Shown here: positions 1-64,000 of the stretch, piece after piece | Numbering within the stretch: the stretch's first letter is position 1 | How the letters are laid out: every line of letters starts with the position of its first letter | Source: a bacterium | Lineage (GTDB): Bacteria; SZUA-79; Acidulodesulfobacterales; Acidulodesulfobacteraceae | Direction: 5' to 3' | Length of the DNA stretch: 64,000 bases | Assembly: GCA_021777135.1 (NCBI GenBank) | Contig: JAJYDX010000008.1 | Span: 1-64,000, forward strand | The notes under the pieces: generated by a model | Told to the model about the DNA's origin: nothing | Seen by the model: only the letters and a program-made list of their open reading frames with translations | The model's database searches: none | Position numbers and translations under genes: made by a program

Positions 1-1425
1 ACAACGATTACCCCGTATAAGCTTGATCTAGAAAATGGCGGAGATATTGAATATTTCATAACTACCGGAAAAGATATCACCGCGGAAATAAAAGCTGAAG
101 AAACAATGGAGCAGTTAATGCATTTCGACGCTCTTACCGGTCTTCCAAATAAAAGGTTTCTTAAAGAAAAGATTGACGCGTATTTAAAAGACGCTGGCTA
201 TTCAGAGGCAGATTCTTCGCCTTTTCAGCTTTCTCACTGCGCGCTTGCATTAATAAACCCCGTAAATTTTTCTTTAATAAACCATACTTTCGGTTTTGAA
301 ACCGGAGATAAAATAATCGTTGAAATATCAAAAAAGATAAAAAAAGTCATAAAGAGTTACGATATTTTAGCAAGATGGGAGGCGGATAAATTTGCCGTAT
401 TTTTCAAACGCTTAAAATTCGACGAAGACGCGCTTCATATCGTGGATAGGATACTTGATGTTCTTAGCGAATCATATATATCTTATATGCCTGACGCCGG
501 CAAAAAAATAAATATATCTTTTAACGCCGGCATATCGTTATATCCTAAGGACGCAACTTCATCGCAGGATATTTTCGATAAAGCTGAATCGGCGCTGCTT
601 AATTCAAGATCTAAAGGCGAAAATACGGTTGGATTTTTTAAAAAAGAGTTTGAAGAATCAGCAAGAAAAAAAGTTGAACTGAGGAGCGGTCTTAACGAAG
701 CTCTTGCGGAAAAACAGTTCGTGCTTCATTACCAGCCTTATTTTGATATAAAAACGGGCTCGATAAGAGGCGCGGAAGCTCTTTTAAGGTGGCAAAAAAA
801 CGGAAGGCTTACTCCGCCTATGGAATTCATACCGTTTTTAGAGCAGAGCGGAATGATTACTAAAGTTGAAAATTGGATATTAGGCGAGGTGGCGTCTAAA
901 ATAAAAACATGGTCAAACAAGGGTCTTAAAGTAGTGCCGGTTTCAGTAAATATTTCCCCCGCAAGTTTCGCCAATCCTCATATAAAAGATATCATAGAAG
1001 AAACGCTTCGCAAAAACGAGGTCGAGCCAGGCTTTTTTAATTTCGAAATTGTAGAAAGAACATTTATGGACAATTTAGAATATTCGGGCAGGCTGTTGAA
1101 TGACTTAAAGGACAAAGGATTCGGATTTTCTATAGACGATTTTGGAACCGGTTATTCTTCGCTTTCTTATTTAACCGAACTTCCTTTTGATAACCTTAAA
1201 ATAGATATTTCTTTCGTTAAAAAAATGCTTACAGATAAACATTCAAGATATATAGTAGAAACTATAATTTATCTTTCTAAAAAGCTTAATATGAAGTCTA
1301 TTGCAGAGGGCGTGGAAACCGAGGAACAGTTGCAATTATTAAAAGAACTAGGATGCGATTATATACAGGGATTTTTATTATCAAAACCATTGGAAGAAAC
1401 AAAATTCGAGGAGTTTCTTATTTAA
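1..1425 (+). CDS. PAS-GGDEF-EAL signalling protein (5' truncated), probable c-di-GMP phosphodiesterase
   Basis: The reading frame is open from base 1, so the gene begins outside the window. The first 35 codons read as the end of a PAS/PAC domain (ITTGKDITAEIKAEET), so the in-frame ATG at 106 is internal. A GGDEF domain follows with its signature decayed to W-E-A-D-K-F (about 376-393), so diguanylate cyclase activity is unlikely. The EAL domain looks intact: EALLRW near 775, N-I-S-P-A-S, the E of FEIVER, DDFGTGYSSL, LKID, AEGVE and QGFLLSKPL. The expected role is cyclic-di-GMP hydrolysis, with the degenerate GGDEF as a possible GTP-binding regulatory module (known for related proteins; inferred here). 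The input domains are outside the window. Confidence 0.93.
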   Translation, partial: TTITPYKLDLENGGDIEYFITTGKDITAEIKAEETMEQLMHFDALTGLPNKRFLKEKIDAYLKDAGYSEADSSPFQLSHCALALINPVNFSLINHTFGFETGDKIIVEISKKIKKVIKSYDILARWEADKFAVFFKRLKFDEDALHIVDRILDVLSESYISYMPDAGKKINISFNAGISLYPKDATSSQDIFDKAESALLNSRSKGENTVGFFKKEFEESARKKVELRSGLNEALAEKQFVLHYQPYFDIKTGSIRGAEALLRWQKNGRLTPPMEFIPFLEQSGMITKVENWILGEVASKIKTWSNKGLKVVPVSVNISPASFANPHIKDIIEETLRKNEVEPGFFNFEIVERTFMDNLEYSGRLLNDLKDKGFGFSIDDFGTGYSSLSYLTELPFDNLKIDISFVKKMLTDKHSRYIVETIIYLSKKLNMKSIAEGVETEEQLQLLKELGCDYIQGFLLSKPLEETKFEEFLI

Positions 1426-1444
1426 TAAAATCAAAAAATAAAAT

Positions 1445-2083
1445 ATGTCAAAAATTTTTATAACCGGCGGAATATCTTCCGGAAAATCAAGTTTTGCGGA
1501 AAAAACAGCGCTTTCGTTGCATAAATCTTTAGTTGCCGCAGACACGTCATTGTATTCAATGGGAAAAAACGACGGCATGCTTCATTTCATTGCTACGGCG
1601 AAAACATTGATTACCGATAATTATCAAATAAACGGAACCGGCGGCAGAAGTTATGAAGACGAAGAAATGCTTTTAAAAATTAGTAGACATAAAGATAAAA
1701 GAGACGCGGATTTTATAGTTCATGAAAATTTTAAGGATTTAAATGAAGAAATTGCCCTTATACTTAAATCTCCGGCTTTATCGTCGGCTGTTGAAAATGG
1801 GATAATACTTATAGACTCTATGACTTTATGGCTTTCTTCCATTTTTATAGATATATCCTGTTATGACTACGCCTTAAAATCTATCAAGAAATTTTCCAAA
1901 TATCTTTCAAAAATCAAATGTTCTGTTATTACCGTTGCAGACTCTTTAGGTTTTAATATGGTTCCAACCGACGCTTATGTCAGGAAATTTATCGAATTAA
2001 ACGGTTTAATGGAACAGGAGCTTTCCGCATTTTCCGACAAGGCATATTGCGTAATAGCAGGGCAAACTATATCGTTAAAGTAA
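1445..2083 (+). CDS. cobU: Adenosylcobinamide kinase / adenosylcobinamide-phosphate guanylyltransferase
   Basis: This enzyme phosphorylates adenosylcobinamide and then transfers GMP to give adenosylcobinamide-GDP, the activated precursor for nucleotide-loop assembly of cobalamin. The N-terminus carries a P-loop GGISSGKS (residues 8-15). It is followed by FIATA, by a charged D-E-E-M...R-H-K segment, and by LIDSMTLWLS, all in the order seen in CobU. At 212 aa it is somewhat longer than the usual ~180. The ATG at 1445 lies 20 bases after the preceding stop with no clear Shine-Dalgarno. cobT follows after 95 bases, so the genes form a cobalamin block. Recognition is from motifs and context. Confidence 0.88.
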   Translation: MSKIFITGGISSGKSSFAEKTALSLHKSLVAADTSLYSMGKNDGMLHFIATAKTLITDNYQINGTGGRSYEDEEMLLKISRHKDKRDADFIVHENFKDLNEEIALILKSPALSSAVENGIILIDSMTLWLSSIFIDISCYDYALKSIKKFSKYLSKIKCSVITVADSLGFNMVPTDAYVRKFIELNGLMEQELSAFSDKAYCVIAGQTISLK

Positions 2084-2178
2084 AAACTCCCTATTCCCGC
2101 CGGTATTTATTTTTATTTAAATCTAATTTATAATTAATTAAATCGATAAAAATTAAATTATTTTTTAAGGATGCCTAT

Positions 2179-3270
2179 ATGCACGACAAAAAATATCTTT
2201 TTTCTATTACCGGAGGAATAAAGCCGGCGGATAAGCGAAAGTTCAATAAGATTGCGGAACACAGGCTTGACAGGCTTATAAAGCCTAAAGGAAGCCTCGG
2301 CAGGCTTGAAGACTTTGTAAAAGACGTAGTCGCAATTACGGAAGAAGAAAGACCGTGTTTAAATAATAAATTCGTATGCGTTTTTGCCGGTGACCACGGC
2401 GTAGTAGAAGAAGGCGTCAGCCTGTTTAAGCAGGATGTTACCGCGCAGATGGTTAGAAATTTTTTAAGCGGGGGAGCGGCAATAAATACGATTTCCGAAT
2501 CTTCGGGGGCAGATGTTATAGTTGTTGACGTGGGTATAAACGCAGACTTTGCCGATATTGAATCGCCATCGTTTTCAGGTTTTATAAAAGGCAGGATAAG
2601 AAGCGGGACGTCGAATATCTACAAAGGTCCGGCTATGACAACTGCCGAAGCAGTTAAATCGATACTTAAAGGCATAGAAATAGCCGGCATAGTAAAAGAT
2701 AAAGGCGCAAAGATATGCGCTACAGGAGAAATGGGAATAGGCAATACTACTCCGGCATCCGCGATTACCTGCTTTTATTCGAAAAAGCCGCCGGAACTTG
2801 TCTGCGGGAAAGGAACAGGGGTAAATAGGGACGTAATTAAAAAGAAAGCTGAAATTATTAAAAAGGCGATTAAATGCAATATTAGCGACGGCGGAGACGC
2901 AATAGACGTTCTTGCGGGAGTGGGCGGTTTGGAAATAGGCGCGATTGCAGGGTTTATACTTGGTTGCGCCATTCACAGAATTCCGGTAGTCGTAGACGGT
3001 TTTATTTCTACCGCGGGTGCGCTAATAGCTTTAAATATTAATCCTTATGTTTTAGATTATATGTTTATAGGGCATCTTTCCAAGGAAAAAGGTCATAAAG
3101 CCGCCGTAAAACTCATCGGCAAAACTCCGATATTAGATTTATCCATGAGGCTAGGCGAAGGAACAGGTGCAGTTATAGCAATGAAGATAATTGAAACTGC
3201 CCTCGATATGTATAATAATATGCTGACGTTCGACGAAGCCGGAGTTATAGCTTCAAAACTTAACCGTTAA
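2179..3270 (+). CDS. cobT: Nicotinate-nucleotide--dimethylbenzimidazole phosphoribosyltransferase
   Basis: CobT activates the lower-ligand base, usually 5,6-dimethylbenzimidazole, to its alpha-ribazole phosphate using nicotinate mononucleotide. The 363-aa product has typical family length. Family motifs seen in order are KPKGSLGRLED near the N-terminus, GDHGVVEEGVS, GEMGIGNTT, GTGVNRD and the C-terminal GEGTGA, whose Glu is the catalytic base in the family. The ATG is preceded by AAGGAT. It sits between cobU and cobB, and a probable benzimidazole synthase lies two genes downstream, so ligand synthesis and activation are encoded together. Confidence 0.94.
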   Translation: MHDKKYLFSITGGIKPADKRKFNKIAEHRLDRLIKPKGSLGRLEDFVKDVVAITEEERPCLNNKFVCVFAGDHGVVEEGVSLFKQDVTAQMVRNFLSGGAAINTISESSGADVIVVDVGINADFADIESPSFSGFIKGRIRSGTSNIYKGPAMTTAEAVKSILKGIEIAGIVKDKGAKICATGEMGIGNTTPASAITCFYSKKPPELVCGKGTGVNRDVIKKKAEIIKKAIKCNISDGGDAIDVLAGVGGLEIGAIAGFILGCAIHRIPVVVDGFISTAGALIALNINPYVLDYMFIGHLSKEKGHKAAVKLIGKTPILDLSMRLGEGTGAVIAMKIIETALDMYNNMLTFDEAGVIASKLNR

Positions 3271-3316
3271 TTAAATACTTTATTATAATATAATATAAGA
3301 TAAATCAGGTCTTTAT

Positions 3317-4834
3317 ATGTTTGCCGTTTATTTTGCATCGGACAGGTCTTCGTCGGGAAAATCTACCGTAACCCTAGCTTTTTCAATGGCTCTTAAAGAT
3401 ATGGGCTACTCGTTAAGCGCATATAAGGCAGGACCTGATTTTATAGATACCGCAATATTATCCAAAGCTTTAAAATCGGAAATACCGGTAAAAAATTTAG
3501 ACCCGTTCCTTATACCGCATAAACATTTAAAAAAATGGTTTTTTTCAGGCAACGAAACCGCTGGCGGAAGGGACAGAGATGTTCTAAAATCAAAAGAGTA
3601 CGAAAATAATTGCAAAAAAAAGGCGTTTATCGTAGAAAGCGCTATGGGGCTTTACGACGGTAATTCATACATAATAGCAAAGGAATTTAAACTGCCGGTA
3701 GTTTTGGTTATGGATTGCAAAAGAATTTCGTCAACTATGGCTTCTTTGGTGTACGGTTTGAAAAACTATAAAAAAGGCGTAAACGTCTGCGGGGTTATTT
3801 TAAATAATATCTCTTCGAAGAGGCATTATGAAATAATTTCAGAGGAAATTAGAGTCAACATTCCTGATATTAAGGTTTTCGGGTGGATTTTAAAAGATGA
3901 AGACGTTTTCTCGATAAAGGAAAGACATCTTGGCTTAACGGTTCACGGCGACGAAAGCGGAAACGGTAAGAAATCTTTTAAAAAAATTGTTTCAGGCATT
4001 ACTGAAGGCGTATTTAAAAATGTAGATTTTAATATACTGGTAAAGACTTTAAAAGAAAATTCCACTCAATTTAATAAATTGTTTCAAAAAAACACTGAAA
4101 GTAAGAAGAACCTAGACGTATCAGTTCTTGACGAACCTAAAAAAACCAACAATCGTATTAAAAACAAAATTAAATCTAAAATTGCGGTTGCGCTGGATAA
4201 AGCTTTCTTCTTTTATTATAATTTTAATCTGGAAATTCTAAAAAGTTTCGGGGCGGAGATTGTTTTTTTCAGCCCGCTAAGAGACAAATCCCTGCCTAAT
4301 GGTACTCGGGCAATTTATATAGGCGGAGGTTATCCCGAAATATATGCCGGTGCGCTTGCCGAAAATGTATCCGTCAGGAAAGAAATTTATGAGTTCTTTA
4401 AAAATAATGGTATAATATATGCCGAATGCGGCGGATTGATGTATCTGTGCAGAAAAATTATTTATAAGAAGCAAAGCTTTGCCGCAACCGGCATCTTTCC
4501 GTTTGACGCTTCCATGGATATAGGAAGGCTCTCGCTTGGGTACAGAACCGTAAGGTTTAAAGAAAAAACGTTTTTAGGCGAAGCAGGTTTGACCGTTAAC
4601 GGGCATGAGTTTCATTATTCTACGCTTCTAAATGACGACGGTTTAGTTGTTAAAAACAATAAATATCCCGAAAATGTTAAAAATATATTTGAATATGAAA
4701 GCGCAAGCGCTCCGGGCATATTTAAACCGGAAGGTTATAATGTTTTAAACGCGATAGGCAGCTATATTCACCTGTCGTTCTACTCAAATAAATTGCCTGC
4801 TAAAAATATTGTAGCCGGCTCGGTAAATTTTTGA
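3317..4834 (+). CDS. cobB: Cobyrinate a,c-diamide synthase (CobB/CbiA family)
   Basis: This ATP- and glutamine-dependent enzyme amidates the a and c side chains of the corrin ring. The N-terminal dethiobiotin-synthetase-like domain has the P-loop SSSGKST, then GPDFID, NLDPF and ESAMGLYDG. The C-terminal class I glutamine amidotransferase domain shows the nucleophile in ECGGLMYL and the His motif NGHEFHYS. The length of 505 aa is slightly above the usual ~460, with a lysine-rich linker around residues 255-285. The start has CAGGT a few bases upstream. It is 46 bases after cobT. The corrin-ring genes proper are not in the window, so the rest of the pathway, or salvage, must be encoded elsewhere. 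Confidence 0.92.
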   Translation: MFAVYFASDRSSSGKSTVTLAFSMALKDMGYSLSAYKAGPDFIDTAILSKALKSEIPVKNLDPFLIPHKHLKKWFFSGNETAGGRDRDVLKSKEYENNCKKKAFIVESAMGLYDGNSYIIAKEFKLPVVLVMDCKRISSTMASLVYGLKNYKKGVNVCGVILNNISSKRHYEIISEEIRVNIPDIKVFGWILKDEDVFSIKERHLGLTVHGDESGNGKKSFKKIVSGITEGVFKNVDFNILVKTLKENSTQFNKLFQKNTESKKNLDVSVLDEPKKTNNRIKNKIKSKIAVALDKAFFFYYNFNLEILKSFGAEIVFFSPLRDKSLPNGTRAIYIGGGYPEIYAGALAENVSVRKEIYEFFKNNGIIYAECGGLMYLCRKIIYKKQSFAATGIFPFDASMDIGRLSLGYRTVRFKEKTFLGEAGLTVNGHEFHYSTLLNDDGLVVKNNKYPENVKNIFEYESASAPGIFKPEGYNVLNAIGSYIHLSFYSNKLPAKNIVAGSVNF

Positions 4835-4888
4835 AATTAAACTTAAAGCTTCAATTAGAATATGTATAATAAAGGGAGAAATAAATAT

Positions 4889-6187
4889 ATGACAGAAAAA
4901 GAAAATGCCTTAAAAAGTATAGAAACAGAAGGAGTAAGATATGTTTCGGCTAAAGAAAAAATCGCAGCAGAAAAACTGAAGAAAAATATAATAGAAGGTA
5001 AAGCTGTTATTCTGCATAATAAAAATAAGGATAGATTTGTCGGCATAGGAAAAGGATTAACAACAAAGATAAACGCAAGCATTGGAACTTCCACAAATCA
5101 TATAGATTTAGGCGAAGAAATACGAAAGGCGGTTATTGCTGAGAAGTCTGGAGCCGATACTTTAATGGAACTCAGCGTAGGAGGCAATTTAGACCTCATA
5201 AGAAGAGAAGTTTTAAGTAATACTTCCCTGCCTTTAGGAACAGTGCCTTTATATCAGGCGTTCAGGGAAGCTATAGATATATATAAAAATCCTGTAAAAA
5301 TGCCTGAGCAGCTAGTTTTAGACGTAATAGAAAAACAGTGCGCCGACGGAGTTTCCTTTATGGCGATTCATTCCGGTTTAAACCTTATGTCTTTGGAAAG
5401 GCTAAAGAAACAGTCTTACAGATATGCCGGACTTGTTTCTAAAGGCGGCGCGTACATGATAGCGTGGATGATAGAAAACAATAAGGAAAATCCATTATAT
5501 GAAAGATTTGAAGACGTACTTAAAATATTAAAAAAATACGATACCGTATTGAGTCTCGGAAACGGCTTGAGAGCCGGCGCTACCGCAGATTCTTTTGACA
5601 GGGCTTATATGCAGGAGCTTATTATAAACTGCGAACTTTGCGATATCGCAAGGGATTACGGCGTCCAGACAATAGTAGAAGGTCCTGGGCATATTCCTAT
5701 AGACGAAATCGAAGCAAACGTTAAAATTCAGAAGAAAATGTCTAACGACGCCCCTTTTTACGTGCTTGGACCTTTAGTAACAGATGTTGCCGCAGGCTAC
5801 GACCATATATCTTCCGCAATAGGCGGAGCGCTTTCATCCTCCTTCGGCGCCGATTTTTTATGTTACGTAACCCCGGCCGAACATCTTGGACTTCCTTCCG
5901 AAGAGGACGTAGAAACCGGTGTTAAATCGGCAAAAATTGCCGCGCATATAGGAGATATGATAAAATTAAAGAAAACAGGAGACGACTTAAATATATCGAA
6001 GGCCAGAAGGGACATAGACTGGGAGAGTCAGTTCAAATATTCTATTGATCCGGATTATTCCAAAAAGGTATTTAAATCCAAAAATAACGATGAAACCGCG
6101 GGATGCAGTATGTGCGGAGAGTTCTGCGCTCCGTTAAGAGTTAAAAAATACTTCAAATATGAAATCAAACAAGGGAAAAAAGCTTAA
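4889..6187 (+). CDS. bzaF: ThiC-family radical SAM enzyme; candidate 5-hydroxybenzimidazole synthase BzaF
   Basis: This is a clear ThiC-superfamily protein of 432 aa. Seen: GTSTNH, VEGPGHIPIDEIEANVK, LGPLVTDVAAGYDH, FLCYVTPAEHLGLP and the C-terminal cluster motif CSMCGEFC (Cx2Cx3C) that binds the SAM [4Fe-4S]. ThiC converts aminoimidazole ribotide to the thiamine pyrimidine. The paralogue BzaF converts the same substrate to 5-hydroxybenzimidazole, the anaerobic route to the B12 lower ligand. I favour BzaF because the gene directly follows cobU-cobT-cobB, only 54 bases separate it from cobB (no room for a TPP riboswitch), and no other thi gene is near. It also reads GNGLRAGA where, from memory, ThiC reads GDGLRPG. 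The start at 4889 is chosen over an in-frame ATG at 4862 because AAAGGGAG lies 10 bases upstream. Plain ThiC remains possible. Confidence 0.72.
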   Translation: MTEKENALKSIETEGVRYVSAKEKIAAEKLKKNIIEGKAVILHNKNKDRFVGIGKGLTTKINASIGTSTNHIDLGEEIRKAVIAEKSGADTLMELSVGGNLDLIRREVLSNTSLPLGTVPLYQAFREAIDIYKNPVKMPEQLVLDVIEKQCADGVSFMAIHSGLNLMSLERLKKQSYRYAGLVSKGGAYMIAWMIENNKENPLYERFEDVLKILKKYDTVLSLGNGLRAGATADSFDRAYMQELIINCELCDIARDYGVQTIVEGPGHIPIDEIEANVKIQKKMSNDAPFYVLGPLVTDVAAGYDHISSAIGGALSSSFGADFLCYVTPAEHLGLPSEEDVETGVKSAKIAAHIGDMIKLKKTGDDLNISKARRDIDWESQFKYSIDPDYSKKVFKSKNNDETAGCSMCGEFCAPLRVKKYFKYEIKQGKKA

Positions 6188-6488
6188 TATCAAGTTTAGC
6201 TTGACATCCGCTTTCGTTTTTTTGTTAGCCTTAATTTTATTTTTTAGCCTTAAGGGCGTAGTTAAGGTTTATAGGTTAAGGTCCAAGCAGCAATTAGTCA
6301 ATAAGGAGATTGCCGCTATTAAAAAAAGCAACAAAAAAATAAACGACCAGATTTATGAGCTTGCAAATAACAAACAGTATATCTCTAATTTGGCAAGAGA
6401 GAAGCTAAATATGATAAAGCCAGGCGAAATAGTATTTAAATTCATAGGTAAAAATAAAGATAAAAATACGGATAAAGATAAGAAATAG
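6159..6488 (+). CDS. FtsB/DivIC-family septum formation protein
   Basis: This is a 109-aa bitopic protein with a short basic N-terminus, one membrane segment (about residues 14-32), a coiled coil (about 38-75) and the family-typical tail LAREKLNMIKPGEIVFKF. FtsB/DivIC proteins join FtsL and FtsQ/DivIB in the divisome, linking membrane and periplasm. It ends in a lysine-rich stretch. The start overlaps the preceding gene by 29 bases in another frame. No other in-frame Met precedes the membrane segment, and the ribosome-binding site is weak. The convergent rng gene starts one base after its stop, so there is essentially no intergenic terminator. Confidence 0.82.
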   Translation: MKSNKGKKLNIKFSLTSAFVFLLALILFFSLKGVVKVYRLRSKQQLVNKEIAAIKKSNKKINDQIYELANNKQYISNLAREKLNMIKPGEIVFKFIGKNKDKNTDKDKK

Positions 6489-6489
6489 T

Positions 6490-8034
6490 TCAGGAAATTT
6501 CGAAATATTCGGGGTAAAAACCATCCTGCATTTTAATGTTTATTGTTTTATTTATTTTTTCTTCCAGAATTTTAATCATTTTTTCGTTTTCATAAAGCTT
6601 GTTCATAACACTTGGATGAACCGTAGCAGTAATTTTTTTAGCCCTTGTCTTTTTTCCATGGAGAGAAACTGCCCTTAACACTTCAAAACAGATAGTCTGA
6701 GCCGATTTTATCATACCGGAACCTTCGCAAACATGACATTGCTCTAAAAACAATGCGGCAAGACTATTTCCGGTCCTTTTTCTGGTCATTTCGACAAGTC
6801 CTAATTCCGTTATCCTGTTAATAGTAGTTTTAACCCTGTCGTTTTTAAGCGATTCTTCAAGCATCCTGTAAACTTTTTCTTTATGCTCTTCCTTATTCAT
6901 ATCTATAAAATCTATTACTATTATTCCGCCTATGTTTTTAAGCCTTAATTGGAATGCTATTTCTTTAGCCGCCTCGAGGTTTGTTTTTAGTATAGTATCT
7001 TCAAAATTTCTCTTTCCTACGAACTTGCCCGTATTGACGTCTATAGCCGTTAAAGCTTCGGCGTGGTCTATTACAATATATCCTCCTGATTTGAGCCATA
7101 CTTTTTTATTAAGGGACTTAGAAATTTCTTTTTCTAAACTAAAACGGTCGAATAAGGAAACTCCGCTTTTGTCCTTATAGAGCTCGACAATGTTTATATA
7201 TTCGGGGGACTGGATAGAAAGAAATTCTATAATTTTTTTATATTCGTCTTTTTCGTCGATTATAATTTTGTCTATTCCTTTATTTAGGAAATCCCTTAAA
7301 ACCCTCAAAGATAATCCTATGTCCGTAAATATAAGCCTTGGGGCTTTTGCTTTAATCTGTTCGTTATAAATATTATTCCAAAGGCTGGTGAGAAATTTTA
7401 TATCTCTTTCAATATCTATTTCCGCCGCATTTTCCGCCGCGGTTCTTATTATAAAACCAGTGCCTTCGCTTCTATATTTTAGGACTATATTTTTCAATCT
7501 TTTTTTCTCGGCATCGCTTTTTATCTTTCTTGAAATTCCTATGGACGAAGAGGTTGGCATATATACGAGAAACCTGCCGGGGAGAGATATATGGCTTGTA
7601 ACGCGGGCGCCTTTAGTTTTTACAGGCTCTTTAGCAATTTGCACCAGTATTTCCTGATTTTTTTTTACGAGTTGATCGATGCTTGGCAGTCCTTTTTTAT
7701 TTTTTTTAAGTTTTTTGCGTTTTGGGGAATGCTTTTCTTTTTCCGGGTTTTCAGTGTTTTCGGAATCGTCTGCTCCAGACTCGAAAAAATCGTAATCGGA
7801 ACCTTCTATTTCAAAAAAATCTCCAGCGTATAAAAATGCGGATTTTTCCCACCCTATGTCGATAAATGAAGCCTGAATGCCGGGGAGAATCTGCATTACT
7901 TTTCCTTTATATATATTGCCATGTTTTGGAATATTTTCATCGCGTTCGATAAAAATTTCGGCTAACTTGCCATCTTCCATTAATGCGATACGCGTTTCAA
8001 AATCATCTTTGTTTATGATAAGTTCTTTGGTCAA
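6490..8034 (-). CDS. rng: Ribonuclease G (Rne/Rng family)
   Basis: This endoribonuclease processes rRNA 5' ends and degrades mRNA. The product is 514 aa with an S1 RNA-binding domain near residues 37-130, interrupted by an acidic-then-lysine-rich insert (about 84-115). The catalytic core has AIDVNTG (D332) and IVIDFIDM (D375), the Mg-binding aspartates of the family, and a Zn-link C-H-V-C (433-436). It lacks the long C-terminal scaffold of RNase E, so RNase G fits better. The start is a TTG at 8034 with GGAG 8 bases upstream on the minus strand. It converges on the FtsB-like gene and diverges from the small Cys gene. Confidence 0.93.
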   Translation of the reverse strand: MTKELIINKDDFETRIALMEDGKLAEIFIERDENIPKHGNIYKGKVMQILPGIQASFIDIGWEKSAFLYAGDFFEIEGSDYDFFESGADDSENTENPEKEKHSPKRKKLKKNKKGLPSIDQLVKKNQEILVQIAKEPVKTKGARVTSHISLPGRFLVYMPTSSSIGISRKIKSDAEKKRLKNIVLKYRSEGTGFIIRTAAENAAEIDIERDIKFLTSLWNNIYNEQIKAKAPRLIFTDIGLSLRVLRDFLNKGIDKIIIDEKDEYKKIIEFLSIQSPEYINIVELYKDKSGVSLFDRFSLEKEISKSLNKKVWLKSGGYIVIDHAEALTAIDVNTGKFVGKRNFEDTILKTNLEAAKEIAFQLRLKNIGGIIVIDFIDMNKEEHKEKVYRMLEESLKNDRVKTTINRITELGLVEMTRKRTGNSLAALFLEQCHVCEGSGMIKSAQTICFEVLRAVSLHGKKTRAKKITATVHPSVMNKLYENEKMIKILEEKINKTINIKMQDGFYPEYFEIS

Positions 8035-8174
8035 TTACTTTCTCCGTATTGTATATATATACATAATATTAAATATATCATTGTTTTAAGCCGATATTAT
8101 TTTACCATACTAAACAATATAAAATAAATAAATTCAGTTTTAAATTTTTTATTTGGATTTATTTTTGTCATATA

Positions 8175-8183
8175 TGGTATAAT
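8175..8183 (+). promoter_or_regulatory. Extended -10 promoter
   Basis: TGGTATAAT matches the TGnTATAAT extended -10 element, lying about 57 bases before the probable start of the small Cys protein gene. A weak TTGGAT lies 19 bases upstream. It probably drives the Cys-protein/SPOR gene pair. Inferred from sequence only. Confidence 0.55.
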
Positions 8184-8240
8184 AAAATTTAAAATTATAA
8201 ATAATTTTTTTAACATAGATAAATGAGGATATATAATCAT

Positions 8241-8426
8241 ATGGATGAGAATGTGGTTTTGTGCGCTGTATGCAGTTGGAGGGGCGTCTGTAAAAAAAAA
8301 TATAGTATTTCCGGAATAGAGATTTTTAACTGCCCTGATTTTTCTAGAGATGTTTCGATTGCAATATCCGGCATCGAAGAATTGATGCACTTTATTAATA
8401 ACTTTAAAAGCGACAGGATAAATTAA
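8241..8426 (+). CDS. Small four-cysteine protein, unknown function
   Basis: This encodes about 61 aa starting MDENVVLCAVCSWRGVC. Four cysteines are arranged C-x2-C-x5-C and a later C in NCPDFSRD, which could bind zinc or an iron-sulfur cluster. Low-complexity shadow ORFs rarely look like this. I prefer the ATG at 8241 (GAGGA 11 bases upstream) to the in-frame ATG at 8223. The stop is one base before the TTG start of the SPOR gene, so the two are probably co-transcribed and translationally coupled. I do not recognise the family and give no function. A longer antisense frame over this region has no recognisable features. Confidence 0.6.
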   Translation: MDENVVLCAVCSWRGVCKKKYSISGIEIFNCPDFSRDVSIAISGIEELMHFINNFKSDRIN

Positions 8427-8427
8427 T

Positions 8428-9090
8428 TTGAAAAAAGATAAGATTACCGCAGTTATAGTATTTCTGGTAATAATATTTATCGTTTTCGTATTTGGACTTT
8501 TTGTGGGAAAAAAATTATCCCCTAAAGGCTCAAAAGAAGGAGTAATAAAAGAATCTGCCTTAAAAAATAAAAATAAGACGAATATAGGACAGAATTCCCA
8601 AATACAAAACTCAGTTTCTGAGGATAATATAAAATTTGCGCCTATTTCAAAATTAGCTGCCTTAAAAAAAGGTAAAGTCAAAGCAAAAAAAACCGAAACA
8701 ACAAAAAAACCTCAAAATTCCATATCGGCTAAACCCGTTGCTAAAACTAAAATAGTTTATGTTAAAAAGCCAGTTTACGTGTACAAATATATTACAAAAA
8801 AAGCCCCTGTAAAGAACAGTTCCGCCTCGCCTTTTAATTCAAAAAATTATTTTACCATTCAGGTTGCCGCCCTTTCAAATTACGCTCAGGCTAAAACTCT
8901 TGCCGATAAACTTAATGCTATGGGGTTTTTCGCCTATATAGTTCCTATAAGCGTAGAAGGCAAGAATGGTAAAGCCGTTTATCAGCAGGTTAGAGTAGGT
9001 AAGTTTTCAACCGTTAAAGGAGCTAAATCTGTTGAAAACATAATATCTAAAAAATTTAATGTAAAGCCATACGTAATAAAGGTCGATTAA
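8428..9090 (+). CDS. SPOR-domain membrane protein
   Basis: This is a 220-aa protein with a TTG start, an N-terminal membrane anchor (residues 7-27, GLFVGKKLS at its edge) and a Lys/Ala/Thr-rich periplasmic linker (about 35-140). The C-terminal SPOR domain (about 141-218) contains FTIQVAALSNYAQAK and VRVGKFSTVKGA. SPOR domains bind denuded glycan strands at the septum, so a cell-division or cell-wall role is expected (family knowledge). Related proteins are called FtsN-like or DedD-like, and the exact orthologue cannot be fixed here. The TTG start is supported by AGGA about 10 bases upstream and by its one-base gap from the preceding stop. Confidence 0.87.
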   Translation: MKKDKITAVIVFLVIIFIVFVFGLFVGKKLSPKGSKEGVIKESALKNKNKTNIGQNSQIQNSVSEDNIKFAPISKLAALKKGKVKAKKTETTKKPQNSISAKPVAKTKIVYVKKPVYVYKYITKKAPVKNSSASPFNSKNYFTIQVAALSNYAQAKTLADKLNAMGFFAYIVPISVEGKNGKAVYQQVRVGKFSTVKGAKSVENIISKKFNVKPYVIKVD

Positions 9091-9267
9091 AGGCCGGAAA
9101 GACCATATGCTATTTCTGCCGCGTATAAATGGCATCCGTATAATAAATCTGTAATTTTTCAAAAACACACATACCTCTTAATATCTTCATATCCAAATTT
9201 ATACTTTTAGTATTATAATTAATATATAAATACTTTCTAATGCATATTTAGTATATTTTAAAATTTA

Positions 9268-9296
9268 TTGACATAATTTAATAAATAATATATATT
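9268..9296 (+). promoter_or_regulatory. Sigma-70 promoter of the peroxiredoxin gene
   Basis: A perfect TTGACA (9268-9273) and TATATT (9291-9296, 5/6 of consensus) are separated by 17 bases. The predicted transcription start is near 9303, inside the palindrome described separately. This gives a 5' UTR of about 60 bases. Confidence 0.8.
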
Positions 9297-9318
9297 AAAT
9301 AGTAATCATTACTATTTA
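9296..9318. promoter_or_regulatory. 23-bp palindromic operator (PerR/Fur-like 7-1-7 geometry)
   Basis: Two perfect 11-base arms (left TAAATAGTAAT) flank a single central C at 9307. The core is TAGTAAT-c-ATTACTA, a 7-1-7 inverted repeat. It shares the TAATnATTA centre of known PerR and Fur boxes but differs in the outer positions. It begins at the last base of the -10 and covers the predicted transcription start, the position expected of a repressor site. That a Fur-family peroxide or metal sensor binds it is inferred from this geometry and from the regulated gene. Confidence 0.7.
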
Positions 9319-9363
9319 TTTTTTTTAAAATATTAAAATCCTAAATTTAACGGAGGTATTTTT

Positions 9364-9987
9364 ATGTGCGAAGAAAGTTATGAAGAGTTTGAAATTGCGG
9401 CTATCGGTAAGCCGGTTCCGTCTTTTGGTGAAATTAACACCTATGACCCAAATACAAAAGGATTTGGTAAATTTAGCTTAGAAGAAGCCAAGAAAAATAA
9501 AAAGTGGACTATTCTCGTATTTTATCCTGCCGACTATACTTTCGTGTGTCCGACAGAGCTGGCTGATTATGCCGAGAAACAAGAGGAACTTGAAAAAATG
9601 GGGGCGCAAATTGTTTCGGTAAGCACAGATACGCATTTTGTTCATATGGCATGGCAGAGGGACGAAAAACTTTTGGAAAAAGTAAGGTTTGTGATGGGCG
9701 CAGATCCTACCGGAAGGGTTTCCAGGCTTTTTGACGTTTACGACGAAGAAAGCGGTCTAGCTTTAAGAGGCACTTTTATTATTAATCCCGACGGCGTATT
9801 AGTAGCTTCGGAAGTAAATTTCTTTAATGTAGGAAGAAACGCTGACGAGCTTGTCAGGAAAGTAGAAGCAAACATATATGTATCTAAACATCCGGAAGAA
9901 GTCTGTCCGGCAAAATGGCATAAAGGCGGAAAGACCATTAAGCCAGGACCAGATGTCGTAGGCAAGGTTTACGAATCGTTGAAATAA
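9364..9987 (+). CDS. 2-Cys peroxiredoxin (AhpC/Prx1 type)
   Basis: This thiol peroxidase reduces hydrogen peroxide and organic or peroxynitrite peroxides. The product is 207 aa. The peroxidatic Cys is C62 in the motif YTFVCPTEL, and the resolving Cys is C181 in EEVCPAKW, the arrangement of typical 2-Cys AhpC/Prx1 enzymes. A strong ribosome-binding site (GGAGGT) precedes the ATG. It stands alone behind its own promoter and palindromic operator, consistent with peroxide- or metal-responsive control. No ahpF or rubredoxin gene is adjacent, so the reductant is not shown. Together with the otherwise anaerobic gene content it suggests oxygen tolerance. Confidence 0.93.
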   Translation: MCEESYEEFEIAAIGKPVPSFGEINTYDPNTKGFGKFSLEEAKKNKKWTILVFYPADYTFVCPTELADYAEKQEELEKMGAQIVSVSTDTHFVHMAWQRDEKLLEKVRFVMGADPTGRVSRLFDVYDEESGLALRGTFIINPDGVLVASEVNFFNVGRNADELVRKVEANIYVSKHPEEVCPAKWHKGGKTIKPGPDVVGKVYESLK

Positions 9988-10031
9988 AGCGCGGTTCTGG
10001 CATTTTTAGCCGACATCAATGCAAGGACAAT

Positions 10032-10179
10032 ATAAAAACTGAATTCCCGCCTGCGCTGGAATGACGGTGCAGTGATTTAACTTTTTAAAAAATTTGTTAT
10101 TCCTGTATATCCTTTTGCCTGCTTTTATCAAAGCATATCTTTGATGCAGGCAAAAGATGACGGGAGTCCAGTTTTATAA
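10032..10179. repeat. Imperfect inverted-repeat element, MITE-like
   Basis: About 150 bases bounded by imperfect inverted repeats: left ATAAAAACTGAATTCCCG, right (reverse complement) ATAAAACTGGACTCCCG. The left end contains an ATTCC...GGAATGACG dyad of the kind common in dispersed bacterial repeats, and the centre holds the long hairpin listed separately. It has no coding capacity. It lies between the convergent peroxiredoxin and purC genes. Only one copy was noticed here, so mobility is unproven. Confidence 0.45.
10112..10156. terminator. Long hairpin between convergent genes
   Basis: Perfect 11-base arms (CTTTTGCCTGC at 10112-10122, complement at 10146-10156) enclose a second 7-base stem (ATCAAAG/CTTTGAT). 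It may end transcription from both the peroxiredoxin and purC sides, but there is no good T-tract. It may equally be just the core of the repeat element. Confidence 0.4.
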
Positions 10180-10228
10180 TACGCCAAGAGAATTCAAATA
10201 TTTTCTAATGCAAAATTAAAGACTTATC

Positions 10229-10957
10229 TTATATATTGGACGTAATGTCGTAAACGCGCTTATATGCTTCTTCCACGCCCCCCAGGTCGCGTCTGAATCT
10301 GTCTTTGTCGACCTTTTCAAGAGTTATCTTATCCCATAGCCTCATGGTATCAGGAGTAATTTCATCGGCTAAAAGGACTTTTCCGTTTAAGATTCCGAAT
10401 TCAAGTTTGTAATCCACAAGTAATAGGCCGTTTTTGTCGAAAAAATCTTTTAAAATTTCATTTATATTTAAGGCTATTTTTTTAGCTTCTTCCACGTCTT
10501 TTGTTTCTCCTAGGTCGAATGCTTTTACGTAGGTTTCGTTAATCATCGGGTCCCCTAGCTCATCGCTTTTAAAATAAAGCTCCACAACGGGGGAAAGTAG
10601 TTTTACCCCTTCTTCAACGCCCATTTTTTTAGCAAGGCTTCCCGCGGTAAAGTTTCTTACCACGAATTCTACCGGAAACATTTTTAGGTGATGCACCAGC
10701 ATTTCTCTTTCAGACAAATTTTCGATAAAATGGCTATCGATTCCTTTGCTTTTTAAAAGTTTAAATAAAGAAGAGGAAATGGCGTTGTTGAATTCACCTT
10801 TTTTCATTATTGTTCCCTTTTTTTGCCCGTTAAAAGCCGTTGCGTCGTCTTTAAAGTAGGTTACAAGCCTGCTCTCGTCGTTTCCGTAAAAGTAAAGGAT
10901 TTTAGCTTTACCTTCGTAAATTTTTTTAAAGCCTTTTTCTTCCGAAATGTTTTTCAT
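10229..10957 (-). CDS. purC: SAICAR synthase (phosphoribosylaminoimidazole-succinocarboxamide synthase)
   Basis: PurC ligates aspartate to CAIR in de novo purine synthesis. The product is about 242 aa, standard for the family. Motifs seen: KKIYEGKAKILY at the N-terminus, FKDDATAFNG, the PVEFVVRNFTAGS segment, and a C-terminal DEITPDTMRLWD. I place the start at the ATG at 10957 because GGGAGG lies 5 bases before it; the in-frame GTG at 10963 overlaps that site. No other pur genes are adjacent. It is divergent from tonB. Confidence 0.94.
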   Translation of the reverse strand: MKNISEEKGFKKIYEGKAKILYFYGNDESRLVTYFKDDATAFNGQKKGTIMKKGEFNNAISSSLFKLLKSKGIDSHFIENLSEREMLVHHLKMFPVEFVVRNFTAGSLAKKMGVEEGVKLLSPVVELYFKSDELGDPMINETYVKAFDLGETKDVEEAKKIALNINEILKDFFDKNGLLLVDYKLEFGILNGKVLLADEITPDTMRLWDKITLEKVDKDRFRRDLGGVEEAYKRVYDITSNI

Positions 10958-11078
10958 AAACACCTCCCATGTTTATAAAATTTAGTTAATTTAATATATA
11001 TAATTTTAAAACTAAAATGATTTTAAATCAATTTAAAATAATGTAAAATATGTTAAAGTAGCATAAATTTTTATTAAT

Positions 11079-11933
11079 ATGAAAAAAAATAAAGTACTTA
11101 TATATGCGGTTATCATATCTATAGCAATTCACTCGGCGCTGATTTTGCTGTTGCTGAAATACGATAATGGACATAAGAAATCTAAAAAAACTCACAAATA
11201 TACAAAGCCTATTCTGGTTGAGCCTTATAAATTCATTAAAAATCTAGAAAAATTAAAAATTAAAAATCCAAAATACGCCAGTTTAAAACCGCATTATGCC
11301 CGAAAAAATACCAGGTTGAACGCACCCCATTCTTTCAGTAATCCATCGTCAGCCCCGGTTCCATATACTCCGCCGGCGCCTTTTCAACGAAATTTTGCCA
11401 ATAATTACAGGCGCAGGATGCCGGCTCCGAAATATCGCAGGATTATGAGCAGTTCCCATATAGTGTCTAATGATGTAAATACCAGTCCCAGGCAAAACCG
11501 TAGATTGAGCAATCTTTTTCCAATGGGTAAATTTTTTAATCAAGCTTCGCCTAATCAAAAAGGGGCCGGAATAAAGAACCCGTCCCTCGGGGTAAAATCA
11601 GCTACGGTCAATCTAAATACCACCACGATAAAATATGCGTCATATTTGCTTCACGTTAAAAATAAAATAGAAAACGTATGGGAATATCCTTATAAAGCCA
11701 GAAGAGAAGGTATGTCAGGCATTCTGGTAATCGAGTTTTCTATTAATAAAAACGGTTCTATTTACGAGGTCCGTATTCTAAGGTCTTCTGGAAAAAAAAT
11801 TTTAGACAATGCCGCGGTTCAAGCTATATACAATGCCGCGAGATATAATCCCTTTCCTCATTATTGGACTATAAGCAGGCTTAATATAATAGGAACTTTT
11901 ATTTACAGGCTTTCAGGATTTTACGTTTATTGA
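11079..11933 (+). CDS. TonB-family energy transducer
   Basis: This is a 284-aa protein with a short cytoplasmic start and one membrane anchor (about residues 6-25, containing a conserved-type His in AIHSALILLLL). A long basic, Pro- and Asn-rich periplasmic spacer (about 35-185) leads to a C-terminal TonB/TolA-type domain (about 190-282) with YPYKARREGMSG, VIEFSINKNGS, ILRSSGKKILDNAA and NPFP. Such proteins transmit proton-motive force to outer-membrane transporters. exbB/exbD and a receptor are not in the window, so the substrate is unknown. No Shine-Dalgarno is visible before the ATG. Confidence 0.85.
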   Translation: MKKNKVLIYAVIISIAIHSALILLLLKYDNGHKKSKKTHKYTKPILVEPYKFIKNLEKLKIKNPKYASLKPHYARKNTRLNAPHSFSNPSSAPVPYTPPAPFQRNFANNYRRRMPAPKYRRIMSSSHIVSNDVNTSPRQNRRLSNLFPMGKFFNQASPNQKGAGIKNPSLGVKSATVNLNTTTIKYASYLLHVKNKIENVWEYPYKARREGMSGILVIEFSINKNGSIYEVRILRSSGKKILDNAAVQAIYNAARYNPFPHYWTISRLNIIGTFIYRLSGFYVY

Positions 11934-12010
11934 CCGGCTTAACTTTATTTACATATGCAATGTTATAACGTATAATTAGAATTAATTTTTTGAAAAGGAG
12001 ACCTTGCTAT

Positions 12011-13327
12011 ATGAATATATCTATAATCGGCACTGGTTACGTAGGCTTGGTTACCGGAGTATGCCTTGCGGATTCAGGTAATACGGTTTACTGTGTCGAT
12101 AACGATGAAAGCAAGATAAAATCTTTAAAAACCGGAGTAATTCCTATATACGAACCTGGACTTAAAGAACTGGCAGACAAAAACGTAAAATTAAACAGGC
12201 TTTATTTTACTAAGGATATCAGAGAGGCTTTGAAAAAAACAGATGTGGTATTTATAGCCGTCGGTACCCCGCCGCTTGATAACGGCGAGGCGGATTTATC
12301 CAACGTCTTTAATACGGCAGAATGTATCGCGGATTCCATAGACTGTTTTAAAACCGTTGTGGTTAAAAGCACCGTTCCTGTAGGGACGTGCAGGAAAATT
12401 GAACGTATAATCTCTAAAAAGACAAAAAACTTTTGCGTAGCGTCTAATCCGGAATTTTTAAAAGAAGGCGCGGCTATAGACGATTTTCAAAGACCGGACA
12501 GGATAGTAGTAGGAATAAATCTTAAAAAAGACAACAAGAAAGAGTCCGCAACTGCAAAAGCTATTATGGACGAAATTTACGAACCGTTCGTAAGAACAGG
12601 AGCGCCAATCTATTATATGGATACAAATTCTTCGGAATTAACCAAGTATGCCGCAAATGCCATGCTTGCGTTAAGAATAACCTTTATGAACGAAATCGCA
12701 AATGTATGCTCGCTGACGGGGGCTGACGTCGATAATGTCAGAATAGGCATAGGTTCGGATAAAAGAATAGGCAAATCTTTTTTGTTTCCGGGGATAGGTT
12801 ACGGCGGCAGCTGTTTTCCGAAAGACGTAAAAGCACTATATCAAACTGCTAAAGGAAAAAATTATGAGTTTAAATTGCTTAAAGCCGTCGACGAAGTTAA
12901 CGTGTCGCAAAAAGAGCTTCTCGTTGATTTGATATTAAAATATTTTAAAGGAGATATAGAGGGCAAGACTTTTGCACTGTGGGGTTTATCGTTTAAGCCT
13001 AAAACAGACGATATAAGAGAGGCGCCGTCGTTGGTTATAATATCTAAACTTCTTTCTTACGGAGCTAAAATAAAGGCATATGATCCGGCAGCTATGGACA
13101 ACGTAAAAAAAATATTTTCGGAGATAGAATATGCAAACGATATGTATTCTGCCCTTAAAGGTTCGGACGGACTGATTATAGCGACGGAGTGGAATGATTT
13201 TAGAACTCCGGATTTAGATAAAATTAAGGATGCTTTAAACGAGCCGGTCATATTTGACGGAAGAAATATTTACGATAAAACAAAAATGTCGGAAAACCGT
13301 TTTAATTACTATTCTGTAGGGAGGTAA
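12011..13327 (+). CDS. ugd: UDP-glucose/GDP-mannose dehydrogenase family, probable UDP-glucose 6-dehydrogenase
   Basis: This enzyme oxidises UDP-glucose to UDP-glucuronate with two NAD+. The 438-aa product starts with the Rossmann motif IIGTGYVGLVTG. It has VKSTVPVGT, NPEFLKEGAA, the catalytic Cys in GGSCFPKD, and the C-terminal domain with LWGLSFKPKTDDIREAPS. The ATG at 12011 follows AAGGAG by 10 bases; an in-frame TTG at 11990 lies before that site and is rejected. manC begins 7 bases after its stop, so the pair probably supplies sugar nucleotides for polysaccharide. Because manC is adjacent, a GDP-mannose dehydrogenase is a possible alternative. Confidence 0.88.
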   Translation: MNISIIGTGYVGLVTGVCLADSGNTVYCVDNDESKIKSLKTGVIPIYEPGLKELADKNVKLNRLYFTKDIREALKKTDVVFIAVGTPPLDNGEADLSNVFNTAECIADSIDCFKTVVVKSTVPVGTCRKIERIISKKTKNFCVASNPEFLKEGAAIDDFQRPDRIVVGINLKKDNKKESATAKAIMDEIYEPFVRTGAPIYYMDTNSSELTKYAANAMLALRITFMNEIANVCSLTGADVDNVRIGIGSDKRIGKSFLFPGIGYGGSCFPKDVKALYQTAKGKNYEFKLLKAVDEVNVSQKELLVDLILKYFKGDIEGKTFALWGLSFKPKTDDIREAPSLVIISKLLSYGAKIKAYDPAAMDNVKKIFSEIEYANDMYSALKGSDGLIIATEWNDFRTPDLDKIKDALNEPVIFDGRNIYDKTKMSENRFNYYSVGR

Positions 13328-13334
13328 ATTTATC

Positions 13335-14771
13335 TTGACATTGACTAACGTCATTCTGTGCGGTGGAAGCGGTACCAGGCTTTGGCCTATATCTAGAACT
13401 TGTTTTCCAAAGCAGTTTTATAAATTTATTAACGGCATGTCTTTGTTTCAGCTTACGGTACTGCGGAATAAAGCCTTTTGCGATAATTTTTTAATAGTTA
13501 CCAACAAAGACCAGTATTTTATAGCCCTTGACCAGCTTGAGGAAATAGGCATTAAAGACTGCAGGTTTATTCTAGAACCAGTTCCCAGAAACACCGCCGC
13601 GGCAGTCGCGCTTTCGTGCTTTGATGCTCTTAAAAACGCTTCGGATGCCCTTTTTATTACCCCGTCAGACCATCTTATTAAAAACGAAGACGCATACAGG
13701 AATGTCATAGATGCCGGAAAACTGGAGGCTGCGAAAGGGGGTATAATTATGTTCGGCATAAAACCGTCATATCCGGAAACCGGTTACGGATATATCGAAA
13801 CAGATAATCAACCGGAAAGCTCTAAGATATATAACGATAAATATATATCAGTATCGGATGTCTTGTCGTTTAAAGAAAAACCTGATGCTGAAACTGCTGC
13901 GGAATATATAAAAAAAGGTAACTTCTACTGGAACAGCGGTATGCTTTTATTTAATCCTGAAATAATGTTGGAAGAACTTAAAACTTTGTGTCCATCCATT
14001 TACGAAAATTCTGCCGCCGCTTATAATAACGCATCTATAGACGGGCAAATGATAAGGGTTAAGGAAATGGATATGCTTAAAATAGAAGAAAATTCTATAG
14101 ATTTTGCACTTTTGGAAAAAACCAAGTCCGTAAGAGCTGTGAAGTCAAATTTAGAATGGTCTGACCTAGGCAATTTCGATTCTATTTATAAAGAACTTGA
14201 AAAAGACGAAAACAATAATGCCGTAAATTCTAAAGGTGATATCGTCGGCATTAATTCTAAAAATAATTTGATAATGTCCGGCGGTAAAATGATTGCCGCC
14301 ATAGACGTAGAAGATTTGATTATCATAAATACCGACGATGCAGTTTTAATATCCAAAAAAGGCTCTTCCCAAAACGTAAAAAAAATAGTCGAAGAATTAA
14401 AAAACAGGAATTCTGAATTACATACGCATCACCTAACCGTCCACAGACCATGGGGCTCTTACACCGTACTGCTTGAATCCGCTCTTTATAAACTTAAAAA
14501 GATTTCGGTAAAACCAGGCGCCAAACTTTCGCTTCAAAAGCACTTTCACAGGTCTGAACACTGGATAGTCACGAGTGGAACTGCCATAGTTACGGTAGGC
14601 GATAAAGAAACGATTTTAAAAGCAAACGAATCTACTTATATTCCTATGGGTTTTGTTCACAGGCTAGAAAATCCGGGCTTAATTCCGCTGGTAATTATAG
14701 AAGCACAGGTAGGGGAATACCTAAAAGAGGACGATATAGTAAGGTTTGAAGACGATTATAACAGGCTGTAA
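13335..14771 (+). CDS. manC: Mannose-1-phosphate guanylyltransferase / mannose-6-phosphate isomerase
   Basis: This bifunctional enzyme makes GDP-mannose. The 478-aa product has an N-terminal nucleotidyltransferase domain (LCGGSGTRLWPISR, FKEKPD, FYWNSGMLLF) and a C-terminal cupin isomerase domain (about 370-475) with RPWGSYTVL and the metal-binding LQKHFHRSEHW. Length and order match ManC/AlgA type II. The start is a TTG at 13335 with AGGGAGGT about 9 bases upstream, a site that overlaps the end of ugd. A second TTG two codons on is a minor alternative. The pair with ugd points to exopolysaccharide or LPS precursor supply. Confidence 0.93.
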   Translation: MTLTNVILCGGSGTRLWPISRTCFPKQFYKFINGMSLFQLTVLRNKAFCDNFLIVTNKDQYFIALDQLEEIGIKDCRFILEPVPRNTAAAVALSCFDALKNASDALFITPSDHLIKNEDAYRNVIDAGKLEAAKGGIIMFGIKPSYPETGYGYIETDNQPESSKIYNDKYISVSDVLSFKEKPDAETAAEYIKKGNFYWNSGMLLFNPEIMLEELKTLCPSIYENSAAAYNNASIDGQMIRVKEMDMLKIEENSIDFALLEKTKSVRAVKSNLEWSDLGNFDSIYKELEKDENNNAVNSKGDIVGINSKNNLIMSGGKMIAAIDVEDLIIINTDDAVLISKKGSSQNVKKIVEELKNRNSELHTHHLTVHRPWGSYTVLLESALYKLKKISVKPGAKLSLQKHFHRSEHWIVTSGTAIVTVGDKETILKANESTYIPMGFVHRLENPGLIPLVIIEAQVGEYLKEDDIVRFEDDYNRL

Positions 14772-14836
14772 TACAATACAACATTAAAATTTATACTATG
14801 CGTAAAATTTACGTTAAACGCAAAAAAATTAATTCT

Positions 14837-15097
14837 TTATAAGTTGAATTCCGATTCGTAAATTTCTAAATTTTCTTTTATTCCGTCTAATTCATACTTT
14901 TCATTATTATATTCGCAATATCCTTCAAGCAGTAGCGATGCGGCGACGTTTTTATTCCTTGTTAGGAATATATGGACGGATAGCGGGTCGATAATATTAT
15001 TAAGAGATATTATAGACGCGTTGCCTTTTGAGTTTTTGCTGAAAAATTGACGCAGTAACTCCCCTGTTTGACGGTCTTTAATGCCGTAGTATTTCAT
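14837..15097 (-). CDS. Small hypothetical protein
   Basis: This 86-aa frame is the only substantial one between manC and the tRNA. It begins MKYYGIKDRQTGELLRQFF and has mixed, soluble-looking composition with no membrane segment or Cys motif. It has a weak ribosome-binding region. It lies downstream of tRNA-fMet on the same strand and converges on manC. I do not recognise the family. The balanced amino-acid composition favours a real gene over noise. Confidence 0.5.
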   Translation of the reverse strand: MKYYGIKDRQTGELLRQFFSKNSKGNASIISLNNIIDPLSVHIFLTRNKNVAASLLLEGYCEYNNEKYELDGIKENLEIYESEFNL

Positions 15098-15143
15098 ATT
15101 TATATGTATTTATTTACTTCTAAGGTTATATAGGATTTTTAAT

Positions 15144-15220
<77 letters not shown>

Positions 15221-15249
15221 ATAATTATTTGCATATATTTAACTTAACT

Positions 15250-15278
15250 ATTGTATACTCTAATTAATTATATTGCAA
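15250..15278 (-). promoter_or_regulatory. Promoter for tRNA-fMet
   Basis: On the minus strand, TTGCAA (15273-15278) and TACAAT (15250-15255) are separated by 17 bases. The predicted start is about 20 bases before the tRNA 5' end at 15220. Confidence 0.6.
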
Positions 15279-15308
15279 GCTTATTTATTAGTATTTCTTA
15301 AAATCTCC

Positions 15309-15337
15309 TTGATTTTTTCCGTCCGATTTATCATAAT
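15309..15337 (+). promoter_or_regulatory. Promoter of the gcv operon
   Basis: TTGATT (15309-15314) and CATAAT (15332-15337) are separated by 17 bases. The -10 is embedded in the palindrome at 15327-15343. The predicted start is near 15344, giving a leader of about 70 bases. Confidence 0.6.
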
Positions 15338-15343
15338 GATAAA
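15327..15343. promoter_or_regulatory. 17-bp palindromic operator over the gcv -10
   Basis: A perfect 8-1-8 palindrome: TTTATCAT, centre A at 15335, then ATGATAAA. Covering the -10 element is a typical repressor position. The sequence resembles metal-sensor boxes in its 7-1-7 core TTATCAT-a-ATGATAA, but the cognate regulator is unknown. Confidence 0.6.
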
Positions 15344-15412
15344 ATAAACTAACACAGAAATATTAATTTGATTTATCGTATTATATTTGCGCGGAGGTGC
15401 AGAATTATTACT

Positions 15413-16585
15413 ATGGATACTGCCGAAACAAAAAAAACTCCATTATACGACGAACATAATAAAATGGGGGCAAAGATTGTTTCGTTTGCCGGTTTTTTCA
15501 TGCCCCTATATTATAAAAGTATAATAGAAGAACATTTAAACGTAAGAAATAATTCCGGAATCTTCGATATAAGCCATATGGGAGAAATAACTATAAAAGG
15601 CAAGGATGCCGCCGGTTTCGTTGATTATGTTTTTACCGCCGACGTTTCCAAAATAGGCAACGGAGAAATAGTATATTCCCTAATTTTAAATGAAAAAGGC
15701 GGCATAATAGACGACGTTACCGTTTTTAAATTTTCTGATAGCGAATATATGGTCGTTGTCAATGCGGCAAACACTCAAAAGGATTTTTCGTGGCTTCGTT
15801 ATATGCAGTCTGAATTTCAAAAAAATAATAAAGAAGTTTTGGTAGAAAATATTAGCGATGGAGTAGGGCTGCTTTCCGTTCAGGGACCCAAATCAAGGGA
15901 TTTGGTTTATCCGCTTATAAGCGAAGCCGTCAAAATAGGAAAATGCGGGTTGTTCGATTTTAGTTTTAAACCTAAACAGGTAAAAGATTTAAAGCATTTT
16001 GAATTTAGTTGCGCCGAATTCAAAGATTCTGGAATAGAGGCGTTAATATCAAGAAGCGGTTATACAGGAGAGTTTGGATTTGAAATATTCGTATCGGCAG
16101 AAAAAACGGTTGCATTATGGAATTTTCTTTTGAAAAATTCTAATCTGTCTAATCTTCTTCCCGTCGGTCTGGGCGCAAGGGATACCCTTAGGTTCGAGGC
16201 GGCTTTGCCTCTTTACGGGCACGAACTCGACGAAACAATAAACCCTTACGATGCCGGACTTGAAAAGTATCTTTCGGAATCTAAAGACTTTGTAGGGAAA
16301 GAATCGTTAAAAAATGTTAAAAGCAAAGAAAAAAGATTGATATTCTTTAAAATGACCGGCAAACAGATACCCAGGCATTCACAGAGAATACTTGACGAAA
16401 ACCTGAAGCCTATAGGTTGCATAGCAAGCGGAACTTACAGTCCTTCAAATAAGTTTTCCATAGGCAGCGCCTATATTTCAGATGCGGGCGTAAACCCTTC
16501 TTTTTTGAAAAATTTTTTTATAGACATAAGAGGAAATTTCGAAAAAGCCGAAGTCGTATTGCCGCCTTTTCACAAAAAACATTAA
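15413..16585 (+). CDS. gcvT: Glycine cleavage system T protein (aminomethyltransferase)
   Basis: GcvT transfers the methylene group from lipoyl-bound aminomethyl on GcvH to tetrahydrofolate and releases ammonia. The product from 15413 is 390 aa. It shows SGIFDISHMGEI, the folate-binding region, SRSGYTGEFGFEI, and GLGARDTLRFEAALPLYGHEL. It is slightly long because of an insert around residues 190-205. The ATG at 15413 is 15 bases from the GGAGG at 15393-15397, an unusually long spacing. An in-frame ATT at 15404 has better spacing, so a non-standard start cannot be excluded; the TTG at 15368 precedes the site. It is first in the gcvT-H-PA-PB operon. Confidence 0.93.
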   Translation: MDTAETKKTPLYDEHNKMGAKIVSFAGFFMPLYYKSIIEEHLNVRNNSGIFDISHMGEITIKGKDAAGFVDYVFTADVSKIGNGEIVYSLILNEKGGIIDDVTVFKFSDSEYMVVVNAANTQKDFSWLRYMQSEFQKNNKEVLVENISDGVGLLSVQGPKSRDLVYPLISEAVKIGKCGLFDFSFKPKQVKDLKHFEFSCAEFKDSGIEALISRSGYTGEFGFEIFVSAEKTVALWNFLLKNSNLSNLLPVGLGARDTLRFEAALPLYGHELDETINPYDAGLEKYLSESKDFVGKESLKNVKSKEKRLIFFKMTGKQIPRHSQRILDENLKPIGCIASGTYSPSNKFSIGSAYISDAGVNPSFLKNFFIDIRGNFEKAEVVLPPFHKKH

Positions 16586-16654
16586 AACCGGTTTTAAATA
16601 TATCTAAATAAATAAAATTACATATTTAATTTAATAAATATTAAGGGGTTAAAA

Positions 16655-17050
16655 ATGAATAAAAACGGGTCGTTTTATTTTTCTAAGTCGCATGAATGGG
16701 TCGGCAAAGATTTAAAGGACAATAAATACCGTATAGGAATTTCAGATTTTGCGCAGTCAGAACTTGGCGACGTGGTTTACGTTTCGCTTCCGGAATCCGG
16801 TAAAACTTATAATAAAAATGGAAAGATAGGAGAAATAGAATCGGTAAAGTCTGTTTCAGAAATTTACGCTCCTATCGACATTAAAATCATTTCAATAAAT
16901 TCCAATCTAAACGATACGCCAGAACTTATAAACCAGGAGCCCAATGGAGCCGGTTATATAGCCGAGGTAGAGATATTAAACCCTTCCGATTTAGATAATC
17001 TGATGGACGATGATGCATATAAAGCCTTCATAGTTTCCCATCATGAATAA
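16655..17050 (+). CDS. gcvH: Glycine cleavage system H protein
   Basis: This is the lipoyl-carrier protein of the glycine cleavage system, 131 aa. The lipoylation site is the Lys in GEIESVKSVSEIYAP. The N-terminus has SKSHEWV, and FAQSELGDVVYVSLPE follows, as in known H proteins. AAGGGG precedes the ATG. It overlaps gcvPA by 8 bases. The C-terminus ends DDAYKAFIVSHHE. Confidence 0.96.
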   Translation: MNKNGSFYFSKSHEWVGKDLKDNKYRIGISDFAQSELGDVVYVSLPESGKTYNKNGKIGEIESVKSVSEIYAPIDIKIISINSNLNDTPELINQEPNGAGYIAEVEILNPSDLDNLMDDDAYKAFIVSHHE

Positions 17051-18458
17051 TTTTCGTTATTTTCCTGGTTCAAAAAATGATGTAGCAAAATTATACCGTT
17101 TTTTGGGTATAAAAGATAAAAAAGAACTTTTCGGTAAAATAATAGGCGATATCCCACTATTAGATACTAACATTTTGCAAGCATTAACTAAAGAGAAAGA
17201 CGAAGATTCTCTTTATAATTTTTTTCTGAATATAAATTCAAATATTCCGGTAAAAAATAAATTTTCAATATTTGTCGGAGGAGGAGTATATAACCATTTT
17301 ATTCCTTCTGCGATAGACGCCCTGATATCCAGATCTGAATTTTATACTCCATATACCCCTTATCAGCCGGAGGTTAGTCAGGGTACGCTTTTTGCTTTAT
17401 TTGAATTTCAGTCTATGATTGCGGAAATTCTTGGAATGGACGTAGTTAACGCCTCTATGTACGACGGAGCTGAAAGTTTGGCTGAAGCTGTTTTGGCGGC
17501 TATAAGACTCTCTTCGGCAAACAGGGATTTACCGGTTAACCGTAAAGAAGATATAATCCTTATTTCCGAAGGAGTAAATCCGAATTACCAATCCGTTATT
17601 GAAACATTTACAGGAGGTACCGGCGTTAAAATAGAAAAAATAAAATTAAACGGTAAAACCGGTCAAACAGATATTTCCGATTTAAAATCAAAGATTGCGA
17701 TTGGAAAGACGGTATCCGCCGCCGTCGTTCAGCAACCAAATTATTTCGGAATTATAGAAGATTTAGAAGAGCTTGAGCCAATTATACATTTTAAGGGGGT
17801 TTCAGAACCTGTTTTTATAGTATCTTCAACCGAACCTCACTGCTTCGGCGTCATTAACCCGCCGGGGTTTTACGGAGCCGATATTTTTGCGGGAGAAGGA
17901 AACTCTTTTGGAAATTATATGAATTTCGGAGGACCGCTTCTAGGGCTTTTTGCCGCTAAAAAAGAATATGTAAGGCAGATGCCTGGAAGAATTGTAGGCA
18001 AAACTAAAGACGGCAAAAACAAGGATGCTTATGCTTTTATCCTTTCGACGAGAGAACAGCATATAAGGAGGGGAGCTGCAACTTCAAATATATGCACCAA
18101 CAGTTCTTTAAATGCCGTAAGAGCGGCAATATATTTATCTTTATGTTCAAAAAGCGGATTTAAGAAAATTGCGTCTCTAAATCTAAAGCTTGCTCATATA
18201 TTAAGGGATGGATTATTAACTACGGGACTATTCGAACCTTTATATACCGGCGATTTTTTCAACGAATTTTCCTTAAAAATTAAGGAAAATAAAAACAACA
18301 TAAGTGCCGCAGGATTTATTGAAGAAATGGCAAAAAAAGGCATATTAGCCGGCGTTGCGGCTTCCGAAAAAGTTATAATAATATCGGCTACCGAAAATAA
18401 CAGCGTAAGCGAAATAGAAGAATATATTAAAAACGTAAAAGAGGTCTTGTATGCCTAA
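17043..18458 (+). CDS. gcvPA: Glycine dehydrogenase (decarboxylating) subunit 1
   Basis: This is the alpha half of the split P protein, which decarboxylates glycine together with GcvPB and passes aminomethyl to GcvH. The 471-aa product has YTPYQPEVSQGTLFALFEFQSM, MYDGAESLAEA, VVQQPNYFGIIED, NFGGPLLGLFA and ATSNICTNSSLNA, all family signatures. It overlaps gcvH and gcvPB by 8 bases each (start codons inside the preceding ends), indicating translational coupling. The split form is usual in anaerobes and Firmicutes-type systems. Confidence 0.95.
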   Translation: MNNFRYFPGSKNDVAKLYRFLGIKDKKELFGKIIGDIPLLDTNILQALTKEKDEDSLYNFFLNINSNIPVKNKFSIFVGGGVYNHFIPSAIDALISRSEFYTPYTPYQPEVSQGTLFALFEFQSMIAEILGMDVVNASMYDGAESLAEAVLAAIRLSSANRDLPVNRKEDIILISEGVNPNYQSVIETFTGGTGVKIEKIKLNGKTGQTDISDLKSKIAIGKTVSAAVVQQPNYFGIIEDLEELEPIIHFKGVSEPVFIVSSTEPHCFGVINPPGFYGADIFAGEGNSFGNYMNFGGPLLGLFAAKKEYVRQMPGRIVGKTKDGKNKDAYAFILSTREQHIRRGAATSNICTNSSLNAVRAAIYLSLCSKSGFKKIASLNLKLAHILRDGLLTTGLFEPLYTGDFFNEFSLKIKENKNNISAAGFIEEMAKKGILAGVAASEKVIIISATENNSVSEIEEYIKNVKEVLYA

Positions 18459-19965
18459 ATTTCCGGGAATAAAAGGCATGTTTTTAGATGAAGAACCTTT
18501 AATAATTCAGGGTTCAAAAGGATTAAGCGGTATAAGCATGCCTGATTGCGGCTTAAAAAAATCAGACTTAAAAAAGAGTGAAAACGCATATATAAACGAA
18601 AAATATATAAGAAAAAAACCTATCAGATTACCTGAAGTTTCCGAACCTACGACGGTAAGGCATTTTACGAGGCTTTCAAGCTGGAATATGTGCGTGGATA
18701 CTGTTTTTTATCCTTTGGGTTCTTGCACAATGAAATATAATCCAAAAATTAACGAAAAGATTGCTTCATTAGAAAATATAAAAAATCTACATCCTTTAAC
18801 GCCTGCTGGTTTGGTTCAGCCGGTTTTGAAAATAGCATACGATTTTAATAAAATTTTATGCGAACTTACCGGGTTAGCCGAGTTCAGTTTTGCTCCGCAG
18901 GCTGGAGCGGCTGGAGAATTCGCAGGTTTAAAAATAATCAAAAAATATTTTGACTTAAAAGGAGAAAATAGAAAAACAATATTAGTGCCGGATAGTTCTC
19001 ATGGCACTAATCCGGCTAGTTCAGTTCTTGCGGGATTTATGCCGGTAGAAATTAAAACCGGAAAAGCCGGAACTTTAGACGCCGATGAATTAGAAAAATA
19101 CATTTCAAAGGATGTAGCGGCTATAATGATAACCAATCCAAACACGTTTGGAGTTTTTGAAAAAGACATAAAGAAAATTTCGGATATTATGCATAAGAAC
19201 GGTTCCTTTGTTTATATGGACGGTGCTAATTTTAACGCTTTTCTTGGCAACGTAATGGTTTCGGATATGGGGATAGACATAATACAGCTTAACCTGCATA
19301 AAACTTTTTCTACTCCGCACGGCGGCGGAGGTCCAGGAAGCGGAGCTATAGGCGTAGTGGAAATTTTAAAAGAATACCTGCCGATCCCTTATGTTAAATT
19401 TCATATAAAAAAAAGTGTTAATAACAAAAGCGAATTATTTTACGAATTGGCAGAGGATAAGAAATATACAATAGGAAGGATGACCCCGTTTTTATGCAGC
19501 TTTGCCATTGTTGTCAGGGCTTACGCCTATCTGCTATCTTTGGGTAGGGAAAATATAGCATCCGTAAGCGAGATTGCAATATTGAATGCAAACTATGTTA
19601 AGAAAAAGCTAGGAAAAATATTATCTGGTTCCGACCCTTTCGAAGAAGGTTTATGTATGCACGAATGCGTCTTTAACGACAAAGCCATAGAGGAAAACGG
19701 AATATCTACTCTCGAACTGGCAAAAATTTTAATAGATTACGGTTTTCATCCTCCTACGGTTTATTTTCCTAAAAACATACACGGTGCGATTATGATAGAG
19801 CCTACGGAAACAGAGTCAATAAAAACCTTGGACAACTTCATAAAAGCCGTAAAAGAAATAAAGTCTAAGGCTAAAAAATCTGAAGCGCTTAAATCGCCTA
19901 AAAAAACTAAAGTCGGACGCGTCAACGAAGTTATGGCAAATAAACAACCGGTATTTAAGTACTGA
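18451..19965 (+). CDS. gcvPB: Glycine dehydrogenase (decarboxylating) subunit 2
   Basis: This is the PLP-binding beta half of the split P protein, 504 aa. Signatures: FYPLGSCTMKYNP, HPLTPAGLVQP, APQAGAAGEFAGL, DSSHGTNPAS, MDGANFNA, and the PLP lysine in NLHKTFSTPHGGGGPGSG. The C-terminal ~35 residues are lysine-rich. It overlaps gcvPA by 8 bases and is last in the operon. The L protein (dihydrolipoyl dehydrogenase) is not in the window. The complex is reversible and may run in the glycine-synthesising direction in anaerobes (family knowledge). Confidence 0.95.
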   Translation: MPKFPGIKGMFLDEEPLIIQGSKGLSGISMPDCGLKKSDLKKSENAYINEKYIRKKPIRLPEVSEPTTVRHFTRLSSWNMCVDTVFYPLGSCTMKYNPKINEKIASLENIKNLHPLTPAGLVQPVLKIAYDFNKILCELTGLAEFSFAPQAGAAGEFAGLKIIKKYFDLKGENRKTILVPDSSHGTNPASSVLAGFMPVEIKTGKAGTLDADELEKYISKDVAAIMITNPNTFGVFEKDIKKISDIMHKNGSFVYMDGANFNAFLGNVMVSDMGIDIIQLNLHKTFSTPHGGGGPGSGAIGVVEILKEYLPIPYVKFHIKKSVNNKSELFYELAEDKKYTIGRMTPFLCSFAIVVRAYAYLLSLGRENIASVSEIAILNANYVKKKLGKILSGSDPFEEGLCMHECVFNDKAIEENGISTLELAKILIDYGFHPPTVYFPKNIHGAIMIEPTETESIKTLDNFIKAVKEIKSKAKKSEALKSPKKTKVGRVNEVMANKQPVFKY

Positions 19966-19981
19966 TATAATGTGGTATAAT
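19963..19981 (+). promoter_or_regulatory. Tandem extended -10 promoters
   Basis: TGATATAAT (19963-19971) and TGGTATAAT (19973-19981) both fit TGnTATAAT and lie directly after the gcvPB stop. They probably drive the alpha/beta hydrolase and MFS genes. Confidence 0.5.
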
Positions 19982-20006
19982 TTATATATCATTATAAGGG
20001 ATAAAT

Positions 20007-20639
20007 ATGAATACGAATTTTAAAGACGTGAACTTCGGGTCTGCGGACGGCGGCGTTTTATACGGATCATTGTTCGGTTTATATCCCGATATCGTAATAC
20101 TTGCCCATGGAAAAGTTTTTAATAAAGAAAGTTATTATGATTTGTGCGATGTACTTCTTAAAAATAAAATATCTTCGCTGACTTTCGATTTTAGAGGATA
20201 CGGAAATTCAAAACCTGGCAGCGCCGGACCAAACGCTTACGGAGAAGATATTATAGGCGCGGTTAAGTTTGCCCAGGGCATGGATTTTGTAAAAAATATT
20301 ACTTTGCTAGGTTCCAGTATGGGCGGAGCTGCCGTTCTGAACGCGTCTAAACTTTACCGTCCTTCAGAAATAAAGTCTGTTATTGCTCTTTCGCCCGTTT
20401 ATGTCGAAGGCGTAGATTTTATAGACTTGCCTATTCATTATATGGGAACTGAAGGGGAACAGTTTGCCGAAGGTATTAAAAAGATGTACGTTATGACAAA
20501 ATCGCCGAAAACCATTCATTTATTTAGAGGCTCTGCCCATGCCCAGAATATCTTCGCCACCGAAGCGAAAGACGAGCTTATTTCCCTTATAATATCCTAC
20601 CTTAAAGACGAAAATATTAATAAAAACAAAGCGGAATAA
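20007..20639 (+). CDS. Alpha/beta hydrolase
   Basis: This 210-aa single-domain hydrolase has the oxyanion-type LAHGK, FDFRGYGNS, the nucleophile elbow GSSMGG (Ser nucleophile), and a late His in SAHAQNIF as probable catalytic base. The substrate is not predictable from the sequence. AAGGGAT precedes the ATG. The MFS gene starts 7 bases after its stop, so the two are probably co-transcribed. It is an intracellular enzyme; no signal peptide is visible. Confidence 0.85.
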   Translation: MNTNFKDVNFGSADGGVLYGSLFGLYPDIVILAHGKVFNKESYYDLCDVLLKNKISSLTFDFRGYGNSKPGSAGPNAYGEDIIGAVKFAQGMDFVKNITLLGSSMGGAAVLNASKLYRPSEIKSVIALSPVYVEGVDFIDLPIHYMGTEGEQFAEGIKKMYVMTKSPKTIHLFRGSAHAQNIFATEAKDELISLIISYLKDENINKNKAE

Positions 20640-20646
20640 ATTAATT

Positions 20647-21978
20647 ATGCCCGCTATTATTTTCGTTTTTTTAGTTATACTTCTTCAGAGGGCAAATACT
20701 AACCTAATACAGTCCGTTAATCCGCTTTTCATAAAATATGTTTTAAACAAAAATATTTTTTACGTCGGGATTACTACGGCGGTTTATGCTGTGAGCACTC
20801 TTTTAGTAAGATATCTAATAAGCATAAGAATAAAGCCTCAGGCCATTTCAAAGTTCGTTGTCGCCGGTCTTTTATTATTTTCTGCTGCGATACTCGGGTA
20901 TTTTTTTTCAACTAATTATGCCGAATTTTTAGTATTCGTTGTAATATCGGGTTTTGCTACGGCGATAATAATGCCGTTTCTATTATCCCTTGTGCATTTG
21001 GTTTCCGATAAAGCCGTTATAGAAAAAAATCTTACTATATATTCTCTAATGTTAAGCCTCGCGCTTGTTTTCGGACCGCTTTTAAGTTCCGCCGTTTTGA
21101 CGGTTTTTTCTATACGCTGGATTTATATTATGTTGTGCCTGTTTGGAATAGCTGCGTTTTTCTTTGCTGCTAAAATTCATATGAAGAGTAAGGGAGCTAT
21201 TAAGGAAAAATTAGGCGACGCAGGCCGAAGCGCAAAGGACATTGCGCAAAGCATCGGGCGTAATGACGATAAGTATAGTTTGGAAAAGCCAGAATCTGAT
21301 AAAAATTCCTTGAATAAAAATATCTTGGACAGAGAAAATACCGCCGGCATGGAACAGGATAACGTCAGGATTAAAAGCGGCGGGTCGGTTTCATCATTGT
21401 TTAAAAACCGCGGTTTCTTAGAAGTTATTTTTTATAATACGACCTTCAGTATAGCTTTTGCATCAGTAGTAGCTCTAGGCGGGGTATTTGCAAGGGATAA
21501 TTTCCATATAAAATATTTTGAAATAACACTCTTATTTTCCCTCTTTTTTATTTCGTCTTTAATAACCAGACTCATTCTTCTTTATTTTACGAAAAAGGGT
21601 ATTATTAAGAATAAAACCAAAATCCTGAATATTTCCATATTGATATCGGTATTATCCTTCGTCTTGATGGTTTTTTCAAGAAATATCGGTTTTTACGCTT
21701 TAAGTCTGGTAATATTTGGAGTTCCGCACGCGCTTATTTTTCCTATTGGGACTATGAGAATATCTGAAACTGTAGATATGAAAGATATGGTAGCCGCAAA
21801 TACGATATATCAGTCTAATTTCGATATAGGCGGAATTATAGGGCCTTTTTTCCTTTCGTATTTAGGCGGTCTTTATTCCATAAGGTTTGTATTTGTAATT
21901 GTCGCCGTTTTTCTGTTTGCGGCATTTGTCTTTGGGAAATATATAGAATTAAATTCAAACCGGGCGCATATGCCATAA
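20647..21978 (+). CDS. MFS transporter
   Basis: This is a 443-aa membrane protein with about 12 hydrophobic segments in two halves. A long charged cytoplasmic loop (about residues 180-245, rich in Lys, Asp, Ser and Asn) separates them, the usual MFS central-loop position. The N-terminus lacks a cleaved signal. A glycine- and proline-rich stretch, FGVPHALIFPIG, lies in the second half. The substrate is unknown. The close link to an alpha/beta hydrolase hints at joint uptake or efflux and processing, but that is only context. No clear Shine-Dalgarno is seen. Confidence 0.85.
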   Translation: MPAIIFVFLVILLQRANTNLIQSVNPLFIKYVLNKNIFYVGITTAVYAVSTLLVRYLISIRIKPQAISKFVVAGLLLFSAAILGYFFSTNYAEFLVFVVISGFATAIIMPFLLSLVHLVSDKAVIEKNLTIYSLMLSLALVFGPLLSSAVLTVFSIRWIYIMLCLFGIAAFFFAAKIHMKSKGAIKEKLGDAGRSAKDIAQSIGRNDDKYSLEKPESDKNSLNKNILDRENTAGMEQDNVRIKSGGSVSSLFKNRGFLEVIFYNTTFSIAFASVVALGGVFARDNFHIKYFEITLLFSLFFISSLITRLILLYFTKKGIIKNKTKILNISILISVLSFVLMVFSRNIGFYALSLVIFGVPHALIFPIGTMRISETVDMKDMVAANTIYQSNFDIGGIIGPFFLSYLGGLYSIRFVFVIVAVFLFAAFVFGKYIELNSNRAHMP

Positions 21979-22017
21979 AAATATTTTATAAATCGGGATT
22001 TGGGTTCATTTTAATGC

Positions 22018-22047
22018 TTGACGACTTATTTTTTAAATTCGTATAAT
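22018..22047 (+). promoter_or_regulatory. Sigma-70 promoter of the two-component gene
   Basis: TTGACG (22018-22023) and a perfect TATAAT (22042-22047) with an 18-base spacer, 48 bases before the kinase start. Confidence 0.7.
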
Positions 22048-22094
22048 ATACATTTGCGCAAGTAAAGCTGAAAATAGGAAAACAATAATATTAT

Positions 22095-23534
22095 ATGGGC
22101 ATATTTAAAGACCGGCGTTATTATATTAATAAATTATTAAGCGTTCCGGTATATATAAAAATCGTAGGGATTATTTTTCTCGTTGTAGTAATCATAGAAT
22201 TTGCGACCATTGTATCGATATATTTAATTTTTTATAAGTCGGAATATGCCAGGCTAAAAAAATCAGGAGAAGCGGCAGGCAAGATAATTTCATATAAAAT
22301 AGAAGATTACTTAGAAAGCGGCAATACCGCAGGGTTAAAAAAACTTATTTCTTATACCGTTAGGAATAGTACGATATTGGATTATGCTATAATTAGAAAT
22401 CAAAAAGGCAAAATTATCGTGTCCGCATCAAAAAAAGTACAGCATGGTTATACCCTTGAATATATCAATAAAAACGTAATAAATTTAAAATTCAATATTT
22501 TAAACGACGATTCAAGCGGCAAATACGGTCCTATAGGCGTAAAAATAGGAACCCTTAGTCTGGGCGTATCATCTGATACTTTTCACTATTTTCTTAAAAT
22601 TACCCTTACTCTGATTATTTTCATATTAATTCCTTTTATAACCGTCATGATATTTTTTTTATCCTGGATGTCAAGAACTGTGCTAAAACCGTTGTCCGAT
22701 TTACAAGAGGCATCGGAATCGGCTAAGCTTGGAAATTACAATATAAACATTAAAATCCCTAAGTTTGCGGACGAAAAATTAGCGGGGTTAATAAGCGGAT
22801 TTAATAATATGATGCTTGCTTTTAAGAAAACTGAGAATAAGTGGCAAACAAAAGACTTACAAAGAAAAGAATTTATCGAGGAAATCATTAAAGCTCAGGA
22901 GTTTGAACGGAAAAAGCTTTCACGGGAGCTTCACGACGAAATGGAGCAGTTTTTAGTATATATAAATATGAAATTCCAGATTATCGAAAAACTATACGGC
23001 ATAGGACAGGAAAACAAGGATATAGAAGAAATGCGTTCCTATATCGCAAAGGAGTTCGACAACATAAAGAATATAACCAGAGAGCTCAGGCCAGGCGTGC
23101 TTTATGAGCTTGGATTGTATAAGGCTATAATGCAATATGCGGAAGATGTTAAATTTAATTACGGCATAGACGTCGAACTGTCCGCCTTTGGAATGCAGGA
23201 ATTTAAAGCCGACGAATATGCCGAAATAAATATTTACAGAATTTTTCAAGAGGTATTTTCCAATATAATAAGGCATTCTAATGCTACCGCGGTAAAAGTC
23301 TCTTTAAACTTTGAAAACTGTGTATTACGTGCTGTAATAGAAGATAACGGAAAAGGTTTTAAGCCTTATAAACCTAATAAAGACAAAAATGAAAACTTTG
23401 GAATAATAGGAATGAGGGAGCGGGCGGAAATACTTGGCGGCAGTCTTAATATAAAAACAAAAACGGGACACGGAACCGCAGTGTATTTTAATATACCAGT
23501 AGATATGAAGGATGAGAATAAGGGCGATGCATAA
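22095..23534 (+). CDS. NarX/DegS-type sensor histidine kinase
   Basis: This 479-aa membrane kinase has TM1 at about 20-48, a periplasmic sensor region at about 49-163, TM2 at about 165-192, HAMP at about 190-245, and a HisKA_3 dimerisation domain with the phospho-accepting His280 in RELHDE. The HATPase domain has an N-box (FSNIIRHSNA), EDNGKGF and GIIGMRERAEILGG. This architecture pairs with NarL/FixJ-type regulators, and one follows 178 bases later. The periplasmic domain has no recognised ligand motif. The pair lies directly upstream of the cytochrome genes, making these a candidate target, by proximity only. Confidence 0.92.
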   Translation: MGIFKDRRYYINKLLSVPVYIKIVGIIFLVVVIIEFATIVSIYLIFYKSEYARLKKSGEAAGKIISYKIEDYLESGNTAGLKKLISYTVRNSTILDYAIIRNQKGKIIVSASKKVQHGYTLEYINKNVINLKFNILNDDSSGKYGPIGVKIGTLSLGVSSDTFHYFLKITLTLIIFILIPFITVMIFFLSWMSRTVLKPLSDLQEASESAKLGNYNINIKIPKFADEKLAGLISGFNNMMLAFKKTENKWQTKDLQRKEFIEEIIKAQEFERKKLSRELHDEMEQFLVYINMKFQIIEKLYGIGQENKDIEEMRSYIAKEFDNIKNITRELRPGVLYELGLYKAIMQYAEDVKFNYGIDVELSAFGMQEFKADEYAEINIYRIFQEVFSNIIRHSNATAVKVSLNFENCVLRAVIEDNGKGFKPYKPNKDKNENFGIIGMRERAEILGGSLNIKTKTGHGTAVYFNIPVDMKDENKGDA

Positions 23535-23712
23535 ACGCCATATATGAAATAAACATTTTTTATATATAATGTATAATATTTTTTAAAAATAGGTTAAAAT
23601 AAAACTATATTTCTAACGGTGGATTAAGGTTATAAATATATGATGATAATAATTTGTTGCGGCATTGAGAGAGAGGGCGGTATCGAAAACCAAATAACCG
23701 GAGGAATTTTTT

Positions 23713-24381
23713 ATGAAAAAAATTACGGTTGCGATTGCCGACGACCATCCCATAGTGATATCGGGACTTAAGTCCCTCATGTCTTTACAACCAGAAATAG
23801 ACATTGTTGGAGATATTGCCAATATAGAACTATTGCCCGGGTTCATGGAAAAATATAAGCCGGATATTCTTCTGTTGGATATATCTTTTAACGAAAAAAG
23901 CGGTCTGGATTATATCGGGACAATTAAAGAAAAATCTCCTTCGACTAAAGTGCTTGTCTTAACAATGCATGAAGAGCTATCCCTTCTGCGCGAAGCACTG
24001 AGCATGGGTGCGGCAGGTTACCTTTCAAAACGTTCTATTTACGAAGACCTTTTATATGCCTTAAAATCAATAACAAACGGCGGCACATACATTCATCCTC
24101 TTATGGCTGAAAAACTTGCGCATACCGTTTACGAAGGCGGTATGGGGAGCCTATCTTTAAATAAAGAACCCGAAGAAATTTTATGGGCTTCTTTAAGCAG
24201 GCGCGAACAGGAAATTCTTATTGGCGTCGCTAAAGGACTTTCTAATAAAGAAATAGGGATTCAATACGATTTGAGCGAAAAAACCGTAGCTACATACAGA
24301 CTGCGCGGTTTAGCCAAGCTTAAAATTTCTAATAAAACTAACCTGCTGGACATCTGTCTTAAATTAGGTTACGTTAAGTAA
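23713..24381 (+). CDS. NarL/FixJ-family response regulator
   Basis: This 222-aa regulator has a receiver domain (1-120) with acidic pair DD at 10-11, the phospho-acceptor D56 in LLLDISF, Thr in LVLTMHEE and K106 in YLSKRS. A LuxR-type HTH (about 158-220) has LSRREQEILIGVAKGLSNKEIG. The HTH ends with LDICLKLGYVK. CGGAGGAA precedes the ATG. The 178-base gap from the kinase contains TATAAT-like stretches, so it may have a promoter of its own. It is the likely partner of the upstream kinase. Confidence 0.93.
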   Translation: MKKITVAIADDHPIVISGLKSLMSLQPEIDIVGDIANIELLPGFMEKYKPDILLLDISFNEKSGLDYIGTIKEKSPSTKVLVLTMHEELSLLREALSMGAAGYLSKRSIYEDLLYALKSITNGGTYIHPLMAEKLAHTVYEGGMGSLSLNKEPEEILWASLSRREQEILIGVAKGLSNKEIGIQYDLSEKTVATYRLRGLAKLKISNKTNLLDICLKLGYVK

Positions 24382-24718
24382 AAAAAAATACTACACACCT
24401 TAATACAATTTCTTACATTAAATACGGTATTAATTCTTTCATTATATAGTAATATATCCGACTTTATCTTTAAAATCCCAAGTAATAATATATAAACCAT
24501 ATACTTCCTCTCTCTCAAGTTGTTGGTATATACAATTTCCGTCTTTAAGCCGGAACTTATGGACCCGGCTTAAAGACCAAATTAAAATCTTAAAAACGTA
24601 TGCATCAAAAGATGCGTTAAAAGTTTTTAATTAATTATTAAATTAATATTTAGTGTTTTAATTCGTGTTTTTTAATTTTCTAATTTAACTTTTTAACTTT
24701 AATTTACGGAGGAACAGT
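24382..24718 (+). promoter_or_regulatory. Long AT-rich leader of the cytochrome-porin gene
   Basis: These 337 bases contain no gene. They hold an extended -10-like TGGTATATA (24524-24532) with TACAAT (24531-24536), the strong hairpin at 24541-24577, a smaller GCATC-aaaa-GATGC hairpin near 24602-24615, then AT-rich sequence and a GGAGG site just before the ATG at 24719. If transcription starts near 24540, the mRNA carries a ~178-base 5' leader. Confidence 0.45.
24541..24577 (+). other. 13-bp perfect hairpin in the cytochrome leader
   Basis: GTCTTTAAGCCGG (24541-24553) and its exact complement (24565-24577) flank an 11-base loop. It sits just after the predicted start, where it could protect the mRNA 5' end. 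It could instead be a terminator for the response regulator, but it has no T-tract. Confidence 0.6.
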
Positions 24719-26119
24719 ATGAGAAGCAAACTAGCAGTATTGTTTGTCGCAGTATTAGCCCTTGCGTCTACGGCTTTTTTTATGCCAAAAAAAGCAAACG
24801 CCATAGCGGCATTCGCACAGAAGTACCATTTTTCCTGCGCAGTATGCCATATTAACGGATACGGCGGAGGCGCAAGCTTAAATCCTTTCGGACGCGCATT
24901 TCAAAGAAACGGCTTCAGGCTTCCGTCAACTAACGGAACTCCTGCTGACGCTACGCAGGTAGCCGAAGGATTAAGCCTTCCTAACCCATGGCCTATTCCG
25001 ATAATGATAGAAGTTAATATCGGTTATACGCATGTGCCTAACGAGAATGTAAAAAACTCAACCGACGCTTTCTCGGCTTCAGCGCAGATGCATACAGGCG
25101 GAGCTTTTAAATTATACACCCCCCTTGCCGATACGCTTTCATGGTACACCGGTGTGGATTACGGCACCAGCAGCGTTTCAATGGACAATACGTTTGGAGT
25201 ATTAGACGGGTTGGGTTCCGGGTTCGGGGTGCCTTCTCATTTATTTAATCTTGCATTAGGTTATTCTATTAACGTATTTAATCCAAGTCCATATTTCGGC
25301 GGAGGGTCTGGAAAACAGGCAATAGGTTATGACGGTGGAAGCAGCGTATTGAGCGAAGGAGCAGGATTTCAGCTTTATGGAACTCCTGGCTACCACTTAT
25401 GGTACATGGTTGGCGTGACTAACGGTAATTCTGCAGGCGCGCAAAAAGCTTCTAATGGAATTTCGGGCGGAGTTGGAGGAACTGCTTTAACCACTACCGG
25501 CAATAACTCTATGAATTACAACTGGAGATTAGGAGAATTTTATCCTACATCCGTTGGTACTTTGGAACTGGATTATTACGGCGGAACGGTTGCGCAGCCC
25601 TTAACGGTTTCAAATCAAGGTACTTGGACTAACAGAGTTTTAGATAATGGCGTAGGTATCGGCCTCAGCAACGGTATATATGAAGTAGGAGCTAGTTTAA
25701 ATCAGATATCTGACTCTAATCCATACGCAAACCCTAGCCGTCCGGTCGCTATATCAGGAGTAACTGATACATCAAACGGATACCAATATTTATATCTCTA
25801 CGGCGATTATAAATTCTCGCATTTTATAACAGAAGAAGGAACTTATCTTCAGGTTAGCTATGCCCAGTATGATTGGACACACGCAAGTTCAGAAGATGCC
25901 TTTATTAATTCCGTCAACGGAACAGCTTACGGTTGTAATGCCGGTCTATATGGCAGTCCTGCCAGCCTTGGAGGAACATGCTATGAAGGACAGAAAGACA
26001 ACCTTACCGTCAAAGCCGATATAATGCTGGCAGCAAATGCATTCCTGTCATTAGGATATAACTTCTCGAATATTTCAGAAGAAGACGCATTTACAACTAA
26101 CCTTGAGTTTGCGTTCTAA
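24719..26119 (+). CDS. Cyc2-like outer-membrane cytochrome-porin fusion
   Basis: This 466-aa protein has a signal peptide (1-28, cleavage after KKANA), one c-type haem site C40-A-V-C-H44 near the mature N-terminus, then SLNPFGRAFQRNGFRLP. The remaining ~380 residues look like a beta-barrel: alternating, Gly/Tyr/Asn/Ser-rich, ending in the C-terminal Phe typical of BAM substrates (NLEFAF). A single N-terminal haem followed by an FGR-x-F motif and a porin is the Cyc2 plan known from iron oxidisers. A late loop has two Cys (YGCNAG, GGTCYEG) that may form a disulfide. A periplasmic cytochrome follows after a terminator. Outer-membrane electron transfer is inferred; iron oxidation is not proved. 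Confidence 0.82.
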   Translation: MRSKLAVLFVAVLALASTAFFMPKKANAIAAFAQKYHFSCAVCHINGYGGGASLNPFGRAFQRNGFRLPSTNGTPADATQVAEGLSLPNPWPIPIMIEVNIGYTHVPNENVKNSTDAFSASAQMHTGGAFKLYTPLADTLSWYTGVDYGTSSVSMDNTFGVLDGLGSGFGVPSHLFNLALGYSINVFNPSPYFGGGSGKQAIGYDGGSSVLSEGAGFQLYGTPGYHLWYMVGVTNGNSAGAQKASNGISGGVGGTALTTTGNNSMNYNWRLGEFYPTSVGTLELDYYGGTVAQPLTVSNQGTWTNRVLDNGVGIGLSNGIYEVGASLNQISDSNPYANPSRPVAISGVTDTSNGYQYLYLYGDYKFSHFITEEGTYLQVSYAQYDWTHASSEDAFINSVNGTAYGCNAGLYGSPASLGGTCYEGQKDNLTVKADIMLAANAFLSLGYNFSNISEEDAFTTNLEFAF

Positions 26120-26157
26120 TGTCCTTAAATACGTTTGACTATATATTTGGTTTTAAT

Positions 26158-26197
26158 ATTAAAAGCGGAAGTTTTAACTTCCGCTTTTAATTTAATT
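26158..26197 (+). terminator. Rho-independent terminator after the cytochrome-porin gene
   Basis: Sixteen-base perfect arms (26158-26173 and 26176-26191, core AAAAGCGGAAGTT) with a tiny loop, followed by T-rich TTTTAATTTAATT. It lies between the two cytochrome genes and should reduce read-through. Confidence 0.85.
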
Positions 26198-26224
26198 ACA
26201 ATTTTAAACACGGGGATATAAATT

Positions 26225-26563
26225 ATGAATTGTAAAAAAATATCAACTATAGCTTTAACAGTTATGTCTGTAATAATTTTTACAGCTTCTATGAGTTATG
26301 CCAAATCTGGTAAATCATTATTCGCTGACGAAAGTTGCGTCGGATGTCATGCAATTAACGGAAACGGCGGTTCAGTAGGTCCCGACCTTTCTCATGAAGG
26401 CAGCAAGAGAAACCTCGCATGGATTAAAAAACAAATAACGGATCCTTCGTCGCATTTTGCTCCGGGTTCCATGGACGGTTCGTATCCAGCGATAATGCCG
26501 GCAACTTCTATGTCTAAAGCCGATATTAGCGCACTCGCGGATTATATTAAATCGCAGAAATAA
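26225..26563 (+). CDS. Periplasmic monohaem cytochrome c (class I)
   Basis: This 112-aa protein has a signal peptide (1-26, ending MSYA), one haem motif C38-V-G-C-H42 and a probable axial Met91 in AIMPATSM. The GxVGPDLSHEG and ALADYIKSQK segments are typical of small class I cytochromes c. It would act as a soluble periplasmic electron carrier. It is the natural partner for the outer-membrane cytochrome-porin just upstream, passing electrons to or from inner-membrane complexes (inferred from adjacency). Terminators on both sides suggest it is expressed separately or by read-through. Confidence 0.93.
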   Translation: MNCKKISTIALTVMSVIIFTASMSYAKSGKSLFADESCVGCHAINGNGGSVGPDLSHEGSKRNLAWIKKQITDPSSHFAPGSMDGSYPAIMPATSMSKADISALADYIKSQK

Positions 26564-26611
26564 TGATTTAGTGCAGGTATTGTTTTTTTAGCAGTCATAT
26601 TGAACAAAAAT

Positions 26612-26656
26612 ATATGGACAGGTTTATTTATTATAAAATAAACCTGTCCATATTTT
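26612..26656 (+). terminator. Rho-independent terminator after cytochrome c
   Basis: Eighteen-base perfect arms (26612-26629 and 26636-26653, core GGACAGGTTTATTT) with a 6-base loop and a short run of Ts (26653-26656). It ends the cytochrome unit. Confidence 0.85.
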
Positions 26657-26814
26657 GCGTTAAGGCATTATTTATGACCGTATTTACTTATAATAAAATC
26701 ATTTAAATATTTTATTTTATAAAATTAAAGATTTTGCCTTTTTTTAAAAAATTATATAAAATACTGTAGCGTAAATTATAAGAAGTATAAATTCTTATGG
26801 GGAATGCATGAAAA

Positions 26815-27894
26815 ATGGAAGAACTTAAAAAATTAAGAAAAGAAATAGATTTAATAGACAGCAAGATAGTCGAACTTCTTAACGAGAGGGGAAAAGTTGC
26901 TCTTAAGGTAGGGCACGTTAAGTCGTCTAACAATAAGGCATATTATAATCCTGCACGTGAAGGCGAGGTTTACAGGAATGTAATAAGCTATAACGAAGGA
27001 CCCTTGAAAGACGAGCATCTTCAGAATATATTCAGAGAGATAATTTCCGCATGTATAAGTGTCGAGTCTGGAATAAGAATAAGCTATTTCGGTCCGGAAG
27101 GAACTTTTACGCATCTTGCCGCTATAAAAAAATTCGGCACTTCCAGAATGCTTCTTCCTGTAAAGACTATACCGGAGGTTTTTAGTTCCGTTTCAAAAGG
27201 GCTGTCGGAATACGGCGTGGTTCCGGTAGAAAACACTATAGAAGGTATGGTAAACGCTACGTTTGATATGTTCGTGAATTCGGACGTAACAATAATCGGA
27301 GAAGAAGTTATACCTATAAGCCATTTTCTTTTTTCTAAAGAAGAAGATATAAAAAAAATTAAAAAGATTTACTCCCATCCTCAGCCGTTCGGCCAGTGCA
27401 GGAATTTTCTAGAGGAAAATTTTAGAGACGCAGAGCTTATCGACGCTTTTTCGACCGCGGACGCCTGCATTATGGCCTCTAACGAAAAAGGCGCCGCGGC
27501 TATCGCATCGGAGGTTGCCGGAAGAATTTACGGATTAAACGTTCTTTTGCCGCACATAGAAGATTTCAGTAACAATTTCACAAGGTTTTTAATTATCTCT
27601 AACGGCGAGAAAACGCATAAAACCGGCAGGGACAAGACTTCAATTTTATTTTCAATAAAAAATTCAGTCGGGGCGCTTTTTAAAATATTAAAACCATTTT
27701 ATGAAAATGAAATTAATATTACAAAAATAGAGTCGAGGCCGTCCAAAAAATTTAATTGGGATTATCTTTTTTTCATAGACGTCGGCTGCCACGAATCTGA
27801 CGAAAAATTGAAAAAAGCATTAAAGTCGATAGGAAAGTACACAATATTTATTAAAGTTCTAGGTTCGTACGAATCGGTTTTTAAAAATATATAA
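26815..27894 (+). CDS. pheA: Bifunctional chorismate mutase / prephenate dehydratase
   Basis: This enzyme converts chorismate to prephenate and then to phenylpyruvate for phenylalanine. The 359-aa product has an N-terminal AroQ mutase domain (1-87: LRKEIDLIDSKIVELLNER). The dehydratase domain (about 92-270) has YFGPEGTFTH, PVENTIEG and the NFTRFLII motif. A C-terminal ACT domain (about 278-356) has ESRPSKKFNWDYLFFID, the usual site of feedback control by Phe. It begins a run that mixes aromatic and one-carbon genes; metF starts 3 bases after its stop. Confidence 0.96.
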   Translation: MEELKKLRKEIDLIDSKIVELLNERGKVALKVGHVKSSNNKAYYNPAREGEVYRNVISYNEGPLKDEHLQNIFREIISACISVESGIRISYFGPEGTFTHLAAIKKFGTSRMLLPVKTIPEVFSSVSKGLSEYGVVPVENTIEGMVNATFDMFVNSDVTIIGEEVIPISHFLFSKEEDIKKIKKIYSHPQPFGQCRNFLEENFRDAELIDAFSTADACIMASNEKGAAAIASEVAGRIYGLNVLLPHIEDFSNNFTRFLIISNGEKTHKTGRDKTSILFSIKNSVGALFKILKPFYENEINITKIESRPSKKFNWDYLFFIDVGCHESDEKLKKALKSIGKYTIFIKVLGSYESVFKNI

Positions 27895-27897
27895 AAT

Positions 27898-28776
27898 ATG
27901 CCAAATAAACTAAAAGAAAATTTAGAAAATAATATATTTGTTTACACGTCAGAATTATCGCCGGAAAGAGGTGCGGACACCTCAAAAATGAAAGCGATAT
28001 ACGATTTATTAAAAGACCGCGTCCTTGCATTTAACATTACGGATAATCAGGGCGCAAATATGAAAATGTCTTCGCTCGCAGGTTCTATTTACCTTAAACA
28101 GCACGGTGGCGAGCCTATTTTTCAACAGACCTGCAGGGATAGAAATCGAATGGCATTGGAGTCGGACCTTTTGGGCGCTGCCGCATTCGGAGTCCGAAAC
28201 GTATTAACTCTCACGGGCGACTATATTTCTTTTGGCGACCATAAACACGCAAAGGCCGTTTATGATATAGATTCGGTTAATTTAATCGAAATAGTAAAAG
28301 GATTAAATATTGGCACCGATATGAACGGAAACAGACTTAACGGAAACACAGATTTTTATATAGGCGCTGCTGTTAACCCTGAATCCGTTCCGCTTGAGCC
28401 TCAACTTTTAAAATTTGAAAAAAAAATTACTGCCGGTTGTAATTTCTTTCAAACGCAGGCGGTATTTGATGTTTCTAAATTTATTAAATTTTACGATTTT
28501 TATAAAAATTTTAGAGATATTAAGATTATTGCCGGAATTTATATATTAAAATCTGCTAAGACCGCGCGATTTATGAATAAAGCCATTCCTGGGATTTACA
28601 TTACCGAAAACATAATAAGCGAATTGGAAAACGCTCCCGACCCTTTAAAAAAAGGAATAGAAATTGCCGCAAGAACCGCTAAAGAATTAAAATCAATGGT
28701 AAACGGGATACATATTATGGCATATGGCATTGAAGATAAAATTCCTGATTTTCTTGACGAACTAGAAAAAAAATAA
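27898..28776 (+). CDS. metF: Methylenetetrahydrofolate reductase
   Basis: This enzyme reduces 5,10-methylene-THF to 5-methyl-THF. The 292-aa TIM-barrel protein shows YTSELSPERG, AFNITDNQGANMKMS, FQQTCRDRNRMALESDLLGA, LTLTGDYISFGDH and TAGCNFFQTQAVFD. The RDRNR and LTGD motifs mark the MetF family. It is of the anaerobe-associated form that works with a partner (MetV), and a metV-like gene lies 4 kb downstream in the same block. It could serve methionine synthesis, glycine/C1 cycling or a methyl branch of carbon fixation. Confidence 0.92.
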   Translation: MPNKLKENLENNIFVYTSELSPERGADTSKMKAIYDLLKDRVLAFNITDNQGANMKMSSLAGSIYLKQHGGEPIFQQTCRDRNRMALESDLLGAAAFGVRNVLTLTGDYISFGDHKHAKAVYDIDSVNLIEIVKGLNIGTDMNGNRLNGNTDFYIGAAVNPESVPLEPQLLKFEKKITAGCNFFQTQAVFDVSKFIKFYDFYKNFRDIKIIAGIYILKSAKTARFMNKAIPGIYITENIISELENAPDPLKKGIEIAARTAKELKSMVNGIHIMAYGIEDKIPDFLDELEKK

Positions 28777-28796
28777 TATAAAAGTTCGGAAAACTC

Positions 28797-28826
28797 TTGA
28801 CACAAGGGCATTAAAAAGTGTATAAT
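28797..28826 (+). promoter_or_regulatory. Consensus sigma-70 promoter of the por operon
   Basis: Perfect TTGACA (28797-28802) and perfect TATAAT (28821-28826) with an 18-base spacer. The predicted start is near 28833, giving a leader of about 160 bases before porG. Confidence 0.85.
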
Positions 28827-28909
28827 TTTTAAAACACCGATATAAAAATCATAAATAATAAAAGACCTATTAAACAAATAAACGGAACGGCTAACGGGAC
28901 ACTTAATTC

Positions 28910-28941
28910 TAACGAGGACAGGCTTAAGTCTGTCCTCGTTA
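28910..28941 (+). other. 12-bp perfect hairpin in the porG leader
   Basis: TAACGAGGACAG (28910-28921) and its complement (28930-28941) flank an 8-base loop. A palindrome ACTTAAT/ATTAAGT follows at 28941-28954. There is no T-tract, so this is more likely an mRNA leader structure, or the 3' end of a small RNA, than a classic terminator. Confidence 0.5.
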
Positions 28942-28991
28942 CTTAATATTAAGTATGTAACCTTCGCTTCATAAGAAAAGGAAAAACTTTT

Positions 28992-29561
28992 ATGATGAAA
29001 GAAATAAGAATACACGGCAGAGGCGGTCAAGGTTCGGTTACCATGGCTTCGATTCTGGCTCTCAGTTTTTTCGACGACGGAAATTACTGTCAGGCTTTTC
29101 CATCTTTCGGCTCTGAAAGAACAGGCGCACCTGTTCAGGCATTCGCGCGGTTCTCGGATAAACCCATTAGGACAAGGCATCAAATATACGAACCTAATTA
29201 TATAATAGTCCAGGACATAACGCTTCTTAAATCGGTGCCGGTTTATAAAGGCATTAAAAGCGACGGTAAAATTTTAATTAATTCCGAAGCCTCTGTTAAA
29301 GACGTTATAGGCGAACTCGGCGGCACAAAAGAAGAAAGCGTTATTATGTTTCCAGCATTAAAAATTGCTTTAAAAATTTTAAAAAAACCAATAGTAAATA
29401 CTACCTTGCTTGGCGCGTTTTCTGCGTTAAGCGGAGACGTTACCATAGATTCGGTTAAAAAAGAAATAGAAAACAGGTTCGGTTCCAAGTTAGGCAAGCT
29501 TAACGCCGAAGCGGCACAGACTGCTTATAACTATATAAAAGGAGATAAGAGTGGATTTTAA
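28992..29561 (+). CDS. porG: Pyruvate:ferredoxin oxidoreductase, gamma subunit
   Basis: This is the gamma subunit of a four-subunit 2-oxoacid:ferredoxin oxidoreductase, 189 aa. The N-terminal IRIHGRGGQGSVTMASILA and PSFGSERTGAPVQAF are diagnostic. AAAGGA precedes the first of two adjacent ATGs. It overlaps porD by 11 bases. With the delta, alpha and beta genes it forms a gamma-delta-alpha-beta operon behind a consensus promoter. The complex interconverts pyruvate with acetyl-CoA plus CO2 and can fix CO2 by running reductively. Confidence 0.94.
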   Translation: MMKEIRIHGRGGQGSVTMASILALSFFDDGNYCQAFPSFGSERTGAPVQAFARFSDKPIRTRHQIYEPNYIIVQDITLLKSVPVYKGIKSDGKILINSEASVKDVIGELGGTKEESVIMFPALKIALKILKKPIVNTTLLGAFSALSGDVTIDSVKKEIENRFGSKLGKLNAEAAQTAYNYIKGDKSGF

Positions 29562-29814
29562 GGTTGGAATAATTGCGATGCCCGGGGCCGCGCTTTCTAA
29601 TAAAACAGGTTCTTTCGCTAACGAGGTACCTGTATTTAAACATAAAACATGCACCGGATGTAATCTTTGCATTTATTTTTGTCCGGAAGGAGTAGTTTAC
29701 GGCGACAAAAAAACTAAAATTTACGATTTCGATTCCGATTACTGCAAAGGATGCGGCATATGTGCCGAAGAATGTCCGGTGGACGATATAGAAATGGTAC
29801 TTGTAGAAAAATAA
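29551..29814 (+). CDS. porD: Pyruvate:ferredoxin oxidoreductase, delta subunit (2x[4Fe-4S] ferredoxin)
   Basis: This 87-aa protein has two [4Fe-4S] motifs, CTGCNLCIYFCPEG and CKGCGICAEECPVD. It has a GTG start with GGAG close upstream, and overlaps porG. It passes electrons from the TPP site in PorB to external ferredoxin. Confidence 0.95.
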   Translation: MDFKVGIIAMPGAALSNKTGSFANEVPVFKHKTCTGCNLCIYFCPEGVVYGDKKTKIYDFDSDYCKGCGICAEECPVDDIEMVLVEK

Positions 29815-29850
29815 TTTTAACTTACAAACGTAAAAAATGGTGGATATAAA

Positions 29851-31023
29851 ATGAAGCAGGTTCTAGAAGGTTCTATGGCTATAGCAGACGGGGTAAGAAT
29901 GGCGGAGCCCCATGTTATCTCAGCTTACCCTATCACGCCCCAGACTCATATAGTCGAACATCTTTCTCAAATGGTAGCCGACGGTGACTTGAAATCCGAG
30001 TTCATTATGGTTGAAAGCGAACATTCCGCGGCTTCTACGGTGCTGGGCGCAAGCGCTTGCGGAGTCAGGACATACACGGCGACGGCTTCCCAAGGGCTAT
30101 TATATATGGAAGAAGTTGTTTACAATATTGCGGGAATGAGACTTCCAGTTGTTATGACAGTTGCAAACAGGGCGGTTTCGGCGCCTATAAACATCTGGAA
30201 TGATATGCAGGATGCTATGGCAATAAGAGATACAGGAGCCATTATGCTTGTTGCAGAAAATAATCAGGAAGCCTACGATATGCATATTCAAGCATTTAAA
30301 ATAGCTGAAAATCAGGACGTCATGCTTCCGGTTATAGTTAACGTGGACGGCTTTGTGCTGACGCATACTTTTGAAGTTGTAGAAACTATAGACGATATAG
30401 AAAAAGTAAGACAGTATCTTCCTCCTTTAAATATGGAATATAAATTGGATGTCGAAAACCCTTATTCTTTCGGAACATTGGGGGAACCTTCCGTTTATAT
30501 GGAATCGAGATATAATCTTTATAACGCTATGAATTTTTCAAGAAACGTTATAATAGATGCGGCAAGAGAGTTTAAGGATATGTTTGGCAGGTTTTACGGC
30601 GGCTTGACGGACTCTTACAAAATGGACGATGCCCAAACGGTAATAGTTGCTATGGGTTCGGTTTTGGGAACTATAAAAGACGCGGTAGATGAACTTAGAG
30701 AATCAGGCAAAAAGATTGGCGTCCTTAAAGTCCGTTCTTTCAGGCCGTTTCCTGAAGACGAAATAGTCTCAGCCCTTAAAAACGTGAAAAATGTTATAGT
30801 GCTTGAAAAAGCGATATGCCCTGGCAAAGGAGGCATACTTTCCGTGGAGATAAGGGATTCTTTGTTTAAGCATAAAATTAATTCGGTTAGCGTCAACGGC
30901 TATACGCTTGGACTTGGCGGAAGGGATATTACGCCTAAAAATATTTATGACCTAGTCATTAGAGCCGAAAAAGAAGAAAACGTCGACGGAGAATTCGTCG
31001 GACTATCGCAGCAGTATCTTTAA
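29851..31023 (+). CDS. porA: Pyruvate:ferredoxin oxidoreductase, alpha subunit
   Basis: This 390-aa subunit has AYPITPQTHIVEHLSQ, VESEHSAASTVLGASACG, ATASQGLLYMEEV and WNDMQDAMAIRDTG, all typical PorA motifs of the pyrimidine-side TPP domain. Domain II lies in the C-terminal third (VIVAMGSVLGTIKDAVDEL). The order porG-D-A-B and the substrate-type motifs in porB favour pyruvate over 2-oxoglutarate or branched-chain 2-oxoacids. Confidence 0.94.
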   Translation: MKQVLEGSMAIADGVRMAEPHVISAYPITPQTHIVEHLSQMVADGDLKSEFIMVESEHSAASTVLGASACGVRTYTATASQGLLYMEEVVYNIAGMRLPVVMTVANRAVSAPINIWNDMQDAMAIRDTGAIMLVAENNQEAYDMHIQAFKIAENQDVMLPVIVNVDGFVLTHTFEVVETIDDIEKVRQYLPPLNMEYKLDVENPYSFGTLGEPSVYMESRYNLYNAMNFSRNVIIDAAREFKDMFGRFYGGLTDSYKMDDAQTVIVAMGSVLGTIKDAVDELRESGKKIGVLKVRSFRPFPEDEIVSALKNVKNVIVLEKAICPGKGGILSVEIRDSLFKHKINSVSVNGYTLGLGGRDITPKNIYDLVIRAEKEENVDGEFVGLSQQYL

Positions 31024-31066
31024 AATCTGTTAATAACAAAATAAAAATATTAAAAGGAAAATAAAA

Positions 31067-31963
31067 ATGCTTACAAAAGAGGAAACTCATAACGAACTTT
31101 TTACTATGGGCCATACAGGCTGTTCAGGTTGCGCCCAGTCTATGAGCGTAAAACTGATAATGGAAATCCTCGGCAAAAATACTATCGCCACTAGCGCCAC
31201 AGGATGCCTTGAAGTCTTCTCGACGCGTTGGCCGGAGTCTTCATGGAAGATTCCGTGGATACATTCTCTTTTCGAAAATTCCGCGGCTGTGGCTTCCGGT
31301 GTAGAAGCGGCGCTTAAAGCAATGGGCAAAAAGGAAGGCATTACTGTTCTTGCGCAAGGCGGAGACGGCGGAACGGCCGATATAGGACTTCAGGCGCTTA
31401 GCGGAATGTTTGAGAGAAACCACGACGTTTTATATATTTGTTATGATAACGGTGCATATATGAATACCGGTTATCAAAGAAGCGGCTTGACCCCTTTCGA
31501 TGCATATACCACAACCAGTCCTTCAGGAAAAGAATCTTTCGGAAACCAAAGACCTAAAAAATATATGCCTGAAATTGCTATGGCTCACAGGATTCCATAT
31601 ACCGCCGTTGCATCGGCAGGTTATCCTATGGACCTTCAAAAAAAAGTTAAAAAGGCCAAATCCATAATGGGGGCTAAATATCTCCAAGTTGACGTGCCGT
31701 GCGTTCCTGGATGGAAATACGAACCGAAATATTCTGTAAAATTGGCGCAGCTCGCAGTACAGACGGGTCTTTATCCATTATTTGAAGCGGAATATGACAA
31801 AATAATTTCCGTTAAAAAGATAAGCAGGAAGGTTCCCGTAGAAGAATATCTCAAGCTGCAGGGGAGATTTAAACATCTGTTTAAGGATGAAGCCGGTAGG
31901 GCGGAAATTGAAAAAATCCAGAAAATTGCCGACGAAAATATAGAGCGTTTCGGTTTAATTTAA
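31067..31963 (+). CDS. porB: Pyruvate:ferredoxin oxidoreductase, beta subunit
   Basis: This TPP- and [4Fe-4S]-binding subunit has 298 aa. The CxxC motif GHTGCSGCAQS is near the N-terminus, and the TPP motif is AQGGDGGTADIGLQAL followed by YDNGAYMNTGYQRSG. The MNTGxQRSG...TTTSPSGK pattern is the one I associate with pyruvate-specific PorB. A VPCVPGW segment is near the C-terminus. Its stop overlaps the folD start by one base (TAATG), showing operon linkage to folate chemistry. Confidence 0.94.
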   Translation: MLTKEETHNELFTMGHTGCSGCAQSMSVKLIMEILGKNTIATSATGCLEVFSTRWPESSWKIPWIHSLFENSAAVASGVEAALKAMGKKEGITVLAQGGDGGTADIGLQALSGMFERNHDVLYICYDNGAYMNTGYQRSGLTPFDAYTTTSPSGKESFGNQRPKKYMPEIAMAHRIPYTAVASAGYPMDLQKKVKKAKSIMGAKYLQVDVPCVPGWKYEPKYSVKLAQLAVQTGLYPLFEAEYDKIISVKKISRKVPVEEYLKLQGRFKHLFKDEAGRAEIEKIQKIADENIERFGLI

Positions 31964-32871
31964 TGAATGGGAATAATTCCGATATTAAAAAAAAAATAAT
32001 TGACGGAAAACTGATTGCCTCAGAAATAGAATTATCTATATCGGAAAAAATCGTAGAATTAAAAAAACAAGGAATAGTACCCTCTATAGCCGTTATTCTG
32101 GTGGGCGAAAATCCTGCTTCTGTCGTATACGTAAGGAATAAAGAACGGGCGGCGCAAAGATGCGGAATATTATCAAAAAAAGAGATTTATCCGGCGTCTT
32201 TTAGCGAAAAATCGCTTTTAAATAAAATAGAAGAATTAAATAACGACCCGTTAATTCACGGTATTCTTGTCCAACTACCCCTGCCCCAACACATTAACGA
32301 AAAAAAAATAATGGAAGCTATAAGTCCGGATAAAGACGTTGACGGATTTCATCCGTTAAACGTAGGGAAGATTTTTACAGAAAATTCTCCTTTTTATCCT
32401 TGTACGCCTTACGGAATAACTAAAATGCTCGATTATTACGATATTCCTGTTAAGGGAAAAAACTGCGTTATAATAGGTCAGAGCAATATTGTAGGAAAAC
32501 CTCTTGCAATAATGCTTATGAACAGACTTGCTACAGTCGCATCTTTAAATATTTTTACTAAAGATGTTAAGTCTATTGCGTCTAAAGCAGATATTTTGAT
32601 ATCCGCAACCGGAAAGGCTCATCTTATAGGCGAAGAGTACGTTAAAGACGGAGCCGTAGTAATTGACGTAGGCATTTCTAATATAGACGGAAAGATTTGC
32701 GGTGATGTAAATTTTGAAAAGGTAGTCAATAAAGTTTCAAAAATTACGCCTGTTCCTGGCGGAGTAGGTCCGCTTACCGTGGCAGTACTAATGGAAAACA
32801 CTGTTAAATCTGCGATAATTAAATCAGGCATTAATACAAGCATAAAAAATGTATTAAATAACAAAAAATAA
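31963..32871 (+). CDS. folD: Methylene-THF dehydrogenase / methenyl-THF cyclohydrolase
   Basis: This bifunctional enzyme interconverts 5,10-methylene-THF, methenyl-THF and 10-formyl-THF. The 302-aa product has VGENPASVVYVRNKERAA (catalytic Lys), VQLPLPQHI, DVDGFHPLN, PCTPYGI, IGQSNIVGKPLA (NADP loop) and TPVPGGVGPLTVAVLMENT. It is translationally coupled to porB and followed after one base by the metV-like gene. With metF and the gcv operon it gives the core of folate one-carbon interconversion. Confidence 0.96.
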   Translation: MNGNNSDIKKKIIDGKLIASEIELSISEKIVELKKQGIVPSIAVILVGENPASVVYVRNKERAAQRCGILSKKEIYPASFSEKSLLNKIEELNNDPLIHGILVQLPLPQHINEKKIMEAISPDKDVDGFHPLNVGKIFTENSPFYPCTPYGITKMLDYYDIPVKGKNCVIIGQSNIVGKPLAIMLMNRLATVASLNIFTKDVKSIASKADILISATGKAHLIGEEYVKDGAVVIDVGISNIDGKICGDVNFEKVVNKVSKITPVPGGVGPLTVAVLMENTVKSAIIKSGINTSIKNVLNNKK

Positions 32872-32872
32872 A

Positions 32873-33529
32873 ATGATAGTATCTAAACAAAAAGAATTAA
32901 GAGATATAATAAAAAAAATTAAAGGCTCTGTTTTTATATTTGGTTGCGGAATATGTTCGGATACTTCAAGAACAGGCGGTCCAAAAGAAGTAGAAGCCAT
33001 GAAAAATATTCTTGCCGCAGAAAATATTGCCGTTGAAGGAACATATGTGATAGATGCTATGTGTCACCTGCAGAAAGTCAGGAAAGCGGTAAGAGACAAT
33101 AAAGAGAGTTTGTCCAAAGCGCAGACCATTCTGGTATTGTCATGCGGCAGCGGCGTGCAGTCTGCCGTTTTAGCGCTCCCAGACAGCATAAAAGTCGTTT
33201 CAGGCGTGGATACCATGTTTTTAGGTAACATAGAAAACCTTTCTTCGCTTAAAGAGATGTGTTCTTTATGCGGAAACTGCGTTTTAAACGAAACCGGTGG
33301 AATTTGTCCGGTGACGCTTTGCCCTAAGGGATTATTAAATGGTCCCTGCGGAGGAATGAAGAATTACAAATGCGAGATAGACGAAGATATGGACTGCGCA
33401 TGGGTTAAAATTTACGAAAGGTCGGTAATGCAGAATACGCTTGGTGATATTAAAAAAACTGCTAAGCCTAAAGACTATTCGGTAAAAAAACCATCCGCAA
33501 CGGTCAAGTTTACCGGCTCGCATAAATAA
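32873..33529 (+). CDS. metV: MetV-like Fe-S/Zn protein (methylene-THF reductase C-terminal family)
   Basis: This 218-aa cysteine-rich protein has FGCGICSD near the N-terminus, LSCGSGVQS in the middle, and a Cys cluster MCSLCGNCV...CPVTLCPKGLLNGPCGG. The LNGPCGG signature marks the MTHFR C-terminal family that partners MetF in anaerobes (MetFV). In acetogens this partner carries the clusters that link MetF to non-NADH electron donors. Here metF is upstream in the same block, with por and folD between. The ATG follows the folD stop by one base. Confidence 0.87.
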   Translation: MIVSKQKELRDIIKKIKGSVFIFGCGICSDTSRTGGPKEVEAMKNILAAENIAVEGTYVIDAMCHLQKVRKAVRDNKESLSKAQTILVLSCGSGVQSAVLALPDSIKVVSGVDTMFLGNIENLSSLKEMCSLCGNCVLNETGGICPVTLCPKGLLNGPCGGMKNYKCEIDEDMDCAWVKIYERSVMQNTLGDIKKTAKPKDYSVKKPSATVKFTGSHK

Positions 33530-33591
33530 ATCCCCGAAAATAGTGATTTTTTTGGCAAAAAAAGTAAATTCTCAAGAAAAAGGAGTTATTG

Positions 33592-34719
33592 ATGAAATCT
33601 TTTAAAGTCCAAGCCCCCGAGTATATTTATAAAATAAATCCTTATATTCCCGGCAAACCCATAGAAGAGGTAGAAAGAGAAAAAGGAATTAAAAATATCG
33701 TTAAACTTGCGTCTAATGAAAATCCTCTCGGTCCGTCGCCGTTGGCACTGAAAGCCGTTAAATCTTACCTTAAAAATTTAAATAGATATCCTGACGGTTC
33801 CGGTTTTTATTTAAAGCAGGAATTAGTTAATTTTTTTCGAGGAAACCGAGGATTGAAAAAATCGGAACTTTCAGTGATAACCCCAGAAAATTTTATACTC
33901 GGAAACGGCTCCAACGAACTAATAGATATTGCCGTTAGAACGTTTTGCGAAAAGGATGAAAACATCGTATCCCCTTTTCCTTCTTTCGTGGCGTATTATC
34001 TTGCCGGAGAACAGCTTGGCTTAAAGTTAAAAATAAGCAGGCTAAAAAATTATGCCCTAGATTTAGACGATATGTATAAACTAATAGACCCCAAAACTAA
34101 AGTAGTTTTTATTTCTAACCCGAATAATCCGACCGGCACGTTTTTCCCGAACGATAAAATTATAAATTTTATTAAAAAAGTGAAAAATAACGTGCTTATC
34201 ATAGTAGATGAGGCTTATATAGAATATATAGGAAAGTCTTTAGCCGAAGAAATTGATTTAACTCTTTTTCCTAACGTGCTGATTCTTAGGACTTTTTCTA
34301 AAGTTTACGGACTTGCGGGACTCAGGGTCGGCTACGGAATAGGTCATAAAGATTTAATCTCCCTAATGGACAGGGTCCGCGAACCTTTTAACGTCAATTC
34401 ACTTTCTTTGGTTGCCGCGGCGGCGGCATTAAAAGATACGGAGTATCTCAAAAAGGTAATAACGACAAACGAAACAGAGAAAAAATACCTTTATGGCGAA
34501 TTTAAAAAAATAGGCTTGGAATTTATTAAAACCGGAGCAAATTTTATACTGGTAAAGTTGCTTGGACATAAAGCGAACGAAATATCTGAAAAACTTCTTA
34601 ACGCCGGCGTTATCGTAAGACCTATGGACAGGTTCGGTTATGTCGACATGGTAAGAATAACTATAGGTCAGCACAAAGAGAACGTTAAATTAATCAAAGC
34701 GTTAAACAAATTAATTTAA
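33592..34719 (+). CDS. hisC: Histidinol-phosphate / aromatic aminotransferase (HisC family)
   Basis: This PLP aminotransferase has 375 aa. It shows KLASNENPLGPS, GNGSNELID, FISNPNNPTGT, the PLP lysine in LRTFSKVYGLAGLRVGYG, and IVRPMDRFGYVDMVRITIG. HisC enzymes convert imidazole-acetol phosphate to histidinol phosphate, and many also transaminate phenylpyruvate and hydroxyphenylpyruvate. Its place between pheA and aroF/tyrA/aroA, with no his genes nearby, suggests it makes Phe and Tyr here. The start is the ATG at 33592, 6 bases after AAGGAG; the TTG at 33589 is rejected. Confidence 0.9.
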   Translation: MKSFKVQAPEYIYKINPYIPGKPIEEVEREKGIKNIVKLASNENPLGPSPLALKAVKSYLKNLNRYPDGSGFYLKQELVNFFRGNRGLKKSELSVITPENFILGNGSNELIDIAVRTFCEKDENIVSPFPSFVAYYLAGEQLGLKLKISRLKNYALDLDDMYKLIDPKTKVVFISNPNNPTGTFFPNDKIINFIKKVKNNVLIIVDEAYIEYIGKSLAEEIDLTLFPNVLILRTFSKVYGLAGLRVGYGIGHKDLISLMDRVREPFNVNSLSLVAAAAALKDTEYLKKVITTNETEKKYLYGEFKKIGLEFIKTGANFILVKLLGHKANEISEKLLNAGVIVRPMDRFGYVDMVRITIGQHKENVKLIKALNKLI

Positions 34720-34794
34720 AATTTTACAATTATTTACCGATGGAGTAAAATATAAAATTAATAATAGATAAAAATTAGTTAGAGGAGGATATAA

Positions 34795-35814
34795 ATGATT
34801 TTAGTATTAAAAAAAGGAGCGACCAAGGATGAAATTAACCGCATCCTTGATAAAATAGAACAGGCAGGTCTAAAGCCCCATATTTCAGAAGGGGCTGACG
34901 TGACTATTATCGGCTGCATAGGCCATGAAGACGCGGTTAAGGCTTTTTTTGAGGAAGCGGAAGCCCTTGCCGGCGTCGATAAGGCTATTAGGATATCTAA
35001 GCCTTATAAGCTTGCCTCCAAAGAGCTAGGCAAAGAAAGGAGTATATTTAAAATCGGAAATATAGAAATAGGCGGAGACGATATAGCCGTTATAGCCGGA
35101 CCCTGCGCCGTAGAAAACCTCGAGAATCTCACCGAAATTGCAGAAAATATTAAAAAATCGGGAGCTAAAGTATTAAGGGGCGGAGCTTTTAAGCCCAGAA
35201 CCAGCCCTTACACATTTCAAGGATTAGGCGAAGAAGGACTTAAATATTTAAGCGAAGCCAGTAAAAAAACAGGACTTTTGGTAGCAACGGAAGTAATGGA
35301 TCCCAGAGATTTAGACCTAATATGCTCTTATGCTGATATTATTCAGATAGGCGCGAGAAATATGCAGAACTTTAGACTTCTTCAGGAGGTCGGCAAAGTA
35401 AATAAGCCTGTAATACTTAAAAGAGGTTTATGTTCGACTATTCAGGAATTTTTGATGTCCGCGGAATATATTATGTCTAACGGCAACGAGGATGTTATTC
35501 TTTGTGAAAGAGGAATAAGGACTTACGAAACATCCACCAGAAATACTTTAGATTTAAGCGCTGTGCCAGTTTTAAAAAGACTTTCCCATCTGCCTGTTAT
35601 AGTCGATCCTTCTCATGCAGCGGGAGTATGGTATTACGTTGAACCGCTTTCTCTTGCCGCAGTGGCGGTTGGAGCGGACGGGCTTATGATAGAAGTTCAT
35701 CCCGTGCCGGAAAAAGCATTTTCGGACGGAGCGCAGTCTTTAAAATACGACACTTTCGATGACTTAATAAAGAAAGCAAGGACAGTAGCAAAAGCGGTTG
35801 GTAGAAACATATAA
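34795..35814 (+). CDS. aroF: 3-deoxy-7-phosphoheptulonate (DAHP) synthase, type I-beta
   Basis: This enzyme condenses PEP and erythrose 4-phosphate, the first step of the shikimate pathway. The 339-aa product has an N-terminal ferredoxin-like regulatory domain (1-75, [15 protein letters not shown]...TIIGCIG). The barrel has [40 protein letters not shown], and DPSHAAG. This domain arrangement is the Thermotoga-type, often feedback-sensitive to Tyr or Phe. GAGGAGG precedes the ATG. It is followed by tyrA. Confidence 0.95.
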
Positions 35815-35850
35815 TAAATATTTATATATAATCCTAATTGATTTTATGTT

Positions 35851-36729
35851 ATGTTTAAAGAAATATGCATAATAGGACTTGGTTTTATGGGTGCGTCCCT
35901 TGCGGGAGCAATAAAAAGAAAATTTCCCGAAACAAAAATCATAGGATACGATGCTTTTAAAAGCAATATTGATTATTGTATTTTTAAAGGCATAATTGAC
36001 GGCGCCGTCGATGTTCAAAAAGATGACTGCCCGTCAGGCTGCATGATAATAATGTGCATTCCTCCTTCGGCTATCGCTTCTTTTTTTGAAGAACACAGGG
36101 CTTTTTTTATTAACGCGCCTTTATCTACGGATATTGGCAGCGTTAAAAAGAGTATCACTTATGCTGCCGAGACAAAAGATATTAATAACTTCATAGGTTC
36201 GCATCCAATGTGCGGTTCTGATAAATCCGGACCGGAAAATGCGGATTTTTTGATTTTTGACGGTAAAAAATGTTTTGTTATAAAAGAAAATGCCGATTTA
36301 AAAGATGAGTATAGAATGAAAAAAATTGACCAAACCGCAGAGTTCTGGAAATCCTTAAATATGGACGTTGTTTTTACAACTGCCGAAACGCATGACGATA
36401 TTGCTGCATACGCAAGCCATCTCCCACATCTTATAGCTTTTTTGTTGTCAGACACTTCGCTTTCTTATATTTTAAATAAAAGTAAAAATGAGCATAGGCT
36501 TACCGGTTTCATAGGCAACGGTTTTAAGGATTCTACAAGAATAGCAGCTTCTTCAGCCGAATTATGGACAGATATATTCCTTATGAACGGCGCAAACATT
36601 GTTGCCTCTTTGGAAAACTTTACGGCATCGGCAAATATTATAAAAGGATACATAGAAACCGGAGACAAAGAAAGTTTGGTTTCATATCTAAGAAAAATCT
36701 CAGAAGAAAGGAAAGAGGCAGGGATTTGA
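35851..36729 (+). CDS. tyrA: Prephenate dehydrogenase
   Basis: This enzyme converts prephenate to 4-hydroxyphenylpyruvate for tyrosine. The 292-aa product has an NAD motif IIGLGFMGASLAGAI, a TDIGSVK motif, and the active-site region GSHPMCGSDKSGPENA with the catalytic His. There is no ACT domain. ATHDDIAAYASHLPHLIAF, with the conserved SHLPH, follows. Its stop overlaps the TTG start of aroA by 3 bases. Together with pheA, hisC, aroF and aroA it covers the Phe/Tyr branch. Confidence 0.94.
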   Translation: MFKEICIIGLGFMGASLAGAIKRKFPETKIIGYDAFKSNIDYCIFKGIIDGAVDVQKDDCPSGCMIIMCIPPSAIASFFEEHRAFFINAPLSTDIGSVKKSITYAAETKDINNFIGSHPMCGSDKSGPENADFLIFDGKKCFVIKENADLKDEYRMKKIDQTAEFWKSLNMDVVFTTAETHDDIAAYASHLPHLIAFLLSDTSLSYILNKSKNEHRLTGFIGNGFKDSTRIAASSAELWTDIFLMNGANIVASLENFTASANIIKGYIETGDKESLVSYLRKISEERKEAGI

Positions 36730-38105
36730 TAGAATTTAAAAAAGACAAGGTTTTAATTAGAGGACTTTCAAGCGGAATTAAAAGCGAAATTGAGGTTCCA
36801 GGAGATAAATCGATATCGCATAGAGCTATTATGCTAGGAAGTTTAGCAGCCGGAAAATCAACCGTATCAAATTTATCTTTATCGAGGGACAATTTAGCTA
36901 CAGTTGCGGCGTTCAGGAAGCTGGGCGTAAATATTAAAAAACACAATCTGAATGATTCCGGCAGAAATTTTATAATAAACGGCGTTGGTCTCAACGGTTT
37001 AAAAGAACCTGAAACTATAATCAATACTGCTAATTCCGGAACGCTGACAAGACTTTTGGCAGGAATACTTGCAGGGAACGATTTTTTTTCCGTATTGTCG
37101 GGGGATAAATATCTTAACTCCCGTCCGATGAAGCGCATAATAGAACCTTTGAGCCTTATGGGCGCTAAAATAACCGGACGTAAAGGAAGCGGATATCCTC
37201 CGTTGGCGGTTACGGGGGGCGGATTAAAATCTATTTTTTATGAAGTTCCGGTGCCTAGCGCACAGGTTAAATCCTGCGTTATGCTTGCAGCTCTTTTTGC
37301 TGAAGGAGATACGGTTATATATGAGAAAAAAAAGACGAGGGACCATACCGAGAATTTATTAAAACTACAGGGATATCCTCTTAATGTCGATACATCGGTT
37401 AACGGAGGCAGTCTTATCAGCGTTAAAGGACGTGGAAATGGGGAGTTAAAACCTTTTAATATCGACATTCCAGGAGATTTTAGCAGCGCCGCATTTTTTA
37501 TCGCTCTCGGTATTTTAAATAAAAATTCGGAAATTACTCTAAACAATATTCTTCTTAACGACAAAAGAACAGGATTTATAAAAGCTCTTGAAATGATGGG
37601 TGCAGACGTCAGCTTGACTGTCAAGGGAGAAATTCCAGAAAAAACGGGCGACATAAAAGCAAAATACTCGGCTCTAAGGGGCATAACGGTTCCTCACGAA
37701 CTAGTTCCAGATATGATAGACGAGTTTCCTATTTTTTCCGTGATAGCATCTTTTGCCGAAGGAAAAACTATTGTTACCGGCGCAAAGGAATTAAGAGTCA
37801 AGGAAAGCGATAGAATTAAAACTATAGTTTTTAATTTAAACAGGCTCGGTGTCGATATAACAGAATTGGAAGACGGTTTCGAGATAAACGGCAGGCCAGA
37901 TTTGATAAATTACAAGCCTCCTGCGAAATCGAAAATAGATAATTTAACTGAATTGAATTCGTTTGGCGACCACAGAATAGCTATGTCTATGATAATCGCC
38001 GGATTTATTCTTAAAAACAGAAAAATAGAAATCAGGGACATAAGATGCATAAATACCTCCTTCCCGGAATTTTTCGATACCGTTTCCCGCTTAATAAATC
38101 AATAA
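36726..38105 (+). CDS. aroA: 3-phosphoshikimate 1-carboxyvinyltransferase (EPSP synthase)
   Basis: This enzyme adds enolpyruvate from PEP to shikimate 3-phosphate. The 459-aa product has VPGDKSISHRAIMLGSLA, TANSGTLTRLLAG, SRPMKRIIEPL, PSAQVKSCVMLA, KTRDHTENLL and DMIDEFPIFSV...LRVKESDRI. The frame is open far upstream inside tyrA, but the start is placed at the TTG at 36726, overlapping the tyrA stop, since that gives a normal N-terminus and coupling. An ATG further upstream would add ~54 residues of antifamily sequence and is rejected. Confidence 0.94.
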   Translation: MIEFKKDKVLIRGLSSGIKSEIEVPGDKSISHRAIMLGSLAAGKSTVSNLSLSRDNLATVAAFRKLGVNIKKHNLNDSGRNFIINGVGLNGLKEPETIINTANSGTLTRLLAGILAGNDFFSVLSGDKYLNSRPMKRIIEPLSLMGAKITGRKGSGYPPLAVTGGGLKSIFYEVPVPSAQVKSCVMLAALFAEGDTVIYEKKKTRDHTENLLKLQGYPLNVDTSVNGGSLISVKGRGNGELKPFNIDIPGDFSSAAFFIALGILNKNSEITLNNILLNDKRTGFIKALEMMGADVSLTVKGEIPEKTGDIKAKYSALRGITVPHELVPDMIDEFPIFSVIASFAEGKTIVTGAKELRVKESDRIKTIVFNLNRLGVDITELEDGFEINGRPDLINYKPPAKSKIDNLTELNSFGDHRIAMSMIIAGFILKNRKIEIRDIRCINTSFPEFFDTVSRLINQ

Positions 38106-38112
38106 AGATAAT

Positions 38113-38985
38113 ATGAAAATAATAGTGGCGCCTTCCGCCGGTTTTTGTTTCGGCGTAAAAAGAGCGGTCAATATGGCCTTGGATGCAGCTGAGCAATATA
38201 AACCGTCAGAAAAATTAATTACCCTTGGTCCTATAATACATAATCCACAGGTGGTGAAATCTTTGGAAGACAAGGGCGTATTTTCTATAGACGATATTGA
38301 AACCGGCGGCTATAACAGCATACTTATCCGTTCCCACGGCGTAAAGGCTGAAGTAATGCAAACGCTGAAATCTAAAGGCGTAAGAATAATTGACGCCACA
38401 TGCCCTTTTGTGAAAAAAGCCCAGAATTATATAAATGAAGCCGCTTTAAAAGGATATTTTATAATAATGGTCGGAGATAAAAACCATCCGGAGGTTCAAA
38501 GCGTGATAAGCTTTGCTAATAAAGAAAGGTTTTTAGTTATTAATAATCTTGCTGATTTGGAGAAGGTTCCGGTTAACGAAAAACTGGCTTTAATTTCACA
38601 GACTACGCAAGACGTAAATTTTTATAAGCAGGTAATAGACGAAATAAATAAAATAGCAAAAGACAAGGCAGTCGTTTTCGATACTATTTGCGACGCCACT
38701 ATGATAAAGCAGGAAGAATCTAGAATCATAGCTTCCAACGTGGACGTTATGCTAGTGGTTGGCGGGTATAACAGCGCAAATACCAATAAATTAAAAAATA
38801 TATGCAGAGAAATCCAGCATAACACATATCACATAGAAACAGAAAACGAAGTTAACCCTGAATGGTTTAGAAACGCTAAAAGCGTAGGCATAACAGCTGG
38901 AGCATCGACCCCGGACTGGATAATAGAAAAGGTTTTAAAAAAAGTGCACGATATAGACGAAGCCGGATTAAAAAGATTTGCTTAA
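38113..38985 (+). CDS. ispH: 4-hydroxy-3-methylbut-2-enyl diphosphate reductase
   Basis: IspH is the last enzyme of the MEP isoprenoid pathway, giving IPP and DMAPP, with a [4Fe-4S] cluster. The 290-aa product has the cluster cysteines in GFCFGVKRAV, DATCPFVKKA and DTICDATMIKQ, plus GPIIHNPQVV and AGASTPDWIIEKV. It is directly followed by rpsA, an arrangement common in anaerobes where the two are even fused. Its stop lies 55 bases before the rpsA start. It supplies prenyl units also used by the downstream menaquinone genes. Confidence 0.96.
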   Translation: MKIIVAPSAGFCFGVKRAVNMALDAAEQYKPSEKLITLGPIIHNPQVVKSLEDKGVFSIDDIETGGYNSILIRSHGVKAEVMQTLKSKGVRIIDATCPFVKKAQNYINEAALKGYFIIMVGDKNHPEVQSVISFANKERFLVINNLADLEKVPVNEKLALISQTTQDVNFYKQVIDEINKIAKDKAVVFDTICDATMIKQEESRIIASNVDVMLVVGGYNSANTNKLKNICREIQHNTYHIETENEVNPEWFRNAKSVGITAGASTPDWIIEKVLKKVHDIDEAGLKRFA

Positions 38986-39040
38986 TTTATTTAAATGTGG
39001 TAGATTAGTTTTATTAAATTTAGGAGGTAGTAATATATTT

Positions 39041-40657
39041 ATGGCAAAAAAAAGTTTTAATCAATTCGTTAATGAAGGAAGTCCCACCGAATTCGAGATA
39101 TTGCTTGGTTCTTATGAAAATATGAACAGCAAAGGGCTTGTTAGGCAGGGAAAAATTTTAGATATCGACCAGGATTATGTTTACGTCGATGTAGGCGATA
39201 AGTCCGACGGCATAATAACTATTGCGGAAATATCCTCCGGAGGCGCTATTGATATTACTTCAATTGCGGTAGGCGATTCCATAGAAGTTTTTGTAGGCAG
39301 TTACGATGATAAACTCGGGTATCTTATCTGTTCGAGAGAAAAAGCTAAAAACGTTTACGCCCTTGACGATATAGAAAAGGCATGCAATGACAACGAATTA
39401 ATAAAGGGTACCGTCGCGGCAAAGACTAAAGGCGGACTCATAGTCGATTTAAACGGAGTTACCGCATTTTTGCCAGGTTCGCAAATAGATGTCAAACTGA
39501 CTAGAGATTTCGATGCTTTTCTTGGAAAAACCTTGGACTTAAAAGTTATAAGCGTTGATAAAAAAAGCTGCAACGTAATAGTATCGAGAAGAAAAGTCAT
39601 AGAAGACGAGATAAAAAAGCTTAAGGAGAATGTTCTTACCGATATAAAAGAAGGCGATGTATTGGAAGGAATAGTTAAAAATATTACGGACTATGGCGTT
39701 TTTGTAGATTTAGGAGGGATGGACGGACTAATTTATATTACCGACATATCATGGAAAAGAATATCTCATCCGTCGGAAATATTAAGTCTGGGGCAAAAGA
39801 TAAACGTTAAAGTTATTAAATACGATGAAGAGAAACGCAGGGTTTCGCTTGGTTATAAACAGCTTTTTCACGATCCGTGGCAGAACATCGAAGACAGGCA
39901 TAAACAAGGCGACATAGTCGAAGGAGTTATAATAAATATTACCGATTACGGCGCATTTGTAGAATTGGACGACGACGTAGAGGGGCTCATACATTTATCG
40001 GAAATGGCATGGGAAAAAAAGCAGATAGACCCTAAAACTTTTTTAACCAAGGGACAGAGATTAAAAGCTTCTATTCTTAGCATTGAACCGGAAGCCAGAA
40101 AATTATCATTAAGCCTAAAAAGACTTACCGAAAGTCCCTGGAATTTATTAAAAGACAAATATCAGGTCGGCAAAATCGTAGAAGGTACGGTAAAAAATAT
40201 ATATGAATTCGGTGTTTCCATAGAGTTAGAAGAAAATCTGGAAGGCTATATAAAACAGAATGATTTTTCTTGGACTAAAAGAACGAAGCATCCCAATGAG
40301 TTATTTAAGGCGGGCGAGAAGATAAAAGCCGTTGTTTTAAATATAGACGAAGAAAAACAGAGAATTTATCTTGGAATAAAACAGCTTACCGAAAGCCCCT
40401 GGTCTCACATTAAAGACAAGTATTCCGTTGGATCTGTTATAACTGGAACCGTATCTAATATTACGGAGTTTGGAATATTCGTTCAACTTGAGGAAGGGAT
40501 AGAAGGACTTATTCACAATTCAAAAATTCCGGAAAATTTCATTAAAGAAAATAACGTATCAATCGGGTCCGAAATTAATGCGGAAATAATTATGCTTGAC
40601 GGCAATGAACAAAAAATTGGCTTATCCCTTATTAACGTCGAACAGAATAAATTATGA
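39041..40657 (+). CDS. rpsA: 30S ribosomal protein S1 (six S1 domains)
   Basis: This 538-aa protein is built of six S1 OB-fold repeats. The repeats start near GLVRQGKILDID, LIKGTVAAKTKG, DVLEGIVKNITD, DIVEGVIINITD, KIVEGTVKNIYE and SVITGTVSNITE. Repeats 3-6 are the best conserved. This is the usual composition of bacterial S1, which binds mRNA at the ribosome. The ATG at 39041 follows AGGAGGT; the in-frame ATG at 38978 lies upstream of that site and inside ispH, so it is rejected. It overlaps sppA by 4 bases. Confidence 0.94.
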   Translation: MAKKSFNQFVNEGSPTEFEILLGSYENMNSKGLVRQGKILDIDQDYVYVDVGDKSDGIITIAEISSGGAIDITSIAVGDSIEVFVGSYDDKLGYLICSREKAKNVYALDDIEKACNDNELIKGTVAAKTKGGLIVDLNGVTAFLPGSQIDVKLTRDFDAFLGKTLDLKVISVDKKSCNVIVSRRKVIEDEIKKLKENVLTDIKEGDVLEGIVKNITDYGVFVDLGGMDGLIYITDISWKRISHPSEILSLGQKINVKVIKYDEEKRRVSLGYKQLFHDPWQNIEDRHKQGDIVEGVIINITDYGAFVELDDDVEGLIHLSEMAWEKKQIDPKTFLTKGQRLKASILSIEPEARKLSLSLKRLTESPWNLLKDKYQVGKIVEGTVKNIYEFGVSIELEENLEGYIKQNDFSWTKRTKHPNELFKAGEKIKAVVLNIDEEKQRIYLGIKQLTESPWSHIKDKYSVGSVITGTVSNITEFGIFVQLEEGIEGLIHNSKIPENFIKENNVSIGSEINAEIIMLDGNEQKIGLSLINVEQNKL

Positions 40658-41580
40658 GCATAAATAAACATCCCTTTTTAAGCGGGTTGCTTTTTTTAGT
40701 TGTATTTATCGGAATATTCGGCGTGTTCATCTACATTATATTGTTTAAATTTCAGTCAAAATCTAATTATAATGTAGTACGCGGGTCGTCACGTTATTCC
40801 ATAGGCATAATAGACCTTACCGGCGCGATAACCAGTTCATCGGGTTTTGTTAGACTTTTAAATCATTACAAAAGAGACGACTCAGTAAAGGCGGTTGTAA
40901 TAATAGTGAACTCTCCCGGAGGAGAGGTTGCTCCTTCACAAGCGATTTATGAACAGCTTATGAAATTTAGAAAGCATAAGAAAATAGTAGTTTCAATGGA
41001 TTCTGTAGCTGCATCAGGAGCATACTATATATCTTCAGCGGCAGACAAAATCGTTGCAGAACCGGGTACTCTGACAGGATCCATAGGCGTAATAATGGAA
41101 ATGCCTAACGTATATAAACTTATGAAGAAAGTCGGCGTGTCTTATAATTATATAGTTAGCGGTCCTTATAAAGATATAGGAACCCCTTTTAAAGAAATGA
41201 CGCCCATGCAAAGAGAAAAAATGCAGGGCGTTGTAATGAACGTTTACGGGCAGTTTGTCGCGGCCGTAGCCAAAGGCAGGAATCTCAAGGTTTCTTATGT
41301 GAAAAAGCTTGCAAACGGAATGGTATATTCTGGACAACAGGCATTGAAATATCGTCTAGTAGATAAGCTCGGCGATTTTCAGGATGCGGTTAAATGCGCT
41401 AAAAAATTAGCCGGAATAAAAGGTAAGCCTAATTTAATATACCCTGTTAAAAAGCAATCAAATTTATTTCAATCTGTCATAAAAAGAGCAGTAAAATCTT
41501 TTATTGATAACATCGGGGGAGCTTCTTTGCTTAAAGGAGGGGGGCTCGTTTCGTACAGCAATTCAAGATTAGATTTTTAA
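40654..41580 (+). CDS. sppA: Signal peptide peptidase SppA (S49 family)
   Basis: This is a membrane serine protease that degrades cleaved signal peptides. The 308-aa product has one N-terminal membrane anchor (about residues 9-31). The S49 core has NSPGGEVAPS, the nucleophile Ser in SVAASGAYYISS, TGSIGVIM, and the catalytic Lys in SGPYKDIGTPF. It is the short single-domain form. ATGA overlaps the rpsA stop. The C-terminus is basic and ends shortly after a Gly-rich stretch. Confidence 0.93.
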   Translation: MSINKHPFLSGLLFLVVFIGIFGVFIYIILFKFQSKSNYNVVRGSSRYSIGIIDLTGAITSSSGFVRLLNHYKRDDSVKAVVIIVNSPGGEVAPSQAIYEQLMKFRKHKKIVVSMDSVAASGAYYISSAADKIVAEPGTLTGSIGVIMEMPNVYKLMKKVGVSYNYIVSGPYKDIGTPFKEMTPMQREKMQGVVMNVYGQFVAAVAKGRNLKVSYVKKLANGMVYSGQQALKYRLVDKLGDFQDAVKCAKKLAGIKGKPNLIYPVKKQSNLFQSVIKRAVKSFIDNIGGASLLKGGGLVSYSNSRLDF

Positions 41581-41602
41581 AATTTAGCTTAAAAGGTGCC
41601 GT

Positions 41603-42088
41603 ATGGAAATCATTTATGCACCGTGGCGTATGGACTATTTGGTAAAAGATAAGTCTAAGGAAGAATGTGTTTTCTGCAAAGACAGCAAATGTTATGAAGA
41701 TAAATACGTTCTTTTTAAAGGGCAATATTCCTACGTCAAACTTAATACGTTTCCTTACAACTGCGGACATCTTTTAATCATACCTAACGTCCATTCAAAG
41801 GAGCTTAACGGTATTTCTTTTGAAGCCGGAGCCGAAATAATGAGGCTTTTGTCTCTAAGTTGCGACATCTTAAAAAAGATATACAAATGCGACGCCATAA
41901 ACGTAGGGCTTAACCTCGGTAAGGCTGCAGGAGCCGGCATAGAGCAGCATTTGCATTTTCATATAATACCCAGGTGGGAAGGCGATGTTAGTTTTTACAC
42001 GGTGTGTTCGGAGCTGAGAGTAGTTTCTGAAATATTGGACGACACTTATAATAAGCTAATTCAAGATTTTACAAAGATTAAACTTTAA
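41603..42088 (+). CDS. HIT-family nucleotide hydrolase/transferase
   Basis: This 161-aa protein has the histidine triad HLHFHIIPRW near the C-terminus and an N-terminal IYAPWRMDYL, typical of the Ap4A-phosphorylase-like HIT proteins of bacteria. Two Cys in CVFCKDSKC near residues 23-30 resemble the zinc site seen in some HIT proteins. The exact substrate (dinucleoside polyphosphate or nucleoside phosphoramidate) cannot be fixed. AAAAGGTG precedes the ATG. Confidence 0.92.
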   Translation: MEIIYAPWRMDYLVKDKSKEECVFCKDSKCYEDKYVLFKGQYSYVKLNTFPYNCGHLLIIPNVHSKELNGISFEAGAEIMRLLSLSCDILKKIYKCDAINVGLNLGKAAGAGIEQHLHFHIIPRWEGDVSFYTVCSELRVVSEILDDTYNKLIQDFTKIKL

Positions 42089-42099
42089 GCAGGTGTATA

Positions 42100-42345
42100 A
42101 TGATTAAATTTATCAACCTAGTTCTGTTAATTATTTTTATAGCCTTAGTCTTAATATTTACCACGCAAAATCACGAACTTGTAAGCGTAAAATTCTTAGA
42201 ATTAAGGTCTATAAATCTTCCCATATCGGTTATCGTATTTTCAGCGGTTATTGCCGGCATATTCATAGGTTTGATATATCATTTCTATGCAGTTTATAAA
42301 ATTAGAAAAGAACTAAAAACAAATAACGAAAAAGAAAAACTATGA
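42100..42345 (+). CDS. LapA-domain (DUF1049) small membrane protein
   Basis: This 81-aa protein has two membrane segments (about 5-20 and 42-64) and the family-typical FTTQNHELVSVKFLE between them. Its C-terminus is a charged helix. LapA-type proteins act with LapB in LPS assembly in enterobacteria; the role outside them is unclear. ATGA overlaps the next gene. Confidence 0.87.
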   Translation: MIKFINLVLLIIFIALVLIFTTQNHELVSVKFLELRSINLPISVIVFSAVIAGIFIGLIYHFYAVYKIRKELKTNNEKEKL

Positions 42346-43772
42346 CCGTTTTGGCGGAATTTGAAAAAAATTCAATCGAACGGGCTATAAATGAAATTTT
42401 TGACAAATACGGATATGGAAAGCAGGCTGAAAAATTACTTGAAAAAATAGGCGTTGTTTCCGAAAATGCCGGATTCCATGCTTTTTTAATAGGCGGCTTT
42501 CCAAGAGATATTATAATATATATTTTAAAATCCACACCTGAAACATCTAATAAATTTAAATCCTCCGAAATTTTTGAACCAAATCCACGTTTTTTAGATT
42601 TAGATATCGCGATAAAGGGGTCTGCCGAAGAACTTGCCCGCTTGATAAAAGAAAATAAAAACTTAAAATTTAAGCCTAATTATCTGAGAACGCATAAAAA
42701 GTTCGGTACTGCTTCCCTTGAGTTTTTAATCGGCGGAATTCCTCTAAAAATAGACCTTGCTTCTCTCAGGACCGAGGTTTATAAAAAACCAGGCATGCTG
42801 CCGGCGGTAAGCTCAGGAAAGGCGGGCCTTGAAGAAGATATAAGGAGAAGAGACTTCACTATAAACACTGTCGCTTTTTCGGTCGGACGCAAGGACTTTT
42901 TAGAAATTAAGGATTATTCTTTGGGCATACGCGATATATTAAAAAAGAAAATAAGCGTTATGCATGGATTAAGCTTTATCGACGACCCCACTAGAATGTT
43001 TAGGGCGGTCAGGTTTGAAAAAAGGCTCGGTTTTCATATAGACGGCAAGACCTTGAAGTTGATAAAAACCGCTTTGGATAAAAATATTTTAGATAATATC
43101 TCCGGTAAAAGAATTGTTGCTGAATTATATCTTATGTTTAATGAAAAAAAACCCTGGGCATGCCTCGAAAGACTTGATGGATTAGGTATTATGCGTTCTA
43201 TCTATGAACGGTTGAGTTTTAGGAAAGAAAATAAGACCGTCTTTAAAAAAATTTTTGCGTATTTTAATAACATGCATAAAGAGTCAAAGATAAGAAGCGT
43301 TTGCAGAGATATTGATATTAATTTGTTTTATATGGCGGATTTGTTTTACGGACTAGATGATTTTGAGTTGCACGAAACCGTTGACAGATTAAATATGGGA
43401 CAGAAAATCGAAAAAACTTTAAAGGCTATATATTGCGATATAAAAAAAATAAACAGTTTAAAATTAAATATTGACGGAATATATGATAAACTTAACAAAA
43501 TAGACGTTAAAAGCGTTTTATTTTATTTTTTCCAAGACTTCGGAAGAACTGAATCCGATTTGAATTTCAGAAAAATTATAGTAAGATATTTAAATAAAAT
43601 AATCTTTATTAAGCCTTATCTGAATGGAAACGACATTAAGTCTATGGGGATATGCGAAGGTCCGTTGTGCGGAAAAATATTAAATGAAATTAAGTTATTA
43701 AAAATCGAAGGCAGACTGAAATCTAAAAAAGACGAACTAATATATATTAAAAAAAAATATATAAAAAATTGA
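42342..43772 (+). CDS. CCA tRNA nucleotidyltransferase / poly(A) polymerase family
   Basis: This 476-aa class II nucleotidyltransferase has the catalytic head GGFPRDIII...DLDIAI (metal-binding DxD). Then come the template helix region SLRTEVY, EDIRRRDFTINT and DPTRMFRAVRFEKRLGFHI, all family motifs. No HD domain is seen. It either adds CCA ends to tRNAs or poly(A) tails to RNA; the motifs alone do not separate the two. The 476-aa length is normal for the family. It overlaps lapA by 4 bases. The initiator tRNA in this window encodes its own CCA. Confidence 0.87.
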   Translation: MTVLAEFEKNSIERAINEIFDKYGYGKQAEKLLEKIGVVSENAGFHAFLIGGFPRDIIIYILKSTPETSNKFKSSEIFEPNPRFLDLDIAIKGSAEELARLIKENKNLKFKPNYLRTHKKFGTASLEFLIGGIPLKIDLASLRTEVYKKPGMLPAVSSGKAGLEEDIRRRDFTINTVAFSVGRKDFLEIKDYSLGIRDILKKKISVMHGLSFIDDPTRMFRAVRFEKRLGFHIDGKTLKLIKTALDKNILDNISGKRIVAELYLMFNEKKPWACLERLDGLGIMRSIYERLSFRKENKTVFKKIFAYFNNMHKESKIRSVCRDIDINLFYMADLFYGLDDFELHETVDRLNMGQKIEKTLKAIYCDIKKINSLKLNIDGIYDKLNKIDVKSVLFYFFQDFGRTESDLNFRKIIVRYLNKIIFIKPYLNGNDIKSMGICEGPLCGKILNEIKLLKIEGRLKSKKDELIYIKKKYIKN

Positions 43773-43791
43773 GCTAGCGGAGGCACCCAAG

Positions 43792-45156
43792 ATGATAGAA
43801 TTTAATTTTAAATATACCCTAAAGTCTGCGATAGAAGAAAACGGACTCGAAGAATCGGAAATTAAATCTTTTGAAAGAGAAATTGTAACGGCAAGAAGAA
43901 GCCTTAATAAACTAAGGCGGGACGGCGAGGTAGGGTTCTACGACGAGATATCGAATATCGGCATGGTTAACGATATTAAATCTATGGCCGAAAAATTATT
44001 TTCAAAAGATATTAAGACGCTTTATGTTTTGGGAATGGGAGGTTCTTCCTTAGGCGCGATATTCCTGAAAGAAGCAATGTCGGGGATGCAAGAGGGAATT
44101 GGCTTTAAAAATGGCAGCGGAATAAATGTTATTTTTTCCGAAAACATAGACCCCGTTTTTATAAAAAACAATTTAGACAATATAGATATTAATAAAACCA
44201 TATTCTGTTTCGTTACTAAATCTGGAGACACAATAGAAGTAGTTGCGCAATTTTTTATTGTCAAGGAATTGCTTGAAAAGACTGTAAAAGATTACAGGGA
44301 AAATTTAATTTTTATTACCGATAAGCAAAGCGGATTTTTGAGGCGTTATGCAGACGAAAACGGCATAGCCGTTTTAGATATAGCAAAAAATGTCGGCGGA
44401 AGATATTCAATAATTACGGCAGGCACGCTTTTTCCTGCCTATATATACGGATTAGATATAGAAAAATTTCTTCACGGAGCATTAACATACAGGGATAATA
44501 TTCTTAATAAAGGGGTTTTTGAAAATAATCCGGTTTATGTTATGGCCGCCGTTATATTTCTTTTTTACACAAAAAAGAATCGCAATATATTAGTTCCTTT
44601 TGTTTACAGCGATTATCTAAGAGAGTTTTCGAGATGGTTCAGGCAGCTTTTTGCCGAAAGTCTGGGAAAAGACCTTATTTCGCCTACGCCTGTTCCTGCG
44701 GTTGGCGCGACGGACCAGCATTCACAGCTTCAGCTTTATATGCAGGGTCCGCAGGACAAACTAATTGCTTTTTTATGCGTTAAAGATATGGGAAGCGATT
44801 TTAGCGTTAATTCGAGAGGTTTTAAAGAATTCGATTATTTAGACGGGAAAAGGTTATCCGATATACTTATGAACGAGCTTAAAGGAGTAGAACTGGCTCT
44901 TGCGATAAACAAAAGACCTTCTTTTAGAATAACCATAGATAAAATAGACGAATACGTTATGGGCGAACTTTCTTTTATGTGCATGGAAGCAGTGGCGGTT
45001 CTTGGGATGCTTTTGAAAATAAACCCTTTTGACCAGCCGGGGGTGGAAAAAGGAAAGAAATTTGCATATCTGCTTATGGGTAGAAAAGACGAGTCTCTTT
45101 TAAAAGAATCGGAAGAACTAAAAAGGCTTAATGAAATACCAGATATGCCGTATTAA
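43792..45156 (+). CDS. pgi: Glucose-6-phosphate isomerase
   Basis: Pgi interconverts glucose 6-phosphate and fructose 6-phosphate. The 454-aa product, of the shorter bacterial type, has GMGGSSLGAIFLKE, FVTKSGDTIE, GGRYSIITAGTLFP, and the catalytic region SLGKD...PVPAVGATDQHSQLQL. The Gln-rich region DQHSQLQLYMQGP binds phosphate in relatives. GGAGG precedes the ATG. It supplies fructose 6-phosphate for manC-dependent GDP-mannose. Confidence 0.95.
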   Translation: MIEFNFKYTLKSAIEENGLEESEIKSFEREIVTARRSLNKLRRDGEVGFYDEISNIGMVNDIKSMAEKLFSKDIKTLYVLGMGGSSLGAIFLKEAMSGMQEGIGFKNGSGINVIFSENIDPVFIKNNLDNIDINKTIFCFVTKSGDTIEVVAQFFIVKELLEKTVKDYRENLIFITDKQSGFLRRYADENGIAVLDIAKNVGGRYSIITAGTLFPAYIYGLDIEKFLHGALTYRDNILNKGVFENNPVYVMAAVIFLFYTKKNRNILVPFVYSDYLREFSRWFRQLFAESLGKDLISPTPVPAVGATDQHSQLQLYMQGPQDKLIAFLCVKDMGSDFSVNSRGFKEFDYLDGKRLSDILMNELKGVELALAINKRPSFRITIDKIDEYVMGELSFMCMEAVAVLGMLLKINPFDQPGVEKGKKFAYLLMGRKDESLLKESEELKRLNEIPDMPY

Positions 45157-45176
45157 TTTTATGCCCCAATGGATTT

Positions 45177-46109
45177 ATGCTGAAAAAAATCATAGTTATA
45201 GGCGGTGCGACCTGTTCAGGAAAAACTGAAATTTCCGTCGAACTTGCGAAACTTTTTCCTGTTGAAATAATAAATTTCGATTCGATGTGTTTCTATAAAT
45301 ATTTCGATATCGGAACGGCTAAACCGGATTACGAAACAAGAACGTCGGTAAAACATCATCTTATCGATATTAAGTTTCCCGATGAAGAATATAATGCAAG
45401 GACTTTTTCGGAAGATGCGTCGCGATTAATAGAAGATATAAATTCCAGAGGCAGAATACCCCTTTTTACCGGAGGGACCGGCCTTTATATGAAGTCTTTG
45501 ATTTACGGGCTTTCTCCTGTTCCTGAAATAGATAAAAGCGTCTATAGGGAAAAAGCGGTTGAATTAATTAAGAAAATAGGCGTTAATGCCGCATACGAAA
45601 AACTTAAAGAGTTTGACCCTGAATATGCAGGAAAAATATCGGATTGCGATAGTCAGAGAATTTCAAGGGCTTATGAGGTATATTTGGCTACAGGCCGTCC
45701 TTTTTCTTATTATCTGTCTGAAAATCCTTTCGGCATGCCATTGTATGATTATATTTATTTTAATTTAAATCCGCCGCGGGATTACCTTAAATTACTTATT
45801 ATGGAAAGGACTCGCATGATTATTGACAACGGTTTGGTTAAAGAAACAGAGAGTATTTTAAGCAAAGGGTATAATAAAGGCTTAAAACCATTTGGCAGCA
45901 TAGGCTACAAGGAATCATTAATGTATCTTCAGAAAGAAATTAAAACGGAGGACGATTTGTATTTAAAAATTGTTCATTCAACCATAAAGTATGCAAAAAG
46001 ACAGTCAACTTTTTTTAAAAAGGTTGAAAATGCTTTAGAGGTTAATTTTACCGATTTAAACGGAAAGCTTCGATTTGCGGCAAAAGCTATAGAAGGTTTT
46101 TTGAAATGA
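45177..46109 (+). CDS. miaA: tRNA dimethylallyltransferase
   Basis: MiaA adds a dimethylallyl group to A37 of tRNAs reading UNN codons. The 310-aa product has the P-loop IGGATCSGKTEIS, NFDSMCFYKYFDIGTAKP, LFTGGTGLYMKSL, and DCDSQRISRAYEVYLATGRP. Length is typical. The Shine-Dalgarno is weak. It overlaps hflX by 4 bases (ATGA), a common miaA-hflX arrangement. Its DMAPP substrate comes from the IspH pathway. Confidence 0.95.
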   Translation: MLKKIIVIGGATCSGKTEISVELAKLFPVEIINFDSMCFYKYFDIGTAKPDYETRTSVKHHLIDIKFPDEEYNARTFSEDASRLIEDINSRGRIPLFTGGTGLYMKSLIYGLSPVPEIDKSVYREKAVELIKKIGVNAAYEKLKEFDPEYAGKISDCDSQRISRAYEVYLATGRPFSYYLSENPFGMPLYDYIYFNLNPPRDYLKLLIMERTRMIIDNGLVKETESILSKGYNKGLKPFGSIGYKESLMYLQKEIKTEDDLYLKIVHSTIKYAKRQSTFFKKVENALEVNFTDLNGKLRFAAKAIEGFLK

Positions 46110-47200
46110 TGCAGAGAGCACTGCTTATAGGTATAAATTTACCCGATACCGACAAGGATAAGGGGGCCGATTCGTTAGAAGAACTGGCAATGTTGTCGGA
46201 AACAGCGGGCGCAAAAAATACGTCTAAAGTTTTAAAAAACATCAAAAAAATAGATGCGGCATATTATCTTTCTAAAGGCATGCTGGAAGATATTAAAGAA
46301 CGCGCCGTTCTGGAGAATGACGATATAGTTATAATAGACGCGTCTTTAAGTCCGGCGCAGGAGAGTAATCTTTCCGAGTATTTTGATTTAAACGTGATTG
46401 ACAGGACAAGGCTTATATTAGACATATTCGCTGTTCATGCGAGGACTGCGGAAAGCAAGTATCAGGTAGAGCTTGCAATGTTGAATTATATGCTTCCGCG
46501 GCTTAAAGGCGCAGGCGTAATGCTTTCCAGAACCGGAGCAGGTATAGGAACCAGGGGTCCCGGCGAAACAAAACTGGAAACGGACAGAAGAAAAATAAGG
46601 CAGCGGATTGTATATATAAAGGAAAAACTTAAACTTTCCGAAAAAACAAGGAGCCTGCACAGATATAAAAGAGGCAGGCAGGGACTTTATACCGCCGCGA
46701 TAGTAGGCTATACTAATTCAGGAAAAACTACTCTTATGAAGAGCCTTACCGGCAAAGGCGAAAAAGGTGAGGATAAACTTTTCGCAACCTTGGGCACTAA
46801 GATGGCTTCAATATACGATGCTATAGGAAGGAAAAAAGTTATAATATCGGATACCGTCGGATTTATTCAAAACCTGCCGCTTTTTCTGGTGGAATCTTTT
46901 AAAGCGACACTTGAGGAAACGGTTTATTCTGATTTATTGATACACGTTATAGATGCCGTTCAAAAAGATGCGGCAGGAAAATTTGAGGAGGTTATAAAAA
47001 TATTAGATGAAATAGGCGCGGAAAATAAAAAAATAATTACAGTTCTAAATAAGACAGACCTGTTGTCTGATGAACAAGTCGATTTTATAATTTCTAAATT
47101 TGAAATATTGACTGGAAAACAGGCGCTTGCGGTATCGGCTAAGACAGGAAAAAATATTAATTTATTAAAAGAGAAAATATTTAAGTCTTTAGAAAATTAA
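46106..47200 (+). CDS. hflX: Ribosome-associated GTPase HflX
   Basis: HflX splits stalled 70S ribosomes, especially under heat stress. The 364-aa product has the N-terminal HflX domain ending in GAGIGTRGPGETKLETDRR. The G domain has G1 GYTNSGKTTL, G3 DTVGF and G4 LNKTD. The C-terminus ends soon after the G domain. It is coupled to miaA and lies in front of the heat-shock-like block. Confidence 0.95.
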   Translation: MMQRALLIGINLPDTDKDKGADSLEELAMLSETAGAKNTSKVLKNIKKIDAAYYLSKGMLEDIKERAVLENDDIVIIDASLSPAQESNLSEYFDLNVIDRTRLILDIFAVHARTAESKYQVELAMLNYMLPRLKGAGVMLSRTGAGIGTRGPGETKLETDRRKIRQRIVYIKEKLKLSEKTRSLHRYKRGRQGLYTAAIVGYTNSGKTTLMKSLTGKGEKGEDKLFATLGTKMASIYDAIGRKKVIISDTVGFIQNLPLFLVESFKATLEETVYSDLLIHVIDAVQKDAAGKFEEVIKILDEIGAENKKIITVLNKTDLLSDEQVDFIISKFEILTGKQALAVSAKTGKNINLLKEKIFKSLEN

Positions 47201-47222
47201 ACAATATAAGGATTAATTAAAA

Positions 47223-47921
47223 ATGCAAAAAATAAAATACAGAAAATTTTTATTAAAGTCGTCATTATTGCTATGTTTGTTTTTATTCCCGCTTTTAGGG
47301 AAAGCTTACGGTATGAGCGTTAAGACCGGAACGTATATAGTCATTCCTAAAAATAATAAAGGAGAATTGCAGTCTTTAGCCATTAAACGTGCTATAAGGC
47401 TGTCTTTAAAAAAGGCAGTAAAAAAATTAACCGGCAAGAAAACATCTTTAAACAAGAATGATAAACGTATTTTTGAGAAAGAGATTTATTCTCGTGGTTT
47501 GAAATATATATATTCTTTTAAAATCATTACAGCAAAAAAGTATTTTAATCTTTATTATGTTAATATTATCGTTTATATTAGAAGGAATTTTCTGGCAAGT
47601 AAATTAAAAAAATTAGGATTTAAAACCGTAAAACGCGGCACTAGAACAAAACAAATAAATTATAACGTTTATTATGTCAAGTTTATAGGCAATTTTAGCT
47701 ATTCAGATTCTAATAAGTTTCAGAAATTAATGATAAAATATTCAAGGCACTTACAAAATCTCTATATATCATCATTTTCTGAAAATTTTGCCGAGGTAAA
47801 GATTTTATATTATGGCAGTATAATCAGGCTTTTAAAGAAAGTGAAGCCCATTATAAAAACTTATTTAAACGCCGATGTATATCCGGTAAGGAATAATACG
47901 ATAATAATCGACGTAAAATGA
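47223..47921 (+). CDS. Secreted basic protein, unknown function
   Basis: This 232-aa protein has a signal peptide (about 1-29, LLLCLFLFPLLGKAYG) and a mature part unusually rich in Lys, Ile, Asn and Tyr. An early amphipathic helix, LAIKRAIRLSLKKAVKKLTG, resembles the N-terminal repeat of FlgT-like envelope proteins, but I cannot confirm this. AAGGATT precedes the ATG. It follows hflX by 22 bases and may share its transcript, ending at the hairpin at 47936. It has no Cys and no catalytic motif. Confidence 0.7.
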   Translation: MQKIKYRKFLLKSSLLLCLFLFPLLGKAYGMSVKTGTYIVIPKNNKGELQSLAIKRAIRLSLKKAVKKLTGKKTSLNKNDKRIFEKEIYSRGLKYIYSFKIITAKKYFNLYYVNIIVYIRRNFLASKLKKLGFKTVKRGTRTKQINYNVYYVKFIGNFSYSDSNKFQKLMIKYSRHLQNLYISSFSENFAEVKILYYGSIIRLLKKVKPIIKTYLNADVYPVRNNTIIIDVK

Positions 47922-47935
47922 ATATTAGGTTGCCC

Positions 47936-47980
47936 GCTCATTCCTTAAACTTAGTTTAAATGAGCCTGAATATATTTTTT
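47936..47980 (+). terminator. Rho-independent terminator
   Basis: The nested stems GCTCAT/ATGAGC and TTAAACT/AGTTTAA (47936-47965) are followed by a T-run ending at 47980. It ends the miaA-hflX-unknown transcript on the + strand and overlaps the 3' end of the minus-strand membrane gene. Confidence 0.7.
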
Positions 47981-48441
47981 AGTGAAGTGATAGCTGCCGT
48001 ATTTAAATAAAAATTAAATATTGAATAAAAGAAAATACTTATAAAAAGAGGGATGAAAAAATATAAATAAATATTTTTATCCTTTTCGTATAAAAAACCG
48101 AGCGCCAAAGATATAGGCGGAGCGCCTATAAACATCTGCCCTACGAAAAGTCCGATTACGGGACCGTATTTAGCCACGTAATTATGGGCTTTTTTGCCTT
48201 TTTTAGATGAAAGCATTTTATTTACCCATTTCATGGATTTTAATTTCAAGCCTGCGTAAAATAGAACCGAACATAATAAAGTTTCGGAAACCGTTATCAT
48301 GGTGATGCTTACATAAGGGTTTAATTTATTATATACGGCGTATGCCGTGGATAAGTATTTTCCTCCTATAAGCGGAGTAACGTTAATAGCCGTCATTATT
48401 AAATATTTGTAATATAAAGGCTTAAAAAATGTTTTCAGCAT
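47956..48441 (-). CDS. Small multi-pass membrane protein, unknown function
   Basis: This 161-aa minus-strand gene has about four hydrophobic segments, a Lys-rich middle loop (SSKKGKKAHNYVAKYG) and a conserved-looking KYGPVIGLFVGQMFIGAPP stretch. The topology and the KYG...G-P pattern recall the small multidrug export/SNARE-associated membrane families, but identity is not secure. There is no convincing Shine-Dalgarno, and Met16 is a possible alternative start. It converges on the gene at 47223 and is divergent from hsp20. Confidence 0.6.
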   Translation of the reverse strand: MLKTFFKPLYYKYLIMTAINVTPLIGGKYLSTAYAVYNKLNPYVSITMITVSETLLCSVLFYAGLKLKSMKWVNKMLSSKKGKKAHNYVAKYGPVIGLFVGQMFIGAPPISLALGFLYEKDKNIYLYFFIPLFISIFFYSIFNFYLNTAAITSLKNIFRLI

Positions 48442-48449
48442 ATTCTATT

Positions 48450-48477
48450 TTGATTTTAAGTATTAATTTGATATAAT
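48450..48477 (+). promoter_or_regulatory. Sigma-70-type promoter of hsp20
   Basis: TTGATT (48450-48455) and TATAAT (48472-48477) with a 16-base spacer, about 57 bases before hsp20. No CIRCE-type repeat is seen here. Confidence 0.55.
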
Positions 48478-48534
48478 TATAACTATAAAACATATATTTA
48501 TAAAGCATAAAATATATTAAAACCAAAAAATAAA

Positions 48535-48879
48535 ATGTATTATTTTACGCCTGCATCGGATATGTTTGAAACGGTCGATTCTATTTTTATATATATAGAA
48601 CTTGCCGGAGTACAAAAAGAAGATATAAATATTGAAATAGACGAAAGAACTATAGAAATAAGCGGAATAAAGCGTCGGGCCGCGCAGGCGGCTGAAGAAT
48701 ATAATTTCCAAAGGATGGAGAGACCTTTCGGCTTTTTTAAGAGAACTTTCGATATGCCCAGAAATGCAGACAGGGATACTATAAGCGCTTCTTTCAATGA
48801 GGGGCTTTTAGAGGTAATTATATCTAAAAAAACTATAAAAAACGGATTCAGGCTTACAAGTATCGAAATTAAAGATTGA
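48535..48879 (+). CDS. Small heat-shock protein (Hsp20/alpha-crystallin)
   Basis: This 114-aa protein has an alpha-crystallin domain. It opens with YYFTPASDMFETVDSIFIYIELAGVQKEDINIEID, has ERPFGFFKRTFDMP, and ends with the diagnostic ASFNEGLLEVIISKK. The N-terminal arm is very short. It acts as an ATP-independent holdase that feeds ClpB/DnaK. It leads the proteostasis block and starts 24 bases before the ClpA-type gene, so the two are probably co-transcribed. There is no visible Shine-Dalgarno. Confidence 0.91.
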   Translation: MYYFTPASDMFETVDSIFIYIELAGVQKEDINIEIDERTIEISGIKRRAAQAAEEYNFQRMERPFGFFKRTFDMPRNADRDTISASFNEGLLEVIISKKTIKNGFRLTSIEIKD

Positions 48880-48903
48880 AAAAACAAGGAAGGTAAATTA
48901 ATT

Positions 48904-51234
48904 ATGTTTAACTTAGACTATTACGAAGATAAATTATCAGAAAGCGGATACAGGGTTCTTACCATATCCATAGAAGAATCTAAAAGAAGAAAACATTATT
49001 ACCTTGGGCTGGAGCATATATTTTATGCTTTGACCTTAGTGGACGAAGACCTTTTGAATGAAATATTCCTGGAATTAAAAATAGACAAAAGAAAAGTTAT
49101 GAAGCTATTAAATGATTTTATGATGTCTTCGGAACAATATATCGGCGAAGGAATGAAAATTTCCCTTCAGACTAGGAATTTATTTAAAAGCGCTTATGAT
49201 TATGCTCAGAGTTCCGGCAGAAATCTTATAGAATCGAGTGATTTTTTAATGGTAATGTTTCAGGAGCCAAACTCTGCTCCAAACAGGGTATTTAAAAGTC
49301 TCGGAGTGGATTCGGTAGTAATCGCCGATAAAATATTTCAAAAAATGAGGGAAAGAAGAAACAGAAGTGATGAAAACAGAAGGAAATACGATTTGCCTTA
49401 TACATTAAGACAGCATGCTATAAACTTAAGCAAACTTGCCATTATGGACAAACTGCCTTTGGTTTTCGGCAGAGAGGAAGAAATTACAAAGCTTATGGAA
49501 ATATTGTGCCATATAGACAGACCTAATTCGGCTATTATAGTAGGCGAGCCAGGCGTAGGCAAAACGGCTATCGTAGAGGGTCTCGCAAGAAAAATAGAGC
49601 TTGAGCCGTATAACGTCCCTCCAAGGCTTAGAAACAAAATTATTGTAAATCTTCAGATGAATTCCTTAGTGGCAGGCACAGTTTTCAGGGGAATGTTTGA
49701 AGACCGGATGGAAAAAATAATAAATGAGCTAAAATCCAGAAAAAATATAATATTGTTTGTTGACGAAGTTCATTCCATTATAGGTGCCGGTTCGGCTATC
49801 GCCGTGCCCAGCGATGCCGCCAATATATTAAAATCATCTCTGGCAAGGGGCGAGGTGCAGATTATAGGCGCGACTACCCTTTCAGAATATAAAGAATTTA
49901 TCGCGGAAGACGAAGCTTTAGCCCGCAGGTTCAGACTCGTTAACGTTCAAGAACCTACGTCGGAAGATACGAAAAGAATTTTATATGGATTAAAAAGAAG
50001 ATTTGAAGATACTTACGGAGTCGAGATAGAAAACTCTGCGCTTGATGAATCCATAAAGCTGTCGTCCCGTTATTCAAAGTCGCTCAGGCTGCCGGATAAG
50101 GCTATAGGATGGATAGATTCCGGCTGCGTAAAAGCCGAAATATACAATGAAGACAGAGTAGTCAAAAAGGAAAATATATATGAGGTTATTTCACAGGAAA
50201 CGGGAATGCCCGTAGACTTAATTAAAAGGGATGTGCTTGAAAGGTTTCAGGATATGGAAGATTTTTTTTCCAAAAGAATAGTGGGACAAAAAGACGCTGT
50301 TAATTCGCTTGCTAAACATTTAAGGCTAAATAAGGGTCCTCTTAAGGAAAATTTTAACAGACCTGATGCCGTGCTGCTTTTTCTTGGTCCGACTGGAGTA
50401 GGTAAGACCGAAACAGCAAAAGCTATGGCAGAGTATCTTTTTGGTTCAGGAAGAAATGTTATAAGAATAGATATGTCGGAATATAAAGACGGTTCTATTG
50501 CCGTAGACAAGTTAATAGGTATGCCTAGAGGCATAGTAGGTTCTTCAAGAGGAGGAATTTTAACCAATCAGGTAAAAGACAATCCGTATTCGGTTATTCT
50601 TTTAGATGAAATAGAAAAGGCAAGCGATCTTGTATTTAATCTTTTCCTGCAAGTTTTCGACGAAGGTTTTTTAACCGACGGCAGAGGTAAAAGGGTTTAT
50701 TTCTCTGATTCTGTTATTATTATGACTTCAAATCTCGGCTCCCATGAATTTTCAAAATATACCAAGCCGCTTGGTTTTGTAGAATCAAGCGATATAGTTA
50801 AATCGCTTAAGGGAACTATAAATAAGGAAATAGAAAACTTTTTTTCTCCTGAATTTATAAACAGGATAGACGATATAGTTATATTTTCTCCTTTAACAAA
50901 GGAAGAAGTTAAGCAGATAGCCTTGATGCATATAGAAACCATAAACAAGACTATGTCGGAACACGGCAAAGAAGTTACGGTAACAGGAGATGCTTTAAAC
51001 AAATTAGTTGAAAGCGGTTACAGCACAAAATTTGGAGCAAGATTTCTTAAACGGACCATAGACGATATTATTAAGGTTCCGTTGACGTTGAAATGGAAAG
51101 AAGGCGATATGTTTACGGTAGAGCTCTCGGAAGGCGAGATTATAGTCGCCGTAAACAAAAACATAGAAAAAGACGCCTCGAAGAAGAGCAAAAACGGAAA
51201 GGAAAAATACAAGGAGGAACCCGATTATGTCTGA
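48904..51234 (+). CDS. clpA: ClpA-type AAA+ unfoldase
   Basis: This 776-aa two-ring ATPase has a Clp N-domain (1-145), D1 with Walker A GEPGVGKT (214-221) and DEVH (287-290), and D2 with GPTGVGKT (495-502), LLDEIEKA and the tripeptide loop LGF (623-625). LGF fits the [LIV]-G-[FL] loop that docks ClpP. There is no long middle coiled coil between D1 and D2 (about 440-480), so it is ClpA-like, not ClpB. GGAAGG precedes the ATG. clpP and clpS are not in the window. It overlaps the DUF1844 gene by 8 bases. Confidence 0.91.
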   Translation: MFNLDYYEDKLSESGYRVLTISIEESKRRKHYYLGLEHIFYALTLVDEDLLNEIFLELKIDKRKVMKLLNDFMMSSEQYIGEGMKISLQTRNLFKSAYDYAQSSGRNLIESSDFLMVMFQEPNSAPNRVFKSLGVDSVVIADKIFQKMRERRNRSDENRRKYDLPYTLRQHAINLSKLAIMDKLPLVFGREEEITKLMEILCHIDRPNSAIIVGEPGVGKTAIVEGLARKIELEPYNVPPRLRNKIIVNLQMNSLVAGTVFRGMFEDRMEKIINELKSRKNIILFVDEVHSIIGAGSAIAVPSDAANILKSSLARGEVQIIGATTLSEYKEFIAEDEALARRFRLVNVQEPTSEDTKRILYGLKRRFEDTYGVEIENSALDESIKLSSRYSKSLRLPDKAIGWIDSGCVKAEIYNEDRVVKKENIYEVISQETGMPVDLIKRDVLERFQDMEDFFSKRIVGQKDAVNSLAKHLRLNKGPLKENFNRPDAVLLFLGPTGVGKTETAKAMAEYLFGSGRNVIRIDMSEYKDGSIAVDKLIGMPRGIVGSSRGGILTNQVKDNPYSVILLDEIEKASDLVFNLFLQVFDEGFLTDGRGKRVYFSDSVIIMTSNLGSHEFSKYTKPLGFVESSDIVKSLKGTINKEIENFFSPEFINRIDDIVIFSPLTKEEVKQIALMHIETINKTMSEHGKEVTVTGDALNKLVESGYSTKFGARFLKRTIDDIIKVPLTLKWKEGDMFTVELSEGEIIVAVNKNIEKDASKKSKNGKEKYKEEPDYV

Positions 51235-51673
51235 AGCAGAAAAGGGAAAATCGTTTAAAGTTGTCGATAAAAGGAAAGTATCCGATTCGGAAAGCGAAAG
51301 CGCTATAAAAGAGGAAGTTCAGGAAGTGCCTGAGAAAACAGAAAAAGAACCTGTTTCAGATAAAAATTCAGAAAAAGATTTATCGGAAGCGGAGAAGTCG
51401 TCGCAGGCGTCCAATTCTGAAATTCCTAATTTTGAGGCAGATTTTGCAACTTTTATTTACTCGTTGAATACTCAGGCATTGCTATTTTTAGGGAAAATAC
51501 CAAATCCAATATCCAAAAAATACGAAAAAGATATAGGAACCGCTAAATATTTAATAGATACGATAGACATGCTCTCAAAAAAGACCAAAGGCAATCTTGA
51601 CGAAAACGAAGCCAAGCTTATAGAAAACGTTTTATACGATCTTAGAATGGCTTATATTTCAGAGAAAAAATAG
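51227..51673 (+). CDS. DUF1844 protein
   Basis: This 148-aa protein has an acidic, Ser/Glu/Lys-rich disordered N-terminus (about 1-70) followed by the DUF1844 core. The core has DFATFIYSLNTQALLFLGKIPNP, a TIDMLSKKTKGNLDENEAKLIENVLYDLRMAY helix pair, and normal C-terminal ending. The function is unknown. AAGGAGG precedes the ATG. It is nested between two Clp ATPase genes and overlaps the first, so a link to protein quality control is possible by context. Confidence 0.86.
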   Translation: MSEAEKGKSFKVVDKRKVSDSESESAIKEEVQEVPEKTEKEPVSDKNSEKDLSEAEKSSQASNSEIPNFEADFATFIYSLNTQALLFLGKIPNPISKKYEKDIGTAKYLIDTIDMLSKKTKGNLDENEAKLIENVLYDLRMAYISEKK

Positions 51674-51713
51674 ATACGATAAAACTATTTTTATCAAGAG
51701 GTGATATATTTTT

Positions 51714-54329
51714 ATGAATCTAAATAACCTTACTATAAAATCGCAGGAATTAATACAACAGACCGTAAATATTGCCAAAGAGGCTAAAAACGCGGAGGTT
51801 GGAGATTTACATCTTTTATATGCCCTTCTAAGTTATGACGAAAATAGCATTGCAGTTTCAATATTAAAAAAGATAGGAGTAGATATAAAATCTTTTTCCA
51901 ATGAGACGGAAACAGCCCTTTCTAAGATTCCTACGGTAGAAGGGGGTATGGAGCCGGGTTTTTCTTCGTCTTTAAGACGCATATTAGATGCCGCTGAAAA
52001 AAACAAAAACAATATGAAGGACGATTTTGTTTCCGTAGAGCATTTCATCCTTGCGTTTTTTGACGTGAAAGATACGAAGTCATACGAGATATTAACGAAA
52101 TTTGGCTTAAGCAAGGACTCCGTTTTAAAAGCGCTTATGGATATAAGGGGCAACACAAGGGTTACCGACCAGAATCCGGAAAATAAATACCAGGCTCTGG
52201 AAAAATATACCGTAAATTTAACGCAGTCGGCGAAGTCAGGCAAGATAGATCCCGTTATAGGAAGAGACGGAGAAATTAGAAGGCTCATGGAGGTGCTTTC
52301 GAGAAGAACTAAAAATAATCCGGTTTTAATAGGGGATCCCGGCGTCGGTAAGACTGCGATAGTAGAAGGTCTTGCAAAAAGAATAGCTGACGGCGACGTC
52401 CCTGAAATATTAAAAAATAAAACCGTACTTTCATTGGATTTGGGAGCCCTTATAGCTGGAGCAAAATACAGAGGGGAATTTGAAGACAGGCTTAAAGCTG
52501 TCGTAAACGAGATAAAATCTTCAGAGGGAAAAATAATAATATTTATAGACGAACTTCATAATCTTGTTGGCGCCGGAAAATCAGAGGGAGCCATGGATGC
52601 CTCAAATCTTTTAAAACCAGCTCTGGCAAGAGGAGAATTGAGGGCTATCGGGGCTACTACTTTAGACGAATATCGAAAATATATTGAAAAAGACGCCGCT
52701 TTAGAGAGAAGGTTTCAACCCGTATTAGTAGAAGAACCTTCCGTTGAGGATACTATATCCATATTGAGAGGGCTTAAAGAACGCTATGAAGCTTACCACG
52801 GAATAAGAATAAAAGATTCCGCCATAATCGCGGCGGCAACACTTTCTCACAGGTATATCACTGACAGATTTTTACCTGATAAAGCAATAGACCTCATGGA
52901 TGAAGCATCAGCGAAATTACGAATAGAAATTGATTCTATGCCTACCGCGCTTGACGAGGTTCAGAGAAATATAATAAAAATCAAGATTGAACAGGAAGCT
53001 TTAAAAAAAGAAAAGGACGCCCAGTCTAAAAAGAGGCTTAAAGAACTTGACCAGGAACTGGCAAATCTCGAGGAAGATTTTAACCAGAAAAAAGCTAAAT
53101 GGCAGAACGAAAAAGAACATATACAAAAAATAGGGGAAATTAAAAAAGATATAGATTCTTTAAGATTTGAAGAGCAAAGATACGAAAGAGAAGGAAAGTA
53201 CGACAAAGTTGCAGAGATTAGATATGGAAAGCTTAATGAATTGGAAAAAAAATTAGAAGACTTAAATGAATCTGTTTTAGGGCTACAGGAGAAAGGCGGT
53301 TTTATAAAAGAAGAAGTCGATGCTGACGATATAGCCAAGGTTGTGGCAAAATGGACGGGTATTCCCGTCGCTAAGCTTATGGAAGGCGAAAAAGAAAAAC
53401 TTCTTCTTATAGAAGAACATCTGCATAACCGCGTTATTTCGCAGGACGAGGCTATAAGCAGCGTTGCAAACACGGTAAGGCGTTCGAGGGCAGGATTATC
53501 AGATTTCAATAAGCCTGTAGGTTCTTTTATGTTCCTGGGACCTACCGGAGTAGGTAAAACTGAATTGGCAAAAGCTCTTGCAGAGTTTTTGTTTGACGAC
53601 GAAAACAGCATAGTAAGGATAGATATGTCGGAATATATGGAAAAACACACGGTGTCTAGACTTATAGGCGCTCCTCCCGGTTACGTAGGATACGAAGAAG
53701 GCGGACAGCTCACGGAAGCAGTCAGAAGACGCCCTTACAGCGTTGTTTTATTCGATGAAGTCGAAAAAGCACATCAGGACGTGTTCAATGTTTTGCTTCA
53801 GCTATTGGATGACGGCAGGCTGACTGACGGACAGGGCAGGACCGTGGATTTTAAAAATACTATTGTCATTATGACATCAAATATAGGTTCGGATATCATA
53901 CAGAGTTACAGCGGGCAGCATTACGAAGAAATGAAGAACAACGTGATGAATATCTTAAAAAACCATTTTAGGCCGGAGTTCCTTAACAGACTTGACGATA
54001 TAATTATATTCCATGCGCTTAACGAGGACGATATAATTAAAATAGTTAATATCCAGTTAAACAAGCTAAAGAATACCCTTAAGGAAAAAGGGATAGATGC
54101 AGATTATACTGATTCGCTGATAAAATATATAGCATTGGAAGGATACGACCCGATTTACGGCGCAAGACCGCTTAAAAGGGCTATAAAATCCTTTATACAG
54201 GACAGAATAGCGATGGATTTACTTTCGGGCGGGATTATCCCCGGAGATTCTATAATTTTAGACTATAAAGAAGAGACAAATAATGTTATTATCGAAAAAG
54301 CAATAGTCGTTAATACGCAGCCCGTCTAA
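51714..54329 (+). CDS. clpB: ClpB disaggregase
   Basis: ClpB, with DnaK, dissolves protein aggregates. The 871-aa product has an N-domain (1-145), D1 with Walker A GDPGVGKT, a long coiled-coil M-domain (about 410-535, rich in Glu/Lys), and D2 with [23 protein letters not shown] and GARPLKRAI. The M-domain distinguishes it from the ClpA-type gene just upstream. AAGAGGTG precedes the ATG. It ends a hsp20-clpA-DUF1844-clpB run. Confidence 0.96.
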
Positions 54330-54351
54330 AATATTACCGCAAGCAATTATT

Positions 54352-54366
54352 TTGTCATTATGACAA
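54352..54366. promoter_or_regulatory. Upstream palindromic site 1 (candidate enhancer)
   Basis: TTGTCAT-t-ATGACAA, a perfect 7-1-7 palindrome centred at 54359. It is one of two near-identical copies 23 bases apart, about 116 bases before the predicted sigma-54 start. Candidate binding site of an enhancer-binding activator. Confidence 0.7.
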
Positions 54367-54374
54367 GTATAAAT

Positions 54375-54389
54375 TTGTCATAATGACAA
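54375..54389. promoter_or_regulatory. Upstream palindromic site 2 (candidate enhancer)
   Basis: TTGTCAT-a-ATGACAA, the second copy, centred at 54382, about 93 bases before the predicted start. It differs from site 1 only at the central base. Confidence 0.7.
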
Positions 54390-54449
54390 AATAATAATTA
54401 TAAATTAAATTTTTCCTTAAAATACAAGAGTTTTATAAATTATATTTTT

Positions 54450-54466
54450 TGGCATTGTTTTTGCAT
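54450..54466 (+). promoter_or_regulatory. Sigma-54 promoter of htrA
   Basis: TGGCAT-TGTTT-TTGCAT fits the -24/-12 consensus TGGCAC-N5-TTGCW, with the essential GG (54451-54452) and GC (54463-54464) exactly 10 bases apart. The predicted start is near 54475, about 40 bases before htrA. Confidence 0.8.
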
Positions 54467-54515
54467 ATAAAATTATAAAGCAATTAAATAATTAAAAATA
54501 GGAGCTTTTTAGATT

Positions 54516-56000
54516 ATGGGTTTAAAATCTGATTCGAAAATTATAGGAGCTGGAGTATCGGTTCTTATCGGCATAATAGCAGGTGTCATAATTACCGCAA
54601 ACCTGCATTTATTCAAAAAATCTTTAGCAGACGGGAGCGCTCCGGTAATTTATACCACTACGGATTCCGAGATGCCCGCGCAGAACGGACCAAGCAATTT
54701 TATCGCACTGATAAAACGAGATAAGCCGTTTATAGTAAATATTAGAACGACGCAGAAAGTAAAAAGCGGACCCTTTCAGATGTACCATAGTCCTTTCGGC
54801 AACCAGCCCAATCCTTTCGGAAATTTTTTTAAAAACTTTTTTAATAACGCTCCTCAAAGCAGCTATACCGAAGAAAGTTTAGGTTCAGGGGTAATAATTA
54901 GTAAAAACGGTTATATAATAACAAATAACCATGTTATAAACGGCGCGACTAAAATATATGTCAAGCTTTACAACGGAAAGACGTTTAAGGCTTCTGTCAT
55001 AGGTAAAGACCCGCAGGTAGATCTTGCCCTTTTAAAAATAAACGACGGAAACAATCTTCCAGCGGCTATTCTAGGCGATTCAGGCAAGTCGCAAATAGGC
55101 GAGTGGGTTCTTGCTATAGGCAATCCATTCGGTTTAGGCTGGACGGTTACAAACGGCATAATAAGCGCAAAAGGCAGGGCAATAGGCGGTCCATACGAAG
55201 ATTTTATACAGACGAACGCGGCGATTAACCCTGGAAACAGCGGCGGTCCGTTAATAAATATGAAAGGACAGGTTGTAGGCATAAATACCGCCATAATAAA
55301 AGGCGCGCAGGGTATAGGATTTTCAATACCTATAAACGTTGTAAAACAGGTTCTTCCTGAACTTGAAACCGGAAAGATTACTAGGGGATGGCTAGGGATA
55401 GAGATACAAAAAATATCTCCAGCGCTTAAAAAAGCTTTTAATCTTGAAACTTCCCGCGGAGCGTTAGTGTCTTCGGTGCTTCCTAACGGTCCAGCTGCAA
55501 AAGCCGGATTGAGAAGCGGCGACGTAATAATAAAATTTAACGGAAAAGAAGTAAGGGAAATGTCCCAGCTTCCTTGGCTGGTAGGAAATACAAAACCTGG
55601 GAAAACAGTTCCTATAGAAATTATAAGGCACGGCAAAAAAGAAATGTTAACTATAACGGTTGGAAACTGGAAAAGCCCTAAAAATTCTTTTAATGAAAAA
55701 ACGCAGAAAGTTTCCGCTAAGAAATTAGGCATTATCGTGGTGCCGCTAACGCCTCAAAATATGCAAAGCTACGGAATTCAAAATGTCCGTCACGGAGTAA
55801 TAGTATCTAAGGTTATACCAGGCGGTGCAGGACAAAGAATGGGCATAATGCCCGGAGATGTTATAGAGTCTATAAATCATCAGTCGGTTAACGGCATAGG
55901 CGAGTATTTGAAATATATAAACAGTGCGGAGAAATCAAAGCAGTTTCTTTTCTATATAAGAAGAGGCAATATGAAACTGTATTTGGCATACTCCGAATAA
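54516..56000 (+). CDS. degP: DegP/HtrA-family periplasmic serine protease
   Basis: This is a periplasmic protease/chaperone for damaged envelope proteins. The 494-aa product has an N-terminal membrane anchor or signal (about 8-30) and a flexible linker. The protease domain has H139 (ITNNHVINGA), D169 (QVDLALLK) and S242 (PGNSGGPL). Two PDZ domains follow (about 275-375 and 395-490, with RGWLGIEIQ, GPAAKAGLRSGDVI and GGAGQRMGIMPGDVI). GGAG precedes the ATG by 11 bases. It stands behind a sigma-54 promoter with twin upstream palindromes, unusual for this gene. A terminator follows. Confidence 0.94.
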   Translation: MGLKSDSKIIGAGVSVLIGIIAGVIITANLHLFKKSLADGSAPVIYTTTDSEMPAQNGPSNFIALIKRDKPFIVNIRTTQKVKSGPFQMYHSPFGNQPNPFGNFFKNFFNNAPQSSYTEESLGSGVIISKNGYIITNNHVINGATKIYVKLYNGKTFKASVIGKDPQVDLALLKINDGNNLPAAILGDSGKSQIGEWVLAIGNPFGLGWTVTNGIISAKGRAIGGPYEDFIQTNAAINPGNSGGPLINMKGQVVGINTAIIKGAQGIGFSIPINVVKQVLPELETGKITRGWLGIEIQKISPALKKAFNLETSRGALVSSVLPNGPAAKAGLRSGDVIIKFNGKEVREMSQLPWLVGNTKPGKTVPIEIIRHGKKEMLTITVGNWKSPKNSFNEKTQKVSAKKLGIIVVPLTPQNMQSYGIQNVRHGVIVSKVIPGGAGQRMGIMPGDVIESINHQSVNGIGEYLKYINSAEKSKQFLFYIRRGNMKLYLAYSE

Positions 56001-56061
56001 ATAAAAAGTTTTCCTAAAACCAATACAAACTGTAAGCTTTCCATCACTCCTCCTAAAGGTG

Positions 56062-56099
56062 GCCCGGCTTTTTAAAAAGAGCCGGGCTATTTATTTTTA
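56062..56099 (+). terminator. Rho-independent terminator after htrA
   Basis: GC-rich GCCCGGCT (56062-56069) pairs with AGCCGGGC (56080-56087), followed by TATTTATTTTT. A classic strong terminator that isolates htrA from selB. Confidence 0.9.
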
Positions 56100-56172
56100 T
56101 GCCTATCTGTGATAAACTTAAAATAGAAAATCCATTCAATAATAATTAATTTTTTAAGCAGTTTTCCATAAA

Positions 56173-58122
56173 ATGGACGGTTTTATTTTAGGAACGGCGG
56201 GTCACATAGACCATGGAAAATCCTCGCTAATTAAAGCGCTTACCGGCGTAGAAACAGACAGGCTCGAAGAAGAAAAAAAGCGCGGCATCAGCATAGTGCT
56301 TGGTTACGCCAATATGGTTTTCCCTTCCGGCGTATCCGTGGGAATCGTTGATGTTCCCGGACACGCAAAATTCATAAAAACTATGGTTTCAGGTTCCGCA
56401 GGAATGAACGGCGTTTTGCTGGTTATAGCCGCAGACGACGGCATTATGGCACAAACCAAGGAACATCTGCTTATCTTAAAACTGCTAGGCGTCGAATTAA
56501 TCATACCGGTAATTACAAAAATAGATAAAGTCCAAGTCGAAATTATTTCAGAGAGGGAGGCTGAAACAAGTGACTTTTTAGAGTTATACGGCTATGGTAA
56601 ATCCGCCAGAAATATATTTAAAGTTTCCGTTAAATCCGGCGAAGGCATAGCCGAATTAAAAAAAGAAATAGAAAAAACTGCAAAAGAATATAGTTTAAAA
56701 TCTTTCCTAAAACCTGTTCCTACGAAAGTTTTTCTTCCCATAGACAGAATAATTTCCTCGAAAGGGTTCGGCACTATTCTAGCCGGAACATTGAAATACG
56801 GCAGTTTTTCAGCCGGGGATGAAATACAAATAATGCCTTCCGGCCTGACGGCAAGAGTAAAAAGCATAGAATCCCACAACAAGGTCATAGAAACTGCTAA
56901 TAAATCCATGAGAATATCTGTTAACGTTCCGTCGGTAAAAAAAGAAAGCGTTAAATTCGGGGACGTAATATCCGCAAAAAACAGTCTTGCCTCATCGGAT
57001 TATATTTTTGCAAAAGTTTTTTATGATTTTGAGAATAAGAAGGCTTTAAAAAGCCATATTTTATTGTCATTTATGACCGGAGGAACGTCTGTCAATTCTA
57101 AAATAATAATTCTTAACGAAGATAAAAGACTCGGTCCAGGGAAATATTCATATGCTATGTTTAAATTAAGTAATAAAATATCCACTATGTCTAAGGAAAA
57201 ATTTATTATAAGAGACATAGGCGCGGGCAAGACCGTCGGTGGCGGTATCATAATAGACCCTTTGCCGGATTACGTATATGAAGAATCTAAAAAAGGTATT
57301 TACGAGATAATGATTTCAGGTGATATTAAAGAAGCTGTTTACGGTTTTGTATCTGTTAACGGAGGAAGCGCTATAGAAAAGATTTATAAGAGATTAAACG
57401 TAAATTTTGCTGATTTTATAGCTGCTATAGACGCTTTAAAAATAGCCGGCAGGGTAATTGCAGACGATAAATACAAATTTGTTTTCTTAAAAGAATATTT
57501 CGACGAGGGAAGGGCCTTGCTGTTAAAAATAATAGACGAAAATTCAAAAGGCGGGAGCTTGGGTTTTAATAAGAAATTAAACAAACGCGAATTATACGCA
57601 ATTTTCGAACAGAATTTTAATAAGCCGGACGCGGTCGGACTTTTCGATATGACCGTGGAAGATTTACTGTCCAAAAAAGAGGTCTTATACCTCGATGGAA
57701 ATATAATTTCGAAAGGTTCGGAAGACAGGATTTCCGAAGCGGCTATGCCGGCCGAATATATAAAAATTGCCGAAAAAATAGAAAATTTATTAAATTCAAA
57801 CGGAAACAGCGTACCCGATTTGACTGAATTAGAAAATAAAATAAAAATAAATAAAAAAATATTTAATTATGTAACAGGTTTTATGATTAGACAAGGAAAA
57901 CTGGTAAGGGTTAACAGAGATATTTATTATCTTAAGGACCAGATAGACGATATTAAGTCCAAATTAGACGTTTTTTTTGGAACAGATGAAAAGTTAGAAC
58001 CTAAAAATATGAAAGAAATTGCCGGCGTTTCAAGAAAATACGCAATTCCTCTCCTTGAATATTTTGACAACATAGGATATACGAATAAAAAAGACAGCTA
58101 TAGAATAAAAAAAGGCAAATAA
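56173..58122 (+). CDS. selB: Selenocysteine-specific elongation factor SelB
   Basis: SelB brings Sec-tRNA to in-frame UGA codons at a SECIS hairpin. The 649-aa product has a G domain (GTAGHIDHGKSSLIKALTG, DVPGHAKFI, TKIDK), EF-Tu-like beta-barrel domains (about 175-340), and C-terminal winged-helix repeats (about 400-649). Length and order fit SelB. There is no Shine-Dalgarno visible. It implies selenoprotein synthesis, but selA, selC, selD and a selenoprotein are not in the window. Confidence 0.94.
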   Translation: MDGFILGTAGHIDHGKSSLIKALTGVETDRLEEEKKRGISIVLGYANMVFPSGVSVGIVDVPGHAKFIKTMVSGSAGMNGVLLVIAADDGIMAQTKEHLLILKLLGVELIIPVITKIDKVQVEIISEREAETSDFLELYGYGKSARNIFKVSVKSGEGIAELKKEIEKTAKEYSLKSFLKPVPTKVFLPIDRIISSKGFGTILAGTLKYGSFSAGDEIQIMPSGLTARVKSIESHNKVIETANKSMRISVNVPSVKKESVKFGDVISAKNSLASSDYIFAKVFYDFENKKALKSHILLSFMTGGTSVNSKIIILNEDKRLGPGKYSYAMFKLSNKISTMSKEKFIIRDIGAGKTVGGGIIIDPLPDYVYEESKKGIYEIMISGDIKEAVYGFVSVNGGSAIEKIYKRLNVNFADFIAAIDALKIAGRVIADDKYKFVFLKEYFDEGRALLLKIIDENSKGGSLGFNKKLNKRELYAIFEQNFNKPDAVGLFDMTVEDLLSKKEVLYLDGNIISKGSEDRISEAAMPAEYIKIAEKIENLLNSNGNSVPDLTELENKIKINKKIFNYVTGFMIRQGKLVRVNRDIYYLKDQIDDIKSKLDVFFGTDEKLEPKNMKEIAGVSRKYAIPLLEYFDNIGYTNKKDSYRIKKGK

Positions 58123-58173
58123 ACGCTTAATATCCCAAATACAGATTTAGAAATTTATTTTTTTATAAATTTT

Positions 58174-58182
58174 TGCTATAAT
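58174..58182 (+). promoter_or_regulatory. Extended -10 promoter of the menaquinone gene set
   Basis: TGCTATAAT fits TGnTATAAT, 39 bases before ubiD. The -35 region is poor. Confidence 0.5.
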
Positions 58183-58221
58183 GGTATAAAATCAATTAAT
58201 TATTTATTTAAAATATATATC

Positions 58222-59670
58222 ATGCCTTATAAAGACCTTCATGAATTTATTCGGATATTAGAAAAAAATAACGACTTGCTCAGGGTAGCAGCTCCCGTAG
58301 ACAGGATTTTGGAAATAGCTGAAATTGCCGACAGGATGGTAAAAAAAGAGGGTCCGGCACTTTTATTCGAAAATGTAAAAGGTTATAATTTCCCAGTTTT
58401 AATAAATATGTTCGGTTCAAATAAACGGATATTACAAGCTTTCGAGGTTGAAAGCCTGGATGACGTCGGAAAAAGAATTTCTGAAATAATAGACCCAGAA
58501 ATTCCTACAAATTTTTTCGAAAAAATAAAATCTCTTTCAAAGCTAAAAAAACTTGCAGATTATATGCCTAAAATCGTCAAGAATGCCAAATGCAAAGAGG
58601 TTGTAATAAACAAGCCTCCTTTATTAGATATTTTGCCGGTTTTAAAGACATGGCCGGAAGACGGCGGACCCTTTATTACGCTTCCCCTTGTTTTTACTAA
58701 AGATCCTGAAAGCGGTTCAACCAACGTCGGCATGTATAGAATACAGGTTTACGACGATGTTTCCTGCGGTATGCACTGGCACATACATAAAGACGGTGCA
58801 AGGCATTTCAGAAAATATAAAGAACTTGGGAGAAAAATACCCGTCTCGGTAGTTGTAGGTTCTGATCCGGCAGTTATTTATTCTGCCACCGCACCCCTTC
58901 CGCCCGATATAGAAGAGATGATGTTTGCCGGATTTTTAAGAGGCGAAGCCGTAGAACTCGTAAAATGCGAGACTAACGATATATATGTTCCGGCAAATGC
59001 AGAATTTGTCATAGAAGGCTATATCGACCCTTCTGAAGATTTCAGGATAGAAGGTCCTTTCGGCGACCATACAGGATATTATTCTCTTGAGGATTTTTAT
59101 CCAGTGTTTCATGCGGTACTAATAACTCACAGAAAAGATGCCGTATATCCGGCGACCATCGTTGGAAAACCTCCTATGGAAGACTGCTATATAGGGAAGG
59201 CTACGGAAAGGTTTTTTCTGCCTGCTATAAAAAAAATATTTCCTGAAATTATCGATATAAACCTGCCGTTTGAAGGAATATTTCATGATTTGGCATTCAT
59301 AAGTATTAAAAAAAGTTATCCCGGTCATGCCAAAAAAATTATGCACGGAATATGGGGCTTGGGTCTTATGATGTTTACTAAAATAATAGTCGTATTGGAC
59401 GAGGATGTTAATGTTCAGGATAAAAGCGAGGTTATCTGGAGAATATGTAATAATATCGATCCAAAAAGAGACGTTTCTTTCGTCGAAGGACCTATTGACG
59501 TTTTGGAACATGCTTCCGATATTCCTAACTACGGTTCTAAAATGGGTATAGATGCCACAAAGAAATGGGCTTCGGAAGGCTATAAAAGAAAATGGCCTAA
59601 TGATATCGTTATGTCTTCCGATATAAAACAGCTTGTTGACGAGAGATGGCAGGAATATGGCTTGAGTTAA
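58222..59670 (+). CDS. ubiD: UbiD-family prenylated-FMN decarboxylase (menaquinone, MqnL-type)
   Basis: This prFMN-dependent decarboxylase acts on the prenylated hydroxynaphthoate of the futalosine menaquinone route (inferred from context). The 482-aa product has MPYKDLHEFIRILEK, PALLFENVKGY, MHWHIHKDGARHF, EGYIDPSEDFRIEGPFGDHTG and DLAFISIKKSYPGHAKK, with the E-x-P-F-G-D-H-T-G motif of UbiD proteins. It leads a ubiD-ubiA-ubiX-mqnE run. There is no clear Shine-Dalgarno. Confidence 0.92.
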   Translation: MPYKDLHEFIRILEKNNDLLRVAAPVDRILEIAEIADRMVKKEGPALLFENVKGYNFPVLINMFGSNKRILQAFEVESLDDVGKRISEIIDPEIPTNFFEKIKSLSKLKKLADYMPKIVKNAKCKEVVINKPPLLDILPVLKTWPEDGGPFITLPLVFTKDPESGSTNVGMYRIQVYDDVSCGMHWHIHKDGARHFRKYKELGRKIPVSVVVGSDPAVIYSATAPLPPDIEEMMFAGFLRGEAVELVKCETNDIYVPANAEFVIEGYIDPSEDFRIEGPFGDHTGYYSLEDFYPVFHAVLITHRKDAVYPATIVGKPPMEDCYIGKATERFFLPAIKKIFPEIIDINLPFEGIFHDLAFISIKKSYPGHAKKIMHGIWGLGLMMFTKIIVVLDEDVNVQDKSEVIWRICNNIDPKRDVSFVEGPIDVLEHASDIPNYGSKMGIDATKKWASEGYKRKWPNDIVMSSDIKQLVDERWQEYGLS

Positions 59671-59675
59671 ATAAA

Positions 59676-60569
59676 ATGTTTAAAAAAATAAAAAATACGT
59701 TAGAATTAGTCAAGTTTTCTCATACAATATTCGTCCTACCCTTCGCCCTTAGCGCTTTTCTTCTTGCATTCTACGACAAATATCCGGCATCTTTCGGCAC
59801 CTATTTTTTTTATTATAAGATAATATGGGTCGTTATCGCTATGGCTTCAGGAAGAAGCGGCGCAATGGCATTTAACAGGATAATAGACAGAAAAATAGAC
59901 GCAAAAAATAAAAGGACGATGGAAAGAACAATTCCGAAAGGTGAACTTACTACTTTATACGGGGTTATTTTCGGCATAATTTCTTACGCAATTTTAATAA
60001 TTGCGGCATATGAACTTAATTTCATATGTTTTGCCCTTTCCCCTTTCGTAATAATTTTTATTACATTTTATTCTTTTACTAAAAGATTTACATTTTTTTC
60101 CCATACGGTTTTAGGAATCAGTATGGCCTTAGGTCCGATAGGAGCATGGCTTGCCGTTACCGGCGGCTTAAATTATAAGATTTTAATTATGGGTCTGGCC
60201 GTTGTTCTTTGGGGCGCAGGATTTGATATTCTCTACGCTATATTAGATTATGATTTCGATACCGCAAACGGGCTTTTTTCCGTCCCCGCAAAATTTGGAA
60301 TAGAAAACGCAATAACTATTTCGAGGATTTTACACCTACTTGCTTTAACCTGTCTGGTTTATTTATATTTTATATTCAATCTTAATTTTTTGTATATTGT
60401 AGGAATGGTCATAGTCGCCTGTTTTTTTGCTTATGAACATTTTTTGGTTTATAAGAGTTTAAATAATATAGACGCGGCATTTTTTACTATGAACGGATAT
60501 ATTTCCATAACTTTTTTTGTTTTTATATCGGCAAGCGTCTTATATTCTAAATTTTTTATTATGCCGTAA
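59676..60569 (+). CDS. ubiA: UbiA-family prenyltransferase (MqnP-type)
   Basis: This membrane enzyme attaches the polyprenyl chain to the quinone ring. The ~297-aa product has a polar start and VKFSHTIFVLPFAL. The two Asp-rich Mg-diphosphate motifs are NRIIDRKIDAKN and YAILDYDFDTAN. About eight to nine membrane segments follow. I prefer the ATG at 59676 to the in-frame ATG at 59646, which overlaps ubiD and adds residues not expected for the family; neither has a strong ribosome site. ubiX starts one base after its stop. Confidence 0.91.
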   Translation: MFKKIKNTLELVKFSHTIFVLPFALSAFLLAFYDKYPASFGTYFFYYKIIWVVIAMASGRSGAMAFNRIIDRKIDAKNKRTMERTIPKGELTTLYGVIFGIISYAILIIAAYELNFICFALSPFVIIFITFYSFTKRFTFFSHTVLGISMALGPIGAWLAVTGGLNYKILIMGLAVVLWGAGFDILYAILDYDFDTANGLFSVPAKFGIENAITISRILHLLALTCLVYLYFIFNLNFLYIVGMVIVACFFAYEHFLVYKSLNNIDAAFFTMNGYISITFFVFISASVLYSKFFIMP

Positions 60570-61253
60570 ATGAATATAAAAGAAAATATTAATAAAGAAA
60601 CTAACGAAAGTTCTTACATAGTCGCAATTACAGGAGCGTCAGGACCGATATACGGCTTCAGCCTCCTTAAGGCTTTGATATTTCGTTCTTTTTTTGTGCA
60701 TCTTATAATTTCCAAGCCAGGTTTTAGGGTCATAAAAGATGAACTTGGAATGTTTGGGAATATTTCAGAGCCTTATATAAACGCCGCAAACAAATCTTTA
60801 AATATAAAAGACGAGATAATAAATAAATTCGGACTGCAAAAAGTCGGTGACAGGTTTGCTATTTTAGACGATGATTTTTTAGAAGCGCGTATTGCCAGCG
60901 GTTCAGCCAAAAATGTTAACGGCATGGCGGTTATTCCATGTTCAATGGGCAGCCTTTCAAGAATAGCAAACGGAATTTCAGGGAATCTTATAGAACGGGC
61001 TGCTGACGTTATGCTTAAAGAAAGAAAAAAACTTGTCGTCTGTCCCAGAGAAACCCCGTTTAGCGATATTCACCTTAAAAATATGCTGTCGCTATACTCA
61101 TCCGGAGCGTCAATACTTCCTCCGATACCGGCATTTTATAATAAGCCTCAAACAATAGACGACATTGTGGATTTTATAACGGGTAAAATTTTAGACAGTC
61201 TAGGTATAGATAACGATATTTATTCAAGATGGAACGGTTATGACGCAAAATAA
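60570..61253 (+). CDS. ubiX: UbiX flavin prenyltransferase
   Basis: UbiX makes prenylated FMN, the cofactor of UbiD. The 227-aa product has AITGASGPIYGFSLLKAL near the N-terminus, VIPCSMGSLSRIANG in the middle, and CPRETPFSDIHLKNML near the end, all UbiX motifs. The N-terminal ~16 residues are extra. It directly follows ubiA and overlaps mqnE by 14 bases, matching the functional link. Confidence 0.94.
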   Translation: MNIKENINKETNESSYIVAITGASGPIYGFSLLKALIFRSFFVHLIISKPGFRVIKDELGMFGNISEPYINAANKSLNIKDEIINKFGLQKVGDRFAILDDDFLEARIASGSAKNVNGMAVIPCSMGSLSRIANGISGNLIERAADVMLKERKKLVVCPRETPFSDIHLKNMLSLYSSGASILPPIPAFYNKPQTIDDIVDFITGKILDSLGIDNDIYSRWNGYDAK

Positions 61254-62319
61254 AAATTTTGATTTAATAAAAGAAAAGGTTTATAATAATAAACGATTAT
61301 CTGCAGATGATGCTTTGTTTTTGTTTAAATCCCATGATTTAATTACATTGGGCGAACTGGCAAACTTCAAAAACTTTAAAGTTAACGGAGATAAAGTATA
61401 TTATATCGTTAATATCCACATAAATTATACCAATATATGCGTTAACAGGTGCGCCTTCTGTGCTTTCTACAGAAAGGGAAAGGAAACGGACGCATATTCA
61501 ATGAGCGTGGACGATATAATAGATTATATTAAGACAAATTACAAAACTAATAATTTTAAAGAAGTTCATATAGTCGGAGGTCTTCATCCATCCCTCCCTT
61601 ACGGCTTTTATTTAAATATGGTTCAAAGGATAAAAAAAGAGTTTCCGTCTCTAAAAATACAGGCCTTTACGGCGGTAGAAATAGATTATTTATCTAAAAT
61701 TTCCGGGTTGTCCGAAAAAGACGTATTGAATGATTTAAAAGAAAACGGTTTGGACAGTATTCCAGGGGGCGGAGCAGAAATTTTTAATCCTGCCGTAAGA
61801 AAAAGATTATGTCCTCAAAAAATTAGCGGGGAAAGGTGGTTAAAAATTCACAAAACAGCCCATAAAATAGGGATTCCTTCCAATGCTTCTATGCTTTATG
61901 GAGTAAAAGAACGCTATGAAGACAGGGTAAGCCATTTAAACGAAATAAGGCTTGCGCAGGATGAATCGGGCGGATTTAATTCATTTATTCCCTTCGCATT
62001 CCAGCCAAAAAACACCGCGGTAAAAAATTCAGCCACAACTTCGGGATATGACGATCTTAAGGTAATTGCTATTTCACGCCTATTTTTAGATAATTTTAAG
62101 CATATAAAAACATTCTATGTGAACCTTGGTATTAATCTTGCGCAGGTTTCCCTTTCTTTCGGAGCCGACGATTTTGACGGCACGTTAACTGAGGAAAAAA
62201 TATCGCATAATGCCGGTTCGGTTCATCCAGTCGGTCTTAGCGTTAAAAACGTAAAAAAGATAATAGAAGAAACCGGCAAACTTCCAGTTGAAAGAGATAC
62301 TTTATATAATGTTTTTTAA
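61240..62319 (+). CDS. mqnE: Aminofutalosine synthase MqnE (radical SAM)
   Basis: MqnE joins the MqnA product (3-enolpyruvyl-benzoate) to adenosine by radical chemistry, giving aminofutalosine for menaquinone. The 359-aa product has NIHINYTNICVNRCAFCAFYR, whose CxxxCxxC binds the cluster, then SIPGGGAEIFNPAVRKRLCP and NASMLYGVKERYEDRVSHL. These favour MqnE over the similar MqnC. The rest of the pathway (mqnA, C, D) is not in the window. It overlaps ubiX by 14 bases. Confidence 0.92.
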   Translation: MTQNKNFDLIKEKVYNNKRLSADDALFLFKSHDLITLGELANFKNFKVNGDKVYYIVNIHINYTNICVNRCAFCAFYRKGKETDAYSMSVDDIIDYIKTNYKTNNFKEVHIVGGLHPSLPYGFYLNMVQRIKKEFPSLKIQAFTAVEIDYLSKISGLSEKDVLNDLKENGLDSIPGGGAEIFNPAVRKRLCPQKISGERWLKIHKTAHKIGIPSNASMLYGVKERYEDRVSHLNEIRLAQDESGGFNSFIPFAFQPKNTAVKNSATTSGYDDLKVIAISRLFLDNFKHIKTFYVNLGINLAQVSLSFGADDFDGTLTEEKISHNAGSVHPVGLSVKNVKKIIEETGKLPVERDTLYNVF

Positions 62320-62374
62320 TTATTCTTTATTTTAATTAATTTTAATGATTTAAAATGTTTAAGGAGGCTTAAAA

Positions 62375-62902
62375 ATGTTGAACTTAAACGAGTTTGTATT
62401 TTATCCAGGGTACGGTGTTTGTATCGTAGAATCTATTTCTAAACAAAAAATAGGTTCCACGGAAATGTCTTTTTACAATATTAGGGTTTTGGAAAACAAT
62501 GCAAAAATTATGGTGCCGGTTAAAAATGAAGCAGAAGCCGGACTTCGTCTTCTTATTAAAGAAAATGAAATACAGAAGGTTTTTGACGTGCTAGAAGAAA
62601 AATGCGTGAAAAAACCTTTTGCAAGAAAGGAATCATGGAACAAAAGATTCAACGGATACAATATTAAATTATGTTCTTCATGCCTTTTTGAAGTTGCGGA
62701 GGTTTTGAGGGACCTTTATATTTTAAAATGCGAGAAAGAGTTATCTTTTGCAGAAAAAAAGATGTTTGAGAAAGCAAAGCATTTAATCATAAAAGAACTT
62801 TCTACGGTAATGAATAAATCAGAGAATTTCGTGGAAGAAAAAATAAAAAAAATTTTTATTCATACCCCTGTTCAATCCCCTAACTTAAATTTAAACGCTT
62901 AA
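62375..62902 (+). CDS. carD: CarD/CdnL-type RNA polymerase-binding regulator
   Basis: CarD/CdnL proteins bind RNA polymerase beta and stabilise open complexes. The 175-aa product has an N-terminal RNAP-interacting domain, LNEFVFYPGYGVCIVESI, and a basic DNA-binding C-terminal helical domain with KRFNGYNIKLCSSCLFEVAEVLRDLYIL. Two adjacent Cys (CSSC) lie in that domain. AAGGAGG precedes the ATG. It is followed directly by a PIN/TRAM protein, an arrangement common in bacteria with ispD downstream. Confidence 0.92.
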   Translation: MLNLNEFVFYPGYGVCIVESISKQKIGSTEMSFYNIRVLENNAKIMVPVKNEAEAGLRLLIKENEIQKVFDVLEEKCVKKPFARKESWNKRFNGYNIKLCSSCLFEVAEVLRDLYILKCEKELSFAEKKMFEKAKHLIIKELSTVMNKSENFVEEKIKKIFIHTPVQSPNLNLNA

Positions 62903-62906
62903 TATA

Positions 62907-63968
62907 ATGAAAATTTTTAATAAGAAACCCATCCTTTTTATAAGGATAATGCTGGTGCTTATTTCGGCTATTTTAGGTTTTTTAATAGGCAAGGGATACT
63001 GGCACAACGACTTTTTATCGTATTTAGGTCTTTTGTTCGGCTTTACGATTGGTTTTATTGTAGTTTCAGTAGAAAAAAGCATGGAGTCTATTTCTACCAA
63101 AAAAATTCTTACAGGCGGGATAGGATTATTTATAGGACTTTTTATAATTAATTATATTACCTATCAGCTTTTCCAGTCTTTTTTTACAGGTTCAGACTTA
63201 GGCTATATAACATACGCTTTCGTGAATTTTGTAGCAGGCTATCTCGGTCTTATTATAGGCTTAAGGGTTTCAGACGATTTTGGTATCGGGACAAAACAAC
63301 AACAGCCGGATACTAAAGATTTACGAGATAGAAACGCCGGCAAAGAATTATGCCGCAATTATAAAGTTATAGATACAAGTTCTTTGATAGACGGAAGAAT
63401 ACTTGATGTTTCTAAAACTGGATTTATAGACGGTACTTTTGCGATACCAACTTTTGTTCTGCATGAACTTCAGCATATAGCTGATTCGCAAGACCCTCTA
63501 AAAAGAGTAAAAGGCAGAAGAGGTCTTGACATATTAAAAGAACTGAGGGAAGACAAAAATATAAATATAGAATTTATCGATGCGGATTATCCGAATATAA
63601 AAGAAGTAGATGCAAAATTAATTGCGTTTGCAAAGGAAAAAGATGGTAAAATTATTACTACCGATTTTAATCTTAACAAAGTCGCACAGGTTAGAAACAT
63701 AAGCGTACTAAATATAAACGATCTGGTTAAAGCTTTAAGACCAATTCTCCTTCCAGGAGAAATAATGACCGTACTAATAGCTAAAGAAGGCAGGGAAAAA
63801 AATCAGGGTATCGCTTATATGGACGACGGGACTATGGTGGTAGTCGAAGATGCGATAAAGCTTGTAGGCTCCGTTCTAAACGTAACAGTAACAAGCGTGT
63901 TGCAGACGTCTAGCGGAAGGATGATATTTGCAAGAATAAGTTATGAAAAGGAACCGGAGTTAAACTAA
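62907..63968 (+). CDS. Membrane PIN-TRAM domain protein (YacL type)
   Basis: This 353-aa protein has four N-terminal membrane segments (about 9-25, 30-48, 70-90, 98-118). A PIN nuclease-like domain (about 150-265) follows with the acidic residues DTSSLIDGR, VLHELQHIAD and TTDFNLNKVA. A C-terminal TRAM domain (about 280-345) has LLPGEIMTVLIAKEGRE and GIAYMDDGTMVVVE. PIN domains of this type may cleave RNA; the true function is not known. It pairs with carD. The last 32 bases of the window hold nothing identifiable. Confidence 0.92.
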   Translation: MKIFNKKPILFIRIMLVLISAILGFLIGKGYWHNDFLSYLGLLFGFTIGFIVVSVEKSMESISTKKILTGGIGLFIGLFIINYITYQLFQSFFTGSDLGYITYAFVNFVAGYLGLIIGLRVSDDFGIGTKQQQPDTKDLRDRNAGKELCRNYKVIDTSSLIDGRILDVSKTGFIDGTFAIPTFVLHELQHIADSQDPLKRVKGRRGLDILKELREDKNINIEFIDADYPNIKEVDAKLIAFAKEKDGKIITTDFNLNKVAQVRNISVLNINDLVKALRPILLPGEIMTVLIAKEGREKNQGIAYMDDGTMVVVEDAIKLVGSVLNVTVTSVLQTSSGRMIFARISYEKEPELN

Positions 63969-64000
63969 TTTATGCTCTTTATAATTTTTTAAACTTTTCC

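Follow-up and report, generated by a model that had tools for sequence, protein, structure and literature searches.

In metagenomic work, Cyc2 serves as a marker of iron oxidation. In its described forms, such as those of Acidithiobacillus ferrooxidans (cluster 2) and Mariprofundus (cluster 1), a signal peptide is followed by a short cytochrome domain with a single CxxCH and then by a 16-strand barrel, and cytochromes c are often encoded nearby. Keffer et al. define Cyc2 by the motif AxPxFAR[Q/K][T/Y], and describe a second motif, PxL, with a proline that seems to contribute to haem stability (PMC8406198). The model given there makes the cytochrome domain a plug at the periplasmic end of the barrel, so that iron has to come inside the pore (PMC8406198). 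Fe(II) oxidation has been verified for Cyc2 and Cyt572 (PMC8406198, PMC7029218), and the Cyc2 of Acidithiobacillus, including A. ferrooxidans, has also been proposed as a (terminal) Fe(III) reductase (PMC8790237, PMC7735108). In "Candidatus Acidulodesulfobacterales," an order placed in phylum SZUA-79 (PMC6776010; PMC10591310), Tan et al. (2019) described cyt572-like genes in each of the four genomes, with one ranking among the top 20 transcripts (PMC6776010).

Here, we describe a divergent relative of these proteins that is encoded in a window of 64,000 nucleotides (the whole stretch of DNA that was analysed), itself part of a 74.9-kb contig in a 2.12-Mb assembly of 92 contigs. The genome probably derives from an uncultured sulfate-reducing lineage of acid mines and fits "Ca. 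Acidulodesulfobacterales"; dsrA scored over the curated cut-off in 23 of the 30 genomes of the family set, the window's own among the 23. In the genome set compared, every relative closer than the rank of domain falls in this one family. The published cyt572-like genes (PMC6776010), compared here by description only, probably come from this lineage and encode this kind of protein, and they more likely correspond to the conventional copy found across the lineage than to the window paralogue, which was found in two species only. A cyt572-like gene in this order was already known. What is new is a divergent second copy with an altered motif and its own leader, along with evidence that the lineage's copies do not pass the published motif screen when it is read strictly, and a mismatch between conduits and terminal oxidases. 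The features of the locus are as follows.

22095..23534, + strand: sensor histidine kinase with HAMP, HisKA_3, and HATPase_c domains (Pfam).
23713..24381, + strand: NarL/FixJ-type response regulator with Response_reg and GerE domains (Pfam); the same 222-aa ORF occurs in L003/L006.
24440..24600, + strand: conserved leader element, seen ahead of this clade's three paralogues (window, L003, L033) and of no other copies.
24719..26119, + strand: divergent Cyc2-like fused monohaem cytochrome-porin of 466 aa (ORF, family alignment, AlphaFold2, Foldseek, HHalign, tree).
24719..24802, + strand: signal-peptide-like N-terminus, aa 1-28, ending in KKANA (sequence, judged by eye).
24800..24826, + strand: AIAAFAQKY, aa 28-36, standing where Cyc2 has AxPxFAR[QK][TY] and differing from it by P->A and R->Q (alignment; motif per PMC8406198).
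24836..24850, + strand: haem-binding CAVCH, aa 40-44, invariant among 26 family members.
24851..24877, + strand: INGYGGGAS, aa 45-53, in place of the conventional TVFPN, with the PxL proline gone and four columns inserted (alignment).
25001..26116, + strand: predicted 16-strand outer-membrane barrel, aa 95-466, with a terminal Phe (AlphaFold2; Foldseek matches to porins, E 3e-10).
26160..26189, + strand: terminator-like hairpin between the two genes (z -7.2), also present in the nearest relative.
26225..26563, + strand: 112-aa periplasmic monohaem class I cytochrome c (Pfam PF00034, E 1.2e-15).

The initial annotation had described a signal peptide, one CxxCH, the string PFGRAFQRNGF, and a C-terminal Phe, and the 466-aa ORF shows all of these, the first as a signal-peptide-like start. 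The protein begins with MRSKLAVLFVAVLALASTAFFMPKKANA, which resembles a signal peptide by eye, and ends in LEFAF; its single CxxCH is the CAVCH listed above, and PFGRAFQRNGF occupies aa 56-66. It thus has the signal peptide (by eye), the single CxxCH, and the length of at least 365 aa by which Cyc2 is recognised. No family in Pfam or NCBIfam spans the protein, and no PDB chain was matched by its sequence or profile. That such a protein might be an ordinary porin whose CxxCH is an accident, or the product of a decaying pseudogene, is very improbable. A CxxCH arose by chance in 0.05% of 20,000 shuffles of the window protein, the motif is invariant across all 26 aligned family members, and the N-terminal domain matches profiles of Cyc2-type sets, as described below. 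Moreover, comparison with the L003 cytochrome-porin yielded a dN/dS of 0.047 at a dS of about 0.96, which indicates strong purifying selection between these two species and led us to reject decay of the window copy. Decay would find its example in a third member of the clade (L033, the same locus as L004), in which codon 33, just ahead of the haem motif, is an in-frame TAG that reflects either a pseudogene or an assembly error.

Profile comparisons connect the lineage to Cyc2-type proteins. Three profiles were used: A1, from 26 family copies; A2, from AxPxFARKY-type cytochrome-porins of many phyla; and A3, from a FARQT-type set that includes proteins on plasmids of A. ferrooxidans and Caballeronia. 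Searching with A1 gave N-terminal matches in 50 further genomes beyond the family, and the extracted nonfamily matches have AxPxFAR[K/Q][Y/T]...CxxCH...PxLxxFG..F..NG[YF] in common, with small departures. By HHalign, A1 aligned with A2 over 305 columns, which is most of the length (probability 99.8, E 6e-30), as did A2 with A3 (374 columns, again most of the length; E 6e-28), and between A1 and A3 the cytochrome domain alone was aligned. The A1 N-terminal domain by itself reached 99.7% against A2 and 98.9% against A3, whereas ordinary small cytochromes c, the negative control, reached 16-37% over about 18 columns (16% over 18 columns in the match to A1). Profiles of the barrel only gave 90% for A1/A2, 97% for A2/A3, and 3% for A1/A3; by this measure alone, the lineage's barrel has no detectable homology to the FARQT-type set. 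The best profile match outside the lineage is A2, with homology reaching into the barrel, although a long branch divides the window's lineage from all others in the tree. The window protein belongs to the broad superfamily of Cyc2-type fused cytochrome-porins through its cytochrome domain and, at least in part, its barrel. "Cyc2-like," or a Cyc2-type fused monohaem cytochrome-porin in the broad sense, holds as its description because the family profile joins Cyc2-type fusions while ordinary cytochromes c fail to match.

Related searches covered plasmids, phages, and the barrel of porin-multihaem systems (MtrAB/PioAB/MtoAB). With tblastn against plasmids, named Cyc2-type proteins matched through the cytochrome domain only, and one match was then used as bait. 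Plasmid-borne relatives occur in Caballeronia, Methylocystis, A. ferrooxidans, Paraburkholderia, Ideonella, and Polymorphobacter; in every case, a c-type cytochrome is annotated no more than a few kilobases away. A search of phage sequences for relatives of the window protein found none, and TIGR03509, the MtrB/PioB barrel, had no match in the 30 genomes or in any control genome.

Structure prediction bore out the suggestion of a 16-strand barrel. AlphaFold2 models of the window copy and of the genome's conventional copy each contain 16 strands fused to the cytochrome domain, with modest confidence (mean pLDDT of 56 and pLDDT of 63, respectively), and the cytochrome (haem) domain is the worst-modelled part of both. 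The best solved matches found by Foldseek are porins of the OmpC/OmpF and OprB types (best E 3e-10; TM-scores of 0.4-0.6). The initial annotation had assigned the gene to the Cyc2 plan; its domain order, profile homology, predicted barrel, and porin folds all agree with that plan, but the window copy departs from the published motif and lacks PxL.

These departures are best seen against the second, conventional copy encoded elsewhere in the same genome, which is 51% identical to the window copy. At least one copy of the cytochrome-porin is present in 28 of the 30 family genomes. The aligned sequence is AIPAFAQKYHFSCAVCHTVFPNLNPFGRAFWRNGF in conventional copies and AIAAFAQKYHFSCAVCHINGYGGGASLNPFGRAFQRNGF in the window copy and L003, its orthologue. 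Neither kind matches AxPxFAR[Q/K][T/Y] exactly: the window's AIAAFAQKY departs from it twice and the conventional AIPAFAQKY once (R->Q). PxL is found in the conventional TVFPNL and is missing from the window's INGYGGGASL, which has no proline. Judged by its sequence, then, the window copy is not a strict Cyc2, because AIAAFAQKY replaces AxPxFAR[QK][TY] and PxL is lost; it also differs from Cyc2 by the four inserted columns. The window copy retains the cytochrome core (CxxCH and LNPFGR.F..NGF) and barrel positions. In a tree made by a quick method, with long branches and without cluster 1 or 3 references, such that no cluster assignment is read from it, all 32 lineage copies form one clade (support of 100) on a long branch, set apart from the FARQT-type set; within it, the window copy, L003, and L033 form a clade of their own (SH-aLRT of 99), separate from the 29 other lineage copies. 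The window copy, in short, is a paralogue that has diverged and been conserved, and its motif on the haem side is altered. We infer that this altered motif probably shifts its haem environment or potential relative to those of the conventional copy.

The paralogue also has its own upstream context. The response regulator gene that precedes it stays upstream of the cytochrome-porin gene in the nearest relative. Within the leader, a near-identical block of 70 nt accompanies a hairpin with 14 bp (24541-24577) and the invariant loop AACTTATGG; two both-side changes among the three sequences are too few for a strong claim of covariation, and every Rfam match to the leader fell far under the gathering score. 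Conventional copies (L002, L007, L008, L012, and others) have a different, purine-rich conserved leader, CTTTTAAGGAGGTGGCAGAGGAGAAAGA, about 100 nt before the ATG. This private leader and the adjacent two-component system, together with the restriction to two species, the loss of both the PxL and the AxPxF prolines, the four-column insertion, and the separate deep clade, are what one would expect if the paralogue had drifted from iron to another role (redox sensing, uptake, or work on some other small redox substrate) and left iron to the conventional copy. We regard such a drift as unlikely. CxxCH, LNPFGR.F..NGF, and barrel positions are under strong purifying selection in the paralogue, and a small cytochrome c gene remains alongside it.

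That small cytochrome had been noted as a 112-aa monohaem protein encoded 105 bases downstream, and the gap is exactly 105 bases. Its start resembles a signal peptide, it contains one CVGCH, and an orthologue with 81% identity adjoins the cytochrome-porin gene of the nearest relative; the two-species comparison gave a dN/dS of 0.097 at a dS of about 1. The protein belongs to a large family of small cytochromes with nine matches in its own genome. The two genes form only a loose pair. Their adjacency is kept in the nearest relative, but a simple two-gene operon is doubtful, because a conserved terminator-like hairpin separates the genes; it is strong, has a T-rich 3' arm, and is found in both species. 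Small cytochromes c recur beside family copies in varying arrangements. For instance, a haem-c ORF lies on the same strand within 1.3 kb of 18 of the 33 cytochrome-porin copies examined, and contig ends truncate some of the other 15. Elsewhere in the genus, the gene for a 129-aa monohaem cytochrome precedes the conventional copy by about 300 bases, and another cytochrome-porin copy, in G003, lies upstream of Rieske/cytochrome b genes.

Taken together, these results make it probable that the protein is a conduit of the Cyc2/Cyt572 kind in the outer membrane and that it exchanges electrons with dissolved iron. The exported protein would hold its short N-terminal monohaem domain at the periplasmic mouth of the 16-strand barrel, where dissolved iron, as the presumed substrate, could enter the pore and exchange electrons with the haem domain. 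Its periplasmic partner may be among the small monohaem cytochromes c in which the lineage is rich, for example the adjacent 112-aa protein, and these cytochromes would connect to the Rieske/cytochrome b complex and the menaquinone pool. Components of this route are encoded in the genome, in which Rieske and cytochrome b genes precede the gene for a 510-aa protein that has a single haem motif. Also, futalosine menaquinone genes for MqnL, an MqnP-like prenyltransferase, UbiX, and MqnE lie in the window at 58222-62319, with MqnL and MqnE above the cut-off.

The direction of electron flow is less certain, and gene content mildly favours electron export to Fe(III) over iron oxidation. In the window's genome, PF00115 detected no cytochrome c oxidase, its matches being a NorB-type 765-aa protein and a 140-aa orphan. 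Although metagenome assembly can miss genes, no cytochrome c oxidase was detected in 27 of the 30 family genomes, in a family in which nearly all carry the conduit. Cytochrome bd was matched in 25 of the 30, one match being a short fragment, and the window's genome has it. Without a cytochrome c oxidase, low-pH Fe(II) oxidation has no obvious energy-yielding sink, and the transfer of electrons from menaquinol to Fe(III) is strongly downhill. Because no cytochrome c oxidase was found, because Rieske/b, bd, and menaquinone genes are present, and because Acidithiobacillus offers a precedent for an Fe(III) reductase, we lean, at about even confidence, toward an outward flow to Fe(III), in which electrons would pass from menaquinol through the b/Rieske complex and a small cytochrome c to the conduit. 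It is possible, but we suggest it only tentatively, that Cyc2-type proteins serve as outward terminal Fe(III) reductases throughout this acid-tolerant, sulfate-reducing lineage of phylum rank and that the window species has, in addition, a second, differently regulated conduit with a retuned haem for a different redox window.

The conduit could instead run inward as an Fe(II) oxidase, with electrons passing from the cyt572-like protein to cyt579 and cyc1 and ending at a cbb3 oxidase in genomes that have one, at a periplasmic protein resembling nitrite reductase, or, by uphill transfer, at quinone. This has been proposed for the order, in which the cyt572-like gene is highly transcribed in AP4 (Tan et al. 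2019, PMC6776010), and it accords with the Fe(II) oxidation verified for Cyc2 and Cyt572. Inward flow has possible sinks: three relatives have a full-length cbb3-type oxidase subunit (G012, G019, and G022, in two of which a cytochrome subunit gene adjoins the oxidase gene), and the window genome encodes a cytochrome-d1-propeller protein that could draw electrons from cytochrome c. The latter, with two haem-c motifs, is encoded beside three small cytochromes c (C14; L119:167-3999) and, as a possible alternative sink, weakens the argument for outward flow. We nevertheless consider inward flow a doubtful alternative for this lineage, as the conduit is far more widespread than cytochrome c oxidase, which the window's genome also appears to lack, and as the menaquinone genes imply, by established redox potentials, a high cost for moving electrons uphill from low-pH Fe(II). 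A NirJ-like radical SAM protein that scores under the curated cut-off is also encoded at the d1-propeller locus.

These observations bear on how iron metabolism is read from metagenomes. A conduit in nearly every genome and a cytochrome c oxidase in almost none warn that the Cyc2 marker may signal iron reduction too. Moreover, the published screen PxFAR[QK][TY], as worded, would drop both the window paralogue and the conventional copies (PAFAQKY), so motif-based tools may undercount this lineage because its copies fail that pattern.

Two further observations were made in the family set. The window's genome (L048:2022-2444) and most family genomes encode a protein of 140-150 aa that is similar to the C-terminal helices of COX1 but is not accompanied by a catalytic subunit. 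Also, G019 carries a further Cyc2-like copy, which lies divergent from cydAB-like genes (L125:5178-9708).
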